Assembly (NCBI RefSeq): GCF_017744135.1
Contig: NZ_JAGHQU010000001.1
Location: forward strand, 124,001-188,000
Direction of reading: 5' to 3'
DNA: 64,000 nucleotides
From: Endozoicomonas sp. G2_2
GTDB taxonomy: Bacteria > Pseudomonadota > Gammaproteobacteria > Nevskiales > Salinisphaeraceae
Shown here: one piece after another, positions 1 to 64,000 of the stretch
Position numbering within the stretch: position 1 is the first letter of the stretch
How the letters are laid out: every line of letters starts with the position of its first letter
The notes under the pieces: generated by a model
Seen by the model: only the letters and a program-made list of their open reading frames with translations
What the model was told of the DNA's origin: nothing
Database searches by the model: none
Program-made: the position numbers and the translations under genes

Positions 1-50
1 TCAAAACCCAGACGCAGGTCATGGGCCTTGGGTGTGGTCCACTGTTTCAT
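1..50 (-). CDS. pqqA: PqqA, PQQ precursor peptide (partial, cut by left edge)
   Basis: Only the first 16 codons are in the window, reading MKQWTTPKAHDLRLGF. PqqA is the ribosomally made peptide whose later Glu and Tyr are cross-linked by PqqE to form pyrroloquinoline quinone. The W..P...DLRLGF block is the family signature that sits just before the E-V-T-x-Y core, which lies outside the window. The start is supported by a CAGGAG ribosome site at 57-62 on the minus strand. The gene faces away from the two-component system at 299, and a sigma-54 type promoter lies 42 bp upstream. The remaining pqq genes should follow to the left. Identification rests on 16 residues, but the motif is very characteristic. 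Confidence 0.85.
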   Translation of the reverse strand, partial: MKQWTTPKAHDLRLGF

Positions 51-91
51 GGCGATCTCCTGTCGTTATTGTGAATAGGCACATCAGGATG

Positions 92-108
92 ATGCATCGA
101 CCATGCCA
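92..108 (-). promoter_or_regulatory. sigma-54 (-24/-12) promoter for pqqA
   Basis: On the minus strand the sequence TGGCATGGTCGATGCAT has the GG and GC doublets of a -24/-12 promoter separated by exactly 10 bases. It matches the TGGCAY-N5-TTGCW consensus except for one base in the -12 element. Transcription would begin near 80-84, about 30 bases before the pqqA ATG. Confidence 0.6.
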
Positions 109-189
109 GCCGTGGGCGGCGCCAGGGGCCGCTGCAACGCCCTGATCACGAAAGAAAACCGGCGCTCTTGATCCGTGATTGCGAGTCGG

Positions 190-251
190 GCTGGCCAACT
201 GGCCACACAGTGGCGAATAGTGGCCAGCTTCGATGGCCAATAGTGGCCACA
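190..251. promoter_or_regulatory. Array of TGGCCA sites, likely enhancer/operator
   Basis: TGGCCA occurs at 192, 200, 221, 234 and 244, with a one-mismatch copy (TGGCGA) at 211. Most are spaced 10-13 bp apart, about one helical turn. Several sit in the larger unit AATAGTGGCCA. The array is roughly 85-160 bp upstream of the -24/-12 promoter and also directly before the histidine kinase gene at 299. That is the usual place for binding sites of a sigma-54 activator, so the response regulator encoded next door is the obvious candidate. Its binding is inferred. Confidence 0.55.
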
Positions 252-298
252 TTTCTGCCGGCGAGACAGGCCGTCGCCCCGCAATCTAGACTCGTCGC

Positions 299-1723
299 AT
301 GTGGATACGTCCTGCCGATTCGCTCAAGCGCCTGATTCGCCGCTATCAGCTGGCGTTGATCCTGGTGCTGGCGGTCGCCGCCGGGCTGGGTGGCCTGTGG
401 GCGAGTTTCTGGCAGGCGGGTTATCAGGCGTCGCTGCGCTTCAATGGGCTGCTGGTCGAGGCGCAGGCGGTACGAGGCGATCTCTATCGCCAGATCAAGG
501 CGGTGGATGCCGTACGCGACGGCGCGCCGCGCGACGACTACTGGCAGCGCCTCTATCGTATCGACGAGCATTTCTATCGCATGCGCGAGTACGCCGATAC
601 GCCGGCCGAGCAGGCCAGCATCGCGCGTATGGAAACCGCGTACGGGCTGATTCTCGCGGCGATGAACCGTATCGTCACGACGCCCGACAGCGACGCCAGC
701 GCGGCCGCCACCGGCACCTGGCAGACCGAGGATTTCGAGGCGGCCTACAATCGGCTCACCCGTCAGGTCGCGATCCAGCGCGATGAACTCGCCGAACGGC
801 TCGGGCTGTGGAACCGGCTCGCGCCGTGGCTGGCCTGGCTGCCGCTCATACTGGGCGTGGCCCTGGCGATCTGGCTCAATCGGCGCTTCGCCCGGGGTTT
901 CCTCCAGCCGCTCGAACGTCTGGTTGCGGGTACCGCCGAACTCGCCAGCGGTCGCCTGAGCCATCGTCTGCCGAATACCGGCGTGGCCGAAGTGCGCCAG
1001 CTGGCCGACACCCTCAACGCGATGGCCGCCGAGCTCGAACACAAGCGCCGCGCGCTCATCGAACGCGAACGCCAGGCTGCGCTCGGCGCGCTGGTGCCGG
1101 TGATCGCCCACAACATCCGCAATCCGCTGGCCGGCATCCGTGCCAACGCCCAGATGCTCGATCGCCAGGCGCCGGCCGACGAGATCGAGGAGACGGGCGC
1201 CGATATCATGGACGCCGCCGACCGGCTCGAGCGCTGGCTGAATGCGCTGCTGTCCTACCTGCACCCGCTCGATCTCAAGCGTGAACGCCATGCGCTGGAC
1301 GATATCGTCGACGGCGCGATCGCGGCATTGGGCGGCCGGCTCGCGGCGGCCGACATCACGCTCGATCGTAATCGCGCACCGGCGTATGTCGACGTCGACG
1401 CGCCGCTACTGGAACAGGCGTTGCACGGCCTGCTTGCCAACGCGCTCGAGGCATCGCCGCCGGGCGCGTCTCTGCAGGTCGCCACCCGCGTCGATCACGA
1501 TCGCGCGACGCTGACCATCTGCGATGCGGGCCCGGGCATGGCGGTCGTGCCCGACCCGCAGGCAAGCGCACCGCTGCCGACCACCAAGCGCCGCGGTACC
1601 GGGCTGGGCATTCCCTTTGCCTACAAGGTCATTCACGCCCACGATGGCGAATTGAACTACGACAGCGCGCCGGGTGGCGGCACCCGCGTGCGCGTCCGGC
1701 TGCCCGGGGGCGAACACGCATGA
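299..1723 (+). CDS. Membrane sensor histidine kinase (NtrB-like, HAMP)
   Basis: A 474-residue sensor kinase. A membrane helix at about residues 17-37 is followed by a periplasmic sensor region of about 135 residues, a second helix at about 176-197, a HAMP linker, a HisKA dimerisation domain with phospho-acceptor His271 in AHNIRNPLAG, and an ATPase domain with N-box Asn381, DAGPGMA and RGTGLGIP. The residue after the phospho-His is Asn, where Glu or Asp is more usual. The gene overlaps the next by four bases (ATGA), so kinase and regulator are translationally coupled. Its position divergent from pqqA suggests it controls PQQ synthesis, as other two-component systems do in Pseudomonas-type bacteria, but the signal sensed cannot be read from sequence. 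Confidence 0.9.
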   Translation: MWIRPADSLKRLIRRYQLALILVLAVAAGLGGLWASFWQAGYQASLRFNGLLVEAQAVRGDLYRQIKAVDAVRDGAPRDDYWQRLYRIDEHFYRMREYADTPAEQASIARMETAYGLILAAMNRIVTTPDSDASAAATGTWQTEDFEAAYNRLTRQVAIQRDELAERLGLWNRLAPWLAWLPLILGVALAIWLNRRFARGFLQPLERLVAGTAELASGRLSHRLPNTGVAEVRQLADTLNAMAAELEHKRRALIERERQAALGALVPVIAHNIRNPLAGIRANAQMLDRQAPADEIEETGADIMDAADRLERWLNALLSYLHPLDLKRERHALDDIVDGAIAALGGRLAAADITLDRNRAPAYVDVDAPLLEQALHGLLANALEASPPGASLQVATRVDHDRATLTICDAGPGMAVVPDPQASAPLPTTKRRGTGLGIPFAYKVIHAHDGELNYDSAPGGGTRVRVRLPGGEHA

Positions 1724-3108
1724 GCGCGCCGCATATCTTGTTGCTGGAAGACGAAGGCGCGCTGGCGCGCGCGCTGGATCGGCGCCTGCGCCGCGACGGC
1801 TATACCGTGGCCGTCTGCGAGACCCTGGCCAACGCCAAGCTCGCCGCGCGTCGTCGCCGGCCCGATCTGGCGGTGCTCGATCTGCGGCTGCCGGATGGCT
1901 ACGGTCTGGATTTTCTCGAATGGCTGCGCGCGGATATCGCGGACATTCCGGCCATCGTCATGACCGCCTTCGGCGAACTCGACGATGCCATCGCCGCCAT
2001 GCGGCTCGGCGCGGTCGATTTCCTCAAGAAGCCGCTCGATCTCGACGCGCTGCATCGTATCGCTGCCGACGCGCTGGCTCGCGAGACGCCCGCCACGCGC
2101 GCTGCCGATACGAGCCGCGCGGCAACAGGCACCGAAGACAACGCCCTGATCGGCGACAGCCCAGCCATGCGTGCCGTCGCCGCCCAGCTCGAACGCATTG
2201 CCGCGCTCGCGACAAGCGATGCGCCGCCTAACGTGCTGATCACCGGCGAGACCGGCACCGGCAAGGACCGCATTGCGCGTGTGCTGCACGGTCGCTCGGC
2301 TCGTGCCGAAGCCGAGTTCGTGCAGGTCGATTGTGCTGCCTTGCCGCGTGATCTCATCGAGGCCGAACTGTTCGGCCACGAGAAGGGCGCCTTCACCAAC
2401 GCGCATCGCGCGCGTCGCGGTCTGCTGGCGGCGGCCGGGCGTGGCACGGCTTTTCTCAACGAAATCGGCGAACTGCCCATGGGGCTGCAGGCCAAGCTGC
2501 TCACGGCGCTGGAATCCCGCACCGTGCGCGAGATCGGCAGCGACACCGAGCGCGACATTGCGGCCTGGTTCGTTGCGGCGACCAATCGCGATCTCGCCAC
2601 GCTCATGCAGACCGGCGAATTTCGACAGGATCTCTACTATCGCCTCAACGTGCTTACGTTGCATCTGCCGCCCCTGCGTGAGCGCGGTGAGGATGTGATC
2701 GCGCTGGCGGAGCACTTCGTGACGCGGACCGCCGCGCGTCATGGCCGGGCGGCGCCGGAACTTGCGGCCGATGCGCGGGCGGCGCTGCGTGTACACGACT
2801 GGCCCGGAAACGTGCGCGAGCTGCGTCACGTGATCGAACGTGCGGTGCTCGTGCATGCCGACGATGTGGTGGAGGCGGCGCATCTGCAGCTGCCGCCACC
2901 GCGCGGTGGCGTTTCCCGGGCAGCGATCGCGAGCGGGCCGACGGCTGCCGCAGCCCCGGGTGCGACCCTGGCGGACAACGAACGTGAGCTCATCGAGCGC
3001 ACCCTCGCGGAGACCCGCCAGAACATTTCCGAGGCCGCGCGCCGGCTGGGCCTCAGCCGCGGCGCGTTGCGTTATCGACTGGAAAAATACGGTCTGGATG
3101 GTGGCTGA
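1720..3108 (+). CDS. NtrC-family response regulator with atypical AAA+ motifs
   Basis: A 462-residue regulator with a receiver domain (phospho-acceptor Asp54 in LAVLDLRLPDG, Lys in FLKKPLD), a sigma-54 interaction AAA+ domain and a Fis-type helix-turn-helix at the C-terminus (ISEAARRLGLSRGALRYRL). Walker A is GETGTGKD (176-183), and the sensor I and arginine-finger region (GEFRQDLYYRL) is intact. Two core motifs deviate: the sigma-54 contact loop reads GAFTNA (223-228) instead of GAFTGA, and the Walker B Asp is Asn247 (FLNEIGELP). It overlaps its kinase by ATGA and probably acts at the TGGCCA array and the -24/-12 promoter in front of pqqA. Whether it hydrolyses ATP normally is open. Confidence 0.9.
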   Translation: MSAPHILLLEDEGALARALDRRLRRDGYTVAVCETLANAKLAARRRRPDLAVLDLRLPDGYGLDFLEWLRADIADIPAIVMTAFGELDDAIAAMRLGAVDFLKKPLDLDALHRIAADALARETPATRAADTSRAATGTEDNALIGDSPAMRAVAAQLERIAALATSDAPPNVLITGETGTGKDRIARVLHGRSARAEAEFVQVDCAALPRDLIEAELFGHEKGAFTNAHRARRGLLAAAGRGTAFLNEIGELPMGLQAKLLTALESRTVREIGSDTERDIAAWFVAATNRDLATLMQTGEFRQDLYYRLNVLTLHLPPLRERGEDVIALAEHFVTRTAARHGRAAPELAADARAALRVHDWPGNVRELRHVIERAVLVHADDVVEAAHLQLPPPRGGVSRAAIASGPTAAAAPGATLADNERELIERTLAETRQNISEAARRLGLSRGALRYRLEKYGLDGG

Positions 3109-3198
3109 GTGGGTGGCCGAGTGTACGGCCGGCGGGCGTCGATCATGCCGGCCGAGCGCCTGGGCGCGCGGGAAATCCGCGCCCTTGTGCGGCCCGGT

Positions 3199-3762
3199 TT
3201 ACGCAGCGCGTGCGGCCAGCCGCGTTGTGCTCGGTGCGCACGCCGAAAGTTGTGACACGATCTGTCGGGTGCGGCGGCTGGAAAAGACCTCCACCCGGAA
3301 ACTGCGAATATAGTCGACCACGCCGCGGCCGCTCACGAGATGCGCAGGCCGGTCGACGGGCAGCGGTGCGGGATCGGGCAGCACGAGAACAGGGCTGACG
3401 AAACTCGCGCTTTCCTCGATCACGTGCGCGATCTGACGGGCGTGCTCCTCGCAATCATGCATGGGGTCGTCGTAGCAAGCCACGACCGGTTGACCGCGTT
3501 CGAACCCGTTTGCCGGCACCGAGCCGTTCACGTCGTTTGAATCGAGGGTCTTGACCACGAACACGCCGCGCGTGCTCACGACGAGCAGGCCGATATGAAT
3601 CACGGTGCCGGGCGCGCTGACGACCAGGTCGCGCAGCACGATGTAATCGCGCGAGCGCAGCATCCACCACCAGGCGAACAGGGTGCGCATGCGCGACAGG
3701 CGCGCGTGTACGGCCGCGTAACCACGGTGAAGGGTCAAACCGAACGAAATCAGCGCTTTCAC
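3199..3762 (-). CDS. NERD-domain (nuclease-related) protein
   Basis: A 187-residue protein. The stretch DYIVLRDLVVSAPGTVIHIG followed by LLVVSTRGVFVVKTLD resembles the NERD domain core (HID-hhVVs.GVFVIETK), a nuclease-related fold of the restriction-endonuclease type. The usual acidic-plus-ETK signature is altered here (VKTLD), so catalytic activity is doubtful. The C-terminal third contains an LVSGRGVVDYIRSF block also typical of NERD proteins. It stands alone between the two-component system, which ends at 3108 and converges on it, and the ketosynthase gene. No partner domain such as a helicase or kinase is fused. Function unknown. Confidence 0.6.
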   Translation of the reverse strand: MKALISFGLTLHRGYAAVHARLSRMRTLFAWWWMLRSRDYIVLRDLVVSAPGTVIHIGLLVVSTRGVFVVKTLDSNDVNGSVPANGFERGQPVVACYDDPMHDCEEHARQIAHVIEESASFVSPVLVLPDPAPLPVDRPAHLVSGRGVVDYIRSFRVEVFSSRRTRQIVSQLSACAPSTTRLAARAA

Positions 3763-3912
3763 GGCAACTACTTAAGGCTGATGAACGACGCTCGGCGACC
3801 GCCGAGTGGCTGTATGGCCCCTATTTTACGGCGCGCGGGCGCGCTTCTGAATAGCCTGGAAGATTAAATTTTCGTGGCAGTGGGCGGTGCCGCCCCGATT
3901 GTCGCGCGCGAG

Positions 3913-3940
3913 GCGAAAAAAAGCCCCGGGTGGGAGCCCT
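3913..3940 (-). terminator. Possible terminator after the FabH-like gene
   Basis: Read on the minus strand, a short GCTCC/GGGGC stem (one wobble pair, loop CACCC) is followed by seven T. It lies about 80 bases past the ketosynthase stop. The stem is weak, so this is tentative. Confidence 0.4.
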
Positions 3941-4019
3941 TACGGCGCTCGAATAGCGCGTTTCAGGTTGGCGTGGCGGGCGGCGGCGTTCGGCCGCGAC
4001 GCGCCCGCAGGCCGACCGC

Positions 4020-5051
4020 TCAGTCGATGGCGAAATCCGTCGGCAGACGCACGAGCGTCGCGCCCCACGACAGGCCCACGCCGAAGCCGACCAGCAGGAG
4101 CAGGGCGCCCGGCTTGATCTGGCCGTTGCCGATGGCGCGTTTCATGGCGATCGGCACACTGCAGGACACGGTGTTGCCGATGTCCTCCATGCACACCACG
4201 AAACGCTCGCGCGGCAGATCGAGTTTCTTGCGGATGCCTTCGAGCACCGTGGCACTGGCCTGGTGGGGAACCACGGCGTCGATCTCGTCGAGACCGACGC
4301 CGGCCTTCGTGCACAAAGCGTCGATGGCCTTGGGCACTTCGCGCAGGGTGAATTCGATCACCGCACGACCGTTCATGTAGATGTTGTGATCGCTGCGCGT
4401 GTTGCCGTGGCGGTCGGTGTATTCCTCGACCGGCAGCTCGGCCGCGCGATTGCGCAGGCCGCTGTTGGGCACGATGAGATCCTGTGCGCCGCGGCCGTCG
4501 GTGCCGTAGACGAAAGGGCCGATGCTCGGCGCGCCCTCGCGCGCGCTCATGAGCGTGGCCGCCGCGGCATCGCCGAACAGCGCGCGCACACTCTTGTCGC
4601 CGGGATTGACGAACTTGCTGTAGGTGTCGGCGGTGACGAGCAGCAATTTCTGCGATTGGCCGGTTTCGATCAGCGCCTTGGCCACGCCGAGCGCATAGAT
4701 ATAGCCGGAACACCCGAGATTGATATCCAGCGCGCCGATATGGGTGGGCAGGCCGAGCCGTTCCTGCACCAGGCAGGCGGTGGTCGGCGCCAGGTAGTCG
4801 GGGCTCTGGGTGCAGAAGATCAGGTAATCGATCTCGGCGGGGTCCGTGCCGGTGCGCTCGATCAAATCGCGCGCCGCAATCACGCCGAAGTCCGAAGCGC
4901 ATTCCTCGTCGGAGGCGACATGGCGGGCCCGGATGCCGGTCTTTTCCGCGATCTTTTCCAGCGGCCAGTTCGGAAAGCGCGCCGCGATCTCCTCGATCGA
5001 TTCGGTGCGCGCCGGCAGCATGTACTCGATGGCCTCGATCACGGCGCTCAT
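4020..5051 (-). CDS. 3-oxoacyl-ACP synthase III family protein (FabH-like)
   Basis: A 343-residue thiolase-fold condensing enzyme. The catalytic triad of the FabH family is visible: Cys114 in INLGCSGYIYAL, His263 in VPHQAS and Asn293 in EDIGNTVSCSVP. FabH enzymes condense an acyl-CoA with malonyl-ACP. The protein is longer and more diverged than housekeeping FabH and stands outside any fatty-acid gene cluster, so it may use another acyl starter or act in head-to-head lipid or secondary metabolism. It is transcribed alone, with a possible weak terminator at 3913-3940. Confidence 0.85.
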   Translation of the reverse strand: MSAVIEAIEYMLPARTESIEEIAARFPNWPLEKIAEKTGIRARHVASDEECASDFGVIAARDLIERTGTDPAEIDYLIFCTQSPDYLAPTTACLVQERLGLPTHIGALDINLGCSGYIYALGVAKALIETGQSQKLLLVTADTYSKFVNPGDKSVRALFGDAAAATLMSAREGAPSIGPFVYGTDGRGAQDLIVPNSGLRNRAAELPVEEYTDRHGNTRSDHNIYMNGRAVIEFTLREVPKAIDALCTKAGVGLDEIDAVVPHQASATVLEGIRKKLDLPRERFVVCMEDIGNTVSCSVPIAMKRAIGNGQIKPGALLLLVGFGVGLSWGATLVRLPTDFAID

Positions 5052-5342
5052 CAGCGCGTGCCTCGAAGATGAATGCGGTCTCGGCGTTGCAACGTGTTTC
5101 TCCCGATCACAGCGGCAGTGCCCAGTCTATGCATAGCGCAGGCGCCGGTGGGTAAAACGTTCAATATCGGCGTCCGTACGGTGCGCGTCAACGTGTATCG
5201 CCGTGCGTATGCTGCGCCCGGGGACGGGCACGCGCCGCGAGGCGCAAGCATGCCTGCGTTTGGCCGTAAACGCCGCGCGGCGATGGCGCAGCGCAGCACG
5301 TGCCGGTCGGGCGTAGCCGTGCGCGCAAAATGCGCCCGAATG

Positions 5343-6452
5343 TCAGCGATAGCTGTCGATAAAGCGGCGGTCCAGCCAGTGCTTGAGCCACGCGCTCGTG
5401 CGCCCGTGCCACCAGTGCTTGCCACGGGTCGCCAGCCCGGTGCCGTCGCCGAGATCCAGGATCGACAACCATTTCGATTGCGGCGTGTAGCGCTGCAGCG
5501 GTGCGCCGGTCGCGACGGCTTCCAGATTGGCCAGCAGTACCGGCGCCTGGCGCACCCCGAATACGCCCAGACGCGGTCGGTCGTGCGTGTCGCTGCGAGC
5601 ACAGTCGCCGACCGCGAACAGGCGCGGGTCGTCGACGCTGCGCAGCGTGTCGTCGACGACCACGCCGTCATCGAAACGCAGGCCCAGCCCACCGAGCCAG
5701 GGGGGCGCGGCCAGCCCGGTGGCGAGCACCACGTGATCCGCTGCGATCGACACATCGCTGTCGAGCGTGAGGGTCGCGCCGTGGCGCTCGACGGCCCGCG
5801 TGTTGAATTTCAGCGTGATGCCCATGGCCTGCAGGCAGTGGGCAAGACGGCGGCTGGCGCCGGCGGGCAGGGCCGGGGCGAGGCGGTCGTGCGCCTGCAG
5901 CAGGGTGACGGTCGACGGGCGCGACGCGCGTCGGGCGAGTGCGGCGATATTGGCCGCGATCTCGCAGCCGGTGGCGCCGCCGCCGACGACGACCACCGCG
6001 GGCGTTTCGCCGGCGTCGTAGGCGTGCTTGAGTGTCCGGTGCAGGCGGTCGAGCTGCGCGATCGGCTTGACCGGCCAGCAGCTCGTGTCGTCTGCGCAGC
6101 CGGCGATCGCATGCTGACGAACACCACTGCCAACGTTGACGGATAGCCAGTCGTAGTCGCAGTGCCGTCCGTCGTCCAGCCGAACTTGTCGTGCCGCGCG
6201 ATCGATGTGCTCGACACGCCCGGCGATGAATCGCCCGCCTGCGCGTTCGATGACCTCACGCGGATCGATCTGGTCCTGCGCCGCGGTGAACTGCCCGCCG
6301 AGCATGCCGGTCGCGCGGCCCGAGTACCAGAACGTGCCCGGGTCGATCAGGCTGACGTCGAGCCCGGCGCGCGCCAGCCGGTCGGCGTGTGCGGCAACGT
6401 GCAGATGCGCATGGCCCGCGCCGACCAGCAGGGCCCGCCGAGTGGTGGTCAC
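5343..6452 (-). CDS. FAD/NAD(P)-dependent oxidoreductase (NDH-2-like)
   Basis: A 369-residue flavoprotein with an N-terminal FAD-binding Rossmann motif (LLVGAGHAHLHV), a central NAD(P)-binding motif (VVVVGGGATGCEIAAN) and the late FAD motif LFAVGDCA. The N-terminal pattern (GHAH...YSGRATGMLGG) is that of single-subunit NADH dehydrogenases and the SelD-associated oxidoreductases. No redox-active CxxC is seen next to the FAD site. It overlaps the upstream rhodanese gene by four bases (ATGA), so the pair form an operon. Sulfur-linked electron transfer, for example a sulfide:quinone-like role, is an inference from that pairing. Confidence 0.8.
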   Translation of the reverse strand: MTTTRRALLVGAGHAHLHVAAHADRLARAGLDVSLIDPGTFWYSGRATGMLGGQFTAAQDQIDPREVIERAGGRFIAGRVEHIDRAARQVRLDDGRHCDYDWLSVNVGSGVRQHAIAGCADDTSCWPVKPIAQLDRLHRTLKHAYDAGETPAVVVVGGGATGCEIAANIAALARRASRPSTVTLLQAHDRLAPALPAGASRRLAHCLQAMGITLKFNTRAVERHGATLTLDSDVSIAADHVVLATGLAAPPWLGGLGLRFDDGVVVDDTLRSVDDPRLFAVGDCARSDTHDRPRLGVFGVRQAPVLLANLEAVATGAPLQRYTPQSKWLSILDLGDGTGLATRGKHWWHGRTSAWLKHWLDRRFIDSYR

Positions 6453-6892
6453 GGCGCGGTGTCGTTACCCGGGCGTTCGACCGGGTAACCGGCCGCAGCC
6501 CAGTCCGCATAACCGCTCTGCAAGGCCTGAACGTCGGTGTAGCCGTTGGCGGCCAGGGCCGACGCGGCGCGCGCCGCCCGTGCGCCCGCGGCGCAGTAGG
6601 TGACGACCGGCGTGTCACGCGTGACGGTGATCTCTGCCTGCTGTTCGAGACCGCCCACCGGGTGATGTACGGCGCCCGCAATATGGCCGTTCGCCCATTC
6701 ATCGGGCTCACGCACGTCGATGAAGCGCGCGCCGTCCTGATAGGCCGCATAGGCCTGTTCGAGCGCGATGACGCCCACCGGTGTCGGGCGTTTCTCGGCC
6801 GTGGCCTGCGGTGCAGGGTGGTCGGGCGGAGGTGCGGCCTCGCGCTGTTCGGAAAAGCCGAGCCAGGCGCGCAGTTTCTGCAGAATCGACAT
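6449..6892 (-). CDS. Rhodanese-like sulfurtransferase
   Basis: A 147-residue single rhodanese domain preceded by a short basic N-terminus and a Pro-rich linker. It contains the rhodanese motifs FIDVREPDEWANGHIAGAVH and the active-site loop YCAAGARAA with catalytic Cys100. The chosen start (MSILQK) has AAGGAA about 12 bases upstream; an in-frame start 54 bases earlier is less convincing. The stop overlaps the start of the FAD oxidoreductase (ATGA), implying a two-gene operon that may move sulfane sulfur to or from a flavoenzyme. Confidence 0.85.
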   Translation of the reverse strand: MSILQKLRAWLGFSEQREAAPPPDHPAPQATAEKRPTPVGVIALEQAYAAYQDGARFIDVREPDEWANGHIAGAVHHPVGGLEQQAEITVTRDTPVVTYCAAGARAARAASALAANGYTDVQALQSGYADWAAAGYPVERPGNDTAP

Positions 6893-7027
6893 GACCGGTC
6901 GTTCCTTGGTTGAGGCGATAGCGATCAGCTTAAGCCCCCGACGCAAGGCTCGCGAGCATGTGCGCCGGCGCCCGGGCGGCGCGCTTCGCGGGCTTTTGCG
7001 CGGCGGTAAGGCGGCGCGCCTCCTTTT

Positions 7028-7046
7028 TGATAAGCATTCGTATTTA
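7028..7046. promoter_or_regulatory. Fur-box-like site upstream of fhuC
   Basis: TGATAAG-C-ATTCGTA (7028-7042) matches the 7-1-7 Fur consensus TGATAAT-N-ATTATCA at 10 of 14 positions. It lies 76 bases before fhuC in the only AT-rich stretch of the gap. The core AAGCATTCG also occurs upstream of the receptor gene at 41879-44089. Confidence 0.5.
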
Positions 7047-7117
7047 GCTTATTCTCCAGCTGTCTTTGCCGAATCACGCGCGGCCGCGCGCCGACCGCGA
7101 ACGCCGCGGAGAAGGTC

Positions 7118-7885
7118 ATGTTCGAACTCAATGCCGCCCGCTTCGAGGTCAATGGCCGTTGCCTGCTCGAAGCCACCGACCTGTGCTTCAAGCAGGGTCT
7201 GGTCTATGGCTTGATCGGACACAACGGCTCCGGCAAATCCACCCTGCTCAAGCTGATGGCGCGCCAGCAGTGCGCCAGTTGCGGCGAGATCTGTCTCAAC
7301 GGGCGTTCCATCGATCGCTGGGGGCATCGCGAGTTCGCGCGCGAGGTGGCCTACCTGCCGCAGCATCTGCCCAGCGCGTCCAGCCTGACGGTGCGGGAAC
7401 TCGTGGCTTTCGGCCGCTACCCCTGGCACGGGCTGCTCGGGCGGATGTCGCGCGAGGACAAGCGCCAGGTCGAACGCGCGCTCGATCTCACCCATACCGC
7501 CAGCATGAGCGACCGCATGGTCGACACGCTCTCCGGCGGCGAGAAGCAACGCGTCTGGATCGCCATGCTGCTGGCCCAGGGCAGCCGCTTTCTGCTGCTC
7601 GACGAGCCGCTGTCGGCGCTGGATATCGCCCATCAGGTCGATACGCTGGCGTTGATCCGCGAACTGGCCGGTTCGCTCGGGCTGGGCGTGATCATCGTGC
7701 TGCACGACGTGAACATGGTCTCGCGTTACTGCGACCACCTCGTGGCGCTACGCGACGGCCGGCTGCTCGCACAGGGGGCGCCGAGCGAACTCATGCGCGA
7801 TGCCACCCTGGAAGCGATCTACGGCATCCGCATGAGCGTGATGCCGCATCCTGCCGACAATCACCCGATCGCCGTCGTCCAGTGA
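7118..7885 (+). CDS. fhuC: Ferric-siderophore ABC transporter ATP-binding protein
   Basis: A 255-residue ABC ATPase of the iron-siderophore (FhuC/FecE) class. Walker A is GHNGSGKS (34-41), followed by the Q-loop region LPQHLPSASSLTVRELVAFGRYPWHG, the signature LSGGEKQR, Walker B LLLDEPLSALD and the switch His in VLHDVN. The phrase FGRYPWHG is typical of FhuC. It energises import through FhuB of siderophore delivered by FhuD. It is the first gene of a tightly packed operon and overlaps fhuD (GTGA). Confidence 0.93.
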   Translation: MFELNAARFEVNGRCLLEATDLCFKQGLVYGLIGHNGSGKSTLLKLMARQQCASCGEICLNGRSIDRWGHREFAREVAYLPQHLPSASSLTVRELVAFGRYPWHGLLGRMSREDKRQVERALDLTHTASMSDRMVDTLSGGEKQRVWIAMLLAQGSRFLLLDEPLSALDIAHQVDTLALIRELAGSLGLGVIIVLHDVNMVSRYCDHLVALRDGRLLAQGAPSELMRDATLEAIYGIRMSVMPHPADNHPIAVVQ

Positions 7886-8826
7886 CGCGGGCCGTACGCG
7901 CGCGACGCTTCGCGGGCGCGAGGCGCTCGTGTCTTGTGGGCTGGCTCGTGGGGCTGGCCCTGTTTGTTTCGGGCGGCCTGGGCGTGGCGAACGCGCAGCC
8001 CACGCCGCGCGTCGCTGCCATCGACTGGGGCCAGGCCCAGACGCTGATCGCGATCGGCGCGGCGCCGGTTGCCATGGCGCAGATCGCCTCGTATGGCGAC
8101 TGGGTCGGCGGCCCGGCCGTGCCGGATTCGGTACGCGAACTCGGCCTGCGCGTACAGCCGAACATGGAACTGCTGTCGCAGCTGGATCTCGACGCGATCA
8201 CGATCACGCCGATGTACGCGAACTCGCGCACGCGCCTTGCCCAGGTCGCGTCGGTCGAAAGTATCGATGTCTACTACCACGAGGGCTCGGCCTGGGATAA
8301 CACCGTCGAGTCCACCCGCAAGCTCGCCCGGCTGGTGCACCGCGAGGCCGCCGCCGAGCAGCTGATCGAAACGACCCGGGCCGACATCGAGGCGGCGGCC
8401 AGACGCCTGCCTGCCGATCCCGAGCCGCTGCTCGTCATCCAGTTCATCGATGCCCGTCATGTGCGCGTGTTCGGCGACAACAGCCTCATTGGCAACGTCA
8501 TGACCCGCATGGGCGTCGCCAACGCGTGGCAGGAACAGACCAATTTCTGGGGCTTTGCGTTGGTGCCGATCGAGCGCCTCGCGGCGATCGAGAATGCCCG
8601 CATGGCCGTGCTCGATCCCATGCCGGTCGGCGTGGCCGAGGAGATCGCCAGCAGCGTGCTCTGGCAGAGCCTGCCCGCCGTGCGCGACCGGCCGATCCTC
8701 GATCTGCCCGCGGTCTGGAGCTTTGGCGGGCTACCCTCGGCGACGCGTTTCGCGCGCGGACTCGCCGCGGCCTATGATGGCCGCGAGACGGCGGGCGAAA
8801 CCGAGACGCCGGAGAGTGCGCCGTGA
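7882..8826 (+). CDS. fhuD: Periplasmic siderophore-binding protein (FhuD-like)
   Basis: A 314-residue protein starting at GTG 7882, which overlaps the fhuC stop (GTGA). A basic N-region, a hydrophobic stretch LVGWLVGLALFVSGGLGVANA and a cleavage-like AxA give a signal peptide; mature sequence begins near QPTPRVAAIDW. The fold is the FhuD/TroA type of periplasmic binding protein, with the conserved blocks RVAAIDWGQAQTLIAIG, GLRVQPNMELLSQLDLDAI and FGDNSLIGNVM. It hands ferric siderophore, probably hydroxamate type, to FhuB. The open frame extends upstream inside fhuC, but that part is antisense-like and has no role. Confidence 0.9.
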   Translation: MTRAVRARRFAGARRSCLVGWLVGLALFVSGGLGVANAQPTPRVAAIDWGQAQTLIAIGAAPVAMAQIASYGDWVGGPAVPDSVRELGLRVQPNMELLSQLDLDAITITPMYANSRTRLAQVASVESIDVYYHEGSAWDNTVESTRKLARLVHREAAAEQLIETTRADIEAAARRLPADPEPLLVIQFIDARHVRVFGDNSLIGNVMTRMGVANAWQEQTNFWGFALVPIERLAAIENARMAVLDPMPVGVAEEIASSVLWQSLPAVRDRPILDLPAVWSFGGLPSATRFARGLAAAYDGRETAGETETPESAP

Positions 8827-10778
8827 CGCCCACGCGTCTGTGCAGCCTGTTTCTTGTCGTGCTCGGCGTGGCCTGTGTGTGGGCGCTGGCCACGATCATG
8901 CCGGGTGGCCTGGGCATGTTGGCGGCGCCCGGCGATTCTCTGACCGGCATACTGCTGCGCTACAACTGGCTGCCCCGGCTCGTGGCATCGCTGTTGGGCG
9001 GTGCCGGGCTCGCGCTGGCGGGCGTACTCATGCAACAGACGTTGCGCAACCCGCTGGCGGCACCGACGACGCTCGGCGTGGTCAGCGGCGTGCATCTGGC
9101 GTTGTTGCTGGCCACGCTTTTCGCGCCCTGGCTGTTGCTGCATGTGCGTGGCGTGGTGGGTTTTGTCGGCGGCGCGGCCGCCATGGGGCTTGTGTTCGCG
9201 CTCGCCTGGCGACGCGCGCTGGCGCCCACGGTCGTCGTGCTCGCGGGGCTGGTTGTCAATCTCTATCTCGGCGCGCTGGTGGTCGTGCTGCTGCTGTTCA
9301 ATCAGGAAGCGCTGCGCGGGATGATGATCTGGGGCGCCGGTTCGCTGGCCCAGAACAACTGGGACGGCGTGTTCTACCTGCTGCCGCGGCTGGCGATCGG
9401 CGCGTTGGCCGCCACCGCGCTCTCGCGGGCGCTCGCGCTGCTCGATCTCGATGATGTGAACGCGAAGAATCTCGGCGTGTCGCTGCAGTATCTGCGCGCC
9501 GGCGCGCTGGGCGTGGCCGTGTTCGTTGCCTCCGTCGTGGTGGTGGAGCTGGGCGTGATCGGTTTCGTCGGCCTGGCCGCGCCGTCCATCGTGCGTCTGG
9601 CCGGCGCGCGTACGCTCAAGGCGCGGCTGGTCTGGGCGCCGGTGCTCGGTGCGCTGCTGCTCGCGGTGACCGATCAGGTGCTGCAGCTGACCACCCACGA
9701 TTCCGCCGCGCTGATTCCCACCGGCGCCACCACGGCCGCGCTCGGCGCGCCGCTGCTACTGTGGTTGATTCCGCGGCTCAACATGCGCCGGCCGGTGCCG
9801 CAGACCATGGCCGAAGCGCCGACCGTGCGCCTGCGGGCGCCGTCGCGGTTGCTTTTGGCCCTCGTGGTCGCGGCGGCTGCCATGGTGGTGATTGCGCTGC
9901 TCGTCGGCCGCGGTGCCGACGGCTGGACGTGGCCGTTGCAGCTGCCCTGGGCCGAAACCGGCGCCTGGCGTCTGCCGCGCGTGCTCGCGGCCGGCGCCGC
10001 GGGGCTGATGTTGTCGCTGGCGGGCACCATCATTCAGCGCGTGTCGGGCAATCCCATGGCCAGCCCCGAAGTGCTCGGCATCAGTGCCGGTACCGCCATG
10101 GGCGTGCTCGCGGTGATTCTGCTATGGCCGGCGGCCGGTACGTCGGTCATGCTCGGCGCGGGCATTTTCGGCGCCTTCGCGACGCTGGCGCTGCTGGTCG
10201 TACTCAATGCGCGCAGTGACTTCGAGCCCGAGCGCGTGCTGCTCACCGGCATCAGCGTGCTGTTCCTGTTCGACGCGATCTCCAAGATCGTGCTCGCCGG
10301 CAGCGACCCGCGCACCCAGCAGCTGCTGGCCTGGATGTCGGGCACGACCTACTACGTCGATATGCCGCTGGCGCTGACCGTCACCGCACTTGCCGCGGTT
10401 CTGCTGCTGGCGACGCGCCCGCTTGCCGCCTGGCTCGACCTGTTGCCGCTGGGTGTGCCCACGGCACGCGCCCTGGGGGTGAACGTGACCTTCAGCCGAC
10501 TGTTGTTGCTGGCTGTGGTGGCGGTGCTCACCGCGGGCGCGACGCTGGTGGTGGGGCCGCTGAGTTTCGTGGGGCTGCTCGCGCCACATATGGCGCGGCT
10601 GCTGGGGCTTACGCGGGCCCGCGAACAACTGGCGGGCGCGGTCGTCATCGGGGCGCTATTGATGATTCTGGCGGACTGGGCCGGCCGCGTGGTGCTGTTC
10701 CCGAGCGAGATTCCGGCGGGTCTGGTCGCGACCCTGATCGGCGGCAGCTATTTCATGTGGCGGCTGCGGCGCATGTGA
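8823..10778 (+). CDS. fhuB: Ferric-siderophore ABC permease, fused double-length FhuB
   Basis: A 651-residue FecCD-type permease made of two homologous halves of about 325 residues, the arrangement characteristic of FhuB. Each half has around ten membrane helices and the G-x-x-x-P-NPLA motif: LRNPLAAPTTLGVVSG in the first half and SGNPMASPEVLGISAG in the second. EAA-like loops occur at GLAAPSIVRL and GLLAPHMARL. It starts at GTG 8823, overlapping the fhuD stop. It forms the inner-membrane channel with FhuC. It ends facing the receptor gene, with a perfect 14-bp inverted repeat in the gap. Confidence 0.93.
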   Translation: MTPTRLCSLFLVVLGVACVWALATIMPGGLGMLAAPGDSLTGILLRYNWLPRLVASLLGGAGLALAGVLMQQTLRNPLAAPTTLGVVSGVHLALLLATLFAPWLLLHVRGVVGFVGGAAAMGLVFALAWRRALAPTVVVLAGLVVNLYLGALVVVLLLFNQEALRGMMIWGAGSLAQNNWDGVFYLLPRLAIGALAATALSRALALLDLDDVNAKNLGVSLQYLRAGALGVAVFVASVVVVELGVIGFVGLAAPSIVRLAGARTLKARLVWAPVLGALLLAVTDQVLQLTTHDSAALIPTGATTAALGAPLLLWLIPRLNMRRPVPQTMAEAPTVRLRAPSRLLLALVVAAAAMVVIALLVGRGADGWTWPLQLPWAETGAWRLPRVLAAGAAGLMLSLAGTIIQRVSGNPMASPEVLGISAGTAMGVLAVILLWPAAGTSVMLGAGIFGAFATLALLVVLNARSDFEPERVLLTGISVLFLFDAISKIVLAGSDPRTQQLLAWMSGTTYYVDMPLALTVTALAAVLLLATRPLAAWLDLLPLGVPTARALGVNVTFSRLLLLAVVAVLTAGATLVVGPLSFVGLLAPHMARLLGLTRAREQLAGAVVIGALLMILADWAGRVVLFPSEIPAGLVATLIGGSYFMWRLRRM

Positions 10779-10917
10779 CACGATCCCGCAACGCCGGTCG
10801 CCATGACGTGTGGCGATCACCCGGCGTGGGACAGTGCCGCGTGGACGTCGTGGCGCACGGGCTATCCGGCTCTCAGGTCGACTCGCGCGAGGGCGTCGGG
10901 CAGCGGCAGGTGTGCCG

Positions 10918-10948
10918 ATGCCCCGCGGCTGTTGCAGCCGCGGGGCAT
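10918..10948. terminator. Perfect inverted repeat between convergent genes
   Basis: ATGCCCCGCGGCTG and its exact complement flank a TTG loop, giving a 14-bp GC-rich stem. It lies between the ends of fhuB (10778) and the receptor gene (10960) and could stop transcription from both sides. There is no T tract on either strand, so it is not a classical intrinsic terminator. Confidence 0.5.
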
Positions 10949-10959
10949 CCGGGTGTTGC

Positions 10960-13041
10960 TTACCAGCGATAGCTCAGATTGCCGAGCACGCCGCGCGATT
11001 CGCCGTAGTAGCACCAGTAGTCGCAGCTGGCCACGTATTCCTTGTCGAACACATTGGTCACGTTGACCTGGGCACGCCATTGCGGCGATACGTCGTAGCT
11101 GACGGCGGCGTCGAACACGGTGTAGTCGGGCACGGTGATGTCGCCGTCCACGCTTTCGCCCACGTAACGTCCGCCGCCGCCGAGCGTAAGCCCCTCGGCG
11201 ACGTCACCGGCGAAAGCATAGTCGAGCCACAGCGAAGCCTGATGACGCGGAATGAGTGCGGCGCGCAGGTTGCGCTGCTCGACGGATTGATCGACCCGCG
11301 CACTGGTATACGAGTAAGTGGCGGTAGCCTGCAGGCTGTCGGTGAGATAGCCAACGGTCTCGAGTTCCACGCCTTGTGATTCGCGGGTACCAGCCTGGGT
11401 CTGAAAACCGGCCGGCGACGTGATGAGGGTGTTGCTCTCCTCGAGATCGAAAACGGCGAGCGTGGCGTAGCCGTCCCAGCCGTCGGGCGCGTATTTGAGC
11501 CCGGCTTCCCACTGCTGGCCCTCGCGCGGCTCGTAGAGCTCGCCCTCGGCCGTGTTGCGGCCGAGCGGATCGAAGGACTCCGTGTAGCTCAGATACGGCG
11601 ACAGCCCGTTGTCGGCGAGATACATCAGGCCGCCGGAAAACGAGAATTCGTCGTCGTCCGAACGCTGGGTGACGCCGGTGGTGCGGTTCACGTTGTCGGT
11701 CTTGGCGTCGTCGTAGCGCACCCCGCCGAGCAGCACCCAGCGATCGTCGAGACGAAACTGGTTCTGGATATAAAGCCCGGTCTGGCGGGTATCGATAGCG
11801 CGGTCGATGCGCGCGCTTTCGGGCACCGGATCGAAGTTGCCGTACTGCGGATCGAACAGGTCGATCGGCGCGCCGAAGGAGAACAGGTCGGCCTCCTCGC
11901 CGCGGATCTGCAGATCCTGATAATCGAGGCCGATGAGCAGCGTGTTTTCGGTGCGCCGGGTGGCCCAGCGGCCGACGAAGCGGTTGTCCACGGTCCAGCT
12001 TTCGGTGGTGCCGTCACGCAGCGTCAGGCCCCGCGAACCCTCGCGCTCGCCGGAGCGCGCGAGCACGTAGCTGCTGCGCAGGTCGAGATCGAGATGGCTG
12101 TAGCGCAGGTTCTGTTCGAACGTCCAGGTGTCGTTGACCGCATGCTCCAACTCGTAGCCGAGCGCGCTCTGCGTGCGGCGGTCGCGGTCGTAGCCGGGTT
12201 CGCTGTAGTTGGTCTGCGGGTCCACCTTGCCGAAAGGCGTGTCCTGAACGGTGCCGTAGGGCAGTTTGAACGGGTTGGTGGGGATCCCGTCGTCGTGCTG
12301 GAGGCTGGCAAGCAACGTGAGCGACGTGTCGTCGGAGAAATCGATGTTCATGCTCGGCGCAACGTAGACGCGGTCGTTCTCGGTATAGTCGAGATCGCCG
12401 TCGCGCGACTTGTAGAGCCCGACGAGACGGTACTGCACCCGCTCGGATTCGTTCACCGGGCCGGATGTATCGATGCCGATGCGGTGATAGCCGCGCGTGC
12501 CGATGCCGAAATCGACACGGCCGCGCGCCTCGCGCGTCGGGCGTTTGCTCACCGCGTTGATCAGGCCGCCGGGCGGCGCCTCGCCGTAGAGGATGGACGA
12601 CGGCCCCTTGAAGACCTCGACGCGTTCCAGGCCGTAGGGCTCGGGCAGCCACTGGTAGAAACCCTCGCGATAGATGCGCAGGCCGTCCTGGTAGGTCGAT
12701 TGATCGAAGCCGCGGATCTTGAACCAGTCGGTGTTGTTGTCGGCCCCGTAGTGGCCGGACAGCACGCCGGCGCGGTAGCGAAACGCCTCGTCCAGACTCT
12801 GGACGTTGCGCTCCTCGAGCTCCTGCTCGTCGACCACGGAGACCGGGCGCGGTGTTTCGGCCAGCGGGGCCTCGACCTTCAGCGCGGTTTCGGCAATGAC
12901 CAGCGGGGCAAGCACCCCTTCGGACGATGCCGTGTCCTGCGCCAGACCGACCAGCGGCGCAGCAGCCGTCGCGATACCGAGCACGAAACAATGACGATGC
13001 AGCCGAAGCGGCTGGATCCCGGTGAAAGATGCCTTGGACAT
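10960..13041 (-). CDS. TonB-dependent siderophore receptor 1
   Basis: A 693-residue outer-membrane receptor of the FhuA/FhuE/FoxA type. The signal peptide is MSKASF...GLAQD; then come a plug domain (RPVSVVDEQELEERN, then IRGFDQSTYQDGLRIYREGF and ERVEVFKGPSSILYGEAPPG) and a beta-barrel that ends in the Cys pair and aromatic terminus ASCDYWCYYGESRG...YRW. The start at 13041 is chosen because the longer frame begins inside the Fur box. It is the last gene of a Fur-controlled block with the FhuF-like reductase and exporter, and converges with fhuCDB, which probably imports its ligand. Catecholate or hydroxamate specificity cannot be told. Confidence 0.92.
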   Translation of the reverse strand: MSKASFTGIQPLRLHRHCFVLGIATAAAPLVGLAQDTASSEGVLAPLVIAETALKVEAPLAETPRPVSVVDEQELEERNVQSLDEAFRYRAGVLSGHYGADNNTDWFKIRGFDQSTYQDGLRIYREGFYQWLPEPYGLERVEVFKGPSSILYGEAPPGGLINAVSKRPTREARGRVDFGIGTRGYHRIGIDTSGPVNESERVQYRLVGLYKSRDGDLDYTENDRVYVAPSMNIDFSDDTSLTLLASLQHDDGIPTNPFKLPYGTVQDTPFGKVDPQTNYSEPGYDRDRRTQSALGYELEHAVNDTWTFEQNLRYSHLDLDLRSSYVLARSGEREGSRGLTLRDGTTESWTVDNRFVGRWATRRTENTLLIGLDYQDLQIRGEEADLFSFGAPIDLFDPQYGNFDPVPESARIDRAIDTRQTGLYIQNQFRLDDRWVLLGGVRYDDAKTDNVNRTTGVTQRSDDDEFSFSGGLMYLADNGLSPYLSYTESFDPLGRNTAEGELYEPREGQQWEAGLKYAPDGWDGYATLAVFDLEESNTLITSPAGFQTQAGTRESQGVELETVGYLTDSLQATATYSYTSARVDQSVEQRNLRAALIPRHQASLWLDYAFAGDVAEGLTLGGGGRYVGESVDGDITVPDYTVFDAAVSYDVSPQWRAQVNVTNVFDKEYVASCDYWCYYGESRGVLGNLSYRW

Positions 13042-13107
13042 GATGTGCGGCCCCCAGAGAATGCGTTGTTCGCCGGCCGTCACATGGTCGACCCAGCCCC
13101 CAAATCG

Positions 13108-13126
13108 GATGATAATAATTCTCATT
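13108..13126. promoter_or_regulatory. Fur box upstream of receptor 1
   Basis: TGATAAT-A-ATTCTCA (13110-13124) matches the 7-1-7 Fur consensus at 13 of 14 positions. It lies about 70 bases before the receptor start. Confidence 0.85.
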
Positions 13127-13165
13127 ACGAGCGCGCAACTGCCGCGTCGTGCCGGGGGTGTGCCG

Positions 13166-14830
13166 TCAGCCGTCGTGCAGCTGGGCTATGGCATCCCGGC
13201 TGGCGCGCTCGCGCATTGCGCCCGTGAGTTCATGCAGCCGGCCGTCGCGCATTTCCAGCAGCCGATCGGCATGTTCGAAATAGCTGTCGTCATGACTGAT
13301 CGCGAACACGGTATGGCCGCGCTCGCGAAAGGCGGGCAGCAGGTCGCGATAGAACACCCGCCGGAACTGCGGGTCTTGGTCGGCGGCCCATTCGTCGAGC
13401 AGCAGGACGTCGCGGGACTCCGCAAGCGCGAGCATGAGCGCGACACGCTTGCGCTGCCCCTGGGAGAGGCGGGTATCGCGAATCCGCGCGCCGTCGAGAT
13501 CGAGCTTGTCGGTCAGGCCGAGCCGTGCGCGCCAGTCGTCGATGAACGGCTGGCTTGCCGGTGCCCCGTCGACGCTGAGCAGCCGGTCGAACAGATGGAA
13601 ATCGGTGAACACGGCCGTGAACAGGCGTCGATAGGCGGCGCGATCGCTGGCCCGCACCGGCACATCGTCGATACAGATCTCGCCGGAGACCGGGCGGTAC
13701 AGGCCGGTCAGCAGCCGCGCCAGGGTGGTCTTGCCGCTGCCGTTGCCGCCGATCAGAAAGACCAGTTCGCCGCGGCGCAGGGTGAGGTTGATCGGGCCGA
13801 TGCCGAAGCCGCTGTCGCCTTCGGCATGGCCGTAGGCAAAGGTCACATCGCGTAGCTCGATGGTCTTCCACTCGCGCTTGATCGGCGCGGGCGTATCGAA
13901 GCGGGGCTCGTAGTCGGCCAGCGTGAGCGTGGCGAGCTTGTCGAAGGCGACCTGGGCGTTGATGAGCGTCGGCAGGGCGCCGATCGCCTGGATCATGGGC
14001 GTGCGCAGAAACAGGATCGTGAGCGCGTAGGTGGCCGCCACCGAGGTGCTGGCCCAGCCCAGGCCGTTGGCGAGGAAGAACACCACGCCGATGGCGCCGA
14101 GCATCATGATGTTCGCCCAGTTGTTCGCCGACAGATGGAAGGTGTCCGAGCGAATGATGTGATGACGATAGCGGCGCGCGTTCTCGGTATAGACCGAATC
14201 GAACAGCTGCCGTGCGCGGTCGCGGTTCAGGCCCAGTTCCTTGCGGCCGCCGATCACGGTTTCGTAATCCTGCTGGAGCGCATCCTCGGCGTCGCGGACA
14301 TGGCGCAGATGGTAATAGACCCGCTGCACCAGCCAGGCGCCCACCGCCATGGTCAGGCCGATCCATGCGGCGGTGATCACCAGGATCTGTGGTGACAGCC
14401 AGGCGAGATAGCCGATGCTGGCAAGCGTCAGGATCGTGCCCTGTACCAGTTCCGGCAGGCGCACGAAGGCGATGGTCACGTTGCGGATATCCGCCGACAG
14501 GCTGGCCAGCAGCGGCGCGCTGCCAAGCGCGTCGATACGCTCGATATCGGTATCCATGATCCGCTTGACCAGCCGCGATCGCAGGTCGAACACGAACTGA
14601 TGGCCGAGCACGGTCAGCCCGAGCTGGGCGACGAGCGACACGGCGAGCAGGAGCAGAATCAGGCCGAAGAACTGCGGCATCGCCGCCAGCGGGTTGGCCG
14701 TGGTCTCGATCAGGCGCTGATTGATGAACGCGATCACGCCGATGCCCAGCGCAGCGCTTGCGACGCTGGCCACGAGTACGCCGATGAACGCAGCGCGATA
14801 GTCGCGCAGGATCAGACGAAGCAGGGCCAT
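13166..14830 (-). CDS. Cyclic-peptide/siderophore ABC exporter (PvdE/SyrD-like)
   Basis: A 554-residue fused permease-ATPase. Six membrane helices occupy roughly residues 1-290, followed by an ABC domain with Walker [11 protein letters not shown], a variant signature [15 protein letters not shown], Walker [14 protein letters not shown] and switch His in ISHDD. The LSQGQ signature and [11 protein letters not shown] are hallmarks of the cyclic peptide transporter family (SyrD, PvdE, YojI), which export lipopeptides, siderophore precursors or microcins. The ATG at 14830 overlaps the stop of the FhuF-like gene (ATGA). No peptide synthetase is present in the window, so the exported substrate is unknown. 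Confidence 0.85.
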
Positions 14831-15579
14831 CAGCGGCCGACCGCGGCAGGCGTGGCCGCGTCGTAATGCACGACCCGGGGACAATTGGCGCACAGCCCCC
14901 ATTTCGAGTCCAGATCGCGCATGCAGCACAGCCGCCGGCAGCGCACGATCGGCTCGTCGTTGCCGTCGAGCGCACCGGGCTTGCAGATGCGGTGGGCGCG
15001 GTCGAAAGGGTTGAAGCCGCCGTCCGGCCGCGTGGGCGCATCCAGCAGGGCAGCCGCCAGCGCCACGCGGTCGGCTGGAATCCGGCCCTGGCGTGCCAGC
15101 TCGCCCACCACCCAGTCGTAGTACATCGCGGCGTTGCTCCAGAACACCCGCGCCGACAGCCGGCAGTAGCGCGTCAACGCCTCGACGAACGGGCAGAGCA
15201 GGGCATCGATGAGGGCGGACAGGTCGGCGCCGTCGCCGGCTTTGAAATACGGCGCTTTCACCACGAAGCAACGGGGCGTGGCATCGGCATGCCAGGCAAC
15301 AGCCAGATCGGACCAGGCGCAGGTCAGCCGTTGATCGGTCGCGAGCTGGGCCACCGTGGTCGGGATGATCAGGCGGCTGAAGAACCATTTCGACCACTGC
15401 GACGCCGCGGCGCGATCGTCGTGACAGCCGCGATCCGTCTTGAACGCCGCAAGGCGTTCGGCGAACGCCTCCGCGTCGAGCACGTCGGCGCCGGGCGTCA
15501 TGCGCGCCTCGTGTGGCGCCTGTGCAACGAGCGCGTCGTCGAAACTCTCGAGATGATCGTGAAAATGGCGAGCGAACAT
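14830..15579 (-). CDS. fhuF: FhuF-like siderophore-iron reductase (2Fe-2S)
   Basis: A cytoplasmic ferric reductase of about 249 residues from the start used here. The C-terminal cluster-binding motif CC-x10-C-x2-C is present ([20 protein letters not shown]), the unusual 2Fe-2S ligand set of FhuF, which reduces ferric siderophores to release iron. A GTG start at 15663 would add 28 residues ([10 protein letters not shown]...), but that segment overlaps a Fur box at 15644-15658, so the downstream ATG at 15579 is preferred; neither has a strong ribosome site. It overlaps the exporter by ATGA and heads the operon that ends with receptor 1. Confidence 0.85.
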
Positions 15580-15643
15580 CGCAGCCGGGCCGGTTGGCGT
15601 GGTCCGGGCGGCCGGGGCGCTGGAAGGCGGGCCGTGGTCCGGA

Positions 15644-15658
15644 TGGGAATGATTATCA
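15644..15658. promoter_or_regulatory. Fur box before the FhuF-exporter operon
   Basis: TGGGAAT-G-ATTATCA matches the 7-1-7 Fur consensus at 12 of 14 positions. It lies in the divergent gap between the FhuF-like gene and the monooxygenase, so it could also affect the latter. Confidence 0.7.
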
Positions 15659-15823
15659 GGCACGGTAACCCGCCAGCCCGATCACTGGCCAGCCAACGGC
15701 ATTACCGTGCCGCCAGCGTCGTATCCCAAATCTGACATTGCGCCTTGTCAGAAACAGCGGAAATTGCTATTTTCACTCTCGCAGGCGCTGCCTGCCCCCA
15801 TCCCCGATGCCACGGAGTGCCCC

Positions 15824-17377
15824 ATGGCCGTTTCCGAACTCGTATCCCGTTTCAACCCGCTGTCGAGTCATCCGAAGATCGATACCGACATGCATATCGC
15901 CATTGTCGGTGCGGGTTTCTCCGGCCTGGGCATGGCGATCCGGCTCAAGGAGGCCGGCGTGGACAACTTCACGATTCTAGAGCGCGGCAGCGAGGTCGGC
16001 GGCACCTGGCGCGATAACCACTATCCGGGCGCGGCCTGTGACGTGCACTCGCATCTGTACTCGTTTTCCTTCGAGCAGAGCGCGACCTGGTCGCGCAGCT
16101 TCGGCCAGCAGCCGGAAATTCTCGACTACATCAAGCGGTGTACCGACAAGTACAGGCTGCGCGAGCACGTGCGCTTCGATACCACCATCGTCGGCTCCGA
16201 TTTCGACGAGGAGGCGGGGATATGGCATGTGCACACGGCCGACGGGCAGATGCTGACAGCCAATGTCGTGATCTCGGCGGTCGGCGCGCTGGCGGACCCG
16301 GCGTGGCCCCCTATCGATGGCCTGGACGATTTCGCCGGCAAGCTCATGCACACCGCGAAGTGGGATGACGACTACGACCTGGCCGGCAAGCGCGTCGCGG
16401 TGATCGGTTCCGGCGCGAGCGCGATTCAGGTGGTGCCCGAGGTCGCGAAACAGGCCGACCAGCTTACGGTCTTCCAGCGCACGCCGAGCTGGATCATGCC
16501 CAAACCGGATCGGCCCATTCCCGAGGAAAAGCAGGCCGAATACCGCGACGCGCCGCACAAGCTGCATCGGCGCCGCCTCAAGATCTACTGGATCAACGAA
16601 CTCTTCGCGCCGTTCGTGATTTCGGATTTTGGCCCGCTCAAGCGTGTGGCCGAGAAGATGGCCAAGTCGCACATTCGCAAACAGGTGAAGAGCGCGGCAC
16701 TGCGCGAGCGGGTGACGCCCGACTACAAGATCGGCTGCAAGCGCATCCTGATCTCGAACGACTGGTATCCGGCGCTGCAGCGCGACAACGTCGAGCTGAT
16801 CGCCGACGGCCCGGCGCGCATCACCGAAAACGCCATCGTCACAAAGGACGGCCGAACGATCGAGGTCGACGCCATCGTCTGTGCCACCGGCTTCAAGGTG
16901 CCGAGCAAGGCCGCGCCGTTCCCGGTAACCGGCCGGGGCGGTCTCGATCTCGATACGGCCTGGGACGACGGCGCCGAAGCCTACAAGGGCGTGACCGTGT
17001 CCGGCTTTCCCAACCTGTTCTTTCTGATGGGCCCGAACACCGGCCCGAGCCATACGTCGGTCCTGGCCTTCACCGAACAGCAGATGGATTACACGCTGCA
17101 GGCGATCGACCATATCGCGAAGAAGAAGCTGCGCTTCATCGACGTCAAGAAGTCGGTGCAGGACAAGTTCAACCGCGGTATCCAGTGGCGGATGAAATAC
17201 ACCTCGTGGACTTCTGGCTGTAACAGCTGGTATCTGACGGATTCCGGCAAGAACACGACGCTCTATCCGGGCTTCAACTGGGAGTACCGGCTGCGGCTGA
17301 TGCGGTTCAAGGCCGGGGAGTACGAGGAAGTGAGGCAGGTGGCGTCCCGTGCGGCGGGGGTGCGCAAGGCGGCTTAG
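15824..17377 (+). CDS. Flavin-dependent Baeyer-Villiger monooxygenase (type I)
   Basis: A 517-residue NADPH- and FAD-dependent monooxygenase that would convert ketones to esters or lactones. It has an N-terminal FAD Rossmann motif (IAIVGAGFSGLG), a GGTWRDNHYPGAACD block, the type I fingerprint FAGKLMHTAKWD (FxGxxxHxxxW[PD]), an NADPH Rossmann motif (VAVIGSGASAIQ) and the late ATGF motif. The start is set by GGAG seven bases upstream of ATG 15824; a 39-residue longer frame lacks such a site. It is transcribed alone, divergent from the FhuF operon. Similar enzymes include hydroxyacetophenone-type and cyclohexanone-type BVMOs. Substrate unknown. Confidence 0.9.
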   Translation: MAVSELVSRFNPLSSHPKIDTDMHIAIVGAGFSGLGMAIRLKEAGVDNFTILERGSEVGGTWRDNHYPGAACDVHSHLYSFSFEQSATWSRSFGQQPEILDYIKRCTDKYRLREHVRFDTTIVGSDFDEEAGIWHVHTADGQMLTANVVISAVGALADPAWPPIDGLDDFAGKLMHTAKWDDDYDLAGKRVAVIGSGASAIQVVPEVAKQADQLTVFQRTPSWIMPKPDRPIPEEKQAEYRDAPHKLHRRRLKIYWINELFAPFVISDFGPLKRVAEKMAKSHIRKQVKSAALRERVTPDYKIGCKRILISNDWYPALQRDNVELIADGPARITENAIVTKDGRTIEVDAIVCATGFKVPSKAAPFPVTGRGGLDLDTAWDDGAEAYKGVTVSGFPNLFFLMGPNTGPSHTSVLAFTEQQMDYTLQAIDHIAKKKLRFIDVKKSVQDKFNRGIQWRMKYTSWTSGCNSWYLTDSGKNTTLYPGFNWEYRLRLMRFKAGEYEEVRQVASRAAGVRKAA

Positions 17378-17439
17378 TATCTGGCGGCGTCCGGGGTCGG
17401 TGCTTATTGGTGTGAGGTTCGGAGCTTCGAGTTTGGTTT

Positions 17440-18117
17440 CGCTCACGAGGTTGTCTGACCTTCAATTTCGCGCTGCTGCACGACTCACTTTCTTTTGCTT
17501 GTCCAAAAGAAAGTAAGCAAAGAAAAAAGACACCCGGGCGCAGCGCCGGCGCTTCGCGCCGGTTCACTCCGACAAGCAGCGGCGACGGGATGCGGCCCTG
17601 GTCAATTAACTAGGCTCGCGTCGCTTTGGCGACGCTCAAACAGGCTGGCCGCACCGGCGCAGTGCGCCGGACACCCGTCGCCACTCCGTGTCTCCATCGC
17701 TGTGCAACGGGCCTGAATACACAAGCCAAGACGAGCCTTACTAACCTGCTGAGCCGACAGTCGTCAGTGGACCGCGCTTCCTCGGACTCGCCTTCGGCAT
17801 CGTCCGACAAAGGTCGCTTTGCGATCTTGGCGAAGCGTCAGCGAGCCGGTCTTCGTTTGTATTGGTCCCTTGGGCGCAGCGCCGAGCAGTGGAGGCCGCA
17901 AGCGGATAAGACAGCCGGATGTCTGAGTCGCGCGTAGCGCGGCGAGTTTCCGGCTGTCCTCTTTCGGCCGGAGCCGCGCAGGGCATCGGCGCGAAGGGCC
18001 GACGCAAGACAGGGTGTCTTTTGTTTTGGTGACTTTTATTTGGACAAGCAAATAAAAGTCACTCGCACAACAGTGCGAAACCCCAAGCAAAAATCCACCC
18101 CAACGTTGATTCAAAGC
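17440..18117 (-). repeat. Dispersed hairpin-ended repeat, copy A (inverted)
   Basis: About 680 bp with complex inverted ends, opposite in orientation to copies B-D. The left end has an imperfect TCGCGC/GCACGA hairpin and then ACTTTCTTTTG-CTTGTC-CAAAAGAAAGT (17487-17514). The right end has a 13-bp stem around GACAAG (18030-18061) and TCGCAC-AACA-GTGCGA (18063-18078). The interior carries the shared blocks with CCGGCGCAGTGCGCCGG and GCGTCGCTTTGGCGACGC. Short open frames in it differ between copies, so I treat it as non-coding. It fills most of the gap after the monooxygenase; in the remainder, 18118-18340, I see no gene. Confidence 0.8.
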
Positions 18118-18340
18118 GCGCGACTTCGAGCAGCGATCATGCTCTAGGGCTTCCATCCGCTTGTCGCACTGCCCATTTGGCGCGGGCATGCGAAATGCCA
18201 AACCGACCGAATCGCTGCCATTGAGTCAGAACACGCAGACTCTCGGCATGCGTTTCTCGGCTCTGCGCAACAACGTCAGGCGAAGGATATGCCCACGCCC
18301 GACAACGACATGCCCGAACGGCACGCAGCATCTATTGATA

Positions 18341-18353
18341 GTTATTTTATAAC
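18341..18353. promoter_or_regulatory. Zur box
   Basis: GTTATTTTATAAC agrees with the core of the Zur operator GTTATAWTATAAC at 12 of 13 positions and sits 53 bases before the small zinc-block gene. It predicts repression in zinc-replete cells. Confidence 0.75.
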
Positions 18354-18405
18354 GTAATATATTGGATCGTCGTTCACGCCAGTGAACTGAAAAACCGATT
18401 GGGGC

Positions 18406-18693
18406 ATGGGGAACAACACGTCACGCACTGCGCTTTTGGTGGCCGTGTTGCTATGCGGCCAGGCGCTGACGCTCGTCCATGCGTTCGATCACCCGGTTGC
18501 CGCGGCGCACGCCGACCATGCCTGCCCCAGCTGCGGCCACGGGCACTTCGGCAGCGCGCCGCCGCGCGAAGCCCTAGACCTGGCCGTGATCACTGGCGCG
18601 CGCGAACCGGCCGCCTACGGGCGATCGTTCCCTGGTCATCCCGACTGCCGCATGGCGCCGCCCAGCCGAGGCCCGCCTCCCGTTCTCGTCTGA
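18406..18693 (+). CDS. Small secreted His/Cys-rich protein (DUF2946-like)
   Basis: A 95-residue protein with a signal peptide (MGNNTSRTALLVAVLLCGQALTLVHA in two parts: basic start, hydrophobic core, AxA-like end) and a short mature region rich in His with a CPSCGHGH motif. This resembles the small DUF2946-type proteins found beside metal TonB receptors. It lies between a Zur box and a ZnuD-like receptor 98 bases downstream, so a role as periplasmic zinc-binding accessory is likely but inferred. The overlapping frame starting at 18399 lacks a signal peptide and is rejected. Confidence 0.65.
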   Translation: MGNNTSRTALLVAVLLCGQALTLVHAFDHPVAAAHADHACPSCGHGHFGSAPPREALDLAVITGAREPAAYGRSFPGHPDCRMAPPSRGPPPVLV

Positions 18694-18791
18694 TACGCAA
18701 GTAAAACCCAGTTGTGTACCGCGGTCTTCGATACCGCCGCTGCGGTATCGCCGCCACGCGATTCCGCTTTTTCAGACGAGAACATTCACTC

Positions 18792-20849
18792 ATGGCGCAC
18801 TCAAGCTATAGACGATTCGTGGTGCCGGTCGCCGGCGCCTGCCTGCTCGGCCTTGGTCACACCGCTCTGGCCCAGGATCGAGGCAACGACAAGACCGATA
18901 ACGACAGCGCCGCTGAAACCGGCCTGCTTGCGCCGATCTCGGTCGAGGCCCTGGCGTTCGACGCGCAGGATCCCAGCCAGGCCATCGAGCCGGCGACCGT
19001 TGTTGCCGGGCCCGAACTGGCGCGCAAACGCGGCCAGAGCCTGGGCGTAACGCTGGCGGATACGCCCGGCATCAGCTCGGCCGACTTTGGCCAGGGCGTG
19101 GGCCGGCCGGTGATTCGCGGTCAGTCCGGCGCGCGCGTTCGGGTACAGGAAAACGGGCTGGGCTCGGCCGACGTGTCGACGCTAAGCCAGGATCATGCGG
19201 TCAGCATCGACCCCTATTCCGCGCGCCAGGTGGAGGTGCTCAAGGGCCCGTCCACGCTGCTTTACGGGTCCGGGGCGATCGGTGGCGTGGTCAACGTGGT
19301 GACGGATCGTATCCCCACGACCGCGCCCGACGGCGTCACCGGTGAGGCCACGCTGGAGCGCGGCGACAGTACGCTGGGCCAGCGCCTGCAACGTCTGGAC
19401 GTGACCGGCGGTATCGGCGGTTTTTCCCTCAACGTGCAGGGCATGAAGCGCCTGACCGACAGCTATCAGGCCGATGACGATCGGCGTATCGACAACAGCG
19501 CGACCGATACCGATACCTACAGCGTGGGCAGTTCGTATTCGGGCGACTGGGGCTATGTCGGTGGCGCGGTCAGTCATTTCGGCCGTGAATATGGCATTCC
19601 CGGCGAAGAGGCGCGGATCCGTCTGACCCAGGATCGCTACGATCTCAAGGGCGAGGTCTACGACGTCGCGCCCGGCATCGCGCGGCTCGAGTTTTCGGGC
19701 GCCTATACCGATTACCTGCATACCGAGGGCGAGGAAACGCCGGAAGCTTTCTTCGACAACCAGGAAACCGAGTTCCGTATTGCCGCCGAGCACGCGCCGA
19801 TCGCGGGTTTTACCGGCGTTTTCGGCATACAGGGTCTCGATCGCGAGTTCGAAGCCTACGGCGAAGAGGAATCCTTCGTCCCGGCGACCGATACCCAGTC
19901 GCTCGCGGCGTTCTGGGTGGAACAGCGTCCAATCGGCGAGAACTGGACGGTGCAGGGCGGTCTGCGCGTGGAGTACCAGGAACAGGACACCAGCGAAGAT
20001 CGTACGGACACCGACCACACGCCCATCAGCGTATCGCTAGGCGCCAAGCGCACGATCGGCGATCACTATGTGCTCACCGCGACGGCCGGTCGCTACGAGC
20101 GTGCTCCGGCCACCGAAGAGCTATACAGCTTCGGCCCGCACGAGGCTACGCTCACCTATGAACGCGGCAACGAACGCTTCGGTGAAGAGGTCGCCAATAG
20201 CTTCGACCTGGGCCTGAGCCGGATCAACGGCCGGCTGCGCTTCGACACCAGCCTGTTCTATACCCGCTACGACGACTATATCTACCAGCGTTCGGTCGAT
20301 GCCGGGCTGGACGCCGACGGCACCGGCACGCCGAATGCCGACGGGATCGCCGATCGGGTGAACGAGGAAGGCGAGTTCGATACCGACGGCGAGTTCCTGC
20401 TTATCGACTATGCCGCCGCCGACGCCACCTTCTACGGCGGCGAAGCGGAGGTGGCCTACGATCTGATCGAAGGCGCACACCGCCTTACGGCCCACGTGCT
20501 GGGCGATTATGTTCGCGCCGAACTCGACAACGACACGAATCTGCCTCGCATCACGCCGGGACGCTACGGCGTGGGGCTCGACTACGACAGCGACACGTGG
20601 CTGGGCACGATCGAAGCGATCCGCGCCAGCCGGCAGAATCGCGAAGGCCCGCTTGAGGACGAGACCGCCGGATTCACCGATCTCACCGCGTTTGTCGGTT
20701 ATCGGCTCGCTGGCCTGGATGATGTCGATACGCTCGTCTATCTGCGTGGCGACAATCTGCTCGACGACGAGATCGTGCGCAGTACGTCGTTCCTGCGTGT
20801 GGCGCAGCCGGGGCGTACGGTGACGGCGGGTGTGAACGTGAAGTTCTAG
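18792..20849 (+). CDS. znuD: ZnuD-like TonB-dependent zinc receptor
   Basis: A 685-residue outer-membrane receptor. A signal peptide ends near ALAQD; the plug has GVTLADTPGISSADFGQGVGR, RPVIRGQSGARVRVQENGL and EVLKGPSTLLYGSGAIGGV, and the barrel ends in aromatic Phe (VNVKF). The plug and LYSFGPHEATLTYERGN resemble Neisseria ZnuD rather than siderophore receptors. The upstream Zur box and small His/Cys protein support zinc import. The ATG at 18792 begins a clear signal peptide (MAHSSYRRF); a 26-residue extension has none. Followed by a strong terminator. Confidence 0.88.
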   Translation: MAHSSYRRFVVPVAGACLLGLGHTALAQDRGNDKTDNDSAAETGLLAPISVEALAFDAQDPSQAIEPATVVAGPELARKRGQSLGVTLADTPGISSADFGQGVGRPVIRGQSGARVRVQENGLGSADVSTLSQDHAVSIDPYSARQVEVLKGPSTLLYGSGAIGGVVNVVTDRIPTTAPDGVTGEATLERGDSTLGQRLQRLDVTGGIGGFSLNVQGMKRLTDSYQADDDRRIDNSATDTDTYSVGSSYSGDWGYVGGAVSHFGREYGIPGEEARIRLTQDRYDLKGEVYDVAPGIARLEFSGAYTDYLHTEGEETPEAFFDNQETEFRIAAEHAPIAGFTGVFGIQGLDREFEAYGEEESFVPATDTQSLAAFWVEQRPIGENWTVQGGLRVEYQEQDTSEDRTDTDHTPISVSLGAKRTIGDHYVLTATAGRYERAPATEELYSFGPHEATLTYERGNERFGEEVANSFDLGLSRINGRLRFDTSLFYTRYDDYIYQRSVDAGLDADGTGTPNADGIADRVNEEGEFDTDGEFLLIDYAAADATFYGGEAEVAYDLIEGAHRLTAHVLGDYVRAELDNDTNLPRITPGRYGVGLDYDSDTWLGTIEAIRASRQNREGPLEDETAGFTDLTAFVGYRLAGLDDVDTLVYLRGDNLLDDEIVRSTSFLRVAQPGRTVTAGVNVKF

Positions 20850-20877
20850 TACGCCATTTGCTGGCGCCGATGTTGGA

Positions 20878-20905
20878 AACGCCCCGGTTTGCCGGGGCGT
20901 TTTTC
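20878..20905 (+). terminator. Intrinsic terminator after znuD
   Basis: ACGCCCCGG-TTTG-CCGGGGCGT, a perfect 9-bp stem, is followed by TTTTC, 29 bases after the znuD stop. Confidence 0.85.
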
Positions 20906-21003
20906 GTTGACGGATTGCGGATTACGTCGTGGTCGACCTCTTGGAGTGGTCGGCCGGAACCGCTTGCTGCTCGCGATCACGGTTGTGCTTGTTGTTGTGG
21001 GTT

Positions 21004-21682
21004 TGAATCAACGTTGGGGTGGATTTTCGCTTGGAGTTTCGCACTGTTGTGCGAGTCACTTTTATTTGCTTGCCCAAATAAAAGTAACCAAAACAAAAGG
21101 CACCCTGTCTTGCGTCGGCGCTCCGCGCCGATGCCCTCCCATCGCGGTCCGCAAGCGGGACGGCCGGAAACTCGCTGCGCTTAGACATCCGGCCGTCCCT
21201 GGTCTATTGACGTGGCCGCTTGCGGCCCGCGCTGCTCGGCGCTACGCCCAAGGGGACCGAATACAGACAAAGACCGGCTCGCTAACGCTTCGCCAAGATC
21301 GCAAAGCGATCTTCGTCGGACAACGCTGAAGGCGAGTCCGACTGGAACGCAGCCTCGGGATCCAACTTCTACTCGGCAGCCTTTCCAACGGCGACCGTCG
21401 GGCCGCCGCGTCTGTATTCAGGCCCGTTGCACAGCGACGGAGACACGGAGTGGCGACGGGTGTCCGGCGCACTGCGCCGGTGCGGCCAGCCTGTTTGAGC
21501 GTCGCCAAAGCGACGCGAGTTCTGGCCGCATCCCGTCGCCGCTGCGTGTCGGAGTGAACCGGCGCTTTGCGCCGGCGCTGTGTTCGGGTGTCCTTTTCCT
21601 TTGCTTACTTTCTTTTGGACAAGCAAAAGAAAGTGAGTCGCACAGCAGTGCGAAACAAAAGGGTCGACGAACTCGTGAGCGG
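21004..21682 (+). repeat. Dispersed hairpin-ended repeat, copy B
   Basis: The left end has TCGCAC-TGTT-GTGCGA (21039-21054) and ACTTTTATTTG-CTTGCC-CAAATAAAAGT (21058-21085). The right end has ACTTTCTTTTG-GACAAG-CAAAAGAAAGT (21607-21634), then GTGCGAAAC and a conserved outer flank running to GTGAGC. Similarity to copy A in reverse starts at GAATCAACGTTGGGGTGGAT. It occupies most of the gap between the znuD terminator and the terminator of the PQQ dehydrogenase. No convincing gene inside. Confidence 0.8.
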
Positions 21683-21816
21683 ACCAAAAAACTCCGCGCC
21701 AACTCATTTGGCACTGAATCAACGGCCAGGCTCGAGTGGCTCCAGGCCCTCGTGCGGGCGTGGGGAAATCATGATTGGACGTTTGCGTCTTTGGCCCAGC
21801 CCTGTGTAACGAACAC

Positions 21817-21847
21817 AAAAAAGCCGACACGGAATGTGCCGGCTTTT
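21817..21847 (-). terminator. Intrinsic terminator of the PQQ dehydrogenase gene
   Basis: On the minus strand GCCGGCAC-ATTCC-GTGTCGGC forms a stem with one wobble pair followed by TTTTTT, about 50 bases past the stop at 21895. Confidence 0.8.
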
Positions 21848-21894
21848 CCGGTGCCTTGATTCGCCGCAGCGCGACGAATCAGTGCAGTCGTTGA

Positions 21895-23187
21895 TCAGCC
21901 GTTGCCACCACGCTCGCGGGTCACGCGAAAGATCGTGCCCCCGGCATCGTCGCTGATATACAACGCGCCATCGCTGCCCTGGGCGAGTCCGGCGGGTCGA
22001 TGCTCGGCGCTGCCGGGCGACTTGATTTCCTCGCTGCCCTGAAAGCCCTGTGCCCCGGCGAAGTCCTCGTATTCGCCGCTGGCCTTGCCGTTCTCGAACG
22101 GCTGGTAGATCACGCGATAACCGGCCTGCGGGCTGGGCGCGCGATTCCAGGAGCCGTGGAAGGCGATGAAGGCGCCGCCGTTGTACGCGCTCCCCAGGCC
22201 GTCGCCGTCGTAGAAGAGCACGTCCATCGGCGCCCAGTGGGCGGGGTAGGCGGCGATGGGCTGCTCGTAATCGCCGCAGCGGCCGACCTTCTTGCCGTCA
22301 CCGTCATACTCCGGGCCCAGTACCTTCTTGCCCATTTCCGGGTCGTAGTAGCAGAACGGCCAGCCGAAGTGGTCGCCCTCGTCGATCGCGAAAAGCTCTT
22401 CGGCCGGCAGGTGCGCGCTCTGCTTCTGGGTGAAGGTGTCCGGCCAGTTGGAATACAGCTGGTCGCGACCATGCTGCGCGCCGTAGAGCTGGCCGTCGTG
22501 CCAGTCGAGCGCGAACATGTTGCGCAGGCCGGTGGCGTATTCGGTTTCGGGCTGGAACTGCTGTCCGGTTTCGGTCGCCGAGAACTGCCAGATGCCGCCG
22601 TGGTTATCGAGCAGCGGACAGGGGTCCTGGCCCTTGGAGCCGGGCGAGCGATCGCTTTCCTGGCAGGCATTGGACGGCGCGCCGTTGTTCACGAACAGCA
22701 TGCCGTCGTCACTGATGGCGAGCCCCCGCGCGGCGTGCGATGTCTGCTGCGGCAGACCGGTGACGATGTGCTCGGGTTCGCCCTCGGGGACGAGATTGTC
22801 GCCAAGCTGGTAACGGTAGATATCGGTGACGGTCGCCGCATACAGCCAGCCGTCGCGGATCGCCAGCCCGGTGCCGCCGCCTTCGCCGAAGGTCTTGCGC
22901 TTGTCGGCGACGCCATCATTGTCGGTGTCGCGCAGTGCCATGAGGCCGTGGCCGTCGACATCGTTGGCGAGGTTCACGTATACCGCGCCGTTGTCGGCGA
23001 CCGCCAGATGACGTGGCGCGCCCGCATCGGAGGAGAAGGCCGTGGCACAAAACCCCTCGGGCAGATCGAGCCCGGCGGTGTCGCAGCCTTGGGCCGCGCT
23101 GGCACTGCCGCCCGCGAACAGACCGGTGGCGGCCAGGGTCGTGGCGCAGAACGCGTGAAGCGAGAGCTTTCGCATCGGTTTTTCCAT
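21895..23187 (-). CDS. PQQ-dependent sugar dehydrogenase (sorbosone/aldose type)
   Basis: A secreted protein of 430 residues in the soluble glucose/sorbosone dehydrogenase beta-propeller family. A signal peptide ends at GSASA; mature blocks include APRHLAVADNGAVYVNL, TSHAARGLAISDDGMLFV, GLRNMFALDWHDGQLYGAQH and AFHGSWNRAPSPQAGYRV, the last typical of the family's PQQ-binding C-terminal part. It would oxidise aldehyde or aldose groups in the periplasm and pass electrons to the respiratory chain. It gives a local user for PQQ made by the operon at the left edge. Start at ATG 23187 or 23175; the second has GGAAA just upstream. Confidence 0.8.
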   Translation of the reverse strand: MEKPMRKLSLHAFCATTLAATGLFAGGSASAAQGCDTAGLDLPEGFCATAFSSDAGAPRHLAVADNGAVYVNLANDVDGHGLMALRDTDNDGVADKRKTFGEGGGTGLAIRDGWLYAATVTDIYRYQLGDNLVPEGEPEHIVTGLPQQTSHAARGLAISDDGMLFVNNGAPSNACQESDRSPGSKGQDPCPLLDNHGGIWQFSATETGQQFQPETEYATGLRNMFALDWHDGQLYGAQHGRDQLYSNWPDTFTQKQSAHLPAEELFAIDEGDHFGWPFCYYDPEMGKKVLGPEYDGDGKKVGRCGDYEQPIAAYPAHWAPMDVLFYDGDGLGSAYNGGAFIAFHGSWNRAPSPQAGYRVIYQPFENGKASGEYEDFAGAQGFQGSEEIKSPGSAEHRPAGLAQGSDGALYISDDAGGTIFRVTRERGGNG

Positions 23188-23271
23188 CGTGTTTTCTTGA
23201 GTGCGTGTACCGGTTATAGCAGTTACCGCCACGGGCGGGCAAAGCGCCATTAAAAAACGATCAAGCAACTA

Positions 23272-23299
23272 TTGAATCGTTACCGGCAAGCCCTATCTT
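23272..23299 (+). promoter_or_regulatory. Sigma-32-like heat-shock promoter for hsp20
   Basis: TTGAA and CCCTATCTT, 14 bases apart, resemble the CTTGAA / CCCCATNT elements of heat-shock promoters, and lie about 60 bases before the hsp20 start. Confidence 0.5.
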
Positions 23300-23356
23300 C
23301 CTTTTCGTAGCAACGCAGCCCGTTGATTCGGGGCGAAAAATTCAGGAGGGAAGATC

Positions 23357-23854
23357 ATGACCATTCAGCGTTATCAAAACCGATTCGCGCCGAGCAGCCT
23401 GCTCGCGCAGTTCAACGACGAGATCAATCGCATGTTCGTACAAGACAGCAATGCCTTTCCGGCACTGTCCGGCGGCGCATGGACGCCGAACGTGGATATT
23501 CGCGAAACCGGCGACGCCTACCAGATCGAGGCCGAGATTCCCGGTGTCGATCCGCAGGCCATCGAAGTCACGCTCGACAAGGGGGTGCTTACCCTCAAGG
23601 GCGAGCGCAACGAGGAAACGGCTGAGGACAACGGCCAGGCTCGTTATCGCGAACGGCGCTTCGGGGCATTCGTGCGTCGCTTCTCGCTGCCGGAGACGGC
23701 CGACGAGGACAACATCGAAGCCCGTGCGGAGCACGGTGTGCTGCGCCTGACCATCAACAAGAAGGCCAGTACCGAGCCGCGCCGGATCACGGTCCAGAGC
23801 GGCGAGCCAACAGCGCCGGCGGTCGATAATCGCCAAGAGGCCGTATCGGCCTGA
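23357..23854 (+). CDS. Small heat-shock protein Hsp20/IbpA family
   Basis: A 165-residue ATP-independent holdase. The alpha-crystallin domain spans about residues 42-140, with PNVDIRETGDAYQIEAEIPG at its start, the GVLTLKGER strand and the A-x-x-x-x-GVL-x-I signature near the end (ARAEHGVLRLTI). The N-terminus (FAPSSLLAQFNDEINRMF) is class A-like. The ribosome site AGGAGG is perfect, ten bases before ATG. Transcription probably uses the sigma-32-like promoter upstream and ends at a strong terminator at 23879. Confidence 0.93.
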   Translation: MTIQRYQNRFAPSSLLAQFNDEINRMFVQDSNAFPALSGGAWTPNVDIRETGDAYQIEAEIPGVDPQAIEVTLDKGVLTLKGERNEETAEDNGQARYRERRFGAFVRRFSLPETADEDNIEARAEHGVLRLTINKKASTEPRRITVQSGEPTAPAVDNRQEAVSA

Positions 23855-23878
23855 TTCGCTTCGGTGGTGACGACGACA

Positions 23879-23906
23879 GCGGGGCTCATTCGGGCCCCGC
23901 TTTTTT
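23879..23906 (+). terminator. Intrinsic terminator after hsp20
   Basis: GCGGGGC-TCATTCGG-GCCCCGC followed by TTTTTT. It may also serve the convergent cupin gene ending at 23933. Confidence 0.85.
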
Positions 23907-23932
23907 ATGCCTGCTCGGCGTGGCCGCGGCGT

Positions 23933-24469
23933 CTAGCGAAACAGCGTGTCCACATGCGCCGCGCCGATGCCGACACGGTCATAGTGCTCGCGGCACAGGG
24001 CGATATAGTCGTGCACGTCGAAATAGCCGTCCGACTCGCCGTTCTCGTCGAGCCAGATCAGCGGTCCTTTCACCACGAAGAACACCTTCATCGGGTCTTC
24101 GTGTTCGTAGGCGACGAGGGTATGACCTTCGCCCGGGGTTTCGTAGACGAAGTCGCCCGCGGTGGCAATCCAGTCGTGCTCCAGATAACCCCATTTGCCG
24201 GAGATCGTGTAGGCGAACACTTCGTTCGGGTGGTAGTGGCGGTTCACCAGCCCGGCGCCCTTGGCCATGAGCACGTCGCACCAGCGGTTCGATGACGGCG
24301 AAATCCACAGCGGCCGGGACGAGACGGTTTCGTTGAACGGCACGTAATAGCGCTCGTCGTCGGTCGGCGCATTGGCGATATGCACCTCGGGCAGGGTGTC
24401 AGGCTTGAAGCTGTCGGGTATCGGTTTGATATCGCGCCAGAATTCGTCGGCATCGGCATGCGCGGACAT
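23933..24469 (-). CDS. Cupin protein, 2,4'-dihydroxyacetophenone dioxygenase-like
   Basis: A 178-residue single-cupin protein. Motif 1 is NRHYHPNEVFAYTISGKWGY (metal ligands His, His, Glu) and motif 2 is AGDFVYETPGEGHTLV with its His. The approach RPLWISPSSNRWCDVLMAKG is typical of the 2,4'-dihydroxyacetophenone dioxygenase/ChrR-like group, which cleaves a C-C bond using Fe. The start has AGGAGA six bases upstream. It stands alone, so activity on an aromatic ketone is only a family-based guess, though a Baeyer-Villiger enzyme of acetophenone type lies 6.5 kb away. Confidence 0.75.
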   Translation of the reverse strand: MSAHADADEFWRDIKPIPDSFKPDTLPEVHIANAPTDDERYYVPFNETVSSRPLWISPSSNRWCDVLMAKGAGLVNRHYHPNEVFAYTISGKWGYLEHDWIATAGDFVYETPGEGHTLVAYEHEDPMKVFFVVKGPLIWLDENGESDGYFDVHDYIALCREHYDRVGIGAAHVDTLFR

Positions 24470-24594
24470 GCGGTTTCTCCTGTGTTTGTTCTTGATTGGA
24501 CTCGTGGCACGAGTCTGGCCCCAGCCTGGGGCGCGAGGCAAAACCGCATTTCCTGCGCTGCCCAACCGCTTGCGGGGCCGCGGCAGACAGGCGC

Positions 24595-27114
24595 TCAATC
24601 GGCCGCGCGCAGACTCGTCCATGCTGGCTGGCGCAGCACGTCGCGTAGCGATAACAGCCCGGAAACCGCAATCACCGCAGTCGCGACGCCGATCGCGATC
24701 AGCCAGAGATGCGGCCGCCAGGCATAGCCGAGATCGAACACCCAGACGGCCAGCACGATGGACGTGGCCTGCGCGATAACCGCGGCCATGAGTGCCGCAC
24801 ACAGGCCGATCAGCAGGCATTCGGCGATCGTGGCCTGGCGCAGCCAGCGCGAACGCGCGCCGAGCGCGCGCAGCAGGGCGGCCTCGCGCAGGCGTTCGGC
24901 GCGGCTGGCCTGCATGGCAGCCAGCAGCACCACCAGCCCGGCGGCCAGGGTAAAACCGAAGACCAGCTCGATCGCCACGCTCAGGCGTTCGATCAGGGTG
25001 GTGAGCTGGTCCAGAATCGCCGCGATATCGATCACGCTGATATTGGAGAACTCACGCACCAGCGCGGCAATCGTGCCGTGGGCATCGTCGGGCACATACA
25101 GGCTGGTGATGTAGGTCGCCGCGAACTCGTCCAGCACGCCGGGCGAAAACAGCACGTAGAAGTTTGCCTGCAGGCTGGACCAGTCGATCTCGCGGATGCT
25201 CTCGATGGTGGCCGTGATCGGCGTGCCGGTGATGTCGAACGTCAGGCTGTCGCCCACATCCACGTCGAGCCGCTCGGCCACCGAGGTGTCGATCGACATC
25301 TTCGGCTGGCCGGTGTCCGCGGCGTCGAACCACTGGCCGGCGACGATGCGGTTGTCGGCCTTGAGATTCTCGATCCACGACAGGTTCAGTTCGCGCCGGG
25401 TCAGCTCGCCGGCCTGTTCCGCCAGTTCGGCATCGTCGGCGATCGCGGTGCCGTCGACCGCGGTCAGACGACCGCGTACCAGCGGGTAGAAATCCGCTTC
25501 CAGCCCGGCCGCCTCCAGCCGATCAGCCACCTGCGGCTGCTGTTGACGCGTGATGTTGATCAGGAAGCGGTTCGGCGCATCGGCAGCGATATCGGCCTGC
25601 CAGCCGGCCAGCAGGTCGCCGCGCACGATCACCAGCATGAACAGCATGGTCAGGCCGATGCCGAAGGCCACGATCTGCAGCGCGCTGGCATTGCGCCGTC
25701 GCGACAGGGCCGCCAGCCCAAGCCGCAGCCCGGGCCCGGCGCGATGACCCAGCCGCTGGCGGACACGCTCGACGCCGGCGAGCATCAGCAACGCCGCGCC
25801 CCAGAGCAGGGCCGTGCCGCCGACCGTGGCCGCGACCACCCAGGCCGTGAGCGTGAGGTCGCGTGTTGCGGCCGCCGCCAGCGCGACCACGCTGACCAGC
25901 GCGGCGGCATAGATCAGGCGCGCGCGACTCCCGTGCTCGGCCAACGAGCGGGCCAGCACGCGCGCCGGCGGCGTGGCGCGGGCCTGGGCGAGCGCCGGCC
26001 AGGCGAAACCGGCCAACAGGATCGCGCCGGTGGCCGCTGCCGGCCACAGGGCCAGCCAGGACGTGGCCGGCAGTTCGATCTCGAAGGCGCGCGCAATCAG
26101 CCGTGATATGCCCAGTTGCGTGACGGCAGCGACGCCCAGGCCCAGCCCGATGCCGATCGCGCCGACGAACGCCAGCTGCCAGGCCAGCAGTCGGGCGATC
26201 AGCCCGCGTGCCGCACCCAACGTCTTGAGCAGAGCGATCTCGTCGAGACGGGATTCGGCATGCTGGCGCGCAGTCAGCGCGATCGCCACGCCCGCCAGCA
26301 CCACGGCGACCAGCGCGGCCAGGTCGAGAAACACGTCGGCGCGTTCCAGCGCACGCGACAGGGCCCGGTTGGACTCGGCCGGCGTCTGCAGCCGCTCGCC
26401 GGCGGCCAGCGTCGGTTCCAGATCGGCGCGCAACGTGGTGATCGCTTCCGGCGGCCCGGCGATGAGTTCGGCATAGGAGGCGCGGCTGCCCGGGCCGAGC
26501 AGGCCGGTCGCGGCCACGTCCGCCTGGCGGATGAGCACGCGCGGCGCGATATTGGCAAAACCGCTGCCACGGTCGGGCTCGACGGCCAACACGGCGGCGA
26601 TGGTCAGCTGCGTGTCGCCGAGCGACAGCTCGTCGCCGACGTCCAGCTGCTGGGCATCGAGGATGCGTTGGGCGACCCAGGCGGTGCCGGGCTCCGGAGC
26701 GTGACGGACCGTTTCTGTCGGGCTGCCGGGCGGGCCACGCCGCAACGTGAGCGTGCCGCGCATCGGATAGCCGTCGCCGACCGCCTTCACCGAGACCAGC
26801 GTGATCTCCTCTTCACGGCTGACCACGCTGGGAAACACGGTCAGGCTGTGGTGCTGCACGCCGGCGGCGTCGAGCCGGGTCGAGCGTTCGTCGTCGAGCG
26901 GCGCACGCAACTCGAGCTTGAGATCGGCCGCGATCGTGGCTGCGCCCTGGCGCACCATCGCCGAGCGCACGCGATCGGTCATCTGACTCACCGCACCGAC
27001 GGCCGCGACCGCCACCACGAGCGCGATCAACAGAATCCAGCCCGCGCCGTCGCGGCGGCTGCGTCCGAGCTGGCGCCAGGCCAGACGAAAGGCCGAGATG
27101 CGCTCAGCCGTCAT
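24595..27114 (-). CDS. ybbP: YbbP-like FtsX-family ABC permease
   Basis: An 839-residue integral membrane protein with two FtsX permease domains: helices near the N-terminus (ILLIALVVAVAAVGAV), a large periplasmic MacB-like domain, then helix groups with LDEIALLKTLGAARGLI and, at the C-terminus, LREAALLRALGARSRWLRQA, the paired coupling motifs. The start MTAERISAF at 27114 overlaps the end of the ATPase gene by 11 bases; a longer frame reading into it is rejected. With YbbA it forms an ABC machine of the LolCDE/MacB superfamily, conserved next to tesA as in Escherichia coli. Confidence 0.88.
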   Translation of the reverse strand: MTAERISAFRLAWRQLGRSRRDGAGWILLIALVVAVAAVGAVSQMTDRVRSAMVRQGAATIAADLKLELRAPLDDERSTRLDAAGVQHHSLTVFPSVVSREEEITLVSVKAVGDGYPMRGTLTLRRGPPGSPTETVRHAPEPGTAWVAQRILDAQQLDVGDELSLGDTQLTIAAVLAVEPDRGSGFANIAPRVLIRQADVAATGLLGPGSRASYAELIAGPPEAITTLRADLEPTLAAGERLQTPAESNRALSRALERADVFLDLAALVAVVLAGVAIALTARQHAESRLDEIALLKTLGAARGLIARLLAWQLAFVGAIGIGLGLGVAAVTQLGISRLIARAFEIELPATSWLALWPAAATGAILLAGFAWPALAQARATPPARVLARSLAEHGSRARLIYAAALVSVVALAAAATRDLTLTAWVVAATVGGTALLWGAALLMLAGVERVRQRLGHRAGPGLRLGLAALSRRRNASALQIVAFGIGLTMLFMLVIVRGDLLAGWQADIAADAPNRFLINITRQQQPQVADRLEAAGLEADFYPLVRGRLTAVDGTAIADDAELAEQAGELTRRELNLSWIENLKADNRIVAGQWFDAADTGQPKMSIDTSVAERLDVDVGDSLTFDITGTPITATIESIREIDWSSLQANFYVLFSPGVLDEFAATYITSLYVPDDAHGTIAALVREFSNISVIDIAAILDQLTTLIERLSVAIELVFGFTLAAGLVVLLAAMQASRAERLREAALLRALGARSRWLRQATIAECLLIGLCAALMAAVIAQATSIVLAVWVFDLGYAWRPHLWLIAIGVATAVIAVSGLLSLRDVLRQPAWTSLRAAD

Positions 27115-27784
27115 GCAGCTGTCCGTCGGCCAGCCGGCAGCGGCTTGCACAGCGCGCGGCCAGATGTTCGTCGTGGGTGACCAGAACCAACGTGGTGCCC
27201 TGTTCGGCATTGAGCGCGAACAGCTGGTCGATCACGGCCGCGCCGGTCTTGCCATCCAGATTGCCGGTCGGCTCGTCCGCGAACAGAATCCGGGGCCGGC
27301 AGGCGAAGGCTCGGGCCAGCGCCACGCGCTGCTGCTCGCCGCCGGAGAGCTGGCGCGGCGTATGGCGCAGGCGATCGGCGAGGCCGACCTGGGCGAGCAG
27401 CGCGTGTGCGATATCGCGCGCTTCGGCGAGATCGGTGCCGGCCAGCTCCAGCGGCAGGGTGACGTTGTCCAGCGCAGACAGGCCGGCCAGCAGCTGGAAG
27501 GACTGGAACACGAAGCCCACCTGGCCGGTACGCCAGGCCGCGCGGGCGTCCTCGTCGAGCGTGGTCAAGTCACGGCCGAGCAGCTTGAGCGTGCCGCGGG
27601 TGGGCACGTCGAGGCCGGCCAGCAGCGCGAGCAGCGTCGATTTGCCCGAGCCGGACGTACCCACGATCGACAGACTGTCGCCCGTGTTCAGCGACAATCC
27701 GATACTGTCGAGGATAGTGAGCGCGCGTTCGCCGCTGGCGATCGTCTTCGACAGATCGACCGCTTCTAATGCAGGAGATGACAT
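27104..27784 (-). CDS. ybbA: YbbA-like ABC ATPase (LolD family)
   Basis: A 226-residue ATPase with Walker A VGTSGSGKST, Q-loop FVFQSFQLL, signature LSGGEQQRVALARAF, Walker B ILFADEPTGNLD and switch His in VTHD. The ADEPTGNLD form is typical of MacB/LolD-type exporters that pair with FtsX permeases. It overlaps ybbP by 11 bases. Its start codon abuts the tesA start on the other strand. Confidence 0.9.
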   Translation of the reverse strand: MSSPALEAVDLSKTIASGERALTILDSIGLSLNTGDSLSIVGTSGSGKSTLLALLAGLDVPTRGTLKLLGRDLTTLDEDARAAWRTGQVGFVFQSFQLLAGLSALDNVTLPLELAGTDLAEARDIAHALLAQVGLADRLRHTPRQLSGGEQQRVALARAFACRPRILFADEPTGNLDGKTGAAVIDQLFALNAEQGTTLVLVTHDEHLAARCASRCRLADGQLHDG

Positions 27785-28461
27785 TGAGCCGAGTCTTGTT
27801 CTCTGGAGTAAGGGCGCCCTTGCGCCGGATGGTCGTCGTGATGACGGCGGCCGTATTGTTTGCGAGCAGCAGTCTTGCCTACGCGCAGGGCAGCGTACTG
27901 GTTTTCGGCGACAGCCTGAGCGCCGGGTACGGCCTGGCGCGCGGCGAGGGCTGGGTCGCTCTGCTGCGCGAACGGCTCGAAGCCAGCGATGCCGACGTGA
28001 AGGTCGTCAACGCAAGTGTATCCGGTGAAACCAGCGCCGGCGGGCGCGGGCGCCTGGATGCCGCGCTTGCGCGCCACGAGCCGGACGTGGTGATTCTCGA
28101 ACTCGGCGCCAACGACGGCCTGCGTGCGCTGCCGATCGCGAAGATGAAGACCAACCTCGCGGCCATGATCGACGCCAGCCGAGAATCCGGCGCCGAGGTG
28201 CTGCTGCTGGGCATGCGTATTCCGTCCAACTACGGCAAGCGCTACGCCGAGGATTTCCATCAGGCCTTCGTCAGTTTGGCCGAGGAAACCGACGTTGCCT
28301 TCGTGCCGTTCTTCCTCGCCCCGATCGCCACCGACCGCTCCAATTTCCAGGACGACGGCGTGCACCCCAACGCCGACGCCCAGCCGGCGATGCTGGATGA
28401 AATATGGCCCGAACTCGCGCCGTTGCTCAGCGCCGATCTCGACGTGCCGGCCGCGCCGTAG
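27784..28461 (+). CDS. tesA: TesA, multifunctional acyl-CoA thioesterase/lysophospholipase
   Basis: A periplasmic SGNH/GDSL esterase: block I VFGDSLSAGYG (Ser), block II Gly in VSGETSAGG, block III LGANDGLR and block V DGVHPN (Asp, His). A signal peptide ends in LAYAQG. I place the start at TTG 27784 because AGGAG lies exactly six bases before it. ATG 27769 and 27778 are possible but have no properly spaced site. The gene is divergent from ybbA, as in enterobacteria. Confidence 0.88.
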   Translation: MSRVLFSGVRAPLRRMVVVMTAAVLFASSSLAYAQGSVLVFGDSLSAGYGLARGEGWVALLRERLEASDADVKVVNASVSGETSAGGRGRLDAALARHEPDVVILELGANDGLRALPIAKMKTNLAAMIDASRESGAEVLLLGMRIPSNYGKRYAEDFHQAFVSLAEETDVAFVPFFLAPIATDRSNFQDDGVHPNADAQPAMLDEIWPELAPLLSADLDVPAAP

Positions 28462-28482
28462 GCGCCGCCGGGCGTATCGCGC

Positions 28483-29970
28483 CTAGCCAGCGGCGACATC
28501 GCGGCTGGCATAAGGGCAAGCTGGCGCCTCGACGCCCGCGGCTGCCAGATGCTGGGCAAAGGCGATGGTGGTCAGATCCTGGCCATAGTCGGCCACGATC
28601 TGCAGACCGACGGGCAGGCCCTCGTCTGTCAGCCCGACCGGGGCGCTGGTCGCCGGCAGGCCGGCGACCGTCGCCGGGGCGATCCAGCGAAACAGGTTGG
28701 TGTAGCCGTGGGCAATGCCGTCCACGTCGATCTCGCGCGACAGCACGGTGCCGTCCTGATTGTGGGGAATCGCCGGCACGCAGACGCTCGGCATCAGCAG
28801 CACGTCGTAATCGGCGAACAGCGTGTGCCATTGCTGACGCAGCTTGTGGCGGGCCTCGTCGGCCTTGGCCCAGTCGCGATGGCTGGCAGTGGCGCGTTCG
28901 GCAAAGCCGCCCATGGTGCCGGCGTCCGTCTTGCCCATCAGGCCCATGAACTTCGCGCCGCGTTTGGCCTTGTTGTAGATCTTGTCCGGTATCGAGGCGC
29001 CGACCAGGCCGTTGAGCAGGCGGTCGTAGGTCTCGTAGCTCTTCTCGAAGCCGCCCGGCAGGTCTTCGATCTTGCTTACATCGGCGCCGGCCCGGCGGAC
29101 TGCTTCGACTGCGTCTTCCAGTAGTGTCTTGACCGCTTTCGAAATCGGGCAGAAGGCGTGATCGAACAGCACGGCCACCTTGAAGTCGGCCAGAGTCGTG
29201 GGTCGCGGCGCGGGCAGCCGGGCCTGCCAGACACTGGCGTCGATCGCGTCCGGCCCGGCGAGAATATCCAGCGCCAGGGCGAGATCGGCAGGATGACGGG
29301 CCATCGGGCCTGCCACACACAGATCCGGCTCACCGCGCGTGCCGGGCGGGCCGGGGATATGCCCGCGCATGGGGATCAGGCCATAGGAGGTCTTGTGGCC
29401 GTAGACGCCGCACCAGCTGGACGGCGTGCGGATGGAGCCGGCCAGGTCCGAACCCAGTTCCAGCGGCGTGAAGCCGGAGGCCAGCCCGGCGGCGGCGCCA
29501 CCGGAAGAGCCGCCCGAGGTGTGCTTGTCGTTCCAGGGATTGTTGGTGGTGCCGTAGATCGGGTTGAAGGTTTGGACGTCCTGGGCCAGACGCGGCGTGT
29601 TGGTCTTGCCGAAGATCACGGCACCCGCCGCGCGCAGGCGCGAGACGGCCACGGCGTCGTCGGTGCTGCGATAGTCCTTGAGCTTGGGCTCGCCGACCAC
29701 CGTGGGCAGGCCGGCGGTTTCGTAGGTGTCCTTCACCGTCATCGGCACGCCGTGCAGCGGGCCCCAGTGCTCGCCGGCCGCGATCGCGGCGTCCGCGGCA
29801 TCCGCGCGGGCACGGGCGGCATCGATATCCATTGCGATGACAGCATTGATCGGCTTGCCGATCGCTTCGATACGGGCGAGGAAATGATCGAGGGCAGCGC
29901 GGCTGCTGACTTCGCCGCGGGCGATGGCCGCCGCCAGTTCGGTCGCGGACAGCTGATGAATCTCGGACAT
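28483..29970 (-). CDS. Amidase signature family amidohydrolase
   Basis: A 495-residue amidase. The Ser-cisSer-Lys triad is visible: Lys in MTVKDTYETAGLPT, and both serines in the signature GGSSGGAAAGLASGFTPLEL followed by GSDLAGSIRTPSSWCGVYGHK. The C-terminal half has the LPATSAPVGL-type block common to bacterial amidases. It has no signal peptide and stands apart from the Gat genes, so it probably hydrolyses small amides or nitrile-derived amides rather than acting on tRNA. It converges with tesA. Confidence 0.88.
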   Translation of the reverse strand: MSEIHQLSATELAAAIARGEVSSRAALDHFLARIEAIGKPINAVIAMDIDAARARADAADAAIAAGEHWGPLHGVPMTVKDTYETAGLPTVVGEPKLKDYRSTDDAVAVSRLRAAGAVIFGKTNTPRLAQDVQTFNPIYGTTNNPWNDKHTSGGSSGGAAAGLASGFTPLELGSDLAGSIRTPSSWCGVYGHKTSYGLIPMRGHIPGPPGTRGEPDLCVAGPMARHPADLALALDILAGPDAIDASVWQARLPAPRPTTLADFKVAVLFDHAFCPISKAVKTLLEDAVEAVRRAGADVSKIEDLPGGFEKSYETYDRLLNGLVGASIPDKIYNKAKRGAKFMGLMGKTDAGTMGGFAERATASHRDWAKADEARHKLRQQWHTLFADYDVLLMPSVCVPAIPHNQDGTVLSREIDVDGIAHGYTNLFRWIAPATVAGLPATSAPVGLTDEGLPVGLQIVADYGQDLTTIAFAQHLAAAGVEAPACPYASRDVAAG

Positions 29971-30040
29971 GCGCAGGTCTCTTGTAGCGAAAAACGCCCG
30001 GCCGTGCGGGCCGGGCGGTCAATGAAAGGATGAGAGCGTT

Positions 30041-30313
30041 CTAGGGCCTGTTGCCGTTTCGTGCGAGTCCGCGCCAAGGGCTGTTTTGCGGCAAGACAAG
30101 GCGTAGCACGCGCCGCGCAGTCATTCTGCGCAAGCGTGCTAGAACGCTGGATTGCCGCAAAACAGCCCTTGTCCCGAAGGGTTGGGCCGCAAATCGCGCT
30201 CTGCGGCGTTGCGAGCCTTGATCGTGGCACGCCACGACCGGCGACTCGCGCCTTGCAGAACACGATTTGCGGTCTCCAACGCGGCGCTCGCATGAAACGG
30301 CAACAGGCCCTAG
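30041..30313. mobile_element. 273-bp MITE-like element with nested hairpins
   Basis: The termini are 27-bp inverted repeats (26 of 27 identical) beginning CTAGGGCCTGTTGCCGTTTC at 30041-30067 and complementary at 30287-30313. Inside are two long hairpins. The first has 20-bp perfect arms (30075-30094 and 30152-30171, core AAGGGCTGTTTTGCGGCAA), enclosing TAGCACGC/GCGTGCTA and GCGCAG/CTGCGC. The second has 12-base arms CCGCAAATCG.G / C.CGATTTGCGG (30187-30198, 30261-30272). C-TA-G at both ends suggests a TA target duplication, as made by IS630-type transposases. No ORF spans it. It fills the gap upstream of the amidase and provides the TAG stop of the next gene. Confidence 0.7.
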
Positions 30314-31368
30314 TCGTCGCTTTCGGACGACGGCGTATCAAGGCTTTTGAAAAGCGCGCTTTTGAAGCGCTCGGGGGCCTCGATGGGCGGCAGGTGGCCG
30401 ATGCCCTCGAACGTGACCAGTTCGGCGTTCGGCATGCGCGCGACCGCTTCTTCGGCGAGCTTGGGGTAATTGCCGAGTTCGGCGGCGAGTTCGTCGGACA
30501 CCAGGTCGGTGCCGAGTGCGGTCTTGTCGCGTGTGCCGATCATCAGCGTGGTGGGCACATCCAACTGCTCGAACTCGTAAAACACCGGCTGCGTGTAGAC
30601 CATGTCGTAGGTCGCGGCCTGGGCCCAGGCGACCGTGGCCTTGTCTTCGTCACTTCCCACATACATGCCGGCCAGCATCTTCGCCCATTCGGCATAGTGC
30701 TGGTTCCACTCGCCGTCGTAATAGCTCTTAAGCTGGTAGGCCTTGATGCCGGCGTAGTCCTTTTTCATCTCGCGGGCATACCAGGCGTTCATGCCGCGAT
30801 AGGGCACGCCCTTGGCCTTCCAGTCCTCGAGGCCGATCGGGTCGACCAGGATCAGCTGTTCGACGGTATCGGGATACATCAGCGCATAGCGCATGGACAG
30901 CATGCCGCCCATGGAGTGGCCGATGATCGTGGCGTTGTCGATATCCAGCGAGGCCAGCAGCGCCTGTGTGTTGGCCGCAAGGTGGTGGAAGGTATAGCTG
31001 TAGGCGGCCGGCTTGTCCGACTTACAGAAACCCACCTGATCCGGCACGATCACGCGATAGCCGTTCTCCGACAGCGCGCGGGCGGTGTCCTGCCAGTAGG
31101 CGCCGCAGAAGTTCTTGCCGTGCAGCAGCACGGCGACCGGGGGATCGACGATCTCGTCGGTCGGCGCGATATCCATATAAGCCATCGATACGCTGCCGTT
31201 CGGGCTGTCCATGGCAAAACGCGAGACCGGCCAGGGATAGTCGTAGTCCTCGAGATTCGGCCCGAGCGCGGGCACGTCGGTGTCGTTTGCGGCGTTGTCG
31301 GCCGCGGTCGCCGCGCCGGACAACAGGGCCAGCAACAGCAGGGGCCAGAGCTTGATGGATCGCGTCAT
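30310..31368 (-). CDS. Secreted alpha/beta hydrolase
   Basis: A 352-residue hydrolase with a signal peptide (MTRSIKLWPLLLLALLSGAA, then TAAD). The nucleophile elbow is IGHSMGG, the oxyanion region VLLHGKNFCGAYW, and the catalytic acid and His are probably in MIGTRDKTALG and GIGHLPPIEAPE. It belongs to the haloalkane dehalogenase-like/epoxide hydrolase-like group of alpha/beta hydrolases; substrate unknown. The start at 31368 begins the signal peptide. The stop codon TAG is formed by the end of the MITE-like element, so the original C-terminus may have differed. Divergent from the RND operon. Confidence 0.85.
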   Translation of the reverse strand: MTRSIKLWPLLLLALLSGAATAADNAANDTDVPALGPNLEDYDYPWPVSRFAMDSPNGSVSMAYMDIAPTDEIVDPPVAVLLHGKNFCGAYWQDTARALSENGYRVIVPDQVGFCKSDKPAAYSYTFHHLAANTQALLASLDIDNATIIGHSMGGMLSMRYALMYPDTVEQLILVDPIGLEDWKAKGVPYRGMNAWYAREMKKDYAGIKAYQLKSYYDGEWNQHYAEWAKMLAGMYVGSDEDKATVAWAQAATYDMVYTQPVFYEFEQLDVPTTLMIGTRDKTALGTDLVSDELAAELGNYPKLAEEAVARMPNAELVTFEGIGHLPPIEAPERFKSALFKSLDTPSSESDD

Positions 31369-31558
31369 GACAGGTCCGAGAGGTAAGAAGCGATGGCGGC
31401 CAGCATACCCAGATGCCCGAGCCGCCGGCCAGCGCAACCGGAACCTTCTGCCTCCAATGCGGTTCTATATGAGTAGCTTGAGGCACTCGGGGCGATCGGG
31501 GCAGGATCGCCCCGGCGCTGAACATGCAGGCCGCTGTGGCCATCGCGAAGGGGGCAGG

Positions 31559-32788
31559 GTGATCGATTCGATACAGGCGCCGCGCGCCGTAGCCGGGCGA
31601 GCACCGGCACGAAAACGCCGTGGCGGCGAGCCCGCCTGGCTTGCGCGTTTCGTGGCCGGCTGGCTCATCGTTCTCGCCGGTGGCTGGGCGCAGGCCGCGG
31701 AGCCGACGCTGGTCGATACGGCAACCGTCGACGCGCGTCGCTGGCAGCAGACCGTGCCGCTCTACGGCACGCTCACCTCGCCGCGCGATGCCGAGGTCAC
31801 GCCGCGGGTGGCCGGGCTGGTGGCCTCGGTCGCGGTGGATGCCGGCGATCGCGTACAGGCCGGCGACACGCTCATCGAGCTGGATCGCACGCTGGAATCG
31901 CTCACGCTGGCCACGCTCGAAGCCTCGGTGGCCGAAGCCGAGGCCCAGCTCGCCGAGGCGCGCCGACTCGCGCGCGAGGCCGATCGGCTGAGCGCGCGCG
32001 GCGCGGTATCGCAGAGCGAGCAGGAAACCCGGCAATCCCAGGTCGCGGTCAACGCGGCCGCAGTGCAGCGCCTGCGCGCGGAAGCCGCCGCCCAGCGCGA
32101 ACGTCTGCAGCGTCATGCCGTGATCGCCCCGTTCGACGGTGAGGTGCGTGCGCGGCTGGTCGATCCCGGCGAGTATGTGGCCCAGACCACGCCGACCGTC
32201 TCGCTCGTGGCCACGCAGACGCTGCGCCTGGATGCCTCCGCACCCCAGCAGTACTTCGGGCTCATCGAGCCCGGCATGGCCGTGCAGGTGGTGCCCGAAG
32301 CCGGTTCGCGTGAGCCGATCGAGGCCACCGTGGACGTCATCGTGGGCGCGAGCGACGCCGCGGCGCGCAGTTTCCTCGTACGCGTGTTCGTCGACAACAG
32401 CGCCGGCCGCCTCACGCCGGGGATGTCGGCCAAGGCGCTGCTCGAACTTGCAACGACGGAGCCGGTGCTGGTCGCCCCGCGCGATGCGCTGGTTCGCGTA
32501 CCGGGCGGCGGCACGCGCATGTGGCTCGTTCGTGAAGACGACGACGGCACGCTGCGCGCGATCAAGCGCCAGGTCACGCTCGGACGCAGCGCGAACAACG
32601 ACGTGGAAATTCTCGACGGCCTCGCTGCCGGCGACCGCGTGGTGGTGCGCGGCAACGAAAGCCTCGAAGCCGACCAGGCGGTACGGGTACGCAATGCCCG
32701 ATCGGCTGCGTCTGCCGGCGGCCAGGAGAGCGGTTCGGCGCCGAACGATCGCTCACGCGCCCTGCGCCTGTCCTCGCCCGGGGCCTGA
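31559..32788 (+). CDS. RND efflux membrane-fusion (periplasmic adaptor) protein
   Basis: A 409-residue HlyD/AcrA-type adaptor starting at GTG 31559 behind GGGGGCAGG. A membrane anchor or signal (FVAGWLIVLAGGWAQAAE) is followed by the lipoyl half-motifs around a coiled-coil hairpin (ESLTLATLEASVAEAEAQLA ... QQRERLQRH region), a second lipoyl half (VIAPFDGEVRARLVDPGEYV) and beta-barrel and membrane-proximal domains. It joins the permease to an outer-membrane channel, which is not encoded nearby. It is separated from the permease gene by 3 bases. Confidence 0.9.
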   Translation: MIDSIQAPRAVAGRAPARKRRGGEPAWLARFVAGWLIVLAGGWAQAAEPTLVDTATVDARRWQQTVPLYGTLTSPRDAEVTPRVAGLVASVAVDAGDRVQAGDTLIELDRTLESLTLATLEASVAEAEAQLAEARRLAREADRLSARGAVSQSEQETRQSQVAVNAAAVQRLRAEAAAQRERLQRHAVIAPFDGEVRARLVDPGEYVAQTTPTVSLVATQTLRLDASAPQQYFGLIEPGMAVQVVPEAGSREPIEATVDVIVGASDAAARSFLVRVFVDNSAGRLTPGMSAKALLELATTEPVLVAPRDALVRVPGGGTRMWLVREDDDGTLRAIKRQVTLGRSANNDVEILDGLAAGDRVVVRGNESLEADQAVRVRNARSAASAGGQESGSAPNDRSRALRLSSPGA

Positions 32789-32791
32789 TCG

Positions 32792-35700
32792 ATGTTCGAA
32801 GCGCTGATCAAGCGCGGCACGTTGATGACCATCGTCGTGCTGCTGATCTGTCTGTTCGGCGTGCTGGCGGCGATGCGCATTCCGGTGCAGATGATCCCCG
32901 ATCTGGCCGTGCGCACGATTACGGTCACCACCAGTTGGCCGGGCGCGACGCCACAGGACGTCGAGAACGAGATCCTCATTGAACAGGAGGAATACCTCGC
33001 CAATATCATCGGTCTGCAGCGCATGACGGCCGAAGCCAAGACCGGCGAGGCCGAGGTGGAGCTGGAGTTTCCGTTCTCCACCGACGTCAACGAAGCGCTG
33101 ATCCGCGTGACCAACGCGCTCATGCAGGTGCCCAGCTATCCCGAGGACGTCAACGAGCCGGAAGTGGTGGCGGCGTCGTTCTCCCAGAACTCGTTCATGT
33201 ATTTCAACGTGGCCGCCGAGGCCGGCAACCCGGCCGGGCTCGACATGGCCTTCATGCGCGATTTCGTCGACGACGAGGTGCGCCGGCGCATGGAGCGTGT
33301 CGACGGCGTCGCCGATGTCGAAGTCGGCGGCGGCGCCGAGCGCCAGATTCAGGTGCATGTCGATCCGTCCAGGCTGGCGGCGCGCGGGATTGCGATGACC
33401 GACGTGCGCGATGCGATCCGCGCGCGCAATCAGGATGTTTCCGGCGGCGATATGGATGCCGGCAAGCGCCGTTATCTGGTGCGCACGGTCGGGCGTTTCG
33501 AGGACGTCTCGGGCCTGGCGGACGTAGTGCTCGCGCGCAGCGGCGACACCGTCACGACGCTCGGCGACGTAGCCCAAATCCAGCTCGATCACGCCGAGGT
33601 GCGCGAGTTTGGTTTCTTCAACGATCAACCGGTGGTCAATCTGCAGGTGCGCCGCCAGCCCGGATCGAACGTCATCGACATCAAGCGCGACATGCTCGCG
33701 CTGCTGCCCGAGCTGAACGAGACGGTTCTGGCGCCTGCCGGCATGCGCATGCGCCTGACCTCGGACGATGTGCGCTATGTCAGCGCATCGATTTCGAGCG
33801 TGTATCGCAACCTGACGATCGGCGGCGTGCTGGCCGCGCTGGTGATGTTTTTGTTCCTGCGCTCGGTCTACGCCACGCTGATCGCCATCGTCGGCGTGCC
33901 GATCTGTGCGATCGCCGCGTTCATCGGGCTCGCCGTTTTTGGGCGCACGATCAACGTCATCTCATTGGCGGGCATCGCGTTCGCGATCGGCATGACGCTG
34001 GACAACAGCATCGTCGTGCTCGAAAACATCGCCCGCCAGCGCAGCGCGGGGGCGAGCCGCTGGCAGGCCGCGGTGGACGGCGTGCGCGAGGTCTGGCCGG
34101 CGGTGCTGGCGTCTACCTTGACCACGGTGATGGTGTTCGCGCCGGTGCTGTTCATCACCCAGAAGGCCGGCCAGCTGTTTTCCGATATCTCGATCGCGAT
34201 CTCGGCGGCAATCCTCACCTCCATGCTGGTTGCGATCATGGTGCTGCCGACCGCGGCCGCGCGCATCCTGCCCAAGGATTCCGGCGCCGCCGAGACGAGC
34301 AACGGGCCGTTCTCGCGCGGCGTGCTGGCGCTGTGTGCGTGGATCATCGCGGTGCGGGCGCGCCGTTATGCGGTGATGGCCGCGATCGCGGGCACGCTGG
34401 GCATCGGCGTCTGGGCGCTCACGCCGCCGGCCGAATACCTGCCGGACGGCGAGGAGGCGAAGACGTTCTCCTCGATGCTGCCGCCGGCGGGCACCAATCT
34501 CACCGAACTCAACGACATCGCCGGCGAGCTGCGCGAACGTTTCGCGCGCCACATGCCGGACGACAACGGCGAGCTGGCGGCCGAACAGCCGGAAATGCCC
34601 GCCATCGCCTACTTCAACATGAGCGTGACCACCAATGAACTGCGCGTGATCGCCGAGCCGGTCAACGACCGCGAGATCGGCGCCCTGATGGCCGCGTTCA
34701 ACGACAGCTTCGAAGCCTATCCGGGCATGCGCGCGTTCTCGACCAAGGGCTCGATCATCTCCTCGAACGACGGCGGCACGCGGGCGATCAATATCGATAT
34801 CTCGGGGGCGGATCTGGCCACCATCTATGCCGCGGCGGAGGCGATCTACGATCGCGCGAACGAAGTCTTCGACGACCCGCAGATACTGGCGCAACCGTCC
34901 ACGCTCACGCTCGGGCAGCCGCTGCTGCGTATCGAGCCGGATTATCCGCGTATCGCCGAACTGGGCCTGGGCGCCGAGGATATCGGCTACACGATCTCCG
35001 CGCTCACCGACGGCGCGTACGTGGACGAGTACTTCTTTTCCGACGACAAGGTCGATATCTATCTTTATGACGCGGCCGGCAAGCCGGACACGGTGGATGC
35101 CGTGTCACGCCTGCCGGTGGCCACGTCCGAAGGCGTGCTCCCGGTGGTCGCGCTGGCCAATGTCGTGCCCACCGTCGACACCGACGTGATCCGCCGCCTG
35201 GACAGCCGGCGTACGGTCACTATCCGCGTCATTCCGCCGCGGGCCGTGCCGCTGGAAGCCGGCGTGGCGCGCGTCAATCGGGACGTGATCGATCATCTGC
35301 GCGAGCAGGGCGCTATCGACGCCTCGCTTGCACTCGATATCTCCGGCGCGAGCGACGAGCTGGAGGTGACGCGCCGTGCGCTGACCGGCAACTATATCGT
35401 CGCCGTGGGCGTGTGTTATCTGCTGCTGGTCGCCATCTTTTCGCACTGGGGCTATCCGCTGCTCATTCTCACCACGGTGCCGCTGGGCATCGCCGGCGGG
35501 ATGGTGGGCCTGGCCCTACTCAACGGCGTGGGCGCGCTGTTGCCGGCGATTGGGCTGGCCGCGCTGTCGCAGCCGTTCGACCTGATCACCATGCTCGGTT
35601 TCCTGATCCTGGTCGGCACGGTGGTCAACAACCCGATTCTCATCGTGGAGCGGGCGCGCGCGAACGCGGCCGCCGGCATGGCGGCTATCGATGCGGTGCA

Positions 35701-35938
35701 GGATGCAGTCACGGTGCGGTTGCGACCGATCCTGATGACCACGATTACCACCACCTTCGGTCTCGCGCCGCTGGTGTTTCTGCCCGGCGCGGGCACCGAG
35801 CTCTATCGCGGGCTCGGTGCGATCGTGATGTTCGGGTTGTTGTTCACGATGGCTACGACGGTGACTTTCTTGCCGGCGATGTTGGCGTTGGTTATGGAGT
35901 ATCGAGAGCGGCGATTGGGTTTGTCCCCGTCGCGGTAA
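32792..35938 (+). CDS. RND efflux permease (AcrB/HAE1 family)
   Basis: A 1048-residue proton-driven RND pump with the usual 12 membrane helices and two large periplasmic loops. The N-terminus matches the family (IPVQMIPDLAVRTITVTTSW, PGATPQDVENEI), and helices 4-6 carry the VNVISLAGIAFAIGM-like stretch (here INVISLAGIAFAIGMTLDNS with Asp). The usual paired DD of helix 4 is a single Asp here in GMTLDNSIVVLENI. It forms an operon with the adaptor. Substrate range is not predictable. The repeat copy C begins about 30 bases after its stop. Confidence 0.9.
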   Translation: MFEALIKRGTLMTIVVLLICLFGVLAAMRIPVQMIPDLAVRTITVTTSWPGATPQDVENEILIEQEEYLANIIGLQRMTAEAKTGEAEVELEFPFSTDVNEALIRVTNALMQVPSYPEDVNEPEVVAASFSQNSFMYFNVAAEAGNPAGLDMAFMRDFVDDEVRRRMERVDGVADVEVGGGAERQIQVHVDPSRLAARGIAMTDVRDAIRARNQDVSGGDMDAGKRRYLVRTVGRFEDVSGLADVVLARSGDTVTTLGDVAQIQLDHAEVREFGFFNDQPVVNLQVRRQPGSNVIDIKRDMLALLPELNETVLAPAGMRMRLTSDDVRYVSASISSVYRNLTIGGVLAALVMFLFLRSVYATLIAIVGVPICAIAAFIGLAVFGRTINVISLAGIAFAIGMTLDNSIVVLENIARQRSAGASRWQAAVDGVREVWPAVLASTLTTVMVFAPVLFITQKAGQLFSDISIAISAAILTSMLVAIMVLPTAAARILPKDSGAAETSNGPFSRGVLALCAWIIAVRARRYAVMAAIAGTLGIGVWALTPPAEYLPDGEEAKTFSSMLPPAGTNLTELNDIAGELRERFARHMPDDNGELAAEQPEMPAIAYFNMSVTTNELRVIAEPVNDREIGALMAAFNDSFEAYPGMRAFSTKGSIISSNDGGTRAINIDISGADLATIYAAAEAIYDRANEVFDDPQILAQPSTLTLGQPLLRIEPDYPRIAELGLGAEDIGYTISALTDGAYVDEYFFSDDKVDIYLYDAAGKPDTVDAVSRLPVATSEGVLPVVALANVVPTVDTDVIRRLDSRRTVTIRVIPPRAVPLEAGVARVNRDVIDHLREQGAIDASLALDISGASDELEVTRRALTGNYIVAVGVCYLLLVAIFSHWGYPLLILTTVPLGIAGGMVGLALLNGVGALLPAIGLAALSQPFDLITMLGFLILVGTVVNNPILIVERARANAAAGMAAIDAVQDAVTVRLRPILMTTITTTFGLAPLVFLPGAGTELYRGLGAIVMFGLLFTMATTVTFLPAMLALVMEYRERRLGLSPSR

Positions 35939-35962
35939 GCCGCGAGTGTTTGGATCGACTTT

Positions 35963-36632
35963 GCGGGTGAATTTTTACTTGGGGTTTCGCACTGTTGTGC
36001 GACTCACTTTCTTTTGCTTGTCCAAAAGAAAGTAAGCAAAGGAAAAGGACACCCTGTCTTGCGTCGGCGCTTTGCGCCGATGCCCTGCGCGGCTGCGGCC
36101 GAAAGAGGACAGCCGGAAACTCGCCGCGCTACGCGCGACTCAAACATCCGGCCGTCTTTTTCTCTTTCGGCCTCCACTGCTCGGCGCTGCGCCCAAGGGG
36201 ACCGAATACAGACAAAGACCGGCTCGCTGACGCTTCGCCAAGATCGCGAAGCGATCTTCGTCGGACAACGCCGAAGGCAAGTCCGACCGGAACGTAGCGA
36301 AATCCCAACCCCTTACGCAGAAGCCAATCTGAGGCCGGGGGCTAGGCTCGCCGTGCCTGTATTCGGGCCCCGTGTGGCGCGACGAGAAGCGCAGGGCCGA
36401 AGGGTGTCCGGCGCACTGCGCCGGTGCGGCCAGCCTGTTTGAGCGTCGCCAAAGCGACGCGAGTTCTGGCCGCATCCCTTCGGACCGAGCATCGCAGTGC
36501 ACCGGCGCGTTTCGCGCCGGCGCGCAATCCGGGTGTCTTTTTCTTTGCTTACTTTTGTTTGGACAAGCAAACGAAAATAAGTCGCACAGCAGTGCGAAAC
36601 AAAAGGTCAGACGAACTGGTGAGCACCGACAG
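35963..36632 (+). repeat. Dispersed hairpin-ended repeat, copy C
   Basis: The left end has TCGCAC-TGTT-GTGCGA (35987-36002) and ACTTTCTTTTG-CTTGTC-CAAAAGAAAGT (36006-36033). The right end has ACTTTTGTTTG-GACAAG-CAAACGAAAAT (36551-36578), where one pair is broken, then GTCGCACAGCAGTGCGAAAC. The interior follows copies B and D but differs in the middle (CCAACCCCTTACGCAGAAG region). It fills most of the 800-base gap between the RND permease and the old yellow enzyme gene. Short frames inside are shifted relative to other copies. Confidence 0.8.
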
Positions 36633-36738
36633 ACTCAAGGCAAAACGAGTGGCTTGAAAACAGCCATCACCACGCCGATGTATATTGCATGCAACCGAGT
36701 CCGAACACCCCGAACCCGGACCATTCAAGGAGCCTCAA

Positions 36739-37806
36739 GTGAGCGATCTATTCCAGCCCTGGACCATCGGCGACGTCACCTTCCGCAACCGCATCTTCGT
36801 CTCTCCGATGTGCCAGTACTCGGCCGAGGATGGCTTCCCCAACGACTGGCACTTCGTGCATCTGGGCAGCCGCGCGGTCGGCGGTGCCGGGCTGGTGATG
36901 ATGGAAGCCTCGGCGGTGACGCCGGCCGGGCGTATCACGCCGGGCGATCTGGGTATCTGGAGCGATGACCACGTCGCCGAGTTCAAGCGCAATGCCGACT
37001 TCATCCATGCTCAGGGCGCGGCGGTGGGCGTGCAGCTGGCCCATGCCGGGCGCAAGGCCTCCTGCGATGCGCCCTGGCGCGGCGGCAAGGCGCTGACCGC
37101 CGAGCAGGGCGCCTGGCAGACGGTCGCGCCCAGCGCGATCCCGTTTTCCGAGAACGCGCCCACGCCCCATGCGCTGAACAAGGATGAAATCGCCGAGCTC
37201 GTAACCGCCTTCGCCGACGCCGCGAAGCGCGCGCTGGCAGCCGACATGGACATGATCGAACTGCATGCGGCGCACGGCTATCTCATGCACGAGTTCCTGT
37301 CGCCGCTATCGAACACGCGCGACGACGAATACGGCGGCAGCCTGGCCAATCGGGCGCGTTTCCCGCTCGAGGTCGTGCGTGCGGTACGCGCGGTCTGGCC
37401 AGTGGGCAAGCCGCTGTTTGTGCGCATCTCGTCGACCGACTGGGAGGACGGCGGCTGGGATATCGACCAGTCCGTGCAGTTCGCGCACTGGCTCAAGGCC
37501 GAAGGCGTGGACGTGGTCGACTGCTCGGGCGGCGGCAACACGCCGACCGCGAAGATCCCGGTCGGCCCGGGCTACCAGACCGGGTTCGCCGCTCGTATCC
37601 GCCGCGAAGTGGGCATCGCTACCGGCGCGGTCGGCATGATCACCGAGCCGGTTCAGGCCGAACATGTCGTGCATTCCGGCCAGGCCGATTGCGTGCTGCT
37701 GGCCCGTGAACTGCTGCGCGATCCCTATTTTCCGCTACGCGCGGCGCGGGAACTGCACGGCGTGCAGGGTGACTGGCCGGTGCAGTACGAGCGCGCGGCC
37801 CGGTAG
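36739..37806 (+). CDS. Old yellow enzyme, NADH:flavin oxidoreductase (YqjM class)
   Basis: A 355-residue FMN ene-reductase. It has the class III marker SPMCQY (Cys that tunes FMN), the QLAHAGRKAS block, HAAHGYLMHEFLSPLSNTRDDEYGG (the H-x-x-H substrate pair) and VRISSTDW. These enzymes reduce activated C=C bonds of enones and nitro compounds with NAD(P)H. I use the GTG at 36739 because AAGGAG lies seven bases upstream; an 18-residue longer frame from an ATG starts inside repeat-flanking DNA. Monocistronic. Confidence 0.9.
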   Translation: MSDLFQPWTIGDVTFRNRIFVSPMCQYSAEDGFPNDWHFVHLGSRAVGGAGLVMMEASAVTPAGRITPGDLGIWSDDHVAEFKRNADFIHAQGAAVGVQLAHAGRKASCDAPWRGGKALTAEQGAWQTVAPSAIPFSENAPTPHALNKDEIAELVTAFADAAKRALAADMDMIELHAAHGYLMHEFLSPLSNTRDDEYGGSLANRARFPLEVVRAVRAVWPVGKPLFVRISSTDWEDGGWDIDQSVQFAHWLKAEGVDVVDCSGGGNTPTAKIPVGPGYQTGFAARIRREVGIATGAVGMITEPVQAEHVVHSGQADCVLLARELLRDPYFPLRAARELHGVQGDWPVQYERAAR

Positions 37807-37940
37807 ACGCGGGAGTCGTTTGCTGCGGCCCTCACGGGTCGTGGCGGGGTATGCGGTCCGCGTGCGCATCGGCGCGGGTCGTGTACCGTGCCAGGCCCTA
37901 AGCGGGCGACGTGGGCCTGCGGGGTCTCGCGTCGGCCCGC

Positions 37941-37946
37941 TATAAT
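37941..37946 (+). promoter_or_regulatory. TATAAT -10 box directly before the BASS-family carrier
   Basis: A perfect TATAAT ends seven bases before the ATG at 37953, which would place the transcription start at or next to the start codon. No recognisable -35 or ribosome site is seen. Confidence 0.45.
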
Positions 37947-37952
37947 TGCACG

Positions 37953-38978
37953 ATGAAGCGATTAGCCTGGCTCAAACGGTTTCTACCCGACCGATTCGTC
38001 GTGGCGCTCATCGGCGCCATCATTCTCGCCAGCCTGGTGCCCGTATCGGGTACCGCGGCGGTGGTCTATGGCCATGTCACGACGGCAGCCATCGCGCTGC
38101 TGTTCTTTCTGCACGGCGCCAAGCTCTCGCGCGAGGCGATTTATGCGGGCGCGACCAACTGGCGGCTCCACCTGTGCGTGCTGGTGGCCACTTTCGTGCT
38201 GTTTCCGTTGATCGGCCTGGCCTCGCGGCCGCTGCTGCTCGACTGGCTCACGCCCGAGCTGTTCGCGGGTCTGCTGTTTCTGTGCGTGCTGCCCTCGACC
38301 GTGCAGTCGTCGATCGCCTTCACGTCGGTGGCGCGCGGCAACATCCCGGCCGCGGTGTGCAGCGCGAGCCTGTCCAACCTGCTCGGCGTATTCATCACGC
38401 CGCTGCTTGCCGGTTTGTTGATCACCACCCAGTCCGCGGCCGGGGGCGGTTCGCTGAATGCGGTCGTCGATATTCTGTTGCATATCCTGCTGCCGTTCGT
38501 GCTCGGCCAGATCGCGCGGCGTTGGATCGGTTCCTGGGTCGCGGCCCATCCGAAACTGGTGAAGTTCGTCGACCAGGGCTCGATCGTGCTGGTGGTCTAT
38601 GGCGCGTTCAGCGCATCGGTGGTGGAAGGGCTGTGGCAGGAAACGCCGCCTTCGGCGCTGCTGCTGGTCGCGGTGGTCTCGAGCGTGCTGCTCGCGCTGG
38701 TGCTCGGCGTGACCTTCGCGCTCGGACGGCGTTTCTTCGAGCGTGCCGACGAAATTGTGCTGGTGTTCTGTGGCTCCAAGAAAAGTCTGGCCAGCGGCAT
38801 TCCCATCGCGCAGGTGCTGTTCGCCGGCGGCGCGCTCGGCAGCGTGGTGCTGCCGTTGATGGTGTTTCACCAGATCCAGCTGATCGTCTGTGCCGTGATC
38901 GCGCGCCGCTATGCCCTCGGCTGGGATCGCTTAGATGCGGCCGATGCGGCGCCGGCCGGCGCGCAGTCGCGCTCCTGA
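37953..38978 (+). CDS. Bile acid:sodium symporter family carrier (BASS, YfeH-like)
   Basis: A 341-residue membrane protein with about ten hydrophobic helices. Family motifs include TTAAIALLFFLHGAKLSREA, the crossover region LPSTVQSSIAFTSVARGNIP and FCGSKKSLASGIPIAQVLF. YfeH/SLC10A7-type carriers are sodium-coupled; the substrate is unknown. The start MKRLAWLKRF lacks a ribosome site and sits seven bases after a TATAAT, suggesting a leaderless message. The stop overlaps the next gene's most likely start (CTGA). Confidence 0.85.
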   Translation: MKRLAWLKRFLPDRFVVALIGAIILASLVPVSGTAAVVYGHVTTAAIALLFFLHGAKLSREAIYAGATNWRLHLCVLVATFVLFPLIGLASRPLLLDWLTPELFAGLLFLCVLPSTVQSSIAFTSVARGNIPAAVCSASLSNLLGVFITPLLAGLLITTQSAAGGGSLNAVVDILLHILLPFVLGQIARRWIGSWVAAHPKLVKFVDQGSIVLVVYGAFSASVVEGLWQETPPSALLLVAVVSSVLLALVLGVTFALGRRFFERADEIVLVFCGSKKSLASGIPIAQVLFAGGALGSVVLPLMVFHQIQLIVCAVIARRYALGWDRLDAADAAPAGAQSRS

Positions 38979-40225
38979 ACGGCGCGCTCATCGCAATCAA
39001 TCTCGACAATCAGAGCCTGACCCGGCGTAGCTGGGGCATTGCTGCTATCGCCTTTCTGGGCGGTGTGGGTGGCGGTGCGGTGTTTCCGATCCTGCCCGTG
39101 ATCGGTATCGATCTGGGCATCTCGGGCTTCATGATCGGGCTGATCCTGTCGGCCAATCGCATCACCCGGCTGGGTTTCAATCCGGTCACCGGCAGCCTGC
39201 TCGATCGCTTCGGCGCACGCTGGCCTGTGGCGATCGGGCTGGTTATCGAAGCGCTGGGTACGCTGGCGTTCTCGATCGCCCTGGTGTCGGAACAGCCGGC
39301 TGCCTGGTTTCTGGCCGGGCGCGTCATCTGGGGCGTGGGCTCGTCACTGCTGCTGGTGGGCGCGCTCGCCGCGGTGATGGCGATCGCGCCGGCGCGCCGA
39401 CGGGCGGGCATGACCGCTAGCGTGCGGACCGCGGTGAGTCTCGGCCTGCCGGCCGGTCTGGTGCTCGGCGGGCTGGTGGCCGATCAGGTCTCCAACAACG
39501 CCGCCTTTCTCACCGCGACCGCGCTGAGCATTGTGGCAGCAATAGCCGCCGTCTTTCTATTGCCGGACCAGGCAGGCAAGCCGGCGGACCGTGCCGCCCG
39601 CGCCGATTCGACCACGCCTCGTAGCCAGGCCTGGCGCGAACTGCTGGCCATGCCCACGCTACGCATCATCTTCGCCGCCAACGCGCTGCTGTTCTTTGCT
39701 GTCTCCGGCGTGCTGCTGGCCACGGTCGCGGTGCTGGTCGATACCCGTGCGCTCTATGTGTTTGGCATGAAAGCACAGGGCAGCGCAGGCCTGCTCATGG
39801 CGGTGCTGATGGCCGCGCGTGCGGCCACGGCGCTGGCCTGCGGGCGTTATCTGGATCGCAGCGCGAGCCGCACGAAATTGTTGCTGCCTTCGATGACGCT
39901 CGTGGCTGTCGGTCTGGTCGGCCTCGGACAAGCGGGCACGGCGACCACCGCGGCATTGGCGCTGCTGGTGATCGGTGCCGGCGCCGGCGGGCTGACCATT
40001 CCGATGATCACGCTGCTCGGCGATATCGCGCCGCGCCATCTGCACGGCCGGGCGCTGTCGATCTATCAATGGTCGAGCGATCTCGGCGGCGCGCTGGGCC
40101 CAGCCGCCGGGCTGGAGCTCGGTCATCTGCTCGGCTACGGCGGTACGTACGCGGTGGTCGGGCTGGCGGTGCTCGGCATGGCGCTGCCACTGCGCTGGCT
40201 GGTGCGCGACGAACGGCGCAGCTAG
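38975..40225 (+). CDS. MFS transporter with a non-canonical start
   Basis: About 416 residues with twelve hydrophobic segments in two halves. The MFS loop 2-3 motif appears as NPVTGSLLDRFGARWPV and its half-two counterpart as ACGRYLDRSASRTKLL. No ATG, GTG or TTG lies in frame between the end of the upstream carrier's coding region and the first helix (RSWGIAAIAFLGG); the first in-frame ATG would delete that helix. CTG 38975 overlaps the upstream TGA as CTGA, like the ATGA and GTGA couplings common here, so I use it. A sequencing error or ribosomal frameshift that fuses it to the carrier is possible. Confidence 0.75.
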   Translation: MNGALIAINLDNQSLTRRSWGIAAIAFLGGVGGGAVFPILPVIGIDLGISGFMIGLILSANRITRLGFNPVTGSLLDRFGARWPVAIGLVIEALGTLAFSIALVSEQPAAWFLAGRVIWGVGSSLLLVGALAAVMAIAPARRRAGMTASVRTAVSLGLPAGLVLGGLVADQVSNNAAFLTATALSIVAAIAAVFLLPDQAGKPADRAARADSTTPRSQAWRELLAMPTLRIIFAANALLFFAVSGVLLATVAVLVDTRALYVFGMKAQGSAGLLMAVLMAARAATALACGRYLDRSASRTKLLLPSMTLVAVGLVGLGQAGTATTAALALLVIGAGAGGLTIPMITLLGDIAPRHLHGRALSIYQWSSDLGGALGPAAGLELGHLLGYGGTYAVVGLAVLGMALPLRWLVRDERRS

Positions 40226-40229
40226 GCGC

Positions 40230-41114
40230 TCAGGCGCGGGCCTTGATCGGCTCGCGGGACACGATTTTTCCGTCGTTGTCGACGAACAGCGTCTCGGCGC
40301 GAACGGCGTCTGCGCCGACTTCGAGCGCGATATGGTGGCGCCGGGCGCCATCGGCCTCGATGCGCGGCACGCGTGCGCAGTTGAGATAGAGCGTTTCGCC
40401 GTCGTCGGCCGCGGTGTCGCGCCATTCGCCGCTGTGCTTGCTGCGGTGGTGCATATGCCCGGCGAGTACCGCGCGTACGCGGTGGCCGGTGGCGCGGGCG
40501 TGCTCGATGGCCACCCGCAGGTCCGGATCGCCGAAGTCGCCGTGTTCGGGGGCGAAATCGCAGCCGAACGGCGAGGTCGGCGTATCGCCGAGGCCGGCCG
40601 GGCCGTTGTGGGCGAGCAGGATCAGGTCGCGCGGCGAGCGATTGACCAGTTCACACAGCTTTCGCGCGCTGGCGTCGAAGTCGCCGATACCGAAGGTCTT
40701 TCGCAGATAGGATTGATAATAGAATCGGTCCGGGCCCATGGCATGCGGGCGGGCCACGACGATGCCCAGCTCGTCGTCCAGCGGTGCGGCGGTATAACCG
40801 CCCAGACGCACCGGCGCCATGGCCTTTTTCATGCTTCGTACCCGCCGCGTCATGCCGAACGCACCCAGGCGGCGTATGAGCGGCCGGTTCTTGATCTCGG
40901 CGAGCAGCTGGGGAATGGTCACGCCGTCGTGATTGCCCGGGATCGCCCAGGCCGGCGTGGTCAGTCCCGCCAGCCGGCGCGCGACCGGTACAGCGCTCGT
41001 GATGCGGGCGAAATCGCCCACGAACAGGAGCATGTCGTAGCCAGCCCGGTTGAAAAACGCGGTATCGCGTTCGTCCCAGAAGCCATGTATGTCGCCGATG
41101 ACGCCGAATCGCAT
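40230..41114 (-). CDS. Calcineurin-like metallophosphoesterase
   Basis: A 294-residue phosphoesterase. The five-block metal-site signature is visible: GDIHG (7-11), LFVGDFARI, PGNHDGV, LLAHNGPAG and AGHMHHRS. The arrangement resembles the TIGR04168-type family known from cyanobacteria and plants. It has no signal peptide. Substrate unknown. It converges with the MFS gene (4 bases between stops) and is divergent from the acetyltransferase gene. Confidence 0.85.
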   Translation of the reverse strand: MRFGVIGDIHGFWDERDTAFFNRAGYDMLLFVGDFARITSAVPVARRLAGLTTPAWAIPGNHDGVTIPQLLAEIKNRPLIRRLGAFGMTRRVRSMKKAMAPVRLGGYTAAPLDDELGIVVARPHAMGPDRFYYQSYLRKTFGIGDFDASARKLCELVNRSPRDLILLAHNGPAGLGDTPTSPFGCDFAPEHGDFGDPDLRVAIEHARATGHRVRAVLAGHMHHRSKHSGEWRDTAADDGETLYLNCARVPRIEADGARRHHIALEVGADAVRAETLFVDNDGKIVSREPIKARA

Positions 41115-41232
41115 GGCGGTTTTTTACGGCCTGGGTGGGGTTGCGTCAACTCGACAAGATCGAGGGCCGTAGTCGGATGGCGGGTCACGCTAGACTCGGC
41201 AAGCCAACGAAACGAAGCAGAAGGGGATCCCC

Positions 41233-41835
41233 ATGCCGCGCTGGATCACGACCACGACCCTTGCCGGAGACCATGTCGTACTCGAGCCGCTTGAGGTACA
41301 GCATGCCGATGCGCTGGCCGAGGCCGCCACCGACGGCGAGCTCTGGCGGCTGTGGTACACCTTCGTGCCGACGCCGGAGGCGGTCGCGGACTATATCGAT
41401 ACCGCGCTCGCCGAACGCGCACAGGGCGGGCTGGCGTTTGCGGTGCGCGACCGGGCCAGCGATACGGTGATCGGGTCCACGCGCTATTGCCATGTGGACG
41501 AAACCAACCGCCGCGCCGAGATCGGCTACACCTGGTACGCGCAGCGTTTTCAGCGCACTGCGATCAACAGCGAGTGCAAGCGGCTGATGCTGGCCCACGC
41601 ATTCGAAACCCTCGACGCCATCGCGATCGAGTTTCGTACCCATTGGCACAACCGCGCCTCGCGGACGGCGATCGCGCGCCTGGGCGCGAAGCAAGACGGC
41701 GTGCTGCGCAATCACATGAAAAGCGCGGACGGTATCTATCGGGATACGGTGGTGTTCTCGATCACCGATCAGGAATGGCCGGCGGTACGCCAAAACCTGG
41801 ATTTTGCGCTCGAACGCGCGTCGGCGGATCAATAG
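41233..41835 (+). CDS. GNAT acetyltransferase (RimL/RimJ-like)
   Basis: A 200-residue Gcn5-type N-acetyltransferase. The strand motif VIGSTRYCHVDETNRRAEIG leads to YTWYAQRFQRTAINSECKRL, the RimJ/RimL-type acetyl-CoA loop, and the conserved FRTHWHNRASRTAIARLGAK (N-x-x-S/A-x-x-A-I-x-x-x-G). Such enzymes acetylate protein N-termini or small amines. GAAGCAGAAGGGG precedes the start. Monocistronic. Confidence 0.85.
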   Translation: MPRWITTTTLAGDHVVLEPLEVQHADALAEAATDGELWRLWYTFVPTPEAVADYIDTALAERAQGGLAFAVRDRASDTVIGSTRYCHVDETNRRAEIGYTWYAQRFQRTAINSECKRLMLAHAFETLDAIAIEFRTHWHNRASRTAIARLGAKQDGVLRNHMKSADGIYRDTVVFSITDQEWPAVRQNLDFALERASADQ

Positions 41836-41878
41836 CCGACCGCTGCCCCGAAGGACGGCGGCCGGCAGGCCTTGGTGA

Positions 41879-44089
41879 TCAGTCCCAGCGGTAGGTGATG
41901 CTGCCGAGCACGTTGCGCGGCAGGCCGTACTCGCAGAACGAGGACGCCTGTGCACCCGTGCAGTACACCTTCACATCATCGAACACATTGTTCGCCGACA
42001 GCTGCAACCGCACGTTGTCGAACTCGTAGCGTACGGCCGCATCGACGAGCGTGCTCGACGGGTAGCGGGCGGTGTTGTCCGCGTTCGAGAAAGACGAACT
42101 CGTGTAGCGCACGCCGGCCCCTACGCCGAGGCCTTTCAGCGCCGGTTGCTGGAAGTCGTAGTCGAACCATAGCTTGGCCAGATGATCCGGTCGGTTGACC
42201 ACGCGCTTGCCGTTGGTCGCCTGACTGCCGCCGGCCTCGATCACATCCACCTCGTTCCAGGTATAGCTCGCGAGCGCGCTCAGACCGCGCGTGATATCCA
42301 GCCGGGCGCCGAGTTCCACACCGCGGGAACGCGTCTCGCCGATCTGGCTGGGCACGGCGCTGTTGGGCATGGTCACGAGTTCGTTGTTGCGGCTGATTTC
42401 GAAGGCCGCGACCTCGAACGATGCGTTCCAGCTGACCGGGCGATAGCGCAGGCCGATCTCGTACTGTTCGCCGGTGATCGGGTCGTAGCCGGCGCCCGTG
42501 ACTTCGTTGGTCCCGTACTGGGGCGTGAACGATTCGCTGTAGCTGGCATAGGGTGCCAGACCGTTGTCGGCGAGATAGACCACGCCCGCGCGCCAGCTCA
42601 GATTGTCCTGATCGTTCTTGTCTTCACCGAGGGACTCTTCGTTCACCCAGTCCTGACGGGCGCCGAGCGTGAAGGCCCATTTGTCGCGGTATTTCAGGTG
42701 GTCCTGCACGTAGAGGCCGTACTGGTCGGCCTGCGTGCGGCTCGGGGTGAAGGTACTCGGCAGGCTGAAGTCCTGCGTGTAGTCCGGGTTGTATAGATCC
42801 AGCGGCGGGATATCGGTGGTCGGGTTGCCGAAACCGGAATTGCGGGAACGGTAATCCAGCGTCTTGTAGTCGAAGCCGGCCAGCAGGCTGTGCTCGAACG
42901 CGCCGTGGCGCACGTCGGCGACCAGCTGGTTGTCGGCCGTGATTGTTTCGCCTTCGTCGAAGCGCAGACGCGCATCACGTTCGAGTACGGTGAGGTCTTC
43001 ATTGAAAGGCGAGGCGGTGAAGTAGTTGCGGAATACGTCGACCACGTCGTAATCCACCTCGCGATAGCGCACGTTCTGGCGAAAGGTCAGATGGTCGCCG
43101 ACAAGCTGCTCGAACAGATACCCCACCGAGTAGGTTTCGGAACTGTAACCGGCCAGCCCCGGGATGCCGATATAGCGGTCGCGCGGGATACGGCGGCCGT
43201 CGTTGTCCCGTTTCGTGCCCTCCAGCGGGAACCCGGTCCAGTGGTAGTCGGATTCGTTCTTCTGATAATGGGCGAGCAGCGTGAGCTCGGTTCGTTCGCT
43301 GGGCGACCAGGTCAACGCCGGCGCCACGTAGACGCGATCGTCGTCGATGTATTCGATCGGCGCGTCGGCCTTCTGCACCAGCCCGGTCAGGCGATAGCGC
43401 CAGTGTCCGTTTTCGTCCAGTGCCTGGCTGACATCGCCCTTGAGCTGTTTCTGGCCGAAGCTGCCCAGTTCGAGCCCGACTTCGTGCAGCGGCGTATCGG
43501 TCGGGCGCTTGGTGACCAGGTTGATGATGCCGCCCGGCTGCCCCTGGCCGTAGAGCACGGAAGCCGGGCCGCGCAGCACTTCGATACGCTCCAGCCCGTA
43601 GGTCTCGATCGGCGCGTCGTAGGGCAGGCCCGAGAACATCCGGGTGCCGTCACGATAGGTGGCGTCCGAGGCCTGGAAGCCGCGGATAGTGATCCCGATC
43701 GAGTCGGTGACGTTATTGTTGAAGCGGTTGAGCACCGTGATTCCGGGGCTGTATTCCACCGCCTCGGTGAGCGTGTTGGCGTCGCGATCCTCGAGTTCGT
43801 CGCGGCCGATCACCGTGATCGCCTGGGGCGATTCGATCAGCGGGATATCGGTCTTGGTGGCCGTGGCGCTACGTTCGGCGACATAGCCCTCGACCGGGCT
43901 CCAGGCGCGGGCTTCCACCTGGTCGCCCTGAATATCGATCGGCCCGAGCGTGGTGGTGTCCGGCGTATTGCCTTGGCCAAACGCCGGGCCGCAGAGCGCG
44001 CTGGTTAGCAGCACCCACCACGTCGTTCGCGTGGGCGGCAAGGCAAAGGCGCTCGAACGTCGTCGATTCGCGGATCGCGGCTGGTGCAT
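41879..44089 (-). CDS. TonB-dependent siderophore receptor 2
   Basis: A 736-residue receptor of the FhuA/FpvA-like group. An N-terminal signal (helix TTWWVLLTSALCGPAFGQG) is followed by a plug with IESPQAITVIGRDELEDRDA, ITIRGFQASDATYRDGTRMF and RIEVLRGPASVLYGQGQPGG, and a barrel that ends CTGAQASSFCEYGLPRN..YRWD with the Cys pair seen in receptors 1 and 3. It lies last in a minus-strand run: receptor 3, PepSY reductase, receptor 2. A weak Fur-like site lies upstream. Confidence 0.92.
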   Translation of the reverse strand: MHQPRSANRRRSSAFALPPTRTTWWVLLTSALCGPAFGQGNTPDTTTLGPIDIQGDQVEARAWSPVEGYVAERSATATKTDIPLIESPQAITVIGRDELEDRDANTLTEAVEYSPGITVLNRFNNNVTDSIGITIRGFQASDATYRDGTRMFSGLPYDAPIETYGLERIEVLRGPASVLYGQGQPGGIINLVTKRPTDTPLHEVGLELGSFGQKQLKGDVSQALDENGHWRYRLTGLVQKADAPIEYIDDDRVYVAPALTWSPSERTELTLLAHYQKNESDYHWTGFPLEGTKRDNDGRRIPRDRYIGIPGLAGYSSETYSVGYLFEQLVGDHLTFRQNVRYREVDYDVVDVFRNYFTASPFNEDLTVLERDARLRFDEGETITADNQLVADVRHGAFEHSLLAGFDYKTLDYRSRNSGFGNPTTDIPPLDLYNPDYTQDFSLPSTFTPSRTQADQYGLYVQDHLKYRDKWAFTLGARQDWVNEESLGEDKNDQDNLSWRAGVVYLADNGLAPYASYSESFTPQYGTNEVTGAGYDPITGEQYEIGLRYRPVSWNASFEVAAFEISRNNELVTMPNSAVPSQIGETRSRGVELGARLDITRGLSALASYTWNEVDVIEAGGSQATNGKRVVNRPDHLAKLWFDYDFQQPALKGLGVGAGVRYTSSSFSNADNTARYPSSTLVDAAVRYEFDNVRLQLSANNVFDDVKVYCTGAQASSFCEYGLPRNVLGSITYRWD

Positions 44090-44122
44090 GGATTGGTCCC
44101 CCTGGTTGCGGTTTCAATTTGT

Positions 44123-44142
44123 TAATAAGAAGCATTCGCGTT
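44123..44142. promoter_or_regulatory. Weak Fur-box-like site upstream of receptor 2
   Basis: The AT-rich segment includes TAAGAAG-C-ATTCGCG, only 8 of 14 to the 7-1-7 consensus, but its AAGCATTCG core is identical to the site before fhuC. Confidence 0.4.
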
Positions 44143-44196
44143 TAAAAGCGGTAACAGGCTCGAGCCGACGCTTCGTGGCCGTGTGGTTTTATCGTT

Positions 44197-46734
44197 TCAG
44201 TAGACGTCCATGCGGATGCGCTGAGCCTCGTTCAGCGTCTCCACGGTCTTGGCGCCGAGTACGTCGACCAGCACGGCGGTTACGCCGGGCGCCATGCCGT
44301 CGTGGCTACCGCATACGAATATCGTGGCGCCAGCCGCTACCCATTCGCGCAGGCGCTCGGCCTGCGCGGCGAGTGCGGTCTGCACGTAGCGGCCGTCGTC
44401 GGCGTCGCGCGAGAAAGCCAGATCGATGTGGGCCAGCGCGCCGCTTGCCTGCCACGCGCCGATCTCGTCGTCGAAATAGAAATCCCGTGCGCGCTCGCGC
44501 TCGCCGAAGATCAGCCAGTTGGCGTGCTGGCCGTTATCGATACGCGCCTGTAGATGGCTGCGCAGGCCGGCGATGCCGGTGCCGTTGCCGATGAAGATGG
44601 CCGGCGCGGTGTCTATCGTGTCGTCGGCGCGGAAACCGGGGTTGGCGCGCAGCCGCACGTCGATCGACGTCTCGAGGGCGGCGTGTTCGATCAACCAGCC
44701 AGAGGCCAGTCCGGTGCCGTGCGCGTGGCGCGCCAGACGTACCACCAGCTCGACGCCGTCGCCCGTGTCGATATTGGCGATGGAATAGTCGCGTGCGGCG
44801 ATCGTCGGCCGTGCATCAAGCCAGGTCTGCAGATCGTCGTGGTCCGCGGGTGGCTGCGCGGGCAGCTGGCGATCGGCAAGCGCGGCGGCGAGCGGGGTGA
44901 CGGCTTCGCCGACGACCACAGGCGTTGTCGGATCGAGTTCGTGCGCGGCGAGCCAGGCCTCGATCTGCGTGGCGGCATGGCGCGGGCGGATCTCGACGAT
45001 ATCGCCGGCCTGCCAGGCGGCAGGCGAGCTGTCGTCGGGGTGCAGGCGCAGCCAGGCGGTCGGGCCGCCCAGACTTTCGGGGTTGAGAATACGGCGTTCG
45101 GCGAGCCGCCAGCGGGCGAATGCCGGTTCCGCCTTCACCGAGGCTACGCCGAACTGATGGGCCAGCGCGGCGTGCCAGTGATCGAGCGCGGCAGCGTCGG
45201 CCTTGTCGACCTCGATCGGCGTGAGCAGGGCCCGGGCGCCGCGTTCGCGCAGGGCGCGATCCAGGCGTCGACCGAAGGCGCAGTAGCTGTCGGCGTAGTC
45301 CGTATCCCCGAGAGCGAGCAGGGCATAGTCGAGCTGTTCCAGCCGTGGCTCGCCGGTGCCGCAGAAATGACGATCGAAACGCCGGGCGGCGACCGGCGCA
45401 TCGCCTTCACCGTGGGTGCTCACCACAAACAGCGCCTGGCGATGGGCGCCGAGACAGGCGGGCGTGAGCTCGCCCAGCGGCGTCATGCGCACGGCCACGC
45501 CACCCTGTTGCAGGGCGAGCGCGGTGTGGCTGGCGATACGCTGCGCAAGACCGCTCTGACTGGCGTAGGCCACGAGCAGCGCGTCGTCGCCGGCCGGCGC
45601 GCTGTCGGGCAGGCGCGGCGCGGGCGCGATCTGACGCTTCATGCGGCGCCGGCGCAGATAGAGCAGCCAGCCAGTGACGAAGAACACCGGCATGGCGAAA
45701 CTGGCGACCATCATGAGGGCGATGCCCGGCGTGCCGAAGAACGCGCCCATATGCAGCGCGTAGACGCTGGCCAGCAGCTTGTCGCCGGCGCTGTGATCGT
45801 CGAAGCGCTCGGCGCCGAGGATGGCCCCGGAGCCTGGGTGCACGAACAGCTCGTCGTCGGCGTATTCGTGCATCGCGTCGGCCGGCACATAGTGAATTTC
45901 GACCGGCGACGTGGGCTCGTCCGGCAGGCGGATGAACACCGAGCGCGCATCAGCCATCTGCGGCGCGATGCTCGGCCAGACGCGGGCCATGTCCGGCGTG
46001 TCGACCGGCGAGGACAACGTGGGGTGGGGGGCGTGCGCGCCGGAGGCGAACAGGGCCTTCGCGCCGTCGCGATACCAGTCGAAGGACCACCACAGCCCGG
46101 TCAGCGACGCCAGGAGATAGGCGACGAGAGCCCAGAGGCCGAGAACCGCATGCCATTCGCCGGCCAGCTTGCCGCCGAGAGCGCGCGGCCAGAGCCAGCG
46201 CCAGCCCTGGCGCGGGCGACGTTGCCAGCGGATATACAGCCCGGTCACGGACAACAGGATCAGCGTGATCGTCGAGACGCCGACGATGAACTTGCCGGTT
46301 TCGCCGGCGGCCAGGCGCTGATGAATCTGGCGAATCAGCCCGAAGGTCCACTGGCCGCGCGGCATGGCCATCGGCTCGGCCGTGAACGGATCGAGCAGCG
46401 CACGTTCACCCCGCCGACCCGTGGTTTCCGGTGTACGATAGCCGAGCAGAAATGGGTAGGGGCGATCCTGACGCCAGTACAGGCTGGATACGCTGTGATC
46501 CGGGTGGGCGCTGCGGTAGCGGGTGATGATGTCCTGCGGCAGCAGCCGGGTGCGATCCGATTCGAGATGCTGCACCGTTTCCGCGTTGAGCCATTCCAGA
46601 ATGTCCTGCTGGAACGACATCAGTCCGCCGGTGATGCCGATGACCACGAGTACGGTGCCGGCGGTGATGCCGAGCAACCAGTGGAGCTGGAAGATCGGGC
46701 TGAAGGCGCGCAGGCGTTGCACGAACGAGTTCAC
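44197..46734 (-). CDS. PepSY-membrane / flavodoxin / FNR fusion reductase
   Basis: An 845-residue three-part protein. Residues 1-375 form a PepSY_TM module with four membrane helices (first at FQLHWLLGITAGTVLVVIGI) and conserved His (QIHQRL, EWHAVLG, YALHMGAFFG). Residues about 383-520 are a flavodoxin domain (VAYASQSGLAQRIA, VVSTHGEGDAP, LALGDTDYADSYCAFG). Residues about 545-845 are an FNR-like FAD/NADPH reductase (AIFIGNGTGIAGLRSHL, FGERERARDF, FVCGS), as in CysJ. It would pass NADPH electrons through FAD, FMN and heme or quinone across the inner membrane, most plausibly to ferric siderophores. The GTG 46734 overlaps the stop of a short leader ORF. It sits between two siderophore receptors behind a Fur box. 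Confidence 0.88.
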   Translation of the reverse strand: MNSFVQRLRAFSPIFQLHWLLGITAGTVLVVIGITGGLMSFQQDILEWLNAETVQHLESDRTRLLPQDIITRYRSAHPDHSVSSLYWRQDRPYPFLLGYRTPETTGRRGERALLDPFTAEPMAMPRGQWTFGLIRQIHQRLAAGETGKFIVGVSTITLILLSVTGLYIRWQRRPRQGWRWLWPRALGGKLAGEWHAVLGLWALVAYLLASLTGLWWSFDWYRDGAKALFASGAHAPHPTLSSPVDTPDMARVWPSIAPQMADARSVFIRLPDEPTSPVEIHYVPADAMHEYADDELFVHPGSGAILGAERFDDHSAGDKLLASVYALHMGAFFGTPGIALMMVASFAMPVFFVTGWLLYLRRRRMKRQIAPAPRLPDSAPAGDDALLVAYASQSGLAQRIASHTALALQQGGVAVRMTPLGELTPACLGAHRQALFVVSTHGEGDAPVAARRFDRHFCGTGEPRLEQLDYALLALGDTDYADSYCAFGRRLDRALRERGARALLTPIEVDKADAAALDHWHAALAHQFGVASVKAEPAFARWRLAERRILNPESLGGPTAWLRLHPDDSSPAAWQAGDIVEIRPRHAATQIEAWLAAHELDPTTPVVVGEAVTPLAAALADRQLPAQPPADHDDLQTWLDARPTIAARDYSIANIDTGDGVELVVRLARHAHGTGLASGWLIEHAALETSIDVRLRANPGFRADDTIDTAPAIFIGNGTGIAGLRSHLQARIDNGQHANWLIFGERERARDFYFDDEIGAWQASGALAHIDLAFSRDADDGRYVQTALAAQAERLREWVAAGATIFVCGSHDGMAPGVTAVLVDVLGAKTVETLNEAQRIRMDVY

Positions 46735-46772
46735 GAGCCACACCGTGCGGCGTGCAATGACGACTTGCGCAT
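46731..46772 (-). CDS. Candidate 13-codon leader ORF of the PepSY reductase
   Basis: Reads MRKSSLHAARCGS. GGGGGA lies four bases before its ATG, whereas the reductase GTG has no good site of its own. Its stop TGA overlaps that GTG as GTGA, so translation of the leader could deliver ribosomes to the reductase. Expression unproven. Confidence 0.4.
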   Translation of the reverse strand: MRKSSLHAARCGS

Positions 46773-46826
46773 TCTGTCCCCCTGGGCAGGCTGGCGCCTG
46801 CGGTGCCTGTTCGACACCCGTCACGG

Positions 46827-46852
46827 AAAAAAACGCGGCCCGCAGGCCGCGT
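46827..46852 (-). terminator. Terminator-like hairpin in the reductase leader (attenuator?)
   Basis: On the minus strand ACGCGGCC-TGCG-GGCCGCGT is a perfect 8-bp stem followed by TTTTTT. It lies between the Fur box and the reductase gene, so if transcription starts at the Fur-box promoter this is in the leader. Confidence 0.6.
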
Positions 46853-46880
46853 AATTCCACCGAGAGTGAAGGTTTCCCTC

Positions 46881-46927
46881 CATTCGCATTCGCGTCGGAG
46901 AGTCGATGCGAATGCGAATGATTCTCA
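46881..46927. promoter_or_regulatory. Fur box and 13-bp inverted repeat before the PepSY reductase
   Basis: TGCGAAT-G-ATTCTCA (46913-46927) is a good Fur site beside an AT-rich -10-like stretch (46928-46942). CATTCGCATTCGC (46881-46893) and its exact complement (46908-46920) form a 13-bp inverted repeat with a 14-base loop, so the Fur half-site sequence is mirrored 27 bases away. Confidence 0.7.
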
Positions 46928-47020
46928 GTTTATATAAATAACGCCGGTTTGCAAGGGCCGCCAGTCAGGCGGGCGCTTCTCGACCGGTGCCGGCGGTGCG
47001 ATGGCGCTTGTTTCGCGCAT

Positions 47021-47046
47021 AAAAAAGCGGCCCAGCAGGGCCGCTT
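47021..47046 (-). terminator. Intrinsic terminator of receptor 3
   Basis: On the minus strand AAGCGGCCC-TGCT-GGGCCGCTT, a perfect 9-bp stem, runs into a T tract. It lies 21 bases after the receptor stop and separates it from the reductase promoter. Confidence 0.85.
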
Positions 47047-47066
47047 GAAGGCATGGCTGCGCCGTA

Positions 47067-49286
47067 CTATTGCCAGCGATAACTGACGGTTGCGGTCGTC
47101 TCCCGCCCGTAGCCGTAGAAGCAGAACGCGGCGCTGGAACAGGATGAGACATATTTCTTGTCGAACACGTTCTGTACGTTCAGCCCGACACGCCAACCCG
47201 CATAGGCCGGATCCAGCCCGCCGAGCTCGTAGTGCAGCGCCGCGTCGGCGACCGTGTAGTCGGGGACCTGCAGGTCGTTGTTGTTGGTGACCTGCTGTTC
47301 GCCGACATAGCGCACGCCGATGCCGCCGCCCGCGCCTTTCCAGGCGCCGTCGGGCTGGGTGTAGTCGAGCCAGAGCGAGGCCGTGTAGTCGGGCGTGCGC
47401 TGGTACTCGTTGCCCTGGGTACCGTCCTCGGCACTGCGTATTTCGGAATCCAGATACGCGGCGGCAAGCGACAGATCCAGCCCGCCGACGAGACTGGCCT
47501 TGCCGTCGATCTCGAAGCCGCGAACCTGAACCTCGCCGGTCTGCGAGCGCGTACCGTCCGGCTGCAGCGCGCCGGTGACGTTGCTCTGCGTCAATTCGAA
47601 TGCCGATACGGTGACCAGTGCATCCACGCCGCGTGGCTGATATTTCACGCCGGCTTCGTACTGTTCGCCCTCCGTCGGGTCGAGCACGTCGTTGCGCACA
47701 CCGCTGGTGGCCGGCGACTGAAAGGATTCGGTGTAGCTGACAAAAGGCGCGATGCCGTTGTCGAAGGCATACAGTGCGCCGAGCCGGCCGGTAAAGGCGC
47801 GGTCGGTGCGCGTATCGCGATTCGCGTCGTCCGGGCCGACGGCCGTGGTGTCGATCACGTCGTAGCGCCCGCCGGCCAGCATGGTGAGTCGGCCGAACCG
47901 GGCCTGGTCCTGGACATAGAAGCCGATCTGGTCCTGGTCGAACTCGAACCGGTCGCGATCAATGGCAGGAATCGACTGGCTGTGGTCAGGATTGGCAATT
48001 GACAGCGGTGGCGGTGCGGCCGCGTCGCCTGGCCGGGCCAGACCATAGTAGCGATCGGCATCCAGATTCTGATAATCGAAGCCGGCTAGCACCGTATGCT
48101 CGACGGGCCCGGTATCGACATAGCCCAGCATCTGATTATCGATCAGGATGCCATTGACGTTTTCCTGCGATGCAGCCGTGCCACGATTGAGCGCCGTGGA
48201 GTCGCCGCTCAGCCCAGCGCCATAAACGCTGCGGTAGTCGACCTCGGCGTCGCGAAAACGGAAGTTCTGGCGAAATTGCAGGCTGTCGTTGAACCAGTGC
48301 GAGAACTCGTAGCCGAGCTGGACCGTCTTGCGGTCGAAGCTTTCGAAGTTCTCGTCACCGTCGTAGAAGTCGCGCGGCAGTTTGCTGCCGTCGGGCAGCG
48401 GGTCGACCGTGCCCTGATACGGCAGAGCGCCGTAGGCGCCCGAGTCCGGGTCGTTCCGGTACTTGGCCAGCAGCGTGAGCTCGGTCTGCTCGGATAGCCG
48501 CAGGCGCAGCGACGGCGCGATCGAGAAGTTGGCGGTGTCGACCGTCTTTTGGGGGCCGTCGCGCCGGGTCCCGGTGGCCACAACGCGATAAAGCGCGTCG
48601 CCCTGTTCATCCAGTTTGCCGCCAATATCGAAACCCGCGCCGGCTCGGCTGTCGTTGCCGGTTTCCAGATAGAACTCGTTGACCTGCTCTTCCGTGGGGC
48701 GCTTGGATACCAGGTTGATCAGGCCGCCCGGTGGCGTCTGGCCATAGAGCACCGAGGCCGGTCCTTTCACCACTTCGACGCGTTCGAGCAGGTAGGGATC
48801 GGTCTTGGGAATCGTATAGAAATAGCCGAGCTGCTTGAGGCCGTCCAGATAGGTGTCGGGTTGAAAACCGCGTAGCGTGAGCTGGTCGTAGCGGCTGGCG
48901 ACGTTGCCGCGAAGTTCGGGCACCACGCCCGATACATAACGCAGCACCTGACGAATGTCGCGCGCGTTCTGAGCCTCGATCTGGTCGGATGCGATCACCG
49001 ACACGGACTGCGGCGTCTCGGCCAGTGATGCATCCGTCTTGGTCGCCGAGCGCGCGCGTTCGGCGACATAGCCCTCGACCGGCCCGGTCGCCGTCTCGAC
49101 CCGGGTTTCGCCTTCCACCTCGATCGGCGCCAGGGTTCCGGATGCCGTGTCGGTGCGGTTATTGTCCTGTGCGATGGCCACGCCCGTGCACAACAGACTG
49201 GCGGCCATCGTCGAGAGCAGTCGCCCCGCGGGCGCACAGCCGAGCGCATACGAAGCACGTGCTGCAGGCGGTAAATAATGACGCAC
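47067..49286 (-). CDS. TonB-dependent siderophore receptor 3
   Basis: A 739-residue receptor starting at GTG 49286 with GGGGGGA seven bases upstream; the 62-residue longer frame crosses the Fur box and is rejected. A signal peptide (LLSTMAASLLCTGVAIAQDN) is followed by a plug with ETPQSVSVIASDQIEAQNAR, LTLRGFQPDTYLDGLKQL and ERVEVVKGPASVLYGQTPPG, and a barrel ending SSCSSAAFCFYGYGRET...YRWQ. The TATGPVEGYVAERARSATKT segment before the plug closely resembles the same region in receptor 2, suggesting a recent common origin. It has its own terminator. Confidence 0.92.
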   Translation of the reverse strand: MRHYLPPAARASYALGCAPAGRLLSTMAASLLCTGVAIAQDNNRTDTASGTLAPIEVEGETRVETATGPVEGYVAERARSATKTDASLAETPQSVSVIASDQIEAQNARDIRQVLRYVSGVVPELRGNVASRYDQLTLRGFQPDTYLDGLKQLGYFYTIPKTDPYLLERVEVVKGPASVLYGQTPPGGLINLVSKRPTEEQVNEFYLETGNDSRAGAGFDIGGKLDEQGDALYRVVATGTRRDGPQKTVDTANFSIAPSLRLRLSEQTELTLLAKYRNDPDSGAYGALPYQGTVDPLPDGSKLPRDFYDGDENFESFDRKTVQLGYEFSHWFNDSLQFRQNFRFRDAEVDYRSVYGAGLSGDSTALNRGTAASQENVNGILIDNQMLGYVDTGPVEHTVLAGFDYQNLDADRYYGLARPGDAAAPPPLSIANPDHSQSIPAIDRDRFEFDQDQIGFYVQDQARFGRLTMLAGGRYDVIDTTAVGPDDANRDTRTDRAFTGRLGALYAFDNGIAPFVSYTESFQSPATSGVRNDVLDPTEGEQYEAGVKYQPRGVDALVTVSAFELTQSNVTGALQPDGTRSQTGEVQVRGFEIDGKASLVGGLDLSLAAAYLDSEIRSAEDGTQGNEYQRTPDYTASLWLDYTQPDGAWKGAGGGIGVRYVGEQQVTNNNDLQVPDYTVADAALHYELGGLDPAYAGWRVGLNVQNVFDKKYVSSCSSAAFCFYGYGRETTATVSYRWQ

Positions 49287-49332
49287 GAATGATCCCCCCA
49301 AGGAAAATGGACGCGGCGATGCGTCCGTTCTT

Positions 49333-49353
49333 AATTGAGAACGATTCTCAATT
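49333..49353. promoter_or_regulatory. Fur box upstream of receptor 3
   Basis: AATTGAGAAC-G-ATTCTCAATT is a near-perfect palindrome around the 7-1-7 core TGAGAAC-G-ATTCTCA, 47 bases before the receptor start. It may also affect the divergent lipoprotein gene. Confidence 0.85.
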
Positions 49354-49444
49354 CTATTGACGCAGTGCCGGCGTGTACACCCGCGCGACTGACGCTCGGC
49401 GGGTAAACCGCTACCATCGGCGATAAATCCTCCAGAGACACCCC

Positions 49445-49909
49445 ATGCAGCCTGTTTCCTTCTGCGGCGCAACCGCTGTTTGCGCCGGGCGCCATGCCGG
49501 GCTCGCGGCCGTGTTGATTGCGGTGATCGGCCTGGCCGGCTGCGGCAGCGACGACTCCGGCGAGACGGCCCCGCAAGCCGATAGCAGCGCGGCCGCGGAT
49601 TCGGCGCAGACGGGCGAGTTCGCCAACGCGCAGATCATCCGCGATCGCGTCGCGGGCAATACGGTCACCGGTACGATGTCGCCCGACAGCGCCTACACCG
49701 AGTTCTATGCCGAGGACGGGTCGATTCACGGCGCCAGCTACGAGGCGCGCTGGACGATCCAGGACGACCAGATGTGCTTCGACTACGACGAAGCGCCGGA
49801 GATCGACTGCTATCGGGTGAAGATCGATGGTGACTCGGTCGAGTGGCATCGCCAGGATGAAGTGCAGGGCAAGGGCACGCTCGTGGAGGGCAACCCGAAC
49901 AACTTCTAG
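49445..49909 (+). CDS. Hypothetical lipoprotein
   Basis: A 154-residue protein with a lipoprotein signal (LIAVIGLAGC, lipobox LAGC) followed by a Ser/Ala/Asp-rich linker. The globular part contains GNTVTGTMSPDSAYTEFYAE and ARWTIQDDQMCFDYDEAPEI with DCYRV, giving two Cys likely to pair. This pattern (G-N-T-x-x-G...Y-x-x-x-G...W.i.d..lC...C) occurs in small uncharacterised periplasmic proteins. Residue +2 is Gly, so sorting to the outer membrane is expected. Divergent from receptor 3, with the Fur box between. Function unknown. Confidence 0.75.
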   Translation: MQPVSFCGATAVCAGRHAGLAAVLIAVIGLAGCGSDDSGETAPQADSSAAADSAQTGEFANAQIIRDRVAGNTVTGTMSPDSAYTEFYAEDGSIHGASYEARWTIQDDQMCFDYDEAPEIDCYRVKIDGDSVEWHRQDEVQGKGTLVEGNPNNF

Positions 49910-49976
49910 CATCGCAGACGGTCAACCCTCGCGATAACTCCTTCCGCACGCCGACCCGACGTCCACAAGAGCAGCT

Positions 49977-51188
49977 ATGTCAGAAATCGAACGCCCTACC
50001 GGCGACCGCGAGACGGGGCCGCGCCGTATCGTGCATCGCGGCGAACATTGCTACACGTTGCTGGGCACCGCGCACGTCTCGCGTGCCAGCGCGGAAGAAG
50101 TCCAACGCGAGATCGAGACCGGCAACTACGACGCCGTAGCGATCGAGCTCTGCGATGCCCGTCATGCCGCCATCACCCGTTCCGGCGAGATCGAGCAGAT
50201 GGATCTGTTCCAGGTGCTGCGCCAGGGCAAGGCCGGCATGGTCGCGGCCAATCTCGCCCTGGGCGCCTATCAGCAACGGCTGGCCGATCAGTTCGGCATC
50301 GAGCCGGGTGCCGAGATGCGCGCCGCCATCACCGCGAGCGAAAAAGCCGACCTGCCGCTGGTGCTGGTCGACCGCAACATCGGCATTACCCTGAAAAGAG
50401 TCTATCGACGCATTCCCTGGTGGCAGCGCATGAGCACGCTCGGCGCGCTGTTCGCCAGCCTGTTGTCGCGCGAAAAGATCGAGGAAGAGGATATCGAGCG
50501 GCTCAAGGAAGGCGACATGCTCGAGTCCACCTTCAACGAATTCGCGACCGAGTCCGCGACCATGCACGAAACGCTCATCGACGAGCGCGATCGCTACATG
50601 GCCGCACAGCTGCTCAAGCGCCCGCCCAAGCGCAACACGCTGGTGGTGGTGGGCGCCGGCCATCTGAAGGGGCTGGCCAACTATCTCGAAGCCGGCATGG
50701 CCGATCCGGACGCCACGGTTCGATCGCTCGACGATGTTCCGCCCGGTGCGCGCTGGGTGAAATGGCTGCCGTGGATCGTGGTGGCGCTCGTGCTGGTCGG
50801 CTTTGCGATTGGCTTTTCGCGCAGCACCGGGCTGGGGCAGCAACTGGTCGTTGAATGGGTGGTCATCAACGGCGCGCTATCGGCGATTGGCGCCGCGGCC
50901 GCGCTCGCGCATCCGCTGACCGTATTGACGGCATTCGTCGCCGCGCCGCTGACGTCGCTCAACCCCACCATCGGCGCCGGCATGGTCACCGCGGCCGCCG
51001 AGCTGTGGCTGCGCAAACCGCGGGTCGGGGATTTCTCCACGCTCAAGAGCGATGTCACCCAGGTCAGCGGCTGGTGGAAGAACCGCGTCTCGCGCACGTT
51101 GCTGGTGTTCGTGTTCTCCACGATTGGCTCGGCCGCCGGCACGTATATCGCGGGTTTTCGAATTGTGGGGCAGCTGTTCGGCGGTTGA
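49977..51188 (+). CDS. TraB/PrgY family membrane protein
   Basis: A 403-residue protein with the TraB/GumN/PrgY N-terminal domain: LLGTAHVSRASAEEV (GTAHVS motif), AIELCDARH, then VVGAGHLKG (GxGHL) near residue 230. Four hydrophobic helices follow in the C-terminal third (WLPWIVVALVLVGFAIGF, VVINGALSAIGAAAALAHPL and two more). In Enterococcus, members reduce pheromone activity, and the fold is proposed to be a protease-like (EreA/ChaN-like) domain; chromosomal proteobacterial members are uncharacterised. It follows the lipoprotein gene by 67 bases. Confidence 0.85.
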   Translation: MSEIERPTGDRETGPRRIVHRGEHCYTLLGTAHVSRASAEEVQREIETGNYDAVAIELCDARHAAITRSGEIEQMDLFQVLRQGKAGMVAANLALGAYQQRLADQFGIEPGAEMRAAITASEKADLPLVLVDRNIGITLKRVYRRIPWWQRMSTLGALFASLLSREKIEEEDIERLKEGDMLESTFNEFATESATMHETLIDERDRYMAAQLLKRPPKRNTLVVVGAGHLKGLANYLEAGMADPDATVRSLDDVPPGARWVKWLPWIVVALVLVGFAIGFSRSTGLGQQLVVEWVVINGALSAIGAAAALAHPLTVLTAFVAAPLTSLNPTIGAGMVTAAAELWLRKPRVGDFSTLKSDVTQVSGWWKNRVSRTLLVFVFSTIGSAAGTYIAGFRIVGQLFGG

Positions 51189-51273
51189 GTGGCTGCGGTT
51201 CGGCGCCGATCGTGCGGGCGACCTATCACCTGTCGATTGATGAATCGCTTTACCGACGTCTCCTAGACGTCGC

Positions 51274-51714
51274 TTATCTATCGGCAGCCGTTAGCCAGTT
51301 CTCGACCCGTAGGTTGGGAACGCGGCAAAATTCGCCGGTGTTGTGCGTAACCAGCGTCAGATTGAGCGCCAGCGCATGCGCTGCGATCAGTTGATCGTTC
51401 GCGCCAATCGGTTGCCCGCGTCGTTCGAGTTCGCAACGCAGCGTCGCATAATGACGATCGATCGTCGTTTCCAGCGGTAGGACAGCAAGTTGCTCTAATA
51501 GAGCGTCGACTTTCTCCGTCAGCCGTGGCGCGGCTTTTTTCACCGCGCCGTAACGTAATTCGCAGGCTACGATGATGCTTGTACTACAAGCTGCCGGCCC
51601 GACTTCGGCGATTTTTTGCGCCGCCGGCCCGGCGGGCTGTCTGATAAGGCTGGACAGTATGTTGGTATCTAGCAGAAAGGTGGGGTTGCTCAACTTAAAG
51701 CCCGAAGTCTTCAT
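51274..51714 (-). CDS. vapC: VapC-type PIN-domain toxin
   Basis: A 146-residue PIN ribonuclease with the acidic residues in place: LLDTNIL (Asp), ACELRYGA (Glu), GANDQLIAAHA (Asp) and THNTGEF. The overall form (YG..K, RRGQPIGANDQLIAAHA) matches VapC enzymes that cleave initiator tRNA. ATG 51714 overlaps vapB by 20 bases; a TTG at 51693 just after the vapB stop is an alternative. Two-gene module with vapB. Confidence 0.9.
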   Translation of the reverse strand: MKTSGFKLSNPTFLLDTNILSSLIRQPAGPAAQKIAEVGPAACSTSIIVACELRYGAVKKAAPRLTEKVDALLEQLAVLPLETTIDRHYATLRCELERRGQPIGANDQLIAAHALALNLTLVTHNTGEFCRVPNLRVENWLTAADR

Positions 51715-51940
51715 CCGGATCCGCTGGCGGATCGCCTATTTCCGGAAAATCCTCATCCAGCGGTTCCCAGGATGCGAGTAGCTCGAGCAAGCCGGGCTTT
51801 GCCGCGATCGGTTCGATGATCAGCCGATTGCCCTCCTTACGGATAATGGCTTCGTCGCCGGGCAGCTCGAACTCGCGCGGAATACGCAATGCCTGATTGC
51901 GGCCGTTCTTGAACAGTCGGGCATGTCGCTCGGTTTCCAT
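51695..51940 (-). CDS. vapB: VapB-type antitoxin (AbrB-like)
   Basis: An 81-residue antitoxin. The N-terminal swapped-hairpin AbrB/SpoVT domain reads ARLFKNGRNQALRIPREFEL with EAIIRKEGNRLIIEP; the acidic C-terminal tail (DEDFPEIGDPPADPDEDF) would wrap the toxin. It precedes and overlaps vapC, the normal order, and is expected to autoregulate the module. Confidence 0.9.
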   Translation of the reverse strand: METERHARLFKNGRNQALRIPREFELPGDEAIIRKEGNRLIIEPIAAKPGLLELLASWEPLDEDFPEIGDPPADPDEDFGL

Positions 51941-51995
51941 CTCATCGCTCGTCTTGTTTCGGCATATGCCAGCCTATGCCGAACCGTGCCGGCAA

Positions 51996-53054
51996 TCAAT
52001 AGACGATTCGCATCGGCAGGCCCGCGGCGTCGGTTTCGGGCGTCTCGGGCAGCGTCACGTGGCGCTCGGTTGCGATCCGCTCGGCGGTGAACAGGCAGGC
52101 GAACGCGTCGGCGAGATCGTCGTCCGCGGCATCCTGTTTTGCGACGAGCACGCGTGCGTTGGCAAAGGCGTCGCGGCCGAAGTGGGCGGCGATGAGATCG
52201 CGCCGCCGTGCCTGGCCGGTCGCGCTGCGCTTGGGTTCGACGAGTGCCTCGCCGCCGTTGAGCGCCATGAAGCTGACTTCCGGATGCGTTTCGAACACGC
52301 GGGCGTGCCAGTGCGGCGAACGCCGTAACAGGCCGTCGACTTCACGGATCTTGGGCAGCAGATTGTAGGTCTGGGCCGACAGACGCTTGCCGCAATACTC
52401 GGCATTGATCGCGCTGGCTTCGCCATGACTGCGTCCGGCCAGCGCCGCGCGCACCGGCGTGGGAAAGACGCTGGTCGCTCGTCGCCCGGAAAGCAGCGTA
52501 CGCGCGGCGTGGTCGCAGGCGCGGCTGTCCTCCTCGGCCAGCCCGATGGGCATGTCGATGGCGACGACTTCCGGAGCCAGGCGATCGAGCAGGGTATCGA
52601 GGTCGCGATCGACGAACGCGCCTTCGTGGGTCACTGCGACCCAGCCGCCGGGGCAGCCGTCGATGCCCACGCATTTGCCCAGCAATTCCTGGCGTTGCCG
52701 GTAGTCGGCCAGCGGCGTCGCAAAGGACAGCGTATAGCCGTCCGGATCGCGGATATGAAAATAACGCTCGTCCCAGGGCGCGTCGGCTGGTTTGAAGTCC
52801 GGCGACAGCCCCGCGGCGAGTGCGCGCGCGTGCACCGCGTCGACGTCGTCCACATGAAAGATGGTCAGCCCGCCGCCCGGGCGTGCGGTTTCGCCGGCGT
52901 TGAGGTTCAAGAACCCCGCGCCGGCATGAAAGCTGGTGAAACCCGCGTCCTCGCCGCCGAACTTGAGTTCGAAGCCCAGGCCTTTATAGAAGGCACAGCT
53001 GCGTGCCATGTCCGTCACGAACAGTGTGACGGCGCTGATATGACGTATCCCCAT
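51996..53054 (-). CDS. VOC/glyoxalase domain fused to DUF429
   Basis: A 352-residue protein of two unrelated domains in one frame. Residues 3-118 are a vicinal-oxygen-chelate domain (ISAVTLFVTDMARSCAFYKG, LTIFHVDDVDAV, HIRDPDGYTLSFATPL). From residue 128, CVGIDGCPGGWVAV begins a DUF429 domain, a predicted RNase H-like fold with an acidic first strand, DMPIGLAEE, then RHxxxSVFPTPVR-like (RRATSVFPTPVRAAL), SAQTYNLLPKIREVD and FETHPEVSFMALNGG. The start MGIRHIS at 53054 begins the first domain; a longer frame adds 36 unlikely residues. No frameshift or stop lies between them. Confidence 0.8.
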   Translation of the reverse strand: MGIRHISAVTLFVTDMARSCAFYKGLGFELKFGGEDAGFTSFHAGAGFLNLNAGETARPGGGLTIFHVDDVDAVHARALAAGLSPDFKPADAPWDERYFHIRDPDGYTLSFATPLADYRQRQELLGKCVGIDGCPGGWVAVTHEGAFVDRDLDTLLDRLAPEVVAIDMPIGLAEEDSRACDHAARTLLSGRRATSVFPTPVRAALAGRSHGEASAINAEYCGKRLSAQTYNLLPKIREVDGLLRRSPHWHARVFETHPEVSFMALNGGEALVEPKRSATGQARRRDLIAAHFGRDAFANARVLVAKQDAADDDLADAFACLFTAERIATERHVTLPETPETDAAGLPMRIVY

Positions 53055-53182
53055 GGCGCGATCTTGCGGTGCGCGATCGGCCAAGGCAATAGCGTCGCCG
53101 TCGAAGGTAGCCGCGATTACGACGCGCGGCGCGCGGTGGTAATGTCGGAGCGGCCCAGACATCGCAACAGGAGCTGCGCGTC

Positions 53183-54199
53183 ATGTCGCAAATGAAGGTT
53201 GCCCAGATCAATACGGCCGGCGGCGATTTCGAGCTCGTCGACCGCAATATTCCCGACCCGGGTCCGGATCAGGTCCGCGTGAAGATCGAAGCTTGCGGGA
53301 TCTGTCATTCGGATGCCTTCGTCAAGGAGGGCGGTTTTCCCGGCCTGGAATATCCGCGCGTGCCCGGACACGAGGTGGCTGGGGTGATCGATGCGCTCGG
53401 TGACGATGTGGACCACTGGCAGGCCGGTCAGCGCGTCGGTGTCGGCTGGCACGGTGGCCACTGTTTTTCCTGCGATTCCTGCCGGCGCGGCGATTTCGTC
53501 ACCTGCCAGAACCAGCAGATCTGCGGCATTTCCTACGACGGCGGCTATGCCGAGTACATGATCGCGCCGGCCGAGGCGCTGGTCGCCATTCCGGACGCAC
53601 TTACATCGGTCGCGGCCGCGCCCCTGCTGTGTGCAGGCGTGACCACCTACAACGCCTTGCGCAATGCCGGCGCGCAGCCGGGTGACGTGGTTGCGGTGCT
53701 CGGCGTCGGCGGGCTGGGCCATCTGGGCGTGCAGTACGCGCATGCCATGGGCTTTCATACCGTGGCGCTGTCGCGCGGTACCGAAAAGAAAGACCTCGCC
53801 ATGCAGCTGGGCGCGGACAGCTATATCGATACCGACGCCGAGGACCCGGCCGAAGCGCTGCAGAAACTCGGCGGTGCCCGCGTGATTCTGGCAACGGCCC
53901 CCAATCCCAAGCTGATGAGTTCGGTGATCGACGGCCTGGGCGTGAACGGACAGCTGCTGGTGGTGGGTGCATCGCCCGATCCGATCGAAGTCTCGCCATT
54001 CCAGCTGCTCATGGCACGGCGCAGCGTGGCCGGGCATCCCAGCGGGGCCCCGCAGGACTCCGAGGACACGCTCGGCTTTTCCGCCCTGCGCGATATCGAG
54101 ACCCGGATCGAGACCTATCCGCTGGCCGAGGTAAACGATGCCTATGCACGCATGATCAACAACGAGGCGCGTTTTCGCGTCGTGCTGACCATGACCTGA
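53183..54199 (+). CDS. Zinc-dependent alcohol dehydrogenase (AdhA-like)
   Basis: A 338-residue medium-chain dehydrogenase. Catalytic zinc ligands are Cys in CGICHSD and His in PGHEVAGVI; structural zinc ligands are in HCFSCDSCRRGDFVTC; the NAD(P) Rossmann motif is VLGVGGLGHLGVQYA. Close in pattern to the AdhA/cinnamyl-type NADP or NAD alcohol dehydrogenases. AGGAG lies 11 bases before the ATG. Followed by a strong terminator. Confidence 0.9.
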   Translation: MSQMKVAQINTAGGDFELVDRNIPDPGPDQVRVKIEACGICHSDAFVKEGGFPGLEYPRVPGHEVAGVIDALGDDVDHWQAGQRVGVGWHGGHCFSCDSCRRGDFVTCQNQQICGISYDGGYAEYMIAPAEALVAIPDALTSVAAAPLLCAGVTTYNALRNAGAQPGDVVAVLGVGGLGHLGVQYAHAMGFHTVALSRGTEKKDLAMQLGADSYIDTDAEDPAEALQKLGGARVILATAPNPKLMSSVIDGLGVNGQLLVVGASPDPIEVSPFQLLMARRSVAGHPSGAPQDSEDTLGFSALRDIETRIETYPLAEVNDAYARMINNEARFRVVLTMT

Positions 54200-54224
54200 A
54201 ACGCCCCGGGGTCGTGACCCCAAG

Positions 54225-54249
54225 GCCCGCCCAAGTGGCGGGCTTTTTT
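54225..54249 (+). terminator. Intrinsic terminator after the alcohol dehydrogenase
   Basis: GCCCGCC-CAAGT-GGCGGGC, a perfect 7-bp stem, is followed by TTTTTT. Confidence 0.9.
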
Positions 54250-54372
54250 GTGCCGGCCGCAGAGCTGTGATTAGGCGCATAACTTGAAAACACGCCGCCG
54301 GACCGCATTTCGCGAACAAGGGTGGCGAGGGCGCCACAGGTCATCCATCAAACCGACAACCGAAGACAAGCC

Positions 54373-56343
54373 ATGAGCGAGAACGAAGCGAATACCGAGA
54401 ATCAGGGCCAGGCACAAAACGGCCAGGCCAGCGCAGGCGCGAATGCCGAACGGCGCGGCTTCCAGGCCGAGGTCAAGCAGCTGCTGCAGCTGATGATCCA
54501 TTCCATGTACTCGAACAAGGAAGTCTTCGCGCGCGAGCTGATCTCGAACGCCTCCGACGCGCTGGACACCCTGCGTTTCGAGGGCCTGAAGAATGACGCG
54601 CTGTTCGAGGACGAGCCGGAACTCAAGATCTGGATCGACTACGACAAGGATGCGCGTACCGTCACCATCGGCGACAACGGCATCGGCATGACCCGCGAGC
54701 AGGTCATCGACCGTATCGGCACCATCGCAAAGTCCGGCACCCGTGCCTTCCTCGATTCGCTTTCGGGCGACGAGAAGAAGGACGCGCACCTCATCGGCCA
54801 GTTCGGCGTCGGTTTCTATTCCGCGTTCATCGTGGCCGACCAGGTTGTGGTCGATACACGCCATGGCGGCGAATCCACCGGCGTACGCTGGATTTCGGAC
54901 GGCGGCGGTGAATACACCCTTGAAGAGATTTCGAAGGAAAAACGCGGCACGGAAGTCACGCTGCATCTGCGTGAAGGTGAGGACGAGTTCCTCGACGACT
55001 ACCGCCTGCGTCATCTCGTGCGCACGTATTCGGACCATATCGCCTTCCCGATCCAGATGCGCGAGCAGCTTTCGGAAGAAGACGAAAAGGAAGGAAAAGA
55101 GGCCGGCTGGGAACAGGTCAACCGAGGCGCGCCGCTGTGGACCCAGTCGAAGTCGGAAATCTCGGCCGAGGACTATGCCGAGTTCTACAAGCACGCCTGT
55201 CACGACTACGAAGACCCGCTGACCTGGACGCATAACAAGGTCGAAGGCTCGCAGGAATACACCAACCTGCTCTATATCCCGCAGCGTGCGCCCTACGATC
55301 TGTTCGATCCGCAGGGCAAGCAGCACGGCGTGAAGCTCTACGTGCAGCGCGTGTTCATCATGGACGACGCCGAGAAGCTCATGCCGCGCTACATGCGCTT
55401 CGTGAAGGGCGTGATCGATTCCAACGACCTGCCGCTGAACGTCTCGCGCGAGATTCTTCAGTCCAACAAGCTGCTCGACAAGATTCGCGCGGGCTCGGTG
55501 AAAAAGGTCCTCGGCCTGCTCGAATCCATGGCCAAGGACGACGAGGAACCCGAGAAGTACAAGACCTTCTGGAACGAGTTCGGCCAGGTCCTCAAGGAAG
55601 GCATCGTCGAGGACAACGAGAACCGCGACAAGATCGCCAAGCTCCTGCGCTTCAAGACCACCACCCACGAAGACGCCGATCCGGGTGTGTCGCTGGACGA
55701 GTACATCGCCCGCATGAAGGACGGGCAGGAAAAGATCTACTACATCACCGCGGATACGCTGGCCGAGGCCAAGCACAGCCCGCATCTCGAGATCTTCAAG
55801 AAGAAGGATATCGAGGTGTTGCTGCTCACCGACCGCGTGGACGAGTGGGTCATGGCACATCTGACCGAGTACGAAGGCAAGGAATTCGCTTCGGTCGCCA
55901 AGGGCGCGCTGGATCTCGGCGAGGCCGAGACCGAAGAGGAAAAGGCCGAGCAGAAGAAGCTCGAGGAAGAATCCAAGGATCTGGTCGAGCGGGTGAAGAA
56001 AGCGCTGGGCGAGCGGGTCAACGAGGTGCGCGTCACCCATCGTCTGACCGATTCGCCGGCCTGTCTCGTCGCCGACGAGCACGGCATTTCCGGCCATCTC
56101 GAGCGCATTCTCAAGGAAGCCGGCCAGGCGATGCCGAACCAGGCGCCGCATCTGGAGATCAACCCGACCCATCCGCTGGTCGACAAGCTGGCCAACGAAC
56201 AGGGCGAGGACGAGTTCGACGCCTTCTCGCAGCTGCTGTTCGAACAGGCCGTGCTGGCCGAGGGCGGCGAGCTGGACGACCCGGCCACCTTCGTGCGCCG
56301 CATGAACCAGATGCTGCTGGCGGTTTCCAAGGGCGCGGCCTAG
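54373..56343 (+). CDS. htpG: HtpG, Hsp90 chaperone
   Basis: A 656-residue bacterial Hsp90. The GHKL ATP site shows ELISNASDALD, IGDNGIGMTREQ and IGQFGVGFYSAF; the middle domain has LYVQRVFIMDD and LPLNVSREILQ; the C-terminal dimerisation domain follows the Glu/Lys-rich linker. An unusually long acidic N-terminal tail of about 30 residues (SENEANTENQGQAQNGQASA) precedes the domain. Start at 54373 is chosen over an in-frame ATG 51 bases upstream because the longer N-terminus is unlike any HtpG. Confidence 0.95.
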   Translation: MSENEANTENQGQAQNGQASAGANAERRGFQAEVKQLLQLMIHSMYSNKEVFARELISNASDALDTLRFEGLKNDALFEDEPELKIWIDYDKDARTVTIGDNGIGMTREQVIDRIGTIAKSGTRAFLDSLSGDEKKDAHLIGQFGVGFYSAFIVADQVVVDTRHGGESTGVRWISDGGGEYTLEEISKEKRGTEVTLHLREGEDEFLDDYRLRHLVRTYSDHIAFPIQMREQLSEEDEKEGKEAGWEQVNRGAPLWTQSKSEISAEDYAEFYKHACHDYEDPLTWTHNKVEGSQEYTNLLYIPQRAPYDLFDPQGKQHGVKLYVQRVFIMDDAEKLMPRYMRFVKGVIDSNDLPLNVSREILQSNKLLDKIRAGSVKKVLGLLESMAKDDEEPEKYKTFWNEFGQVLKEGIVEDNENRDKIAKLLRFKTTTHEDADPGVSLDEYIARMKDGQEKIYYITADTLAEAKHSPHLEIFKKKDIEVLLLTDRVDEWVMAHLTEYEGKEFASVAKGALDLGEAETEEEKAEQKKLEEESKDLVERVKKALGERVNEVRVTHRLTDSPACLVADEHGISGHLERILKEAGQAMPNQAPHLEINPTHPLVDKLANEQGEDEFDAFSQLLFEQAVLAEGGELDDPATFVRRMNQMLLAVSKGAA

Positions 56344-56383
56344 GTCGCGCTCGACCGCCCGGCATTCGTCTCGCAATTGCCGC

Positions 56384-56409
56384 ACGGCCCGTTCGCTCGA
56401 ACGGGCCGT
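56384..56409 (+). terminator. Palindrome after htpG
   Basis: ACGGCCCGTTCG and its complement overlap in a 26-base palindrome, 41 bases after the htpG stop. It can form a strong hairpin but only TTGC follows, so termination is uncertain. Confidence 0.45.
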
Positions 56410-56470
56410 TGCAGGCATAGTGCCTCATACAGGCAATGTTGCAGGGTGGGGCAACAACGAGGTGAATGAC

Positions 56471-57049
56471 ATGAAGCAACGATTACACTGGGCTTACGCC
56501 ACTTTCACCCTGATGGCGCTCTGCGCGGCACCGTTTGCGGCGGCCGCCCAGAGCGTATCCATCGGCGGCACCACGCTGGATCTTGGCGCGACGCGTGCCG
56601 ACACGCTGGCCATCGCCAATGCCCATTTCAATATCGTGCCGGCGCAGGTGGACGGGCAGTACATGCTCTTTCCTAAGCGCGGGCCGGTGATCGTCGGGCG
56701 CGATACCTACGGCAAGCCGCTGGGCACGATCACGATCCGCGATAACCAGCTCACGCGCATCAGCCGCAATCTCGGGTCGTTTCGCAGCGAAGACGGTGAA
56801 GTGGCCATCGAGCGGTTGATCTCCGCCTTTTCCCGCGCCCCGAACGACGGCGACACGCCGGCCGTGCGTACCGATGCGGGCCAGAGCGGCGATGCCAGCA
56901 CCTCGCGGGTGTACTTCAGCTATCCCGACCGTGCCATCCAGATCGTGCTGTTTCGCCCGACCAATCGGTCCGGACTGGCGACCATCGATATCACCGAGCA
57001 GTACGCGCTTCGGCCCGGTAACGGCAACGCCGGCGACGGGCGGCGCTAG
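56471..57049 (+). CDS. Hypothetical periplasmic protein
   Basis: A 192-residue protein with a signal peptide (MKQRLHWAYATFTLMALCAA, cleaved near AAAAQS). GAGGTGA lies five bases before the ATG at 56471. The mature part (VSIGGTTLDLGATRADTLAI, PKRGPVIVGRDTYGKPLGTI and similar) has a beta-rich pattern without recognised catalytic residues. It is followed by the DUF2489 gene six bases later, so the two are probably cotranscribed. Function unknown. Confidence 0.7.
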   Translation: MKQRLHWAYATFTLMALCAAPFAAAAQSVSIGGTTLDLGATRADTLAIANAHFNIVPAQVDGQYMLFPKRGPVIVGRDTYGKPLGTITIRDNQLTRISRNLGSFRSEDGEVAIERLISAFSRAPNDGDTPAVRTDAGQSGDASTSRVYFSYPDRAIQIVLFRPTNRSGLATIDITEQYALRPGNGNAGDGRR

Positions 57050-57055
57050 TTCCCA

Positions 57056-57553
57056 ATGGTATGGCTGATCGTATTCGCGGTTGTGATCGTGCTGGTGCTG
57101 GCCGGCTACGCCGGCTCGCTCTGGTGGCGGCTGCTCACCCAGAAAAAGGTGCGCGAAACCCATAACGCCAACGTGCTGGCCGAGACCGAGGCGGATCTTG
57201 CCCGCAGCATTGCCATCATTTCCGACAGCCTGCTGACCGGCGAGCTCAATCTCTCCGAAGGGGCCATCCGTCTCAAGGTGCTGCTCGACCATTGGCACGC
57301 CCCGGCCAGCGGCCAGGCCGATTACCCCGCGATCTACAGTCTGTTCCTGTCCACATCGACCATGCCGCGCGGCGAAGAGCGCGACCAGTGGCCGAAGGCC
57401 GAGATTCGGCGGCTGGATCGGGAGCGGGAGATGCTCGAGGTTGCCGCGAAGGATTCCGTGCTTGATGAAGCAGCGCGGCTGCGGGAGCGGTTTGGGGTGC
57501 CCGAGGGGCGTGAAGGGCTGGTGACGGCGCGGCCACCGGTCGATGCTGCCTAG
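57056..57553 (+). CDS. DUF2489 membrane-anchored protein
   Basis: A 165-residue protein with one N-terminal helix (WLIVFAVVIVLVLAGYAGSLWW) and a cytoplasmic DUF2489-type domain, recognisable by SIAIISDSLLTGELNLSEGA and IRLKVLLDHWH, and by IYSLFLSTSTMPRGEERDQW. The family is common in gammaproteobacteria and has no known function. It begins six bases after the previous stop. In the 185 bases after it I see nothing before repeat copy D. Confidence 0.75.
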   Translation: MVWLIVFAVVIVLVLAGYAGSLWWRLLTQKKVRETHNANVLAETEADLARSIAIISDSLLTGELNLSEGAIRLKVLLDHWHAPASGQADYPAIYSLFLSTSTMPRGEERDQWPKAEIRRLDREREMLEVAAKDSVLDEAARLRERFGVPEGREGLVTARPPVDAA

Positions 57554-57738
57554 CTTTTTCGGGCGTGATTGTTCGCTTATGCCTTGGACAGAGTAAACGC
57601 CGGCCTACTGGCTGGACGCATCGCAACGTTTTCCGTGTAGGTAGGGCGTTCGCTTCACGGCGTTTCGTAGTGAATAGCGGCTGATGTCGATCGAGTCTGG
57701 TGCTGGCAAGCGGAAACGATCGGTGTCTGAATTAACGG

Positions 57739-58390
57739 TGCAGGTGGATTTCTAGTTGAGGTTTCGCGCTGCTGCGCGACTCACTTTCTTTTGCTTGTCC
57801 AAAAGAAAGTGAGCAAAGAAAAAGACACCCTGTCTTGCGCCGATGCTACGCATCGGTGCCCTGCGCGGCTCCGTCCGCAAGCGGGCCAGCCGGAAACGCG
57901 CTGCGCTCAGACATCCGGCTGTCTAATCCGCTTGCGGCCTCCACTGCTCGGCGCTGCGCCCAAGGGGACCCAATACAGGCAGCTCGCTGTCGCTCGCTCA
58001 AAGTCGTGCTCGTTAATATCGGATTAGGCTTTGTCTAATCCGATAGGCACGGCGTCATGTACTGAGTTTTGTCTCGGCGGGTTAGGTGAAGCCCTCTTTT
58101 GGCCTCGGGTTTGTATTCGGGCCCGTTGCACGGCGACGGAGGCACGGAGTGGCGACGGGTGTCCGGCGCACTGCGCCGGTGCGGCCAGCCTGTTTGAGCG
58201 TCGCCAAAGCGACGCGAGCCTAGTTAGTTGACCAGGGCCGCATCCCGTCGCCGCTGCGTGTCGCAGTGAACCGGCGCAGCCGGCGCTGTGTCCGGGTGTC
58301 TTTTCTCTTGGTTACTTCTCTTTGGACAAGCAAAGAGAAGTGACTCGCACTGCAGTGCGAAACATAAGGTTCGATGAACTCATGAGTGCC
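57739..58390 (+). repeat. Dispersed hairpin-ended repeat, copy D
   Basis: The left end has TCGCGC-TGCT-GCGCGA and ACTTTCTTTTG-CTTGTC-CAAAAGAAAGT; the right end has ACTTCTCTTTG-GACAAG-CAAAGAGAAGT (58313-58340) and a TCGCAC/GTGCGA hairpin. In the middle, the block found in A-C (GACGCTTCGCCAAGATCGC) is replaced by unrelated sequence containing the hairpin ATCGGATTAG-GCTTTGT-CTAATCCGAT (58018-58044). It keeps the block GCGTCGCCAAAGCGACGC. It lies between the DUF2489 gene and the convergent gamma-glutamyltransferase gene. Confidence 0.8.
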
Positions 58391-58439
58391 GAAAGCCCCG
58401 TGGCTTGAAGCCTTCAGACTCTATCTAGACCACGTTCCT

Positions 58440-60197
58440 TTATTCGGCAGCCGTCACTTCGCCATCCCGCGACTCATGCTCACAAACCGGCGCCTGCTCC
58501 CCAACCGCCGCACAGCCAATACCACGCGGGTCGGACGCCGCGTCCATCGTCCCCTCGGCCTTGTTCCAGATGACGGCATGCATGTCGCCGTAATGCCGGT
58601 TTACCTTCTCGAACCTGTGGCCGAGCTTCTTCAGACCGGCCAGGGTCTCGGGCGATAGCGCACCCGGCTCGTATTCCACGTGATCGGGCAGGTATTGATG
58701 GTGATAGCGCGGCGTGCCGACCACGCTCTTGGCATCGCCGCCGTGGGTGAAATCGAGTATCCCGAGCAGCACCATGGTGATGATGCGACTGCCGCCGGGC
58801 GTGCCGAGCGCGATCTCGCGATCCTTGCCGACCACGAATGTGGGCGACATGCTCGACAGGGGCCGCTTGCCGGGCGCGATCGCGTTCGCCTCGCTGCCGA
58901 CGAGCCCGTAGCCGTTGGGCGTGAGCGGTTTGGCCGAGAAATCGTCCATCTCGTCGTTGAGAAAGACACCGGTGCCGGCCGCGACCATGCCCGAGCCGAA
59001 CGGGAAGTTCACGGATAGCGTGGCCGCCACCCGGTTGCCCTCGGCGTCGATCACCGAGAAATGTGTGGTGTGGCGACCGTTGGCATGGTCGGCGGTCACG
59101 CCGGCGAGTTCGTCGCTGCGCGTGGCGCGGTCCCTGCGAATGCCGACGCGTAGGCCCGCGGCGTAATTCTTGTCGGTCAGCCGTGCGATGGGCATGTCCA
59201 CGAAATCCGGGTCGCCGAGATAGACGGCACGATCGCGGTAGGCACGGCGCATGGCTTCGATGGTGACGTGGCGGCGCTGCACGTCGTCCAGCGCGCCCCA
59301 GTCGAAGCCTTCGAGGATGTTGAGCGCTTCGACCAGCACCGGGCCGCCCGATGATGGCGGCGCGGCCGAGATGATGTCGTATTCGCCCCGGGGCGTGCGG
59401 TAGGTACCGCGAATCGGCTCGCGCTCGATCACGTCGTAGCCGGCCAGGTCCTGGCGGGTCCAGATGCCGCCGGCGCTGCGTACGGCCTCGACCAGCTGGC
59501 GGGCAACCGGGCCGTCGTAGAAGCCGTCGCGGCCCCGGTCGACAATCGCCTGCAGGGTATTCGCGAGATCCGGTTGCTTGAGGATTTCGCCCGAGGCCAG
59601 TGGCTCGCCGTTGGCATCGAGCATCAGCGCGGCGCTGGCGGGGTGCCGGGCGAGCACGTCCTTGCGGTATTGCGCCAGCCGGTGCATGTGGTCGTTGATA
59701 CGGAAGCCGTCGCGCGCGAGCCGGATGGCCGGCGCAAGCGTGGTGGCCAGATCGAGCTGGCCGTAGCGCTCGGCGATATGAACCAGAGCCGCCGGTTCGC
59801 CCGGAATGCCGGCAGCCAGTGCGCCATTGCGCGACAGGTCCTGGATGAAGTCGCCGTTGTCGTCGAGATACATGTCGCGGGTGGCGGCCCCCGGGGCCTG
59901 TTCGCGGCCGTCGATCATCACGTCGCGATCTTCGTTGGCGTCGTGGAGCAGCCAGAAGCCGCCGCCGCCGAGGCCGGAGCCCTGGGGTTCGACAACGGCC
60001 AGGGCGGCGGTAACTGCCACGGCGGCGTCGAAAGCGTTGCCGCCGGCTTCGAGTGCGGCAATGCCCGCCGCGGTGGCCGCCGGATGACCGCTGGCGACGG
60101 CGGGGGCCGGCGGCGCCGGGTCAGCGGCCAGGCCGGCGTGCAGGGGCAGGAACGAAACGAGCGCCGCGCAGACGATCAGGCGAAGCCTTGCAGGCAT
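58440..60197 (-). CDS. ggt: Gamma-glutamyltransferase (secreted)
   Basis: A 585-residue Ntn-hydrolase precursor. A signal peptide (MPARLRLIVCAALVSFLPLH...AGLAA) is followed by ATAAGIAALEAGGNAFDAAV, the maturation site NGRHTTHFSV with the catalytic Thr, the SVIDAEGNRVAATLS block and GSGMVAAGTGVFLNDEMDDF and GSRIITMVLLGILD, all standard for GGT. It cleaves the gamma-glutamyl bond of glutathione in the periplasm. Monocistronic; its stop lies about 50 bases from repeat copy D. Confidence 0.93.
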   Translation of the reverse strand: MPARLRLIVCAALVSFLPLHAGLAADPAPPAPAVASGHPAATAAGIAALEAGGNAFDAAVAVTAALAVVEPQGSGLGGGGFWLLHDANEDRDVMIDGREQAPGAATRDMYLDDNGDFIQDLSRNGALAAGIPGEPAALVHIAERYGQLDLATTLAPAIRLARDGFRINDHMHRLAQYRKDVLARHPASAALMLDANGEPLASGEILKQPDLANTLQAIVDRGRDGFYDGPVARQLVEAVRSAGGIWTRQDLAGYDVIEREPIRGTYRTPRGEYDIISAAPPSSGGPVLVEALNILEGFDWGALDDVQRRHVTIEAMRRAYRDRAVYLGDPDFVDMPIARLTDKNYAAGLRVGIRRDRATRSDELAGVTADHANGRHTTHFSVIDAEGNRVAATLSVNFPFGSGMVAAGTGVFLNDEMDDFSAKPLTPNGYGLVGSEANAIAPGKRPLSSMSPTFVVGKDREIALGTPGGSRIITMVLLGILDFTHGGDAKSVVGTPRYHHQYLPDHVEYEPGALSPETLAGLKKLGHRFEKVNRHYGDMHAVIWNKAEGTMDAASDPRGIGCAAVGEQAPVCEHESRDGEVTAAE

Positions 60198-60256
60198 GGG
60201 TATTACCGCGAAAACGGGAGACGGATCATCACGATACCGTCTCCCGGCGCTGCGCT

Positions 60257-60751
60257 CTAGCCGCCGGTTTTCTCGTGCAGCTTGTCGGCGACCAGGCTCG
60301 GCACCAGCCCGCTGATGCGCCCGTCGAGAAAGGCGATCTCGCGCACGAGCGTCGACGAGATATGGGCGTACTCGGGCGAGGGCGCGAGGAAGATGGTATC
60401 GACCTCGGGCGCCAGATGCCGGTTCATCACCGCCATCTGTTTTTCGTATTCGTAATCGCCCACGCCGCGCACGCCGCGCACCAGCACCCGAACCTCGTGC
60501 TTGCGTGCGAAGTCCACGATCAGGCCGGTGACCGGCATCACGATCACGTTGTCGACGTCGGCCAGCACCTGCTTGGCCAGCTCACAGCGTTCCTCGTGAT
60601 CGAAGATGGATTTCTTGCTGGCATTGCTCGCCACGGCGACGATCAGTTCGTTGAACATGCCGGCGGCCCGGCGGATCACGTCCGCATGGCCGTTGGTGAT
60701 CGGATCGAAGGTGCCGGTATAGGCCGCGCGTACTTTCTTGCCGTCCGTCAT
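60257..60751 (-). CDS. coaD: Phosphopantetheine adenylyltransferase CoaD
   Basis: A 164-residue CoA-biosynthesis enzyme that transfers AMP from ATP to 4'-phosphopantetheine. It has the nucleotidyltransferase motif YTGTFDPITNGHADVI (T-x-x-H) and the ISSTLVREIA motif near the C-terminus, plus VRGVRGVGDYEYEKQMA. The start MTDGKK gives the usual length; the 42-residue longer frame has no support. It follows rsmD by 138 bases, a small candidate ORF lying between and overlapping its start. Confidence 0.95.
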   Translation of the reverse strand: MTDGKKVRAAYTGTFDPITNGHADVIRRAAGMFNELIVAVASNASKKSIFDHEERCELAKQVLADVDNVIVMPVTGLIVDFARKHEVRVLVRGVRGVGDYEYEKQMAVMNRHLAPEVDTIFLAPSPEYAHISSTLVREIAFLDGRISGLVPSLVADKLHEKTGG

Positions 60752-60825
60752 GCGAGCGGCGCTCCCGCCGTCGGGGCGTCGAACCGTGCCACGGTCGGCG
60801 TCAGTCGTAGCTGTGCCAAACGCAC
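60748..60825 (-). CDS. Candidate 25-codon ORF coupled to coaD
   Basis: GTG 60825 has AAGGAG six bases upstream, in contrast to coaD, which has no clear site. The frame reads VRLAQLRLTPTVARFDAPTA and ends with TGA overlapping the coaD ATG (ATGA). In the alternative frame the same site would serve ATG 60827 with only 8 codons. It may be a translational-coupling leader; coding status unproven. Confidence 0.3.
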   Translation of the reverse strand: MRLAQLRLTPTVARFDAPTAGAPLA

Positions 60826-60889
60826 ATCGCTCTCCTTGATGTTGGAACAGGCGCGCGCTGCGAGCGCGACGCGACAACCTGTCACGGGG

Positions 60890-61528
60890 CTAGGGCAGGC
60901 CGTCATCTTCGCCGTCGCGAGCTGGCTGTGCAAGGCAATAGCCGACCTGCCCGGCGCGCTTTTCGCGCAGCACTTGGGCTCGACCCGCCAGCAGCGATTG
61001 GATGGCCGCTGCTTCGGCGGCCGGATATTCCAGATAGACGCGCGCGTGTGGCGCGAGCATCGCGAAGATCGCGTCCAACGCCTCGCCGTGCAGATGGCGG
61101 GCGAACGGCGGGTCGATGAACACGAGCTCGGGTGCCGGCGCGGCGATCGACACGCGCAGCGCGTCGCCCAGGGTCAGCGTCGCGCGATCGGTGGCGTCCA
61201 GCGTACTGAGGGTATCGCGAATGGAGGCGATGGCCTGGCGGTCGCTGTCGACGAACTGTACATGGGCGGCCCCGCGCGAAAGGGCTTCGATACCCAGCGC
61301 GCCGGTGCCGGCGAACAGATCGAGACAACGCGCACCCAGAATGCGCGGGGCCAGCCAGTTGAACAGCGTTTCGCGCACACGCTCCGGCGTCGGGCGAAGC
61401 CCGTCGGCCACGGTGACCGGCAGGCGACGGCCGCGCCAGTCACCGCCGATAATGCGCAGCGTGCTTTCGACGCCCGGCGGGCGGCGGCGTGCCGGCGGGT
61501 TGCGACGGCCCTGGGGTCGACGACTCAT
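60890..61528 (-). CDS. rsmD: 16S rRNA (guanine966-N2)-methyltransferase RsmD
   Basis: A 212-residue SAM-dependent enzyme with the motif I LDLFAGTGALGIEALSRGA and the catalytic motif VFIDPPF (N/D-PPF), and the family start LRIIGGDWRGRRLPV with RPTPERVRETLFNWL. It methylates G966 in the 30S subunit. The N-terminal Arg/Pro-rich tail (SRRPQGRRNPPARRRPPG) is extra. Linked to coaD as in many gammaproteobacteria. Confidence 0.93.
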   Translation of the reverse strand: MSRRPQGRRNPPARRRPPGVESTLRIIGGDWRGRRLPVTVADGLRPTPERVRETLFNWLAPRILGARCLDLFAGTGALGIEALSRGAAHVQFVDSDRQAIASIRDTLSTLDATDRATLTLGDALRVSIAAPAPELVFIDPPFARHLHGEALDAIFAMLAPHARVYLEYPAAEAAAIQSLLAGRAQVLREKRAGQVGYCLAQPARDGEDDGLP

Positions 61529-61556
61529 TGCGCGATTGCGGCTCGCGTGATGCGGG

Positions 61557-63023
61557 CTAACCCTGCTGGGTGCCGCCGACGGTGATCGAATCCACCTTGA
61601 GCGTGGGTTGGCCGACGCCCACCGGCACGCTCTGGCCGTTCTTGCCGCAGACGCCGATGCCTTCGTCCAGGGCCATGTCGTTGCCGACCATGGAGATGCG
61701 TTCGAGCACGTCGGGGCCGTTGCCGATCAGCGTCGCGCCTTTCACCGGCGCGCCGATCTGGCCGTTCTCGATGCGATAGGCCTCGTCGGCCGAGAACACG
61801 AAGTTGCCCGAGGTGATGTCCACCGAGCCGCCCGAGAAGTTCACCGCATAGATGCCGTTGTCGACCGAGGCGATGATATCGCCCGGCTGGCTCGTACCGG
61901 GGCGCATGTAGGTGTTGGTCATGCGCGGCATGATCGTATGCGCATAGGACTCGCGACGCGCGTTGCCGGTGGGCGCCATGCCCATGAGCCGCGCGTTGTG
62001 CTTGTCCTGCATGTAGCCGACCAGGCGGCCGTTCTCGATCAGCGTGTTGCAGGCAGCGGGGCTGCCTTCGTCATCGATTGCCAGCGAGCCGCGGCGGCCG
62101 TCGAGCGTGCCGTCGTCCACGATCGTGCACAGGTCGGAGGCCACCTTTTCGCCGATCCGGCCGGAATAGTTGGACGAGCCGCGACGGTTGAAATCGCCTT
62201 CCAGCCCGTGGCCGACCGCCTCGTGCAGCAGCACGCCCGGCCAACCCGCGCCCAGCACCACCGGCAGGCTGCCGGCCGGTGCGGGTTCGGCATGGAGGCG
62301 CACCAGCGCGCGGCGTACGGCCTCGCGCGCATAGCCGGCCACGCGATCGGCGGCGTCGCCGGTCGCGGCGCCGAAATAGTCGTAGCCCATACGCGCACCG
62401 CCGCCGGCACTGGCAGACTCGCGCAGACCGTTTTCTTCCACCTGCACCATCACGTTCACGCGCACCAGCGGGCGCACATCTCCGGCGAGCGTGCCGTCGC
62501 TGGCCGCGACCAGCATGGTGTCGGAGGAGCCGGCCAGCGATACGGTCACTCGTACCACGCGGTCGTCCGCGTCGCGTGCGATCTTGTCGGCATGGTGGAG
62601 CAGTGCAACCTTGGCATCGGCATCCAGCGTGGCGGCCGGATCGATCGGCGCATAGCGGGTGAGCGCGCCGCTGTCGCGACGCGTCAGGGCATTCGCACTC
62701 GCGCTCTTGCCGTCACGGGCAATCGCCGCGGCCACCTTTGAGGCCTGGGTGAGTGCCGGAAAGGCCAGTTCGTCGGCATAGGCGAAGCCGGTCTGTTCGC
62801 CGGCAAGCGCGCGTACACCCACGCCTTGGGCCGTGGAGGCCCCGGCGCTGCGCACCACGCCGTCCTCGAGCATCCAGGATTCGTTCTTCAAAATCTGGAA
62901 ATACAGATCGGCGTAATCCACGCCCGGCACCATCAGGCCGGCCAAGGTGGACTGCAGCTGCGACGCGTCGATCCCGGCGGTGCCGAGCAGCGTATCGGAG
63001 GCGATATCGATTGCGTTGTTCAT
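61557..63023 (-). CDS. tldD: TldD, metalloprotease
   Basis: A 488-residue TldD. The metal motif is LLHEAVGHGLEGDF (HExxxH), with YADLYFQILKNESWMLEDG at the start and GVRALAGEQTGFAYADEL, plus VGYMQDKHNARLMGM typical of the family. TldD and PmbA act together on microcin B17, CcdA and unfolded peptides. pmbA is not in the window. Adjacent to rsmD by 28 bases. Confidence 0.95.
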   Translation of the reverse strand: MNNAIDIASDTLLGTAGIDASQLQSTLAGLMVPGVDYADLYFQILKNESWMLEDGVVRSAGASTAQGVGVRALAGEQTGFAYADELAFPALTQASKVAAAIARDGKSASANALTRRDSGALTRYAPIDPAATLDADAKVALLHHADKIARDADDRVVRVTVSLAGSSDTMLVAASDGTLAGDVRPLVRVNVMVQVEENGLRESASAGGGARMGYDYFGAATGDAADRVAGYAREAVRRALVRLHAEPAPAGSLPVVLGAGWPGVLLHEAVGHGLEGDFNRRGSSNYSGRIGEKVASDLCTIVDDGTLDGRRGSLAIDDEGSPAACNTLIENGRLVGYMQDKHNARLMGMAPTGNARRESYAHTIMPRMTNTYMRPGTSQPGDIIASVDNGIYAVNFSGGSVDITSGNFVFSADEAYRIENGQIGAPVKGATLIGNGPDVLERISMVGNDMALDEGIGVCGKNGQSVPVGVGQPTLKVDSITVGGTQQG

Positions 63024-63048
63024 GGCGTCAGGTTAACACCGCGCAGGT

Positions 63049-63513
63049 TTACGCACCGAGCGGCTTTGCCATATAGATCCGGCGGTATCCGGCTTCGCGC
63101 CGGCGTGCGACTTCGACGTAGCCCAGGCGGCGATACAGCGCGATGTTCTCGGTCATCTGCTCGTTCGTATAGAGCGTGATGTGGTCGTGTTCGCGCGTGC
63201 GAGCCTGGTTCTCGGCAAAGTCGATCAGCGCACGGCCGATGCCGCGGCCTTGGGCATCGGGTGCAACAGCGAGGTTGTTGAGCAGGCATCCGGCATCGGT
63301 ATCCGCGAGGGCCACCACGCCCACGACCGCGCCACGGTGAATCGCGACGTGCACGCCGCCGGCGGCCACCGCCCGCGCATGATCGACCCCCATGGCCGCC
63401 GGTGCCCGTCCGATACGCGGGATATAGATTTGATAGGCCAATCGCACGATCGCCGCGATCGTTGCCGCATCCTCGGCGACGGCCGGTCTGATGGCGACAT
63501 CGGATCGTTTCAT
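63049..63513 (-). CDS. GNAT N-acetyltransferase
   Basis: A 154-residue Gcn5-related acetyltransferase with the acetyl-CoA loop LLNNLAVAPDAQGRGIGRAL (Q-x-x-G-x-G) and C-terminal NIALYRRLGYVEVARRR. Substrate unknown. The start MKRSDV at 63513 is preferred over an upstream in-frame ATG nine codons earlier. It lies 25 bases upstream of tldD. Confidence 0.85.
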   Translation of the reverse strand: MKRSDVAIRPAVAEDAATIAAIVRLAYQIYIPRIGRAPAAMGVDHARAVAAGGVHVAIHRGAVVGVVALADTDAGCLLNNLAVAPDAQGRGIGRALIDFAENQARTREHDHITLYTNEQMTENIALYRRLGYVEVARRREAGYRRIYMAKPLGA

Positions 63514-63568
63514 GGTGGGCGCCCTGATCGCGGCGCCCATACGATGCGCACGGCGCGCCGCGCGTGCG

Positions 63569-64000
63569 TCACAGCGTCAGAATGGTCGACCCGGTGGTTT
63601 CGCGATTCGCGAGCGCGCGGTGGGCGTCGGCCGCCTGTTCGAGGCCGAAACGCTGGCCGATGCGGATCTTGACGTCGCCCGATTCGATCACGGCGAACAG
63701 GTCGTCGCACATCATCTCGAAGCGTTCGCGGGTGTCGGCATAGCCGTTCAGGCTGGGCCGCGTGACGAACAGCGAGCCGCCCTTGTTGAGTTCGGCGAGA
63801 TTCACGCCTTCCACCGGGCCCGAGGCATTGCCGAACGACACCATCAGCCCGCGCTTGGCCAGACAGGCGAGCGAGTCGGCCCAGGTGTCCTTGCCGACCG
63901 AGTCGTAGACGACCGGCACCATGGCGCCGTCGGTGAGCTCGCGTACGCGTTCCGGCACGGACTCGCGGGTGTAGTCGATGGTCATCCAGGCGCCGTTGCG
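63569..64000 (-). CDS. Zinc-less quinone oxidoreductase (partial, cut by right edge)
   Basis: The C-terminal 143 residues of an NADPH:quinone reductase of the QorA family; the N-terminus lies beyond the window. Visible features are the part after the Rossmann fold: YTRESVPERVRELTDGAM, VVYDSVGKDTWADSLACLAK, LMVSFGNASGPVEGVNLAEL and FVTRPSLNGYADTRERFEM. No zinc-ligand residues are present in this part, as expected for the QorA type. Confidence 0.88.
   Translation of the reverse strand, partial: RNGAWMTIDYTRESVPERVRELTDGAMVPVVYDSVGKDTWADSLACLAKRGLMVSFGNASGPVEGVNLAELNKGGSLFVTRPSLNGYADTRERFEMMCDDLFAVIESGDVKIRIGQRFGLEQAADAHRALANRETTGSTILTL

Follow-up and report, generated by a model that had tools for sequence, protein, structure and literature searches.

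Iron-sparing small RNAs (sRNAs) have arisen repeatedly without common sequence or synteny, and aconitase is named as a target that they have in common (excerpts of PMC9410917). RyhB of enterobacteria and PrrF1/2 of Pseudomonas have a Fur-type promoter, a length of about 100 nt, and a terminator of their own, and both acnA and yagT (paoA/yagT) appear in a table of genes repressed by RyhB in E. coli (PMC4666370, in part). SgrS, an sRNA of sugar-phosphate stress, lies upstream of a same-strand ORF, setA, whose expression needs read-through (section of PMC6582626). In Burkholderia cenocepacia, the iron-sparing sRNA BrrF is tied to the Fur-controlled gene hemP and has aconitase among its predicted targets; as far as excerpts of the report go, it lies downstream of hemP without a Fur box of its own (PMC7377471).

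Here, we describe an element in a window of 64,000 nucleotides from a genome of Salinisphaera (G000), a salt-loving bacterium. Like RyhB and PrrF1/2, the element combines a predicted Fur-type promoter, a length of about 100 nt, and its own terminator with acnA and a paoA/yagT-like gene as predicted targets. However, it matches no Rfam family, uses another seed, forms the leader of a reductase operon, and is known from one Salinisphaera clade only. The arrangement resembles SgrS–setA, whereas the presumed stress is iron shortage, the next gene encodes a PepSY reductase preceded by an overlapping mini-ORF, and read-through would have to be assumed. Unlike BrrF, the RNA would be placed at the 5′ end of the transcript, with a Fur box at its own promoter. 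Our search of the literature on Fur and sRNAs in Salinisphaera found nothing related. Judging from sequence comparison, the leader is probably (at roughly 0.7) more than a two-level switch: a gene for a Fur-repressed iron-sparing sRNA that serves at the same time as a leader of the reductase operon in which transcription can be terminated.

Architecture and conservation of the leader

A preliminary description of this leader listed a promoter, a Fur box, a 13-bp inverted repeat, an 8-bp stem with a U tract, a 13-codon ORF, and a GTGA overlap with the reductase start. All of these parts are present (Table 1) and conserved in the clade, as is the position of the terminator in the path of transcription from the Fur-type promoter to the reductase. 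The same description held that a lack of conservation in close relatives would refute it, and the leader is conserved in 7/7 genus genomes with a full-length reductase.

Table 1 Features of the reductase leader (positions in the window)
Feature	Position	Strand	Remarks
−35 hexamer TTGCAA	46954-46949	minus	TTGC.. 16 nt from −10 in 7/7 genomes, once per region examined
−10 hexamer TAAACT	46932-46927	minus	TATAAT, TAAAAT, or CATAAT in relatives
Fur-like box TGAGAATcATTCGCA	46927-46913	minus	from sequence
Predicted sRNA/terminated leader RNA, ~94 nt	46920-46827	minus	start inferred from −10, end from T run; conserved block
5′ hairpin	46920-46881	minus	5′ arm overlaps Fur box; 3′ arm still complementary in relatives
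CCUUCA of core	46872-46867	minus	CUUC(A) is predicted partner of GGAG in acnA Shine-Dalgarno sequence
Seed CUCGGUGGA	46864-46856	minus	complementary to acnA and paoA-like leaders
Intrinsic terminator	46852-46827	minus	8-bp stem 46852-46833, 7 T at 46833-46827
Shine-Dalgarno-like AGGGGGA of mini-ORF	46783-46777	minus	G-rich stretch before mini-ORF in 7/7 genomes
Mini-ORF MRKSSLHAARCGS	ATG 46772 to TGA 46731	minus	shares GTGA with reductase start
Reductase, 845 aa	GTG 46734 to 44197	minus	Pfam: PepSY_TM, flavodoxin, NAD-binding domains; N termini align from this start

Among 14 genomes of the genus, the element lies directly upstream of the reductase, with its parts in the same order, in all seven that encode the full-length protein. 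No convincing copy was found elsewhere; model matches outside the seven genomes scored 26.5 bits or less and, with a few inspected, were taken as terminator look-alikes. The seven genomes form one clade (support 0.986), so the co-occurrence of element and reductase counts as one event. Outside coding sequence, conservation is highest across the core and terminator (0.70, or 0.82 when G004 is left out), and it is 0.49 in the segment after the terminator.

The Fur-type promoter (46954-46927, minus strand) consists of −35 and −10 hexamers with a 16 nt spacer. This pattern, written after the sequences had been seen, recurs at the homologous place in 7/7 genomes, supporting the promoter assignment; a generic promoter scanner returned no site over its cut-off for it, the hexamers matching at 8/12 positions. 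A Fur-like box, the predicted operator, overlaps the −10/+1 region in all seven genomes. In the window it reads TGAGAATcATTCGCA, which we take to be Fur-like by the 7-1-7 consensus and which is the only zero-mismatch match in its own genome to TGMGAATNATTCKCATTYGCA, a pattern built on that very site.

Predicted RNA structure and the terminator

The predicted RNA would begin with a 5′ hairpin and end in an intrinsic terminator, with a core of weak structure between them. The inverted repeat of the hairpin is perfect over 13 bp (arms 46920-46908 and 46893-46881), and a second count gave arms of 17 nt that are 94% complementary. The segment 46931-46828 has a predicted folding energy of −56.2 kcal/mol (z = −9.4; none of 200 dinucleotide shuffles as good), and fold z values were −7.3 for G000 (46826-46922), −3.3 for G003, −4.9 for G004, −3.7 for G005, and −4.7 for G011. 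Across the seven genomes, the 5′ hairpin alone was equalled by 0 to 11 of 1000 shuffles per genome and, with the Fur half, its initial 17 nt, held constant, by 0 to 23 of 1000. These values, together with a terminator hairpin found in 7/7 genomes, fit a short structured RNA ending in an intrinsic terminator. Rfam, whose families include RyhB and PrrF, gave three covariance-model matches at E up to 1 across 46400-47300, all below cut-off and none an iron sRNA.

The inverted repeat could instead be an extended Fur operator without an RNA role, set in an ordinary promoter with a partial terminator whose constitutive read-through fixes the reductase level. The 3′ arm does consist of Fur-like GCGAAT units in the window and in G011/G012, and 13 Stenotrophomonas-group loci and two relatives from the order have, by eye, simpler leaders without the hairpin-core-terminator unit, which is thus dispensable elsewhere. 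However, the 3′ arm is not Fur-like in G003, G005, G007, and G004, yet it still pairs, and a terminator alone would not require the degree of conservation seen in the core, making this explanation very improbable.

The T run comprises seven T in the window (one of which pairs in the stem) and six in G004, and it is interrupted (TCTTTT) in 5/7 genomes. Hfq-dependent sRNAs carry a long uninterrupted U tail of 7 or more (section of PMC6582626), and the interrupted run is poor for Hfq, which counts against an sRNA. The weaker run would permit read-through, as expected of a leader acting only in cis, in which a protein, a small molecule, or an RNA tunes passage through the terminator and the short RNA is a by-product. 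Such an attenuator would also agree with the constant tie of the element to the reductase, even in G004, where inspection by eye revealed no receptor gene upstream, and with the 65 nt past the terminator, which hold no better promoter-like pair in any of the seven genomes (5-7/12 vs 8-9/12); the conserved core could be its binding site. Against it, no antiterminator fold was seen (the terminator folds alone in the models), no Rfam family reached the cut-off, and the complementary sites in the acnA and paoA-like leaders would be left unexplained. Features of a riboswitch or leader-peptide attenuator were likewise not found, there being neither an antiterminator fold nor an ORF with a common frame across the terminator; an ORF crossing it was discarded as a leader peptide, since single-base insertions in the core break the frame. 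Overall, we consider purely cis-acting attenuation decidedly unlikely.

The two-level switch proposed in the preliminary description is borne out in part: one Fur-type promoter, a terminator, and an overlapping mini-ORF do stand in series. However, with no antiterminator fold and with pairing between the core and the downstream mRNA no better than in shuffles, there is no sign that the terminator acts as a switch. The core and terminator are the most conserved non-coding part, and the acnA and paoA-like leaders contain sites complementary to the core. This favours the view that termination releases an RNA with a function in trans and that read-through gives the second product.

Mini-ORF and reductase start

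The mini-ORF overlaps the reductase start in 7/7 genomes, by 4 nt in six and by 10 nt in G004. Its length ranges from 13 codons in the window to 37-44 in relatives and its sequence is not conserved (identity 0.29 vs 0.26 in the shuffled control), so that only the overlap is. A frameshift between mini-ORF and reductase is needless, as the reductase N termini can be aligned beginning with the GTG or ATG start codon.

A known type of coupled upstream ORF is uof, as in uof–fur. In uof–pqsR, likewise, translation of a short ORF may feed the next gene (excerpts of PMC8395346), whereas coupling at the mini-ORF is predicted from the overlap, and no sRNA site was found at it. CruR (DUF2946) of Bordetella, a uORF followed by genes for a TonB receptor and a PepSY_TM protein, shares with the mini-ORF its place at the head of a PepSY_TM operon; however, CruR is 145 residues long, contains CXXC and RAPP motifs, and responds to copper by way of Rho (PMC9426467, in part). 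A CruR-type uORF was rejected here, the 13-residue peptide having no Pfam match when its doubled sequence was the query and the relatives' versions being unconserved.

Complementarity to the acnA and paoA-like leaders

The core segment CUCGGUGG is complementary to the leader of the aconitase gene acnA in all seven element-bearing genomes, with one G-U pair in G004. In each of them YCACYGAGTGTYTTT stands before GGAGA in the acnA leader, and this site is absent from all seven genus genomes without the element; the pattern used to search for it matched only two of the seven element-bearing genomes. Each acnA leader could form 8-10 Watson-Crick pairs with its own core, a number reached by 0.15-5.4% of shuffled leaders. 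In addition, duplex prediction places CUUC(A) on GGAG in G000 and G005, with CUCC instead in G011/G012.

Moreover, when the 330 genes on 400 kb of the G000 genome were ranked on seed and energy together, the gene for a PaoA-like [2Fe-2S] subunit came top. Its CCACCGA site is present in the three orthologues located (3/3), none of which had been used for selection, and hence in 4/4 genes examined including that of G000. The seed varies between species (CUC, CAC-UC, AUC) and the paoA-like site varies with it, its flank following the changed seed in G012 and G004; by energy, the G004 paoA-like gene is surpassed by one of 82 genes. Conserved base-pairing with leaders of iron-using enzymes is therefore predicted for acnA (7/7) and the paoA-like gene (4/4).

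The matches could also reflect chance and common descent, in which case these two genes would not be targets, whether or not the RNA is an sRNA. All of them come from one clade, and the energies are weak: acnA duplexes are just 1.2-2.1 sd better than those of shuffled cores, which is weak evidence, and the G005 core reaches −16.1 to −21.8 with element-free acnA leaders, a range that runs into that of the real pairs (−19.6 to −23.4), and forms 8 pairs with the acnA Shine-Dalgarno region of element-free G006 and G008. By energy, acnA ranks 17th of the 330 G000 genes, and by seed it is tied or beaten by 4/94 genes in G003 and 11/82 in G004. Equally long matches occur in other genes (9 pairs in 5/330), and a match in a TRAP transporter gene, dropped as a target, is not conserved in one orthologue, so chance matches do occur. 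Two further observations count against an sRNA: the G004 seed lies largely within a hairpin (unpaired 0.10), and the strongest value in the table of duplex energies, −27.6, belongs to bfr of element-free G009. However, within the clade the acnA leader is most strongly conserved at its complementary block, the paoA-like site holds in the three orthologues located outside the selection, and acnA and yagT are both under RyhB in E. coli (table in PMC4666370). Coincidence is thus unlikely as the whole explanation.

The target search was partial and post hoc. The table of seed sites held 96 entries, six of them the element itself; 60 of the other 90 were examined, including 11 of 13 from G011 but no site of G007 or G012. 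Four genomes together gave 132 start-like seed sites, and two string groups were common to all four: that of the acnA leader and one that falls within a coding frame.

Proposed model for iron sparing and acquisition

We favour the sRNA gene that doubles as a leader, which would work as follows. When iron is short, Fur would leave the operator and RNA polymerase would start near 46920. Many transcripts would stop at the terminator, yielding an sRNA of ~94 nt whose core may pair with the acnA and paoA-like leaders, either close to the Shine-Dalgarno sequence or upstream of it, and so lower translation. A fraction of polymerases would read through to give the mini-ORF-reductase mRNA, and the reductase would be translated by reinitiation from the overlapping mini-ORF.

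A wider proposal, to which we give slightly less than even odds, is that in one Salinisphaera clade the iron-sparing sRNA is what termination in the leader of a siderophore-reductase operon produces. A single Fur promoter and a single terminator would then yield both sparing (acnA, the paoA-like gene, and others) and acquisition, with terminator efficiency setting their ratio and the Fur operator reused as a 5′ stabilising hairpin; relatives without the reductase would lack the sRNA and spare iron otherwise. If true, the element adds an iron-sparing sRNA in Salinisphaera and places acquisition and sparing under a single promoter, the terminator dividing transcription between them. It also suggests a route of origin, from the leader of a Fur-controlled uptake gene to a terminated transcript. 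The species differences in seed, matched by the paoA-like site, make direct pairing testable by swapping.

Other candidate targets

Sites occurring in single genomes were not kept as targets. The gene bfr was rejected, its site being found in G000 alone of the seven genomes. An AlaA-like gene was set aside, having no orthologue in the stretches compared. Under a strict pattern, aceE carries a site in G003 and G007 only, which we note as a lead.

Organization of the element upstream of the reductase

In the window, the reductase gene is preceded by a Fur-type promoter, a 5' hairpin, a weakly structured core and an intrinsic terminator, an element predicted to give an sRNA or terminated leader of ~94 nt. 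The preliminary description had listed a Fur box, an inverted repeat, a terminator, a mini-ORF and the reductase start, and all of these parts were correct in the minus-strand sequence. The segment 46931-46828 folded with z = -9.4, and no Rfam family matched the element at its cut-off. TonB-dependent receptor genes lie on either side of the reductase (41879-44089 and 47067-49472, minus strand).

Features in and around the element in the window
Feature	Position	Strand	Basis
TonB-dependent receptor gene, end upstream of element	47067	-	sequence
Terminator of upstream receptor gene	47046-47025	-	
Promoter, TTGCAA-16 nt-TAAACT	46954-46927	-	
Fur-like box, TGAGAATcATTCGCA	46927-46913	-	
Perfect 13-bp inverted repeat	arms 46920-46908 and 46893-46881	-	
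Terminator, 8-bp stem with 7 T	46852-46827	-	
Mini-ORF, 13 codons, AGGGGGA ahead of its start	46772-46731	-	
Reductase, GTG start, 845 residues; PepSY_TM, flavodoxin and NAD-binding domains	start 46734	-	

Judged from sequence, the best reading is that Fur would repress the promoter of a terminated leader RNA, that this RNA would pair in trans with the acnA mRNA and the mRNA of a paoA-like gene, and that terminator read-through would supply the coupled mini-ORF and reductase. Such an arrangement would explain the target sites and why core and terminator are conserved and the mini-ORF is loose.

Distribution among genomes

We took the source genome (G000; 3.73 Mb) as Salinisphaera, judged by its reductase-bearing relatives; reductase identity was 69-71% in loci named S. 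orenii, S. halophila, S. sp. UBA6602 and S. shabanensis, and ~40% in Stenotrophomonas. The full-length reductase was found in 7 of 14 genus genomes (G000, G003, G004, G005, G007, G011, and G012), and the element was kept in all seven, so that the leader conservation in relatives that the preliminary description had proposed to look for was observed. These seven genomes formed one clade (support 0.986) in a tree of the first 762 nt of acnA (531 in G007) and 489 nt of bfr. An RNA model built on six leaders, with G011 and G012 near-identical and G004 left out, matched its source genomes at E values of 1e-32 to 4e-27 and G004, outside its training set, at 1.9e-11. The best match in the seven genus genomes without full-length reductase was only 1.6e-4 (26.3 bits), like the background of at most 26.5 bits in the 85 genomes of the order searched outside the genus. 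By eye, the terminator-mini-ORF unit was absent from the 13 Stenotrophomonas-group loci inspected of 25; two order relatives with a reductase gene also lacked it. In G004, the element is present though no receptor gene was recognised by eye in the 1.5 kb upstream.

Conservation of the predicted promoter and RNA and of the mini-ORF

Each region examined contained a single -35/-10 pair with 16-nt spacing, at the homologous position in all seven genomes, by a search pattern composed only after the sequences had been viewed. The pair puts the predicted transcription start at the base of the inverted repeat, and part of the Fur operator would thus be the 5' arm of the RNA hairpin. The 3' arm varies in sequence among species with complementarity kept, and 0-11 of 1000 shuffles folded equally well (0-23 of 1000 when shuffling spared the first 17 nt). 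Mean identity among G000, G003, G005, and G011 was 0.41 in the 60 nt upstream (shuffled control, 0.36), 0.63 in the promoter, 0.52 in the hairpin, 0.82 in the core and terminator (0.70 with G004 included), 0.49 past the terminator, 0.29 in the mini-ORF (control, 0.26), and 0.77 in the first 150 nt of the reductase. The mini-ORF, of 13 to 44 codons and with a G-rich stretch ahead of it, overlaps the reductase start in all seven genomes; the overlap is 10 nt in G004 and 4 nt in the other six. In the 65 nt past the terminator, no sigma-70-like pair matched more than 5-7 of 12 positions, compared with 8-9 for the leader promoter, so that no route to the reductase other than read-through is evident. 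A leader acting as a cis-attenuator would also use this route; we consider this alternative improbable.

In three loci (L002, L003, and L006), a hairpin at the first mini-ORF codons (ACGTCC/GGGACG, ACGCCA/TGGCG) is apparently kept, by eye, via paired changes. The RNA polymerase pause consensus is GG, six bases, TGYG; GGTGGAATTACG, directly ahead of the terminator stem (46850-46861, minus strand), resembles it, and the G004 counterpart GGTGGAATTGCG fits best. Such a pause, if present, could set read-through.

The acnA leader as a predicted target

The seven element-bearing genomes contain 96 sites for WTCCACCGAKW, which is complementary to part of the core; 6 of them are the element itself, and 60 of the other 90 were inspected with flanks. 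An ORF start lay near ten by a crude test, several doubtful, including aconitase and bacterioferritin in G000 and the acnA leader in G005. We traced the acnA and bfr leaders through all 14 genomes, and bfr was dropped, its site occurring in G000 only. The acnA leader carried YCACYGAGTGTYTTT ahead of GGAGA in 7/7 element-bearing genomes, only two of which the search pattern had caught, and within the clade the leader is nowhere as well conserved as in this block. The block is absent from the differing leaders of the one acnA gene compared in each of the seven element-free genomes, of which G002 and G008 also carry a second aconitase-like gene. With its own core, each acnA leader formed 8-10 contiguous Watson-Crick pairs (8-11 with G-U), a length attained by 0.15-5.4% of shuffled leaders. 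In the predicted duplex, core CUUC(A) also pairs with GGAG of the acnA Shine-Dalgarno (SD) sequence in G000 and G005, as does CUCC in G011/G012; merely CC pairs with GG in G003/G007.

Several results count against this pairing. Duplex energies for acnA were -19.6 to -23.4, 1.2-2.1 sd better than with shuffled cores. The G005 core with element-free acnA leaders gave -16.1 to -21.8, overlapping the real pairs, and the lowest energy tabulated among these duplexes was that of bfr of element-free G009 (-27.6); with acnA of element-free G006 and G008, the G005 core formed 8 contiguous pairs, in the SD region by duplex prediction. In G004, the seed, the core part complementary to the targets, has an unpaired value of 0.10, being mostly taken up in its own hairpin, and the value for the acnA site is just 0.27. 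CACCGAG-GGA-ATG at start-like spacing occurred at 132 sites in G000, G003, G005, and G007; clustering at ungapped identity of at least 75% gave 13 string groups in at least two genomes, of which two were in all four, namely the acnA leader and a string within an open frame in G005 (TEWDGRYVM), which we take to be rfaD.

Gene starts, from a crude gene caller, were ranked by how many contiguous pairs they form with the G000 core. None of 39 window genes attained the 9 pairs of acnA; 5 of 330 genes on G000 contig C22 did, acnA among them (17th by energy), as did three of 321 on contig C11, none via CUCGGUGG. With own cores, acnA was tied or beaten by seed by 4/94 genes in G003, 11/82 in G004, and 0/144 in G012, and by energy by 13, 29, and 15, respectively.

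Elsewhere, the seed complement CACCGAG lies directly upstream of the aceE (pyruvate dehydrogenase E1) start in G003 (L319 about 715-745) and G007 (L320, minus strand), out of four genomes scanned with a strict pattern. A weak Fur-like site (3 mismatches) lies ~380 nt upstream of bacterioferritin (L177 about 458; G000 C5:68457). Element-free G001, G009, G010, and G013 (L242, L244, L245, and L246) carry GGAGATAAGGTTC at the acnA SD, a near-complement of AACCUUCAUCUC, a different core part of G003/G005/G007.

A paoA-like gene as a second predicted target

Top of the 330 C22 genes on both measures was a paoA-like gene (paoA presumably being yagT), with 11 Watson-Crick pairs plus one G-U and -28.7 kcal/mol. 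Its 224-residue product has Fer2 and Fer2_2 domains; the closest model is PaoA, with a score below its cut-off (220 of 322 bits). Synteny identified orthologues in G003, G004, and G012, the element-bearing genomes with stretches taken, and the site was present in 3/3, outside the sample used for selection. The G003 site TCCACCGAG made 9 pairs, matched by one of 94 genes and exceeded by none; nine were equal or better by energy. In G012, TCCACCGAGTG made 11 pairs with its own CACUCGGUGGA, beating all 144 genes on both measures. In G004, CCACCGAT made 8 pairs with its own AUCGGUGG, as 11/82 genes do, at -29.8 (one of 82 better). The G012 and G004 matches imply that the flank of the site tracks the altered seed. 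As a control, the G012 orthologue of a TRAP transporter gene that makes 9 pairs in G000 lacked such a site. A search of 400 kb of element-free G008 revealed no paoA homologue, and the site was compared among element-bearing genomes only. Chance could produce matches such as those tying or beating acnA; given the paoA-like sites, we regard it as an unlikely source of the target matches. Our weights for chance and for a cis-attenuator overlap, an sRNA with other targets being also possible.

Comparison with known systems

No earlier description of the element was found in listings of open-licence literature, where Salinisphaera, Fur, and sRNA together gave only unrelated work. The iron-sparing sRNA type is already known, and the element, in no Rfam family, appears from its sequence to be a variant of it. 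The element is not of the type of the CruR uORF as outlined in PMC9426467. In its proposed mode of action, it would resemble RyhB and PrrF: a table of RyhB-repressed genes in PMC4666370 includes acnA and yagT, and aconitase mRNA is a target of every iron-sparing sRNA discussed in PMC9410917, sRNAs that there have no synteny or sequence in common with IsrR. In arrangement (sRNA, terminator, next gene), it resembles SgrS-setA, an example in PMC6582626 of sRNAs 5' of ORFs whose expression requires sRNA-terminator read-through; termination at SgrS and RyhB increases under stress, according to the same source. BrrF, as presented in PMC7377471, is likewise an iron-sparing sRNA linked to an iron gene, being co-expressed with hemP.
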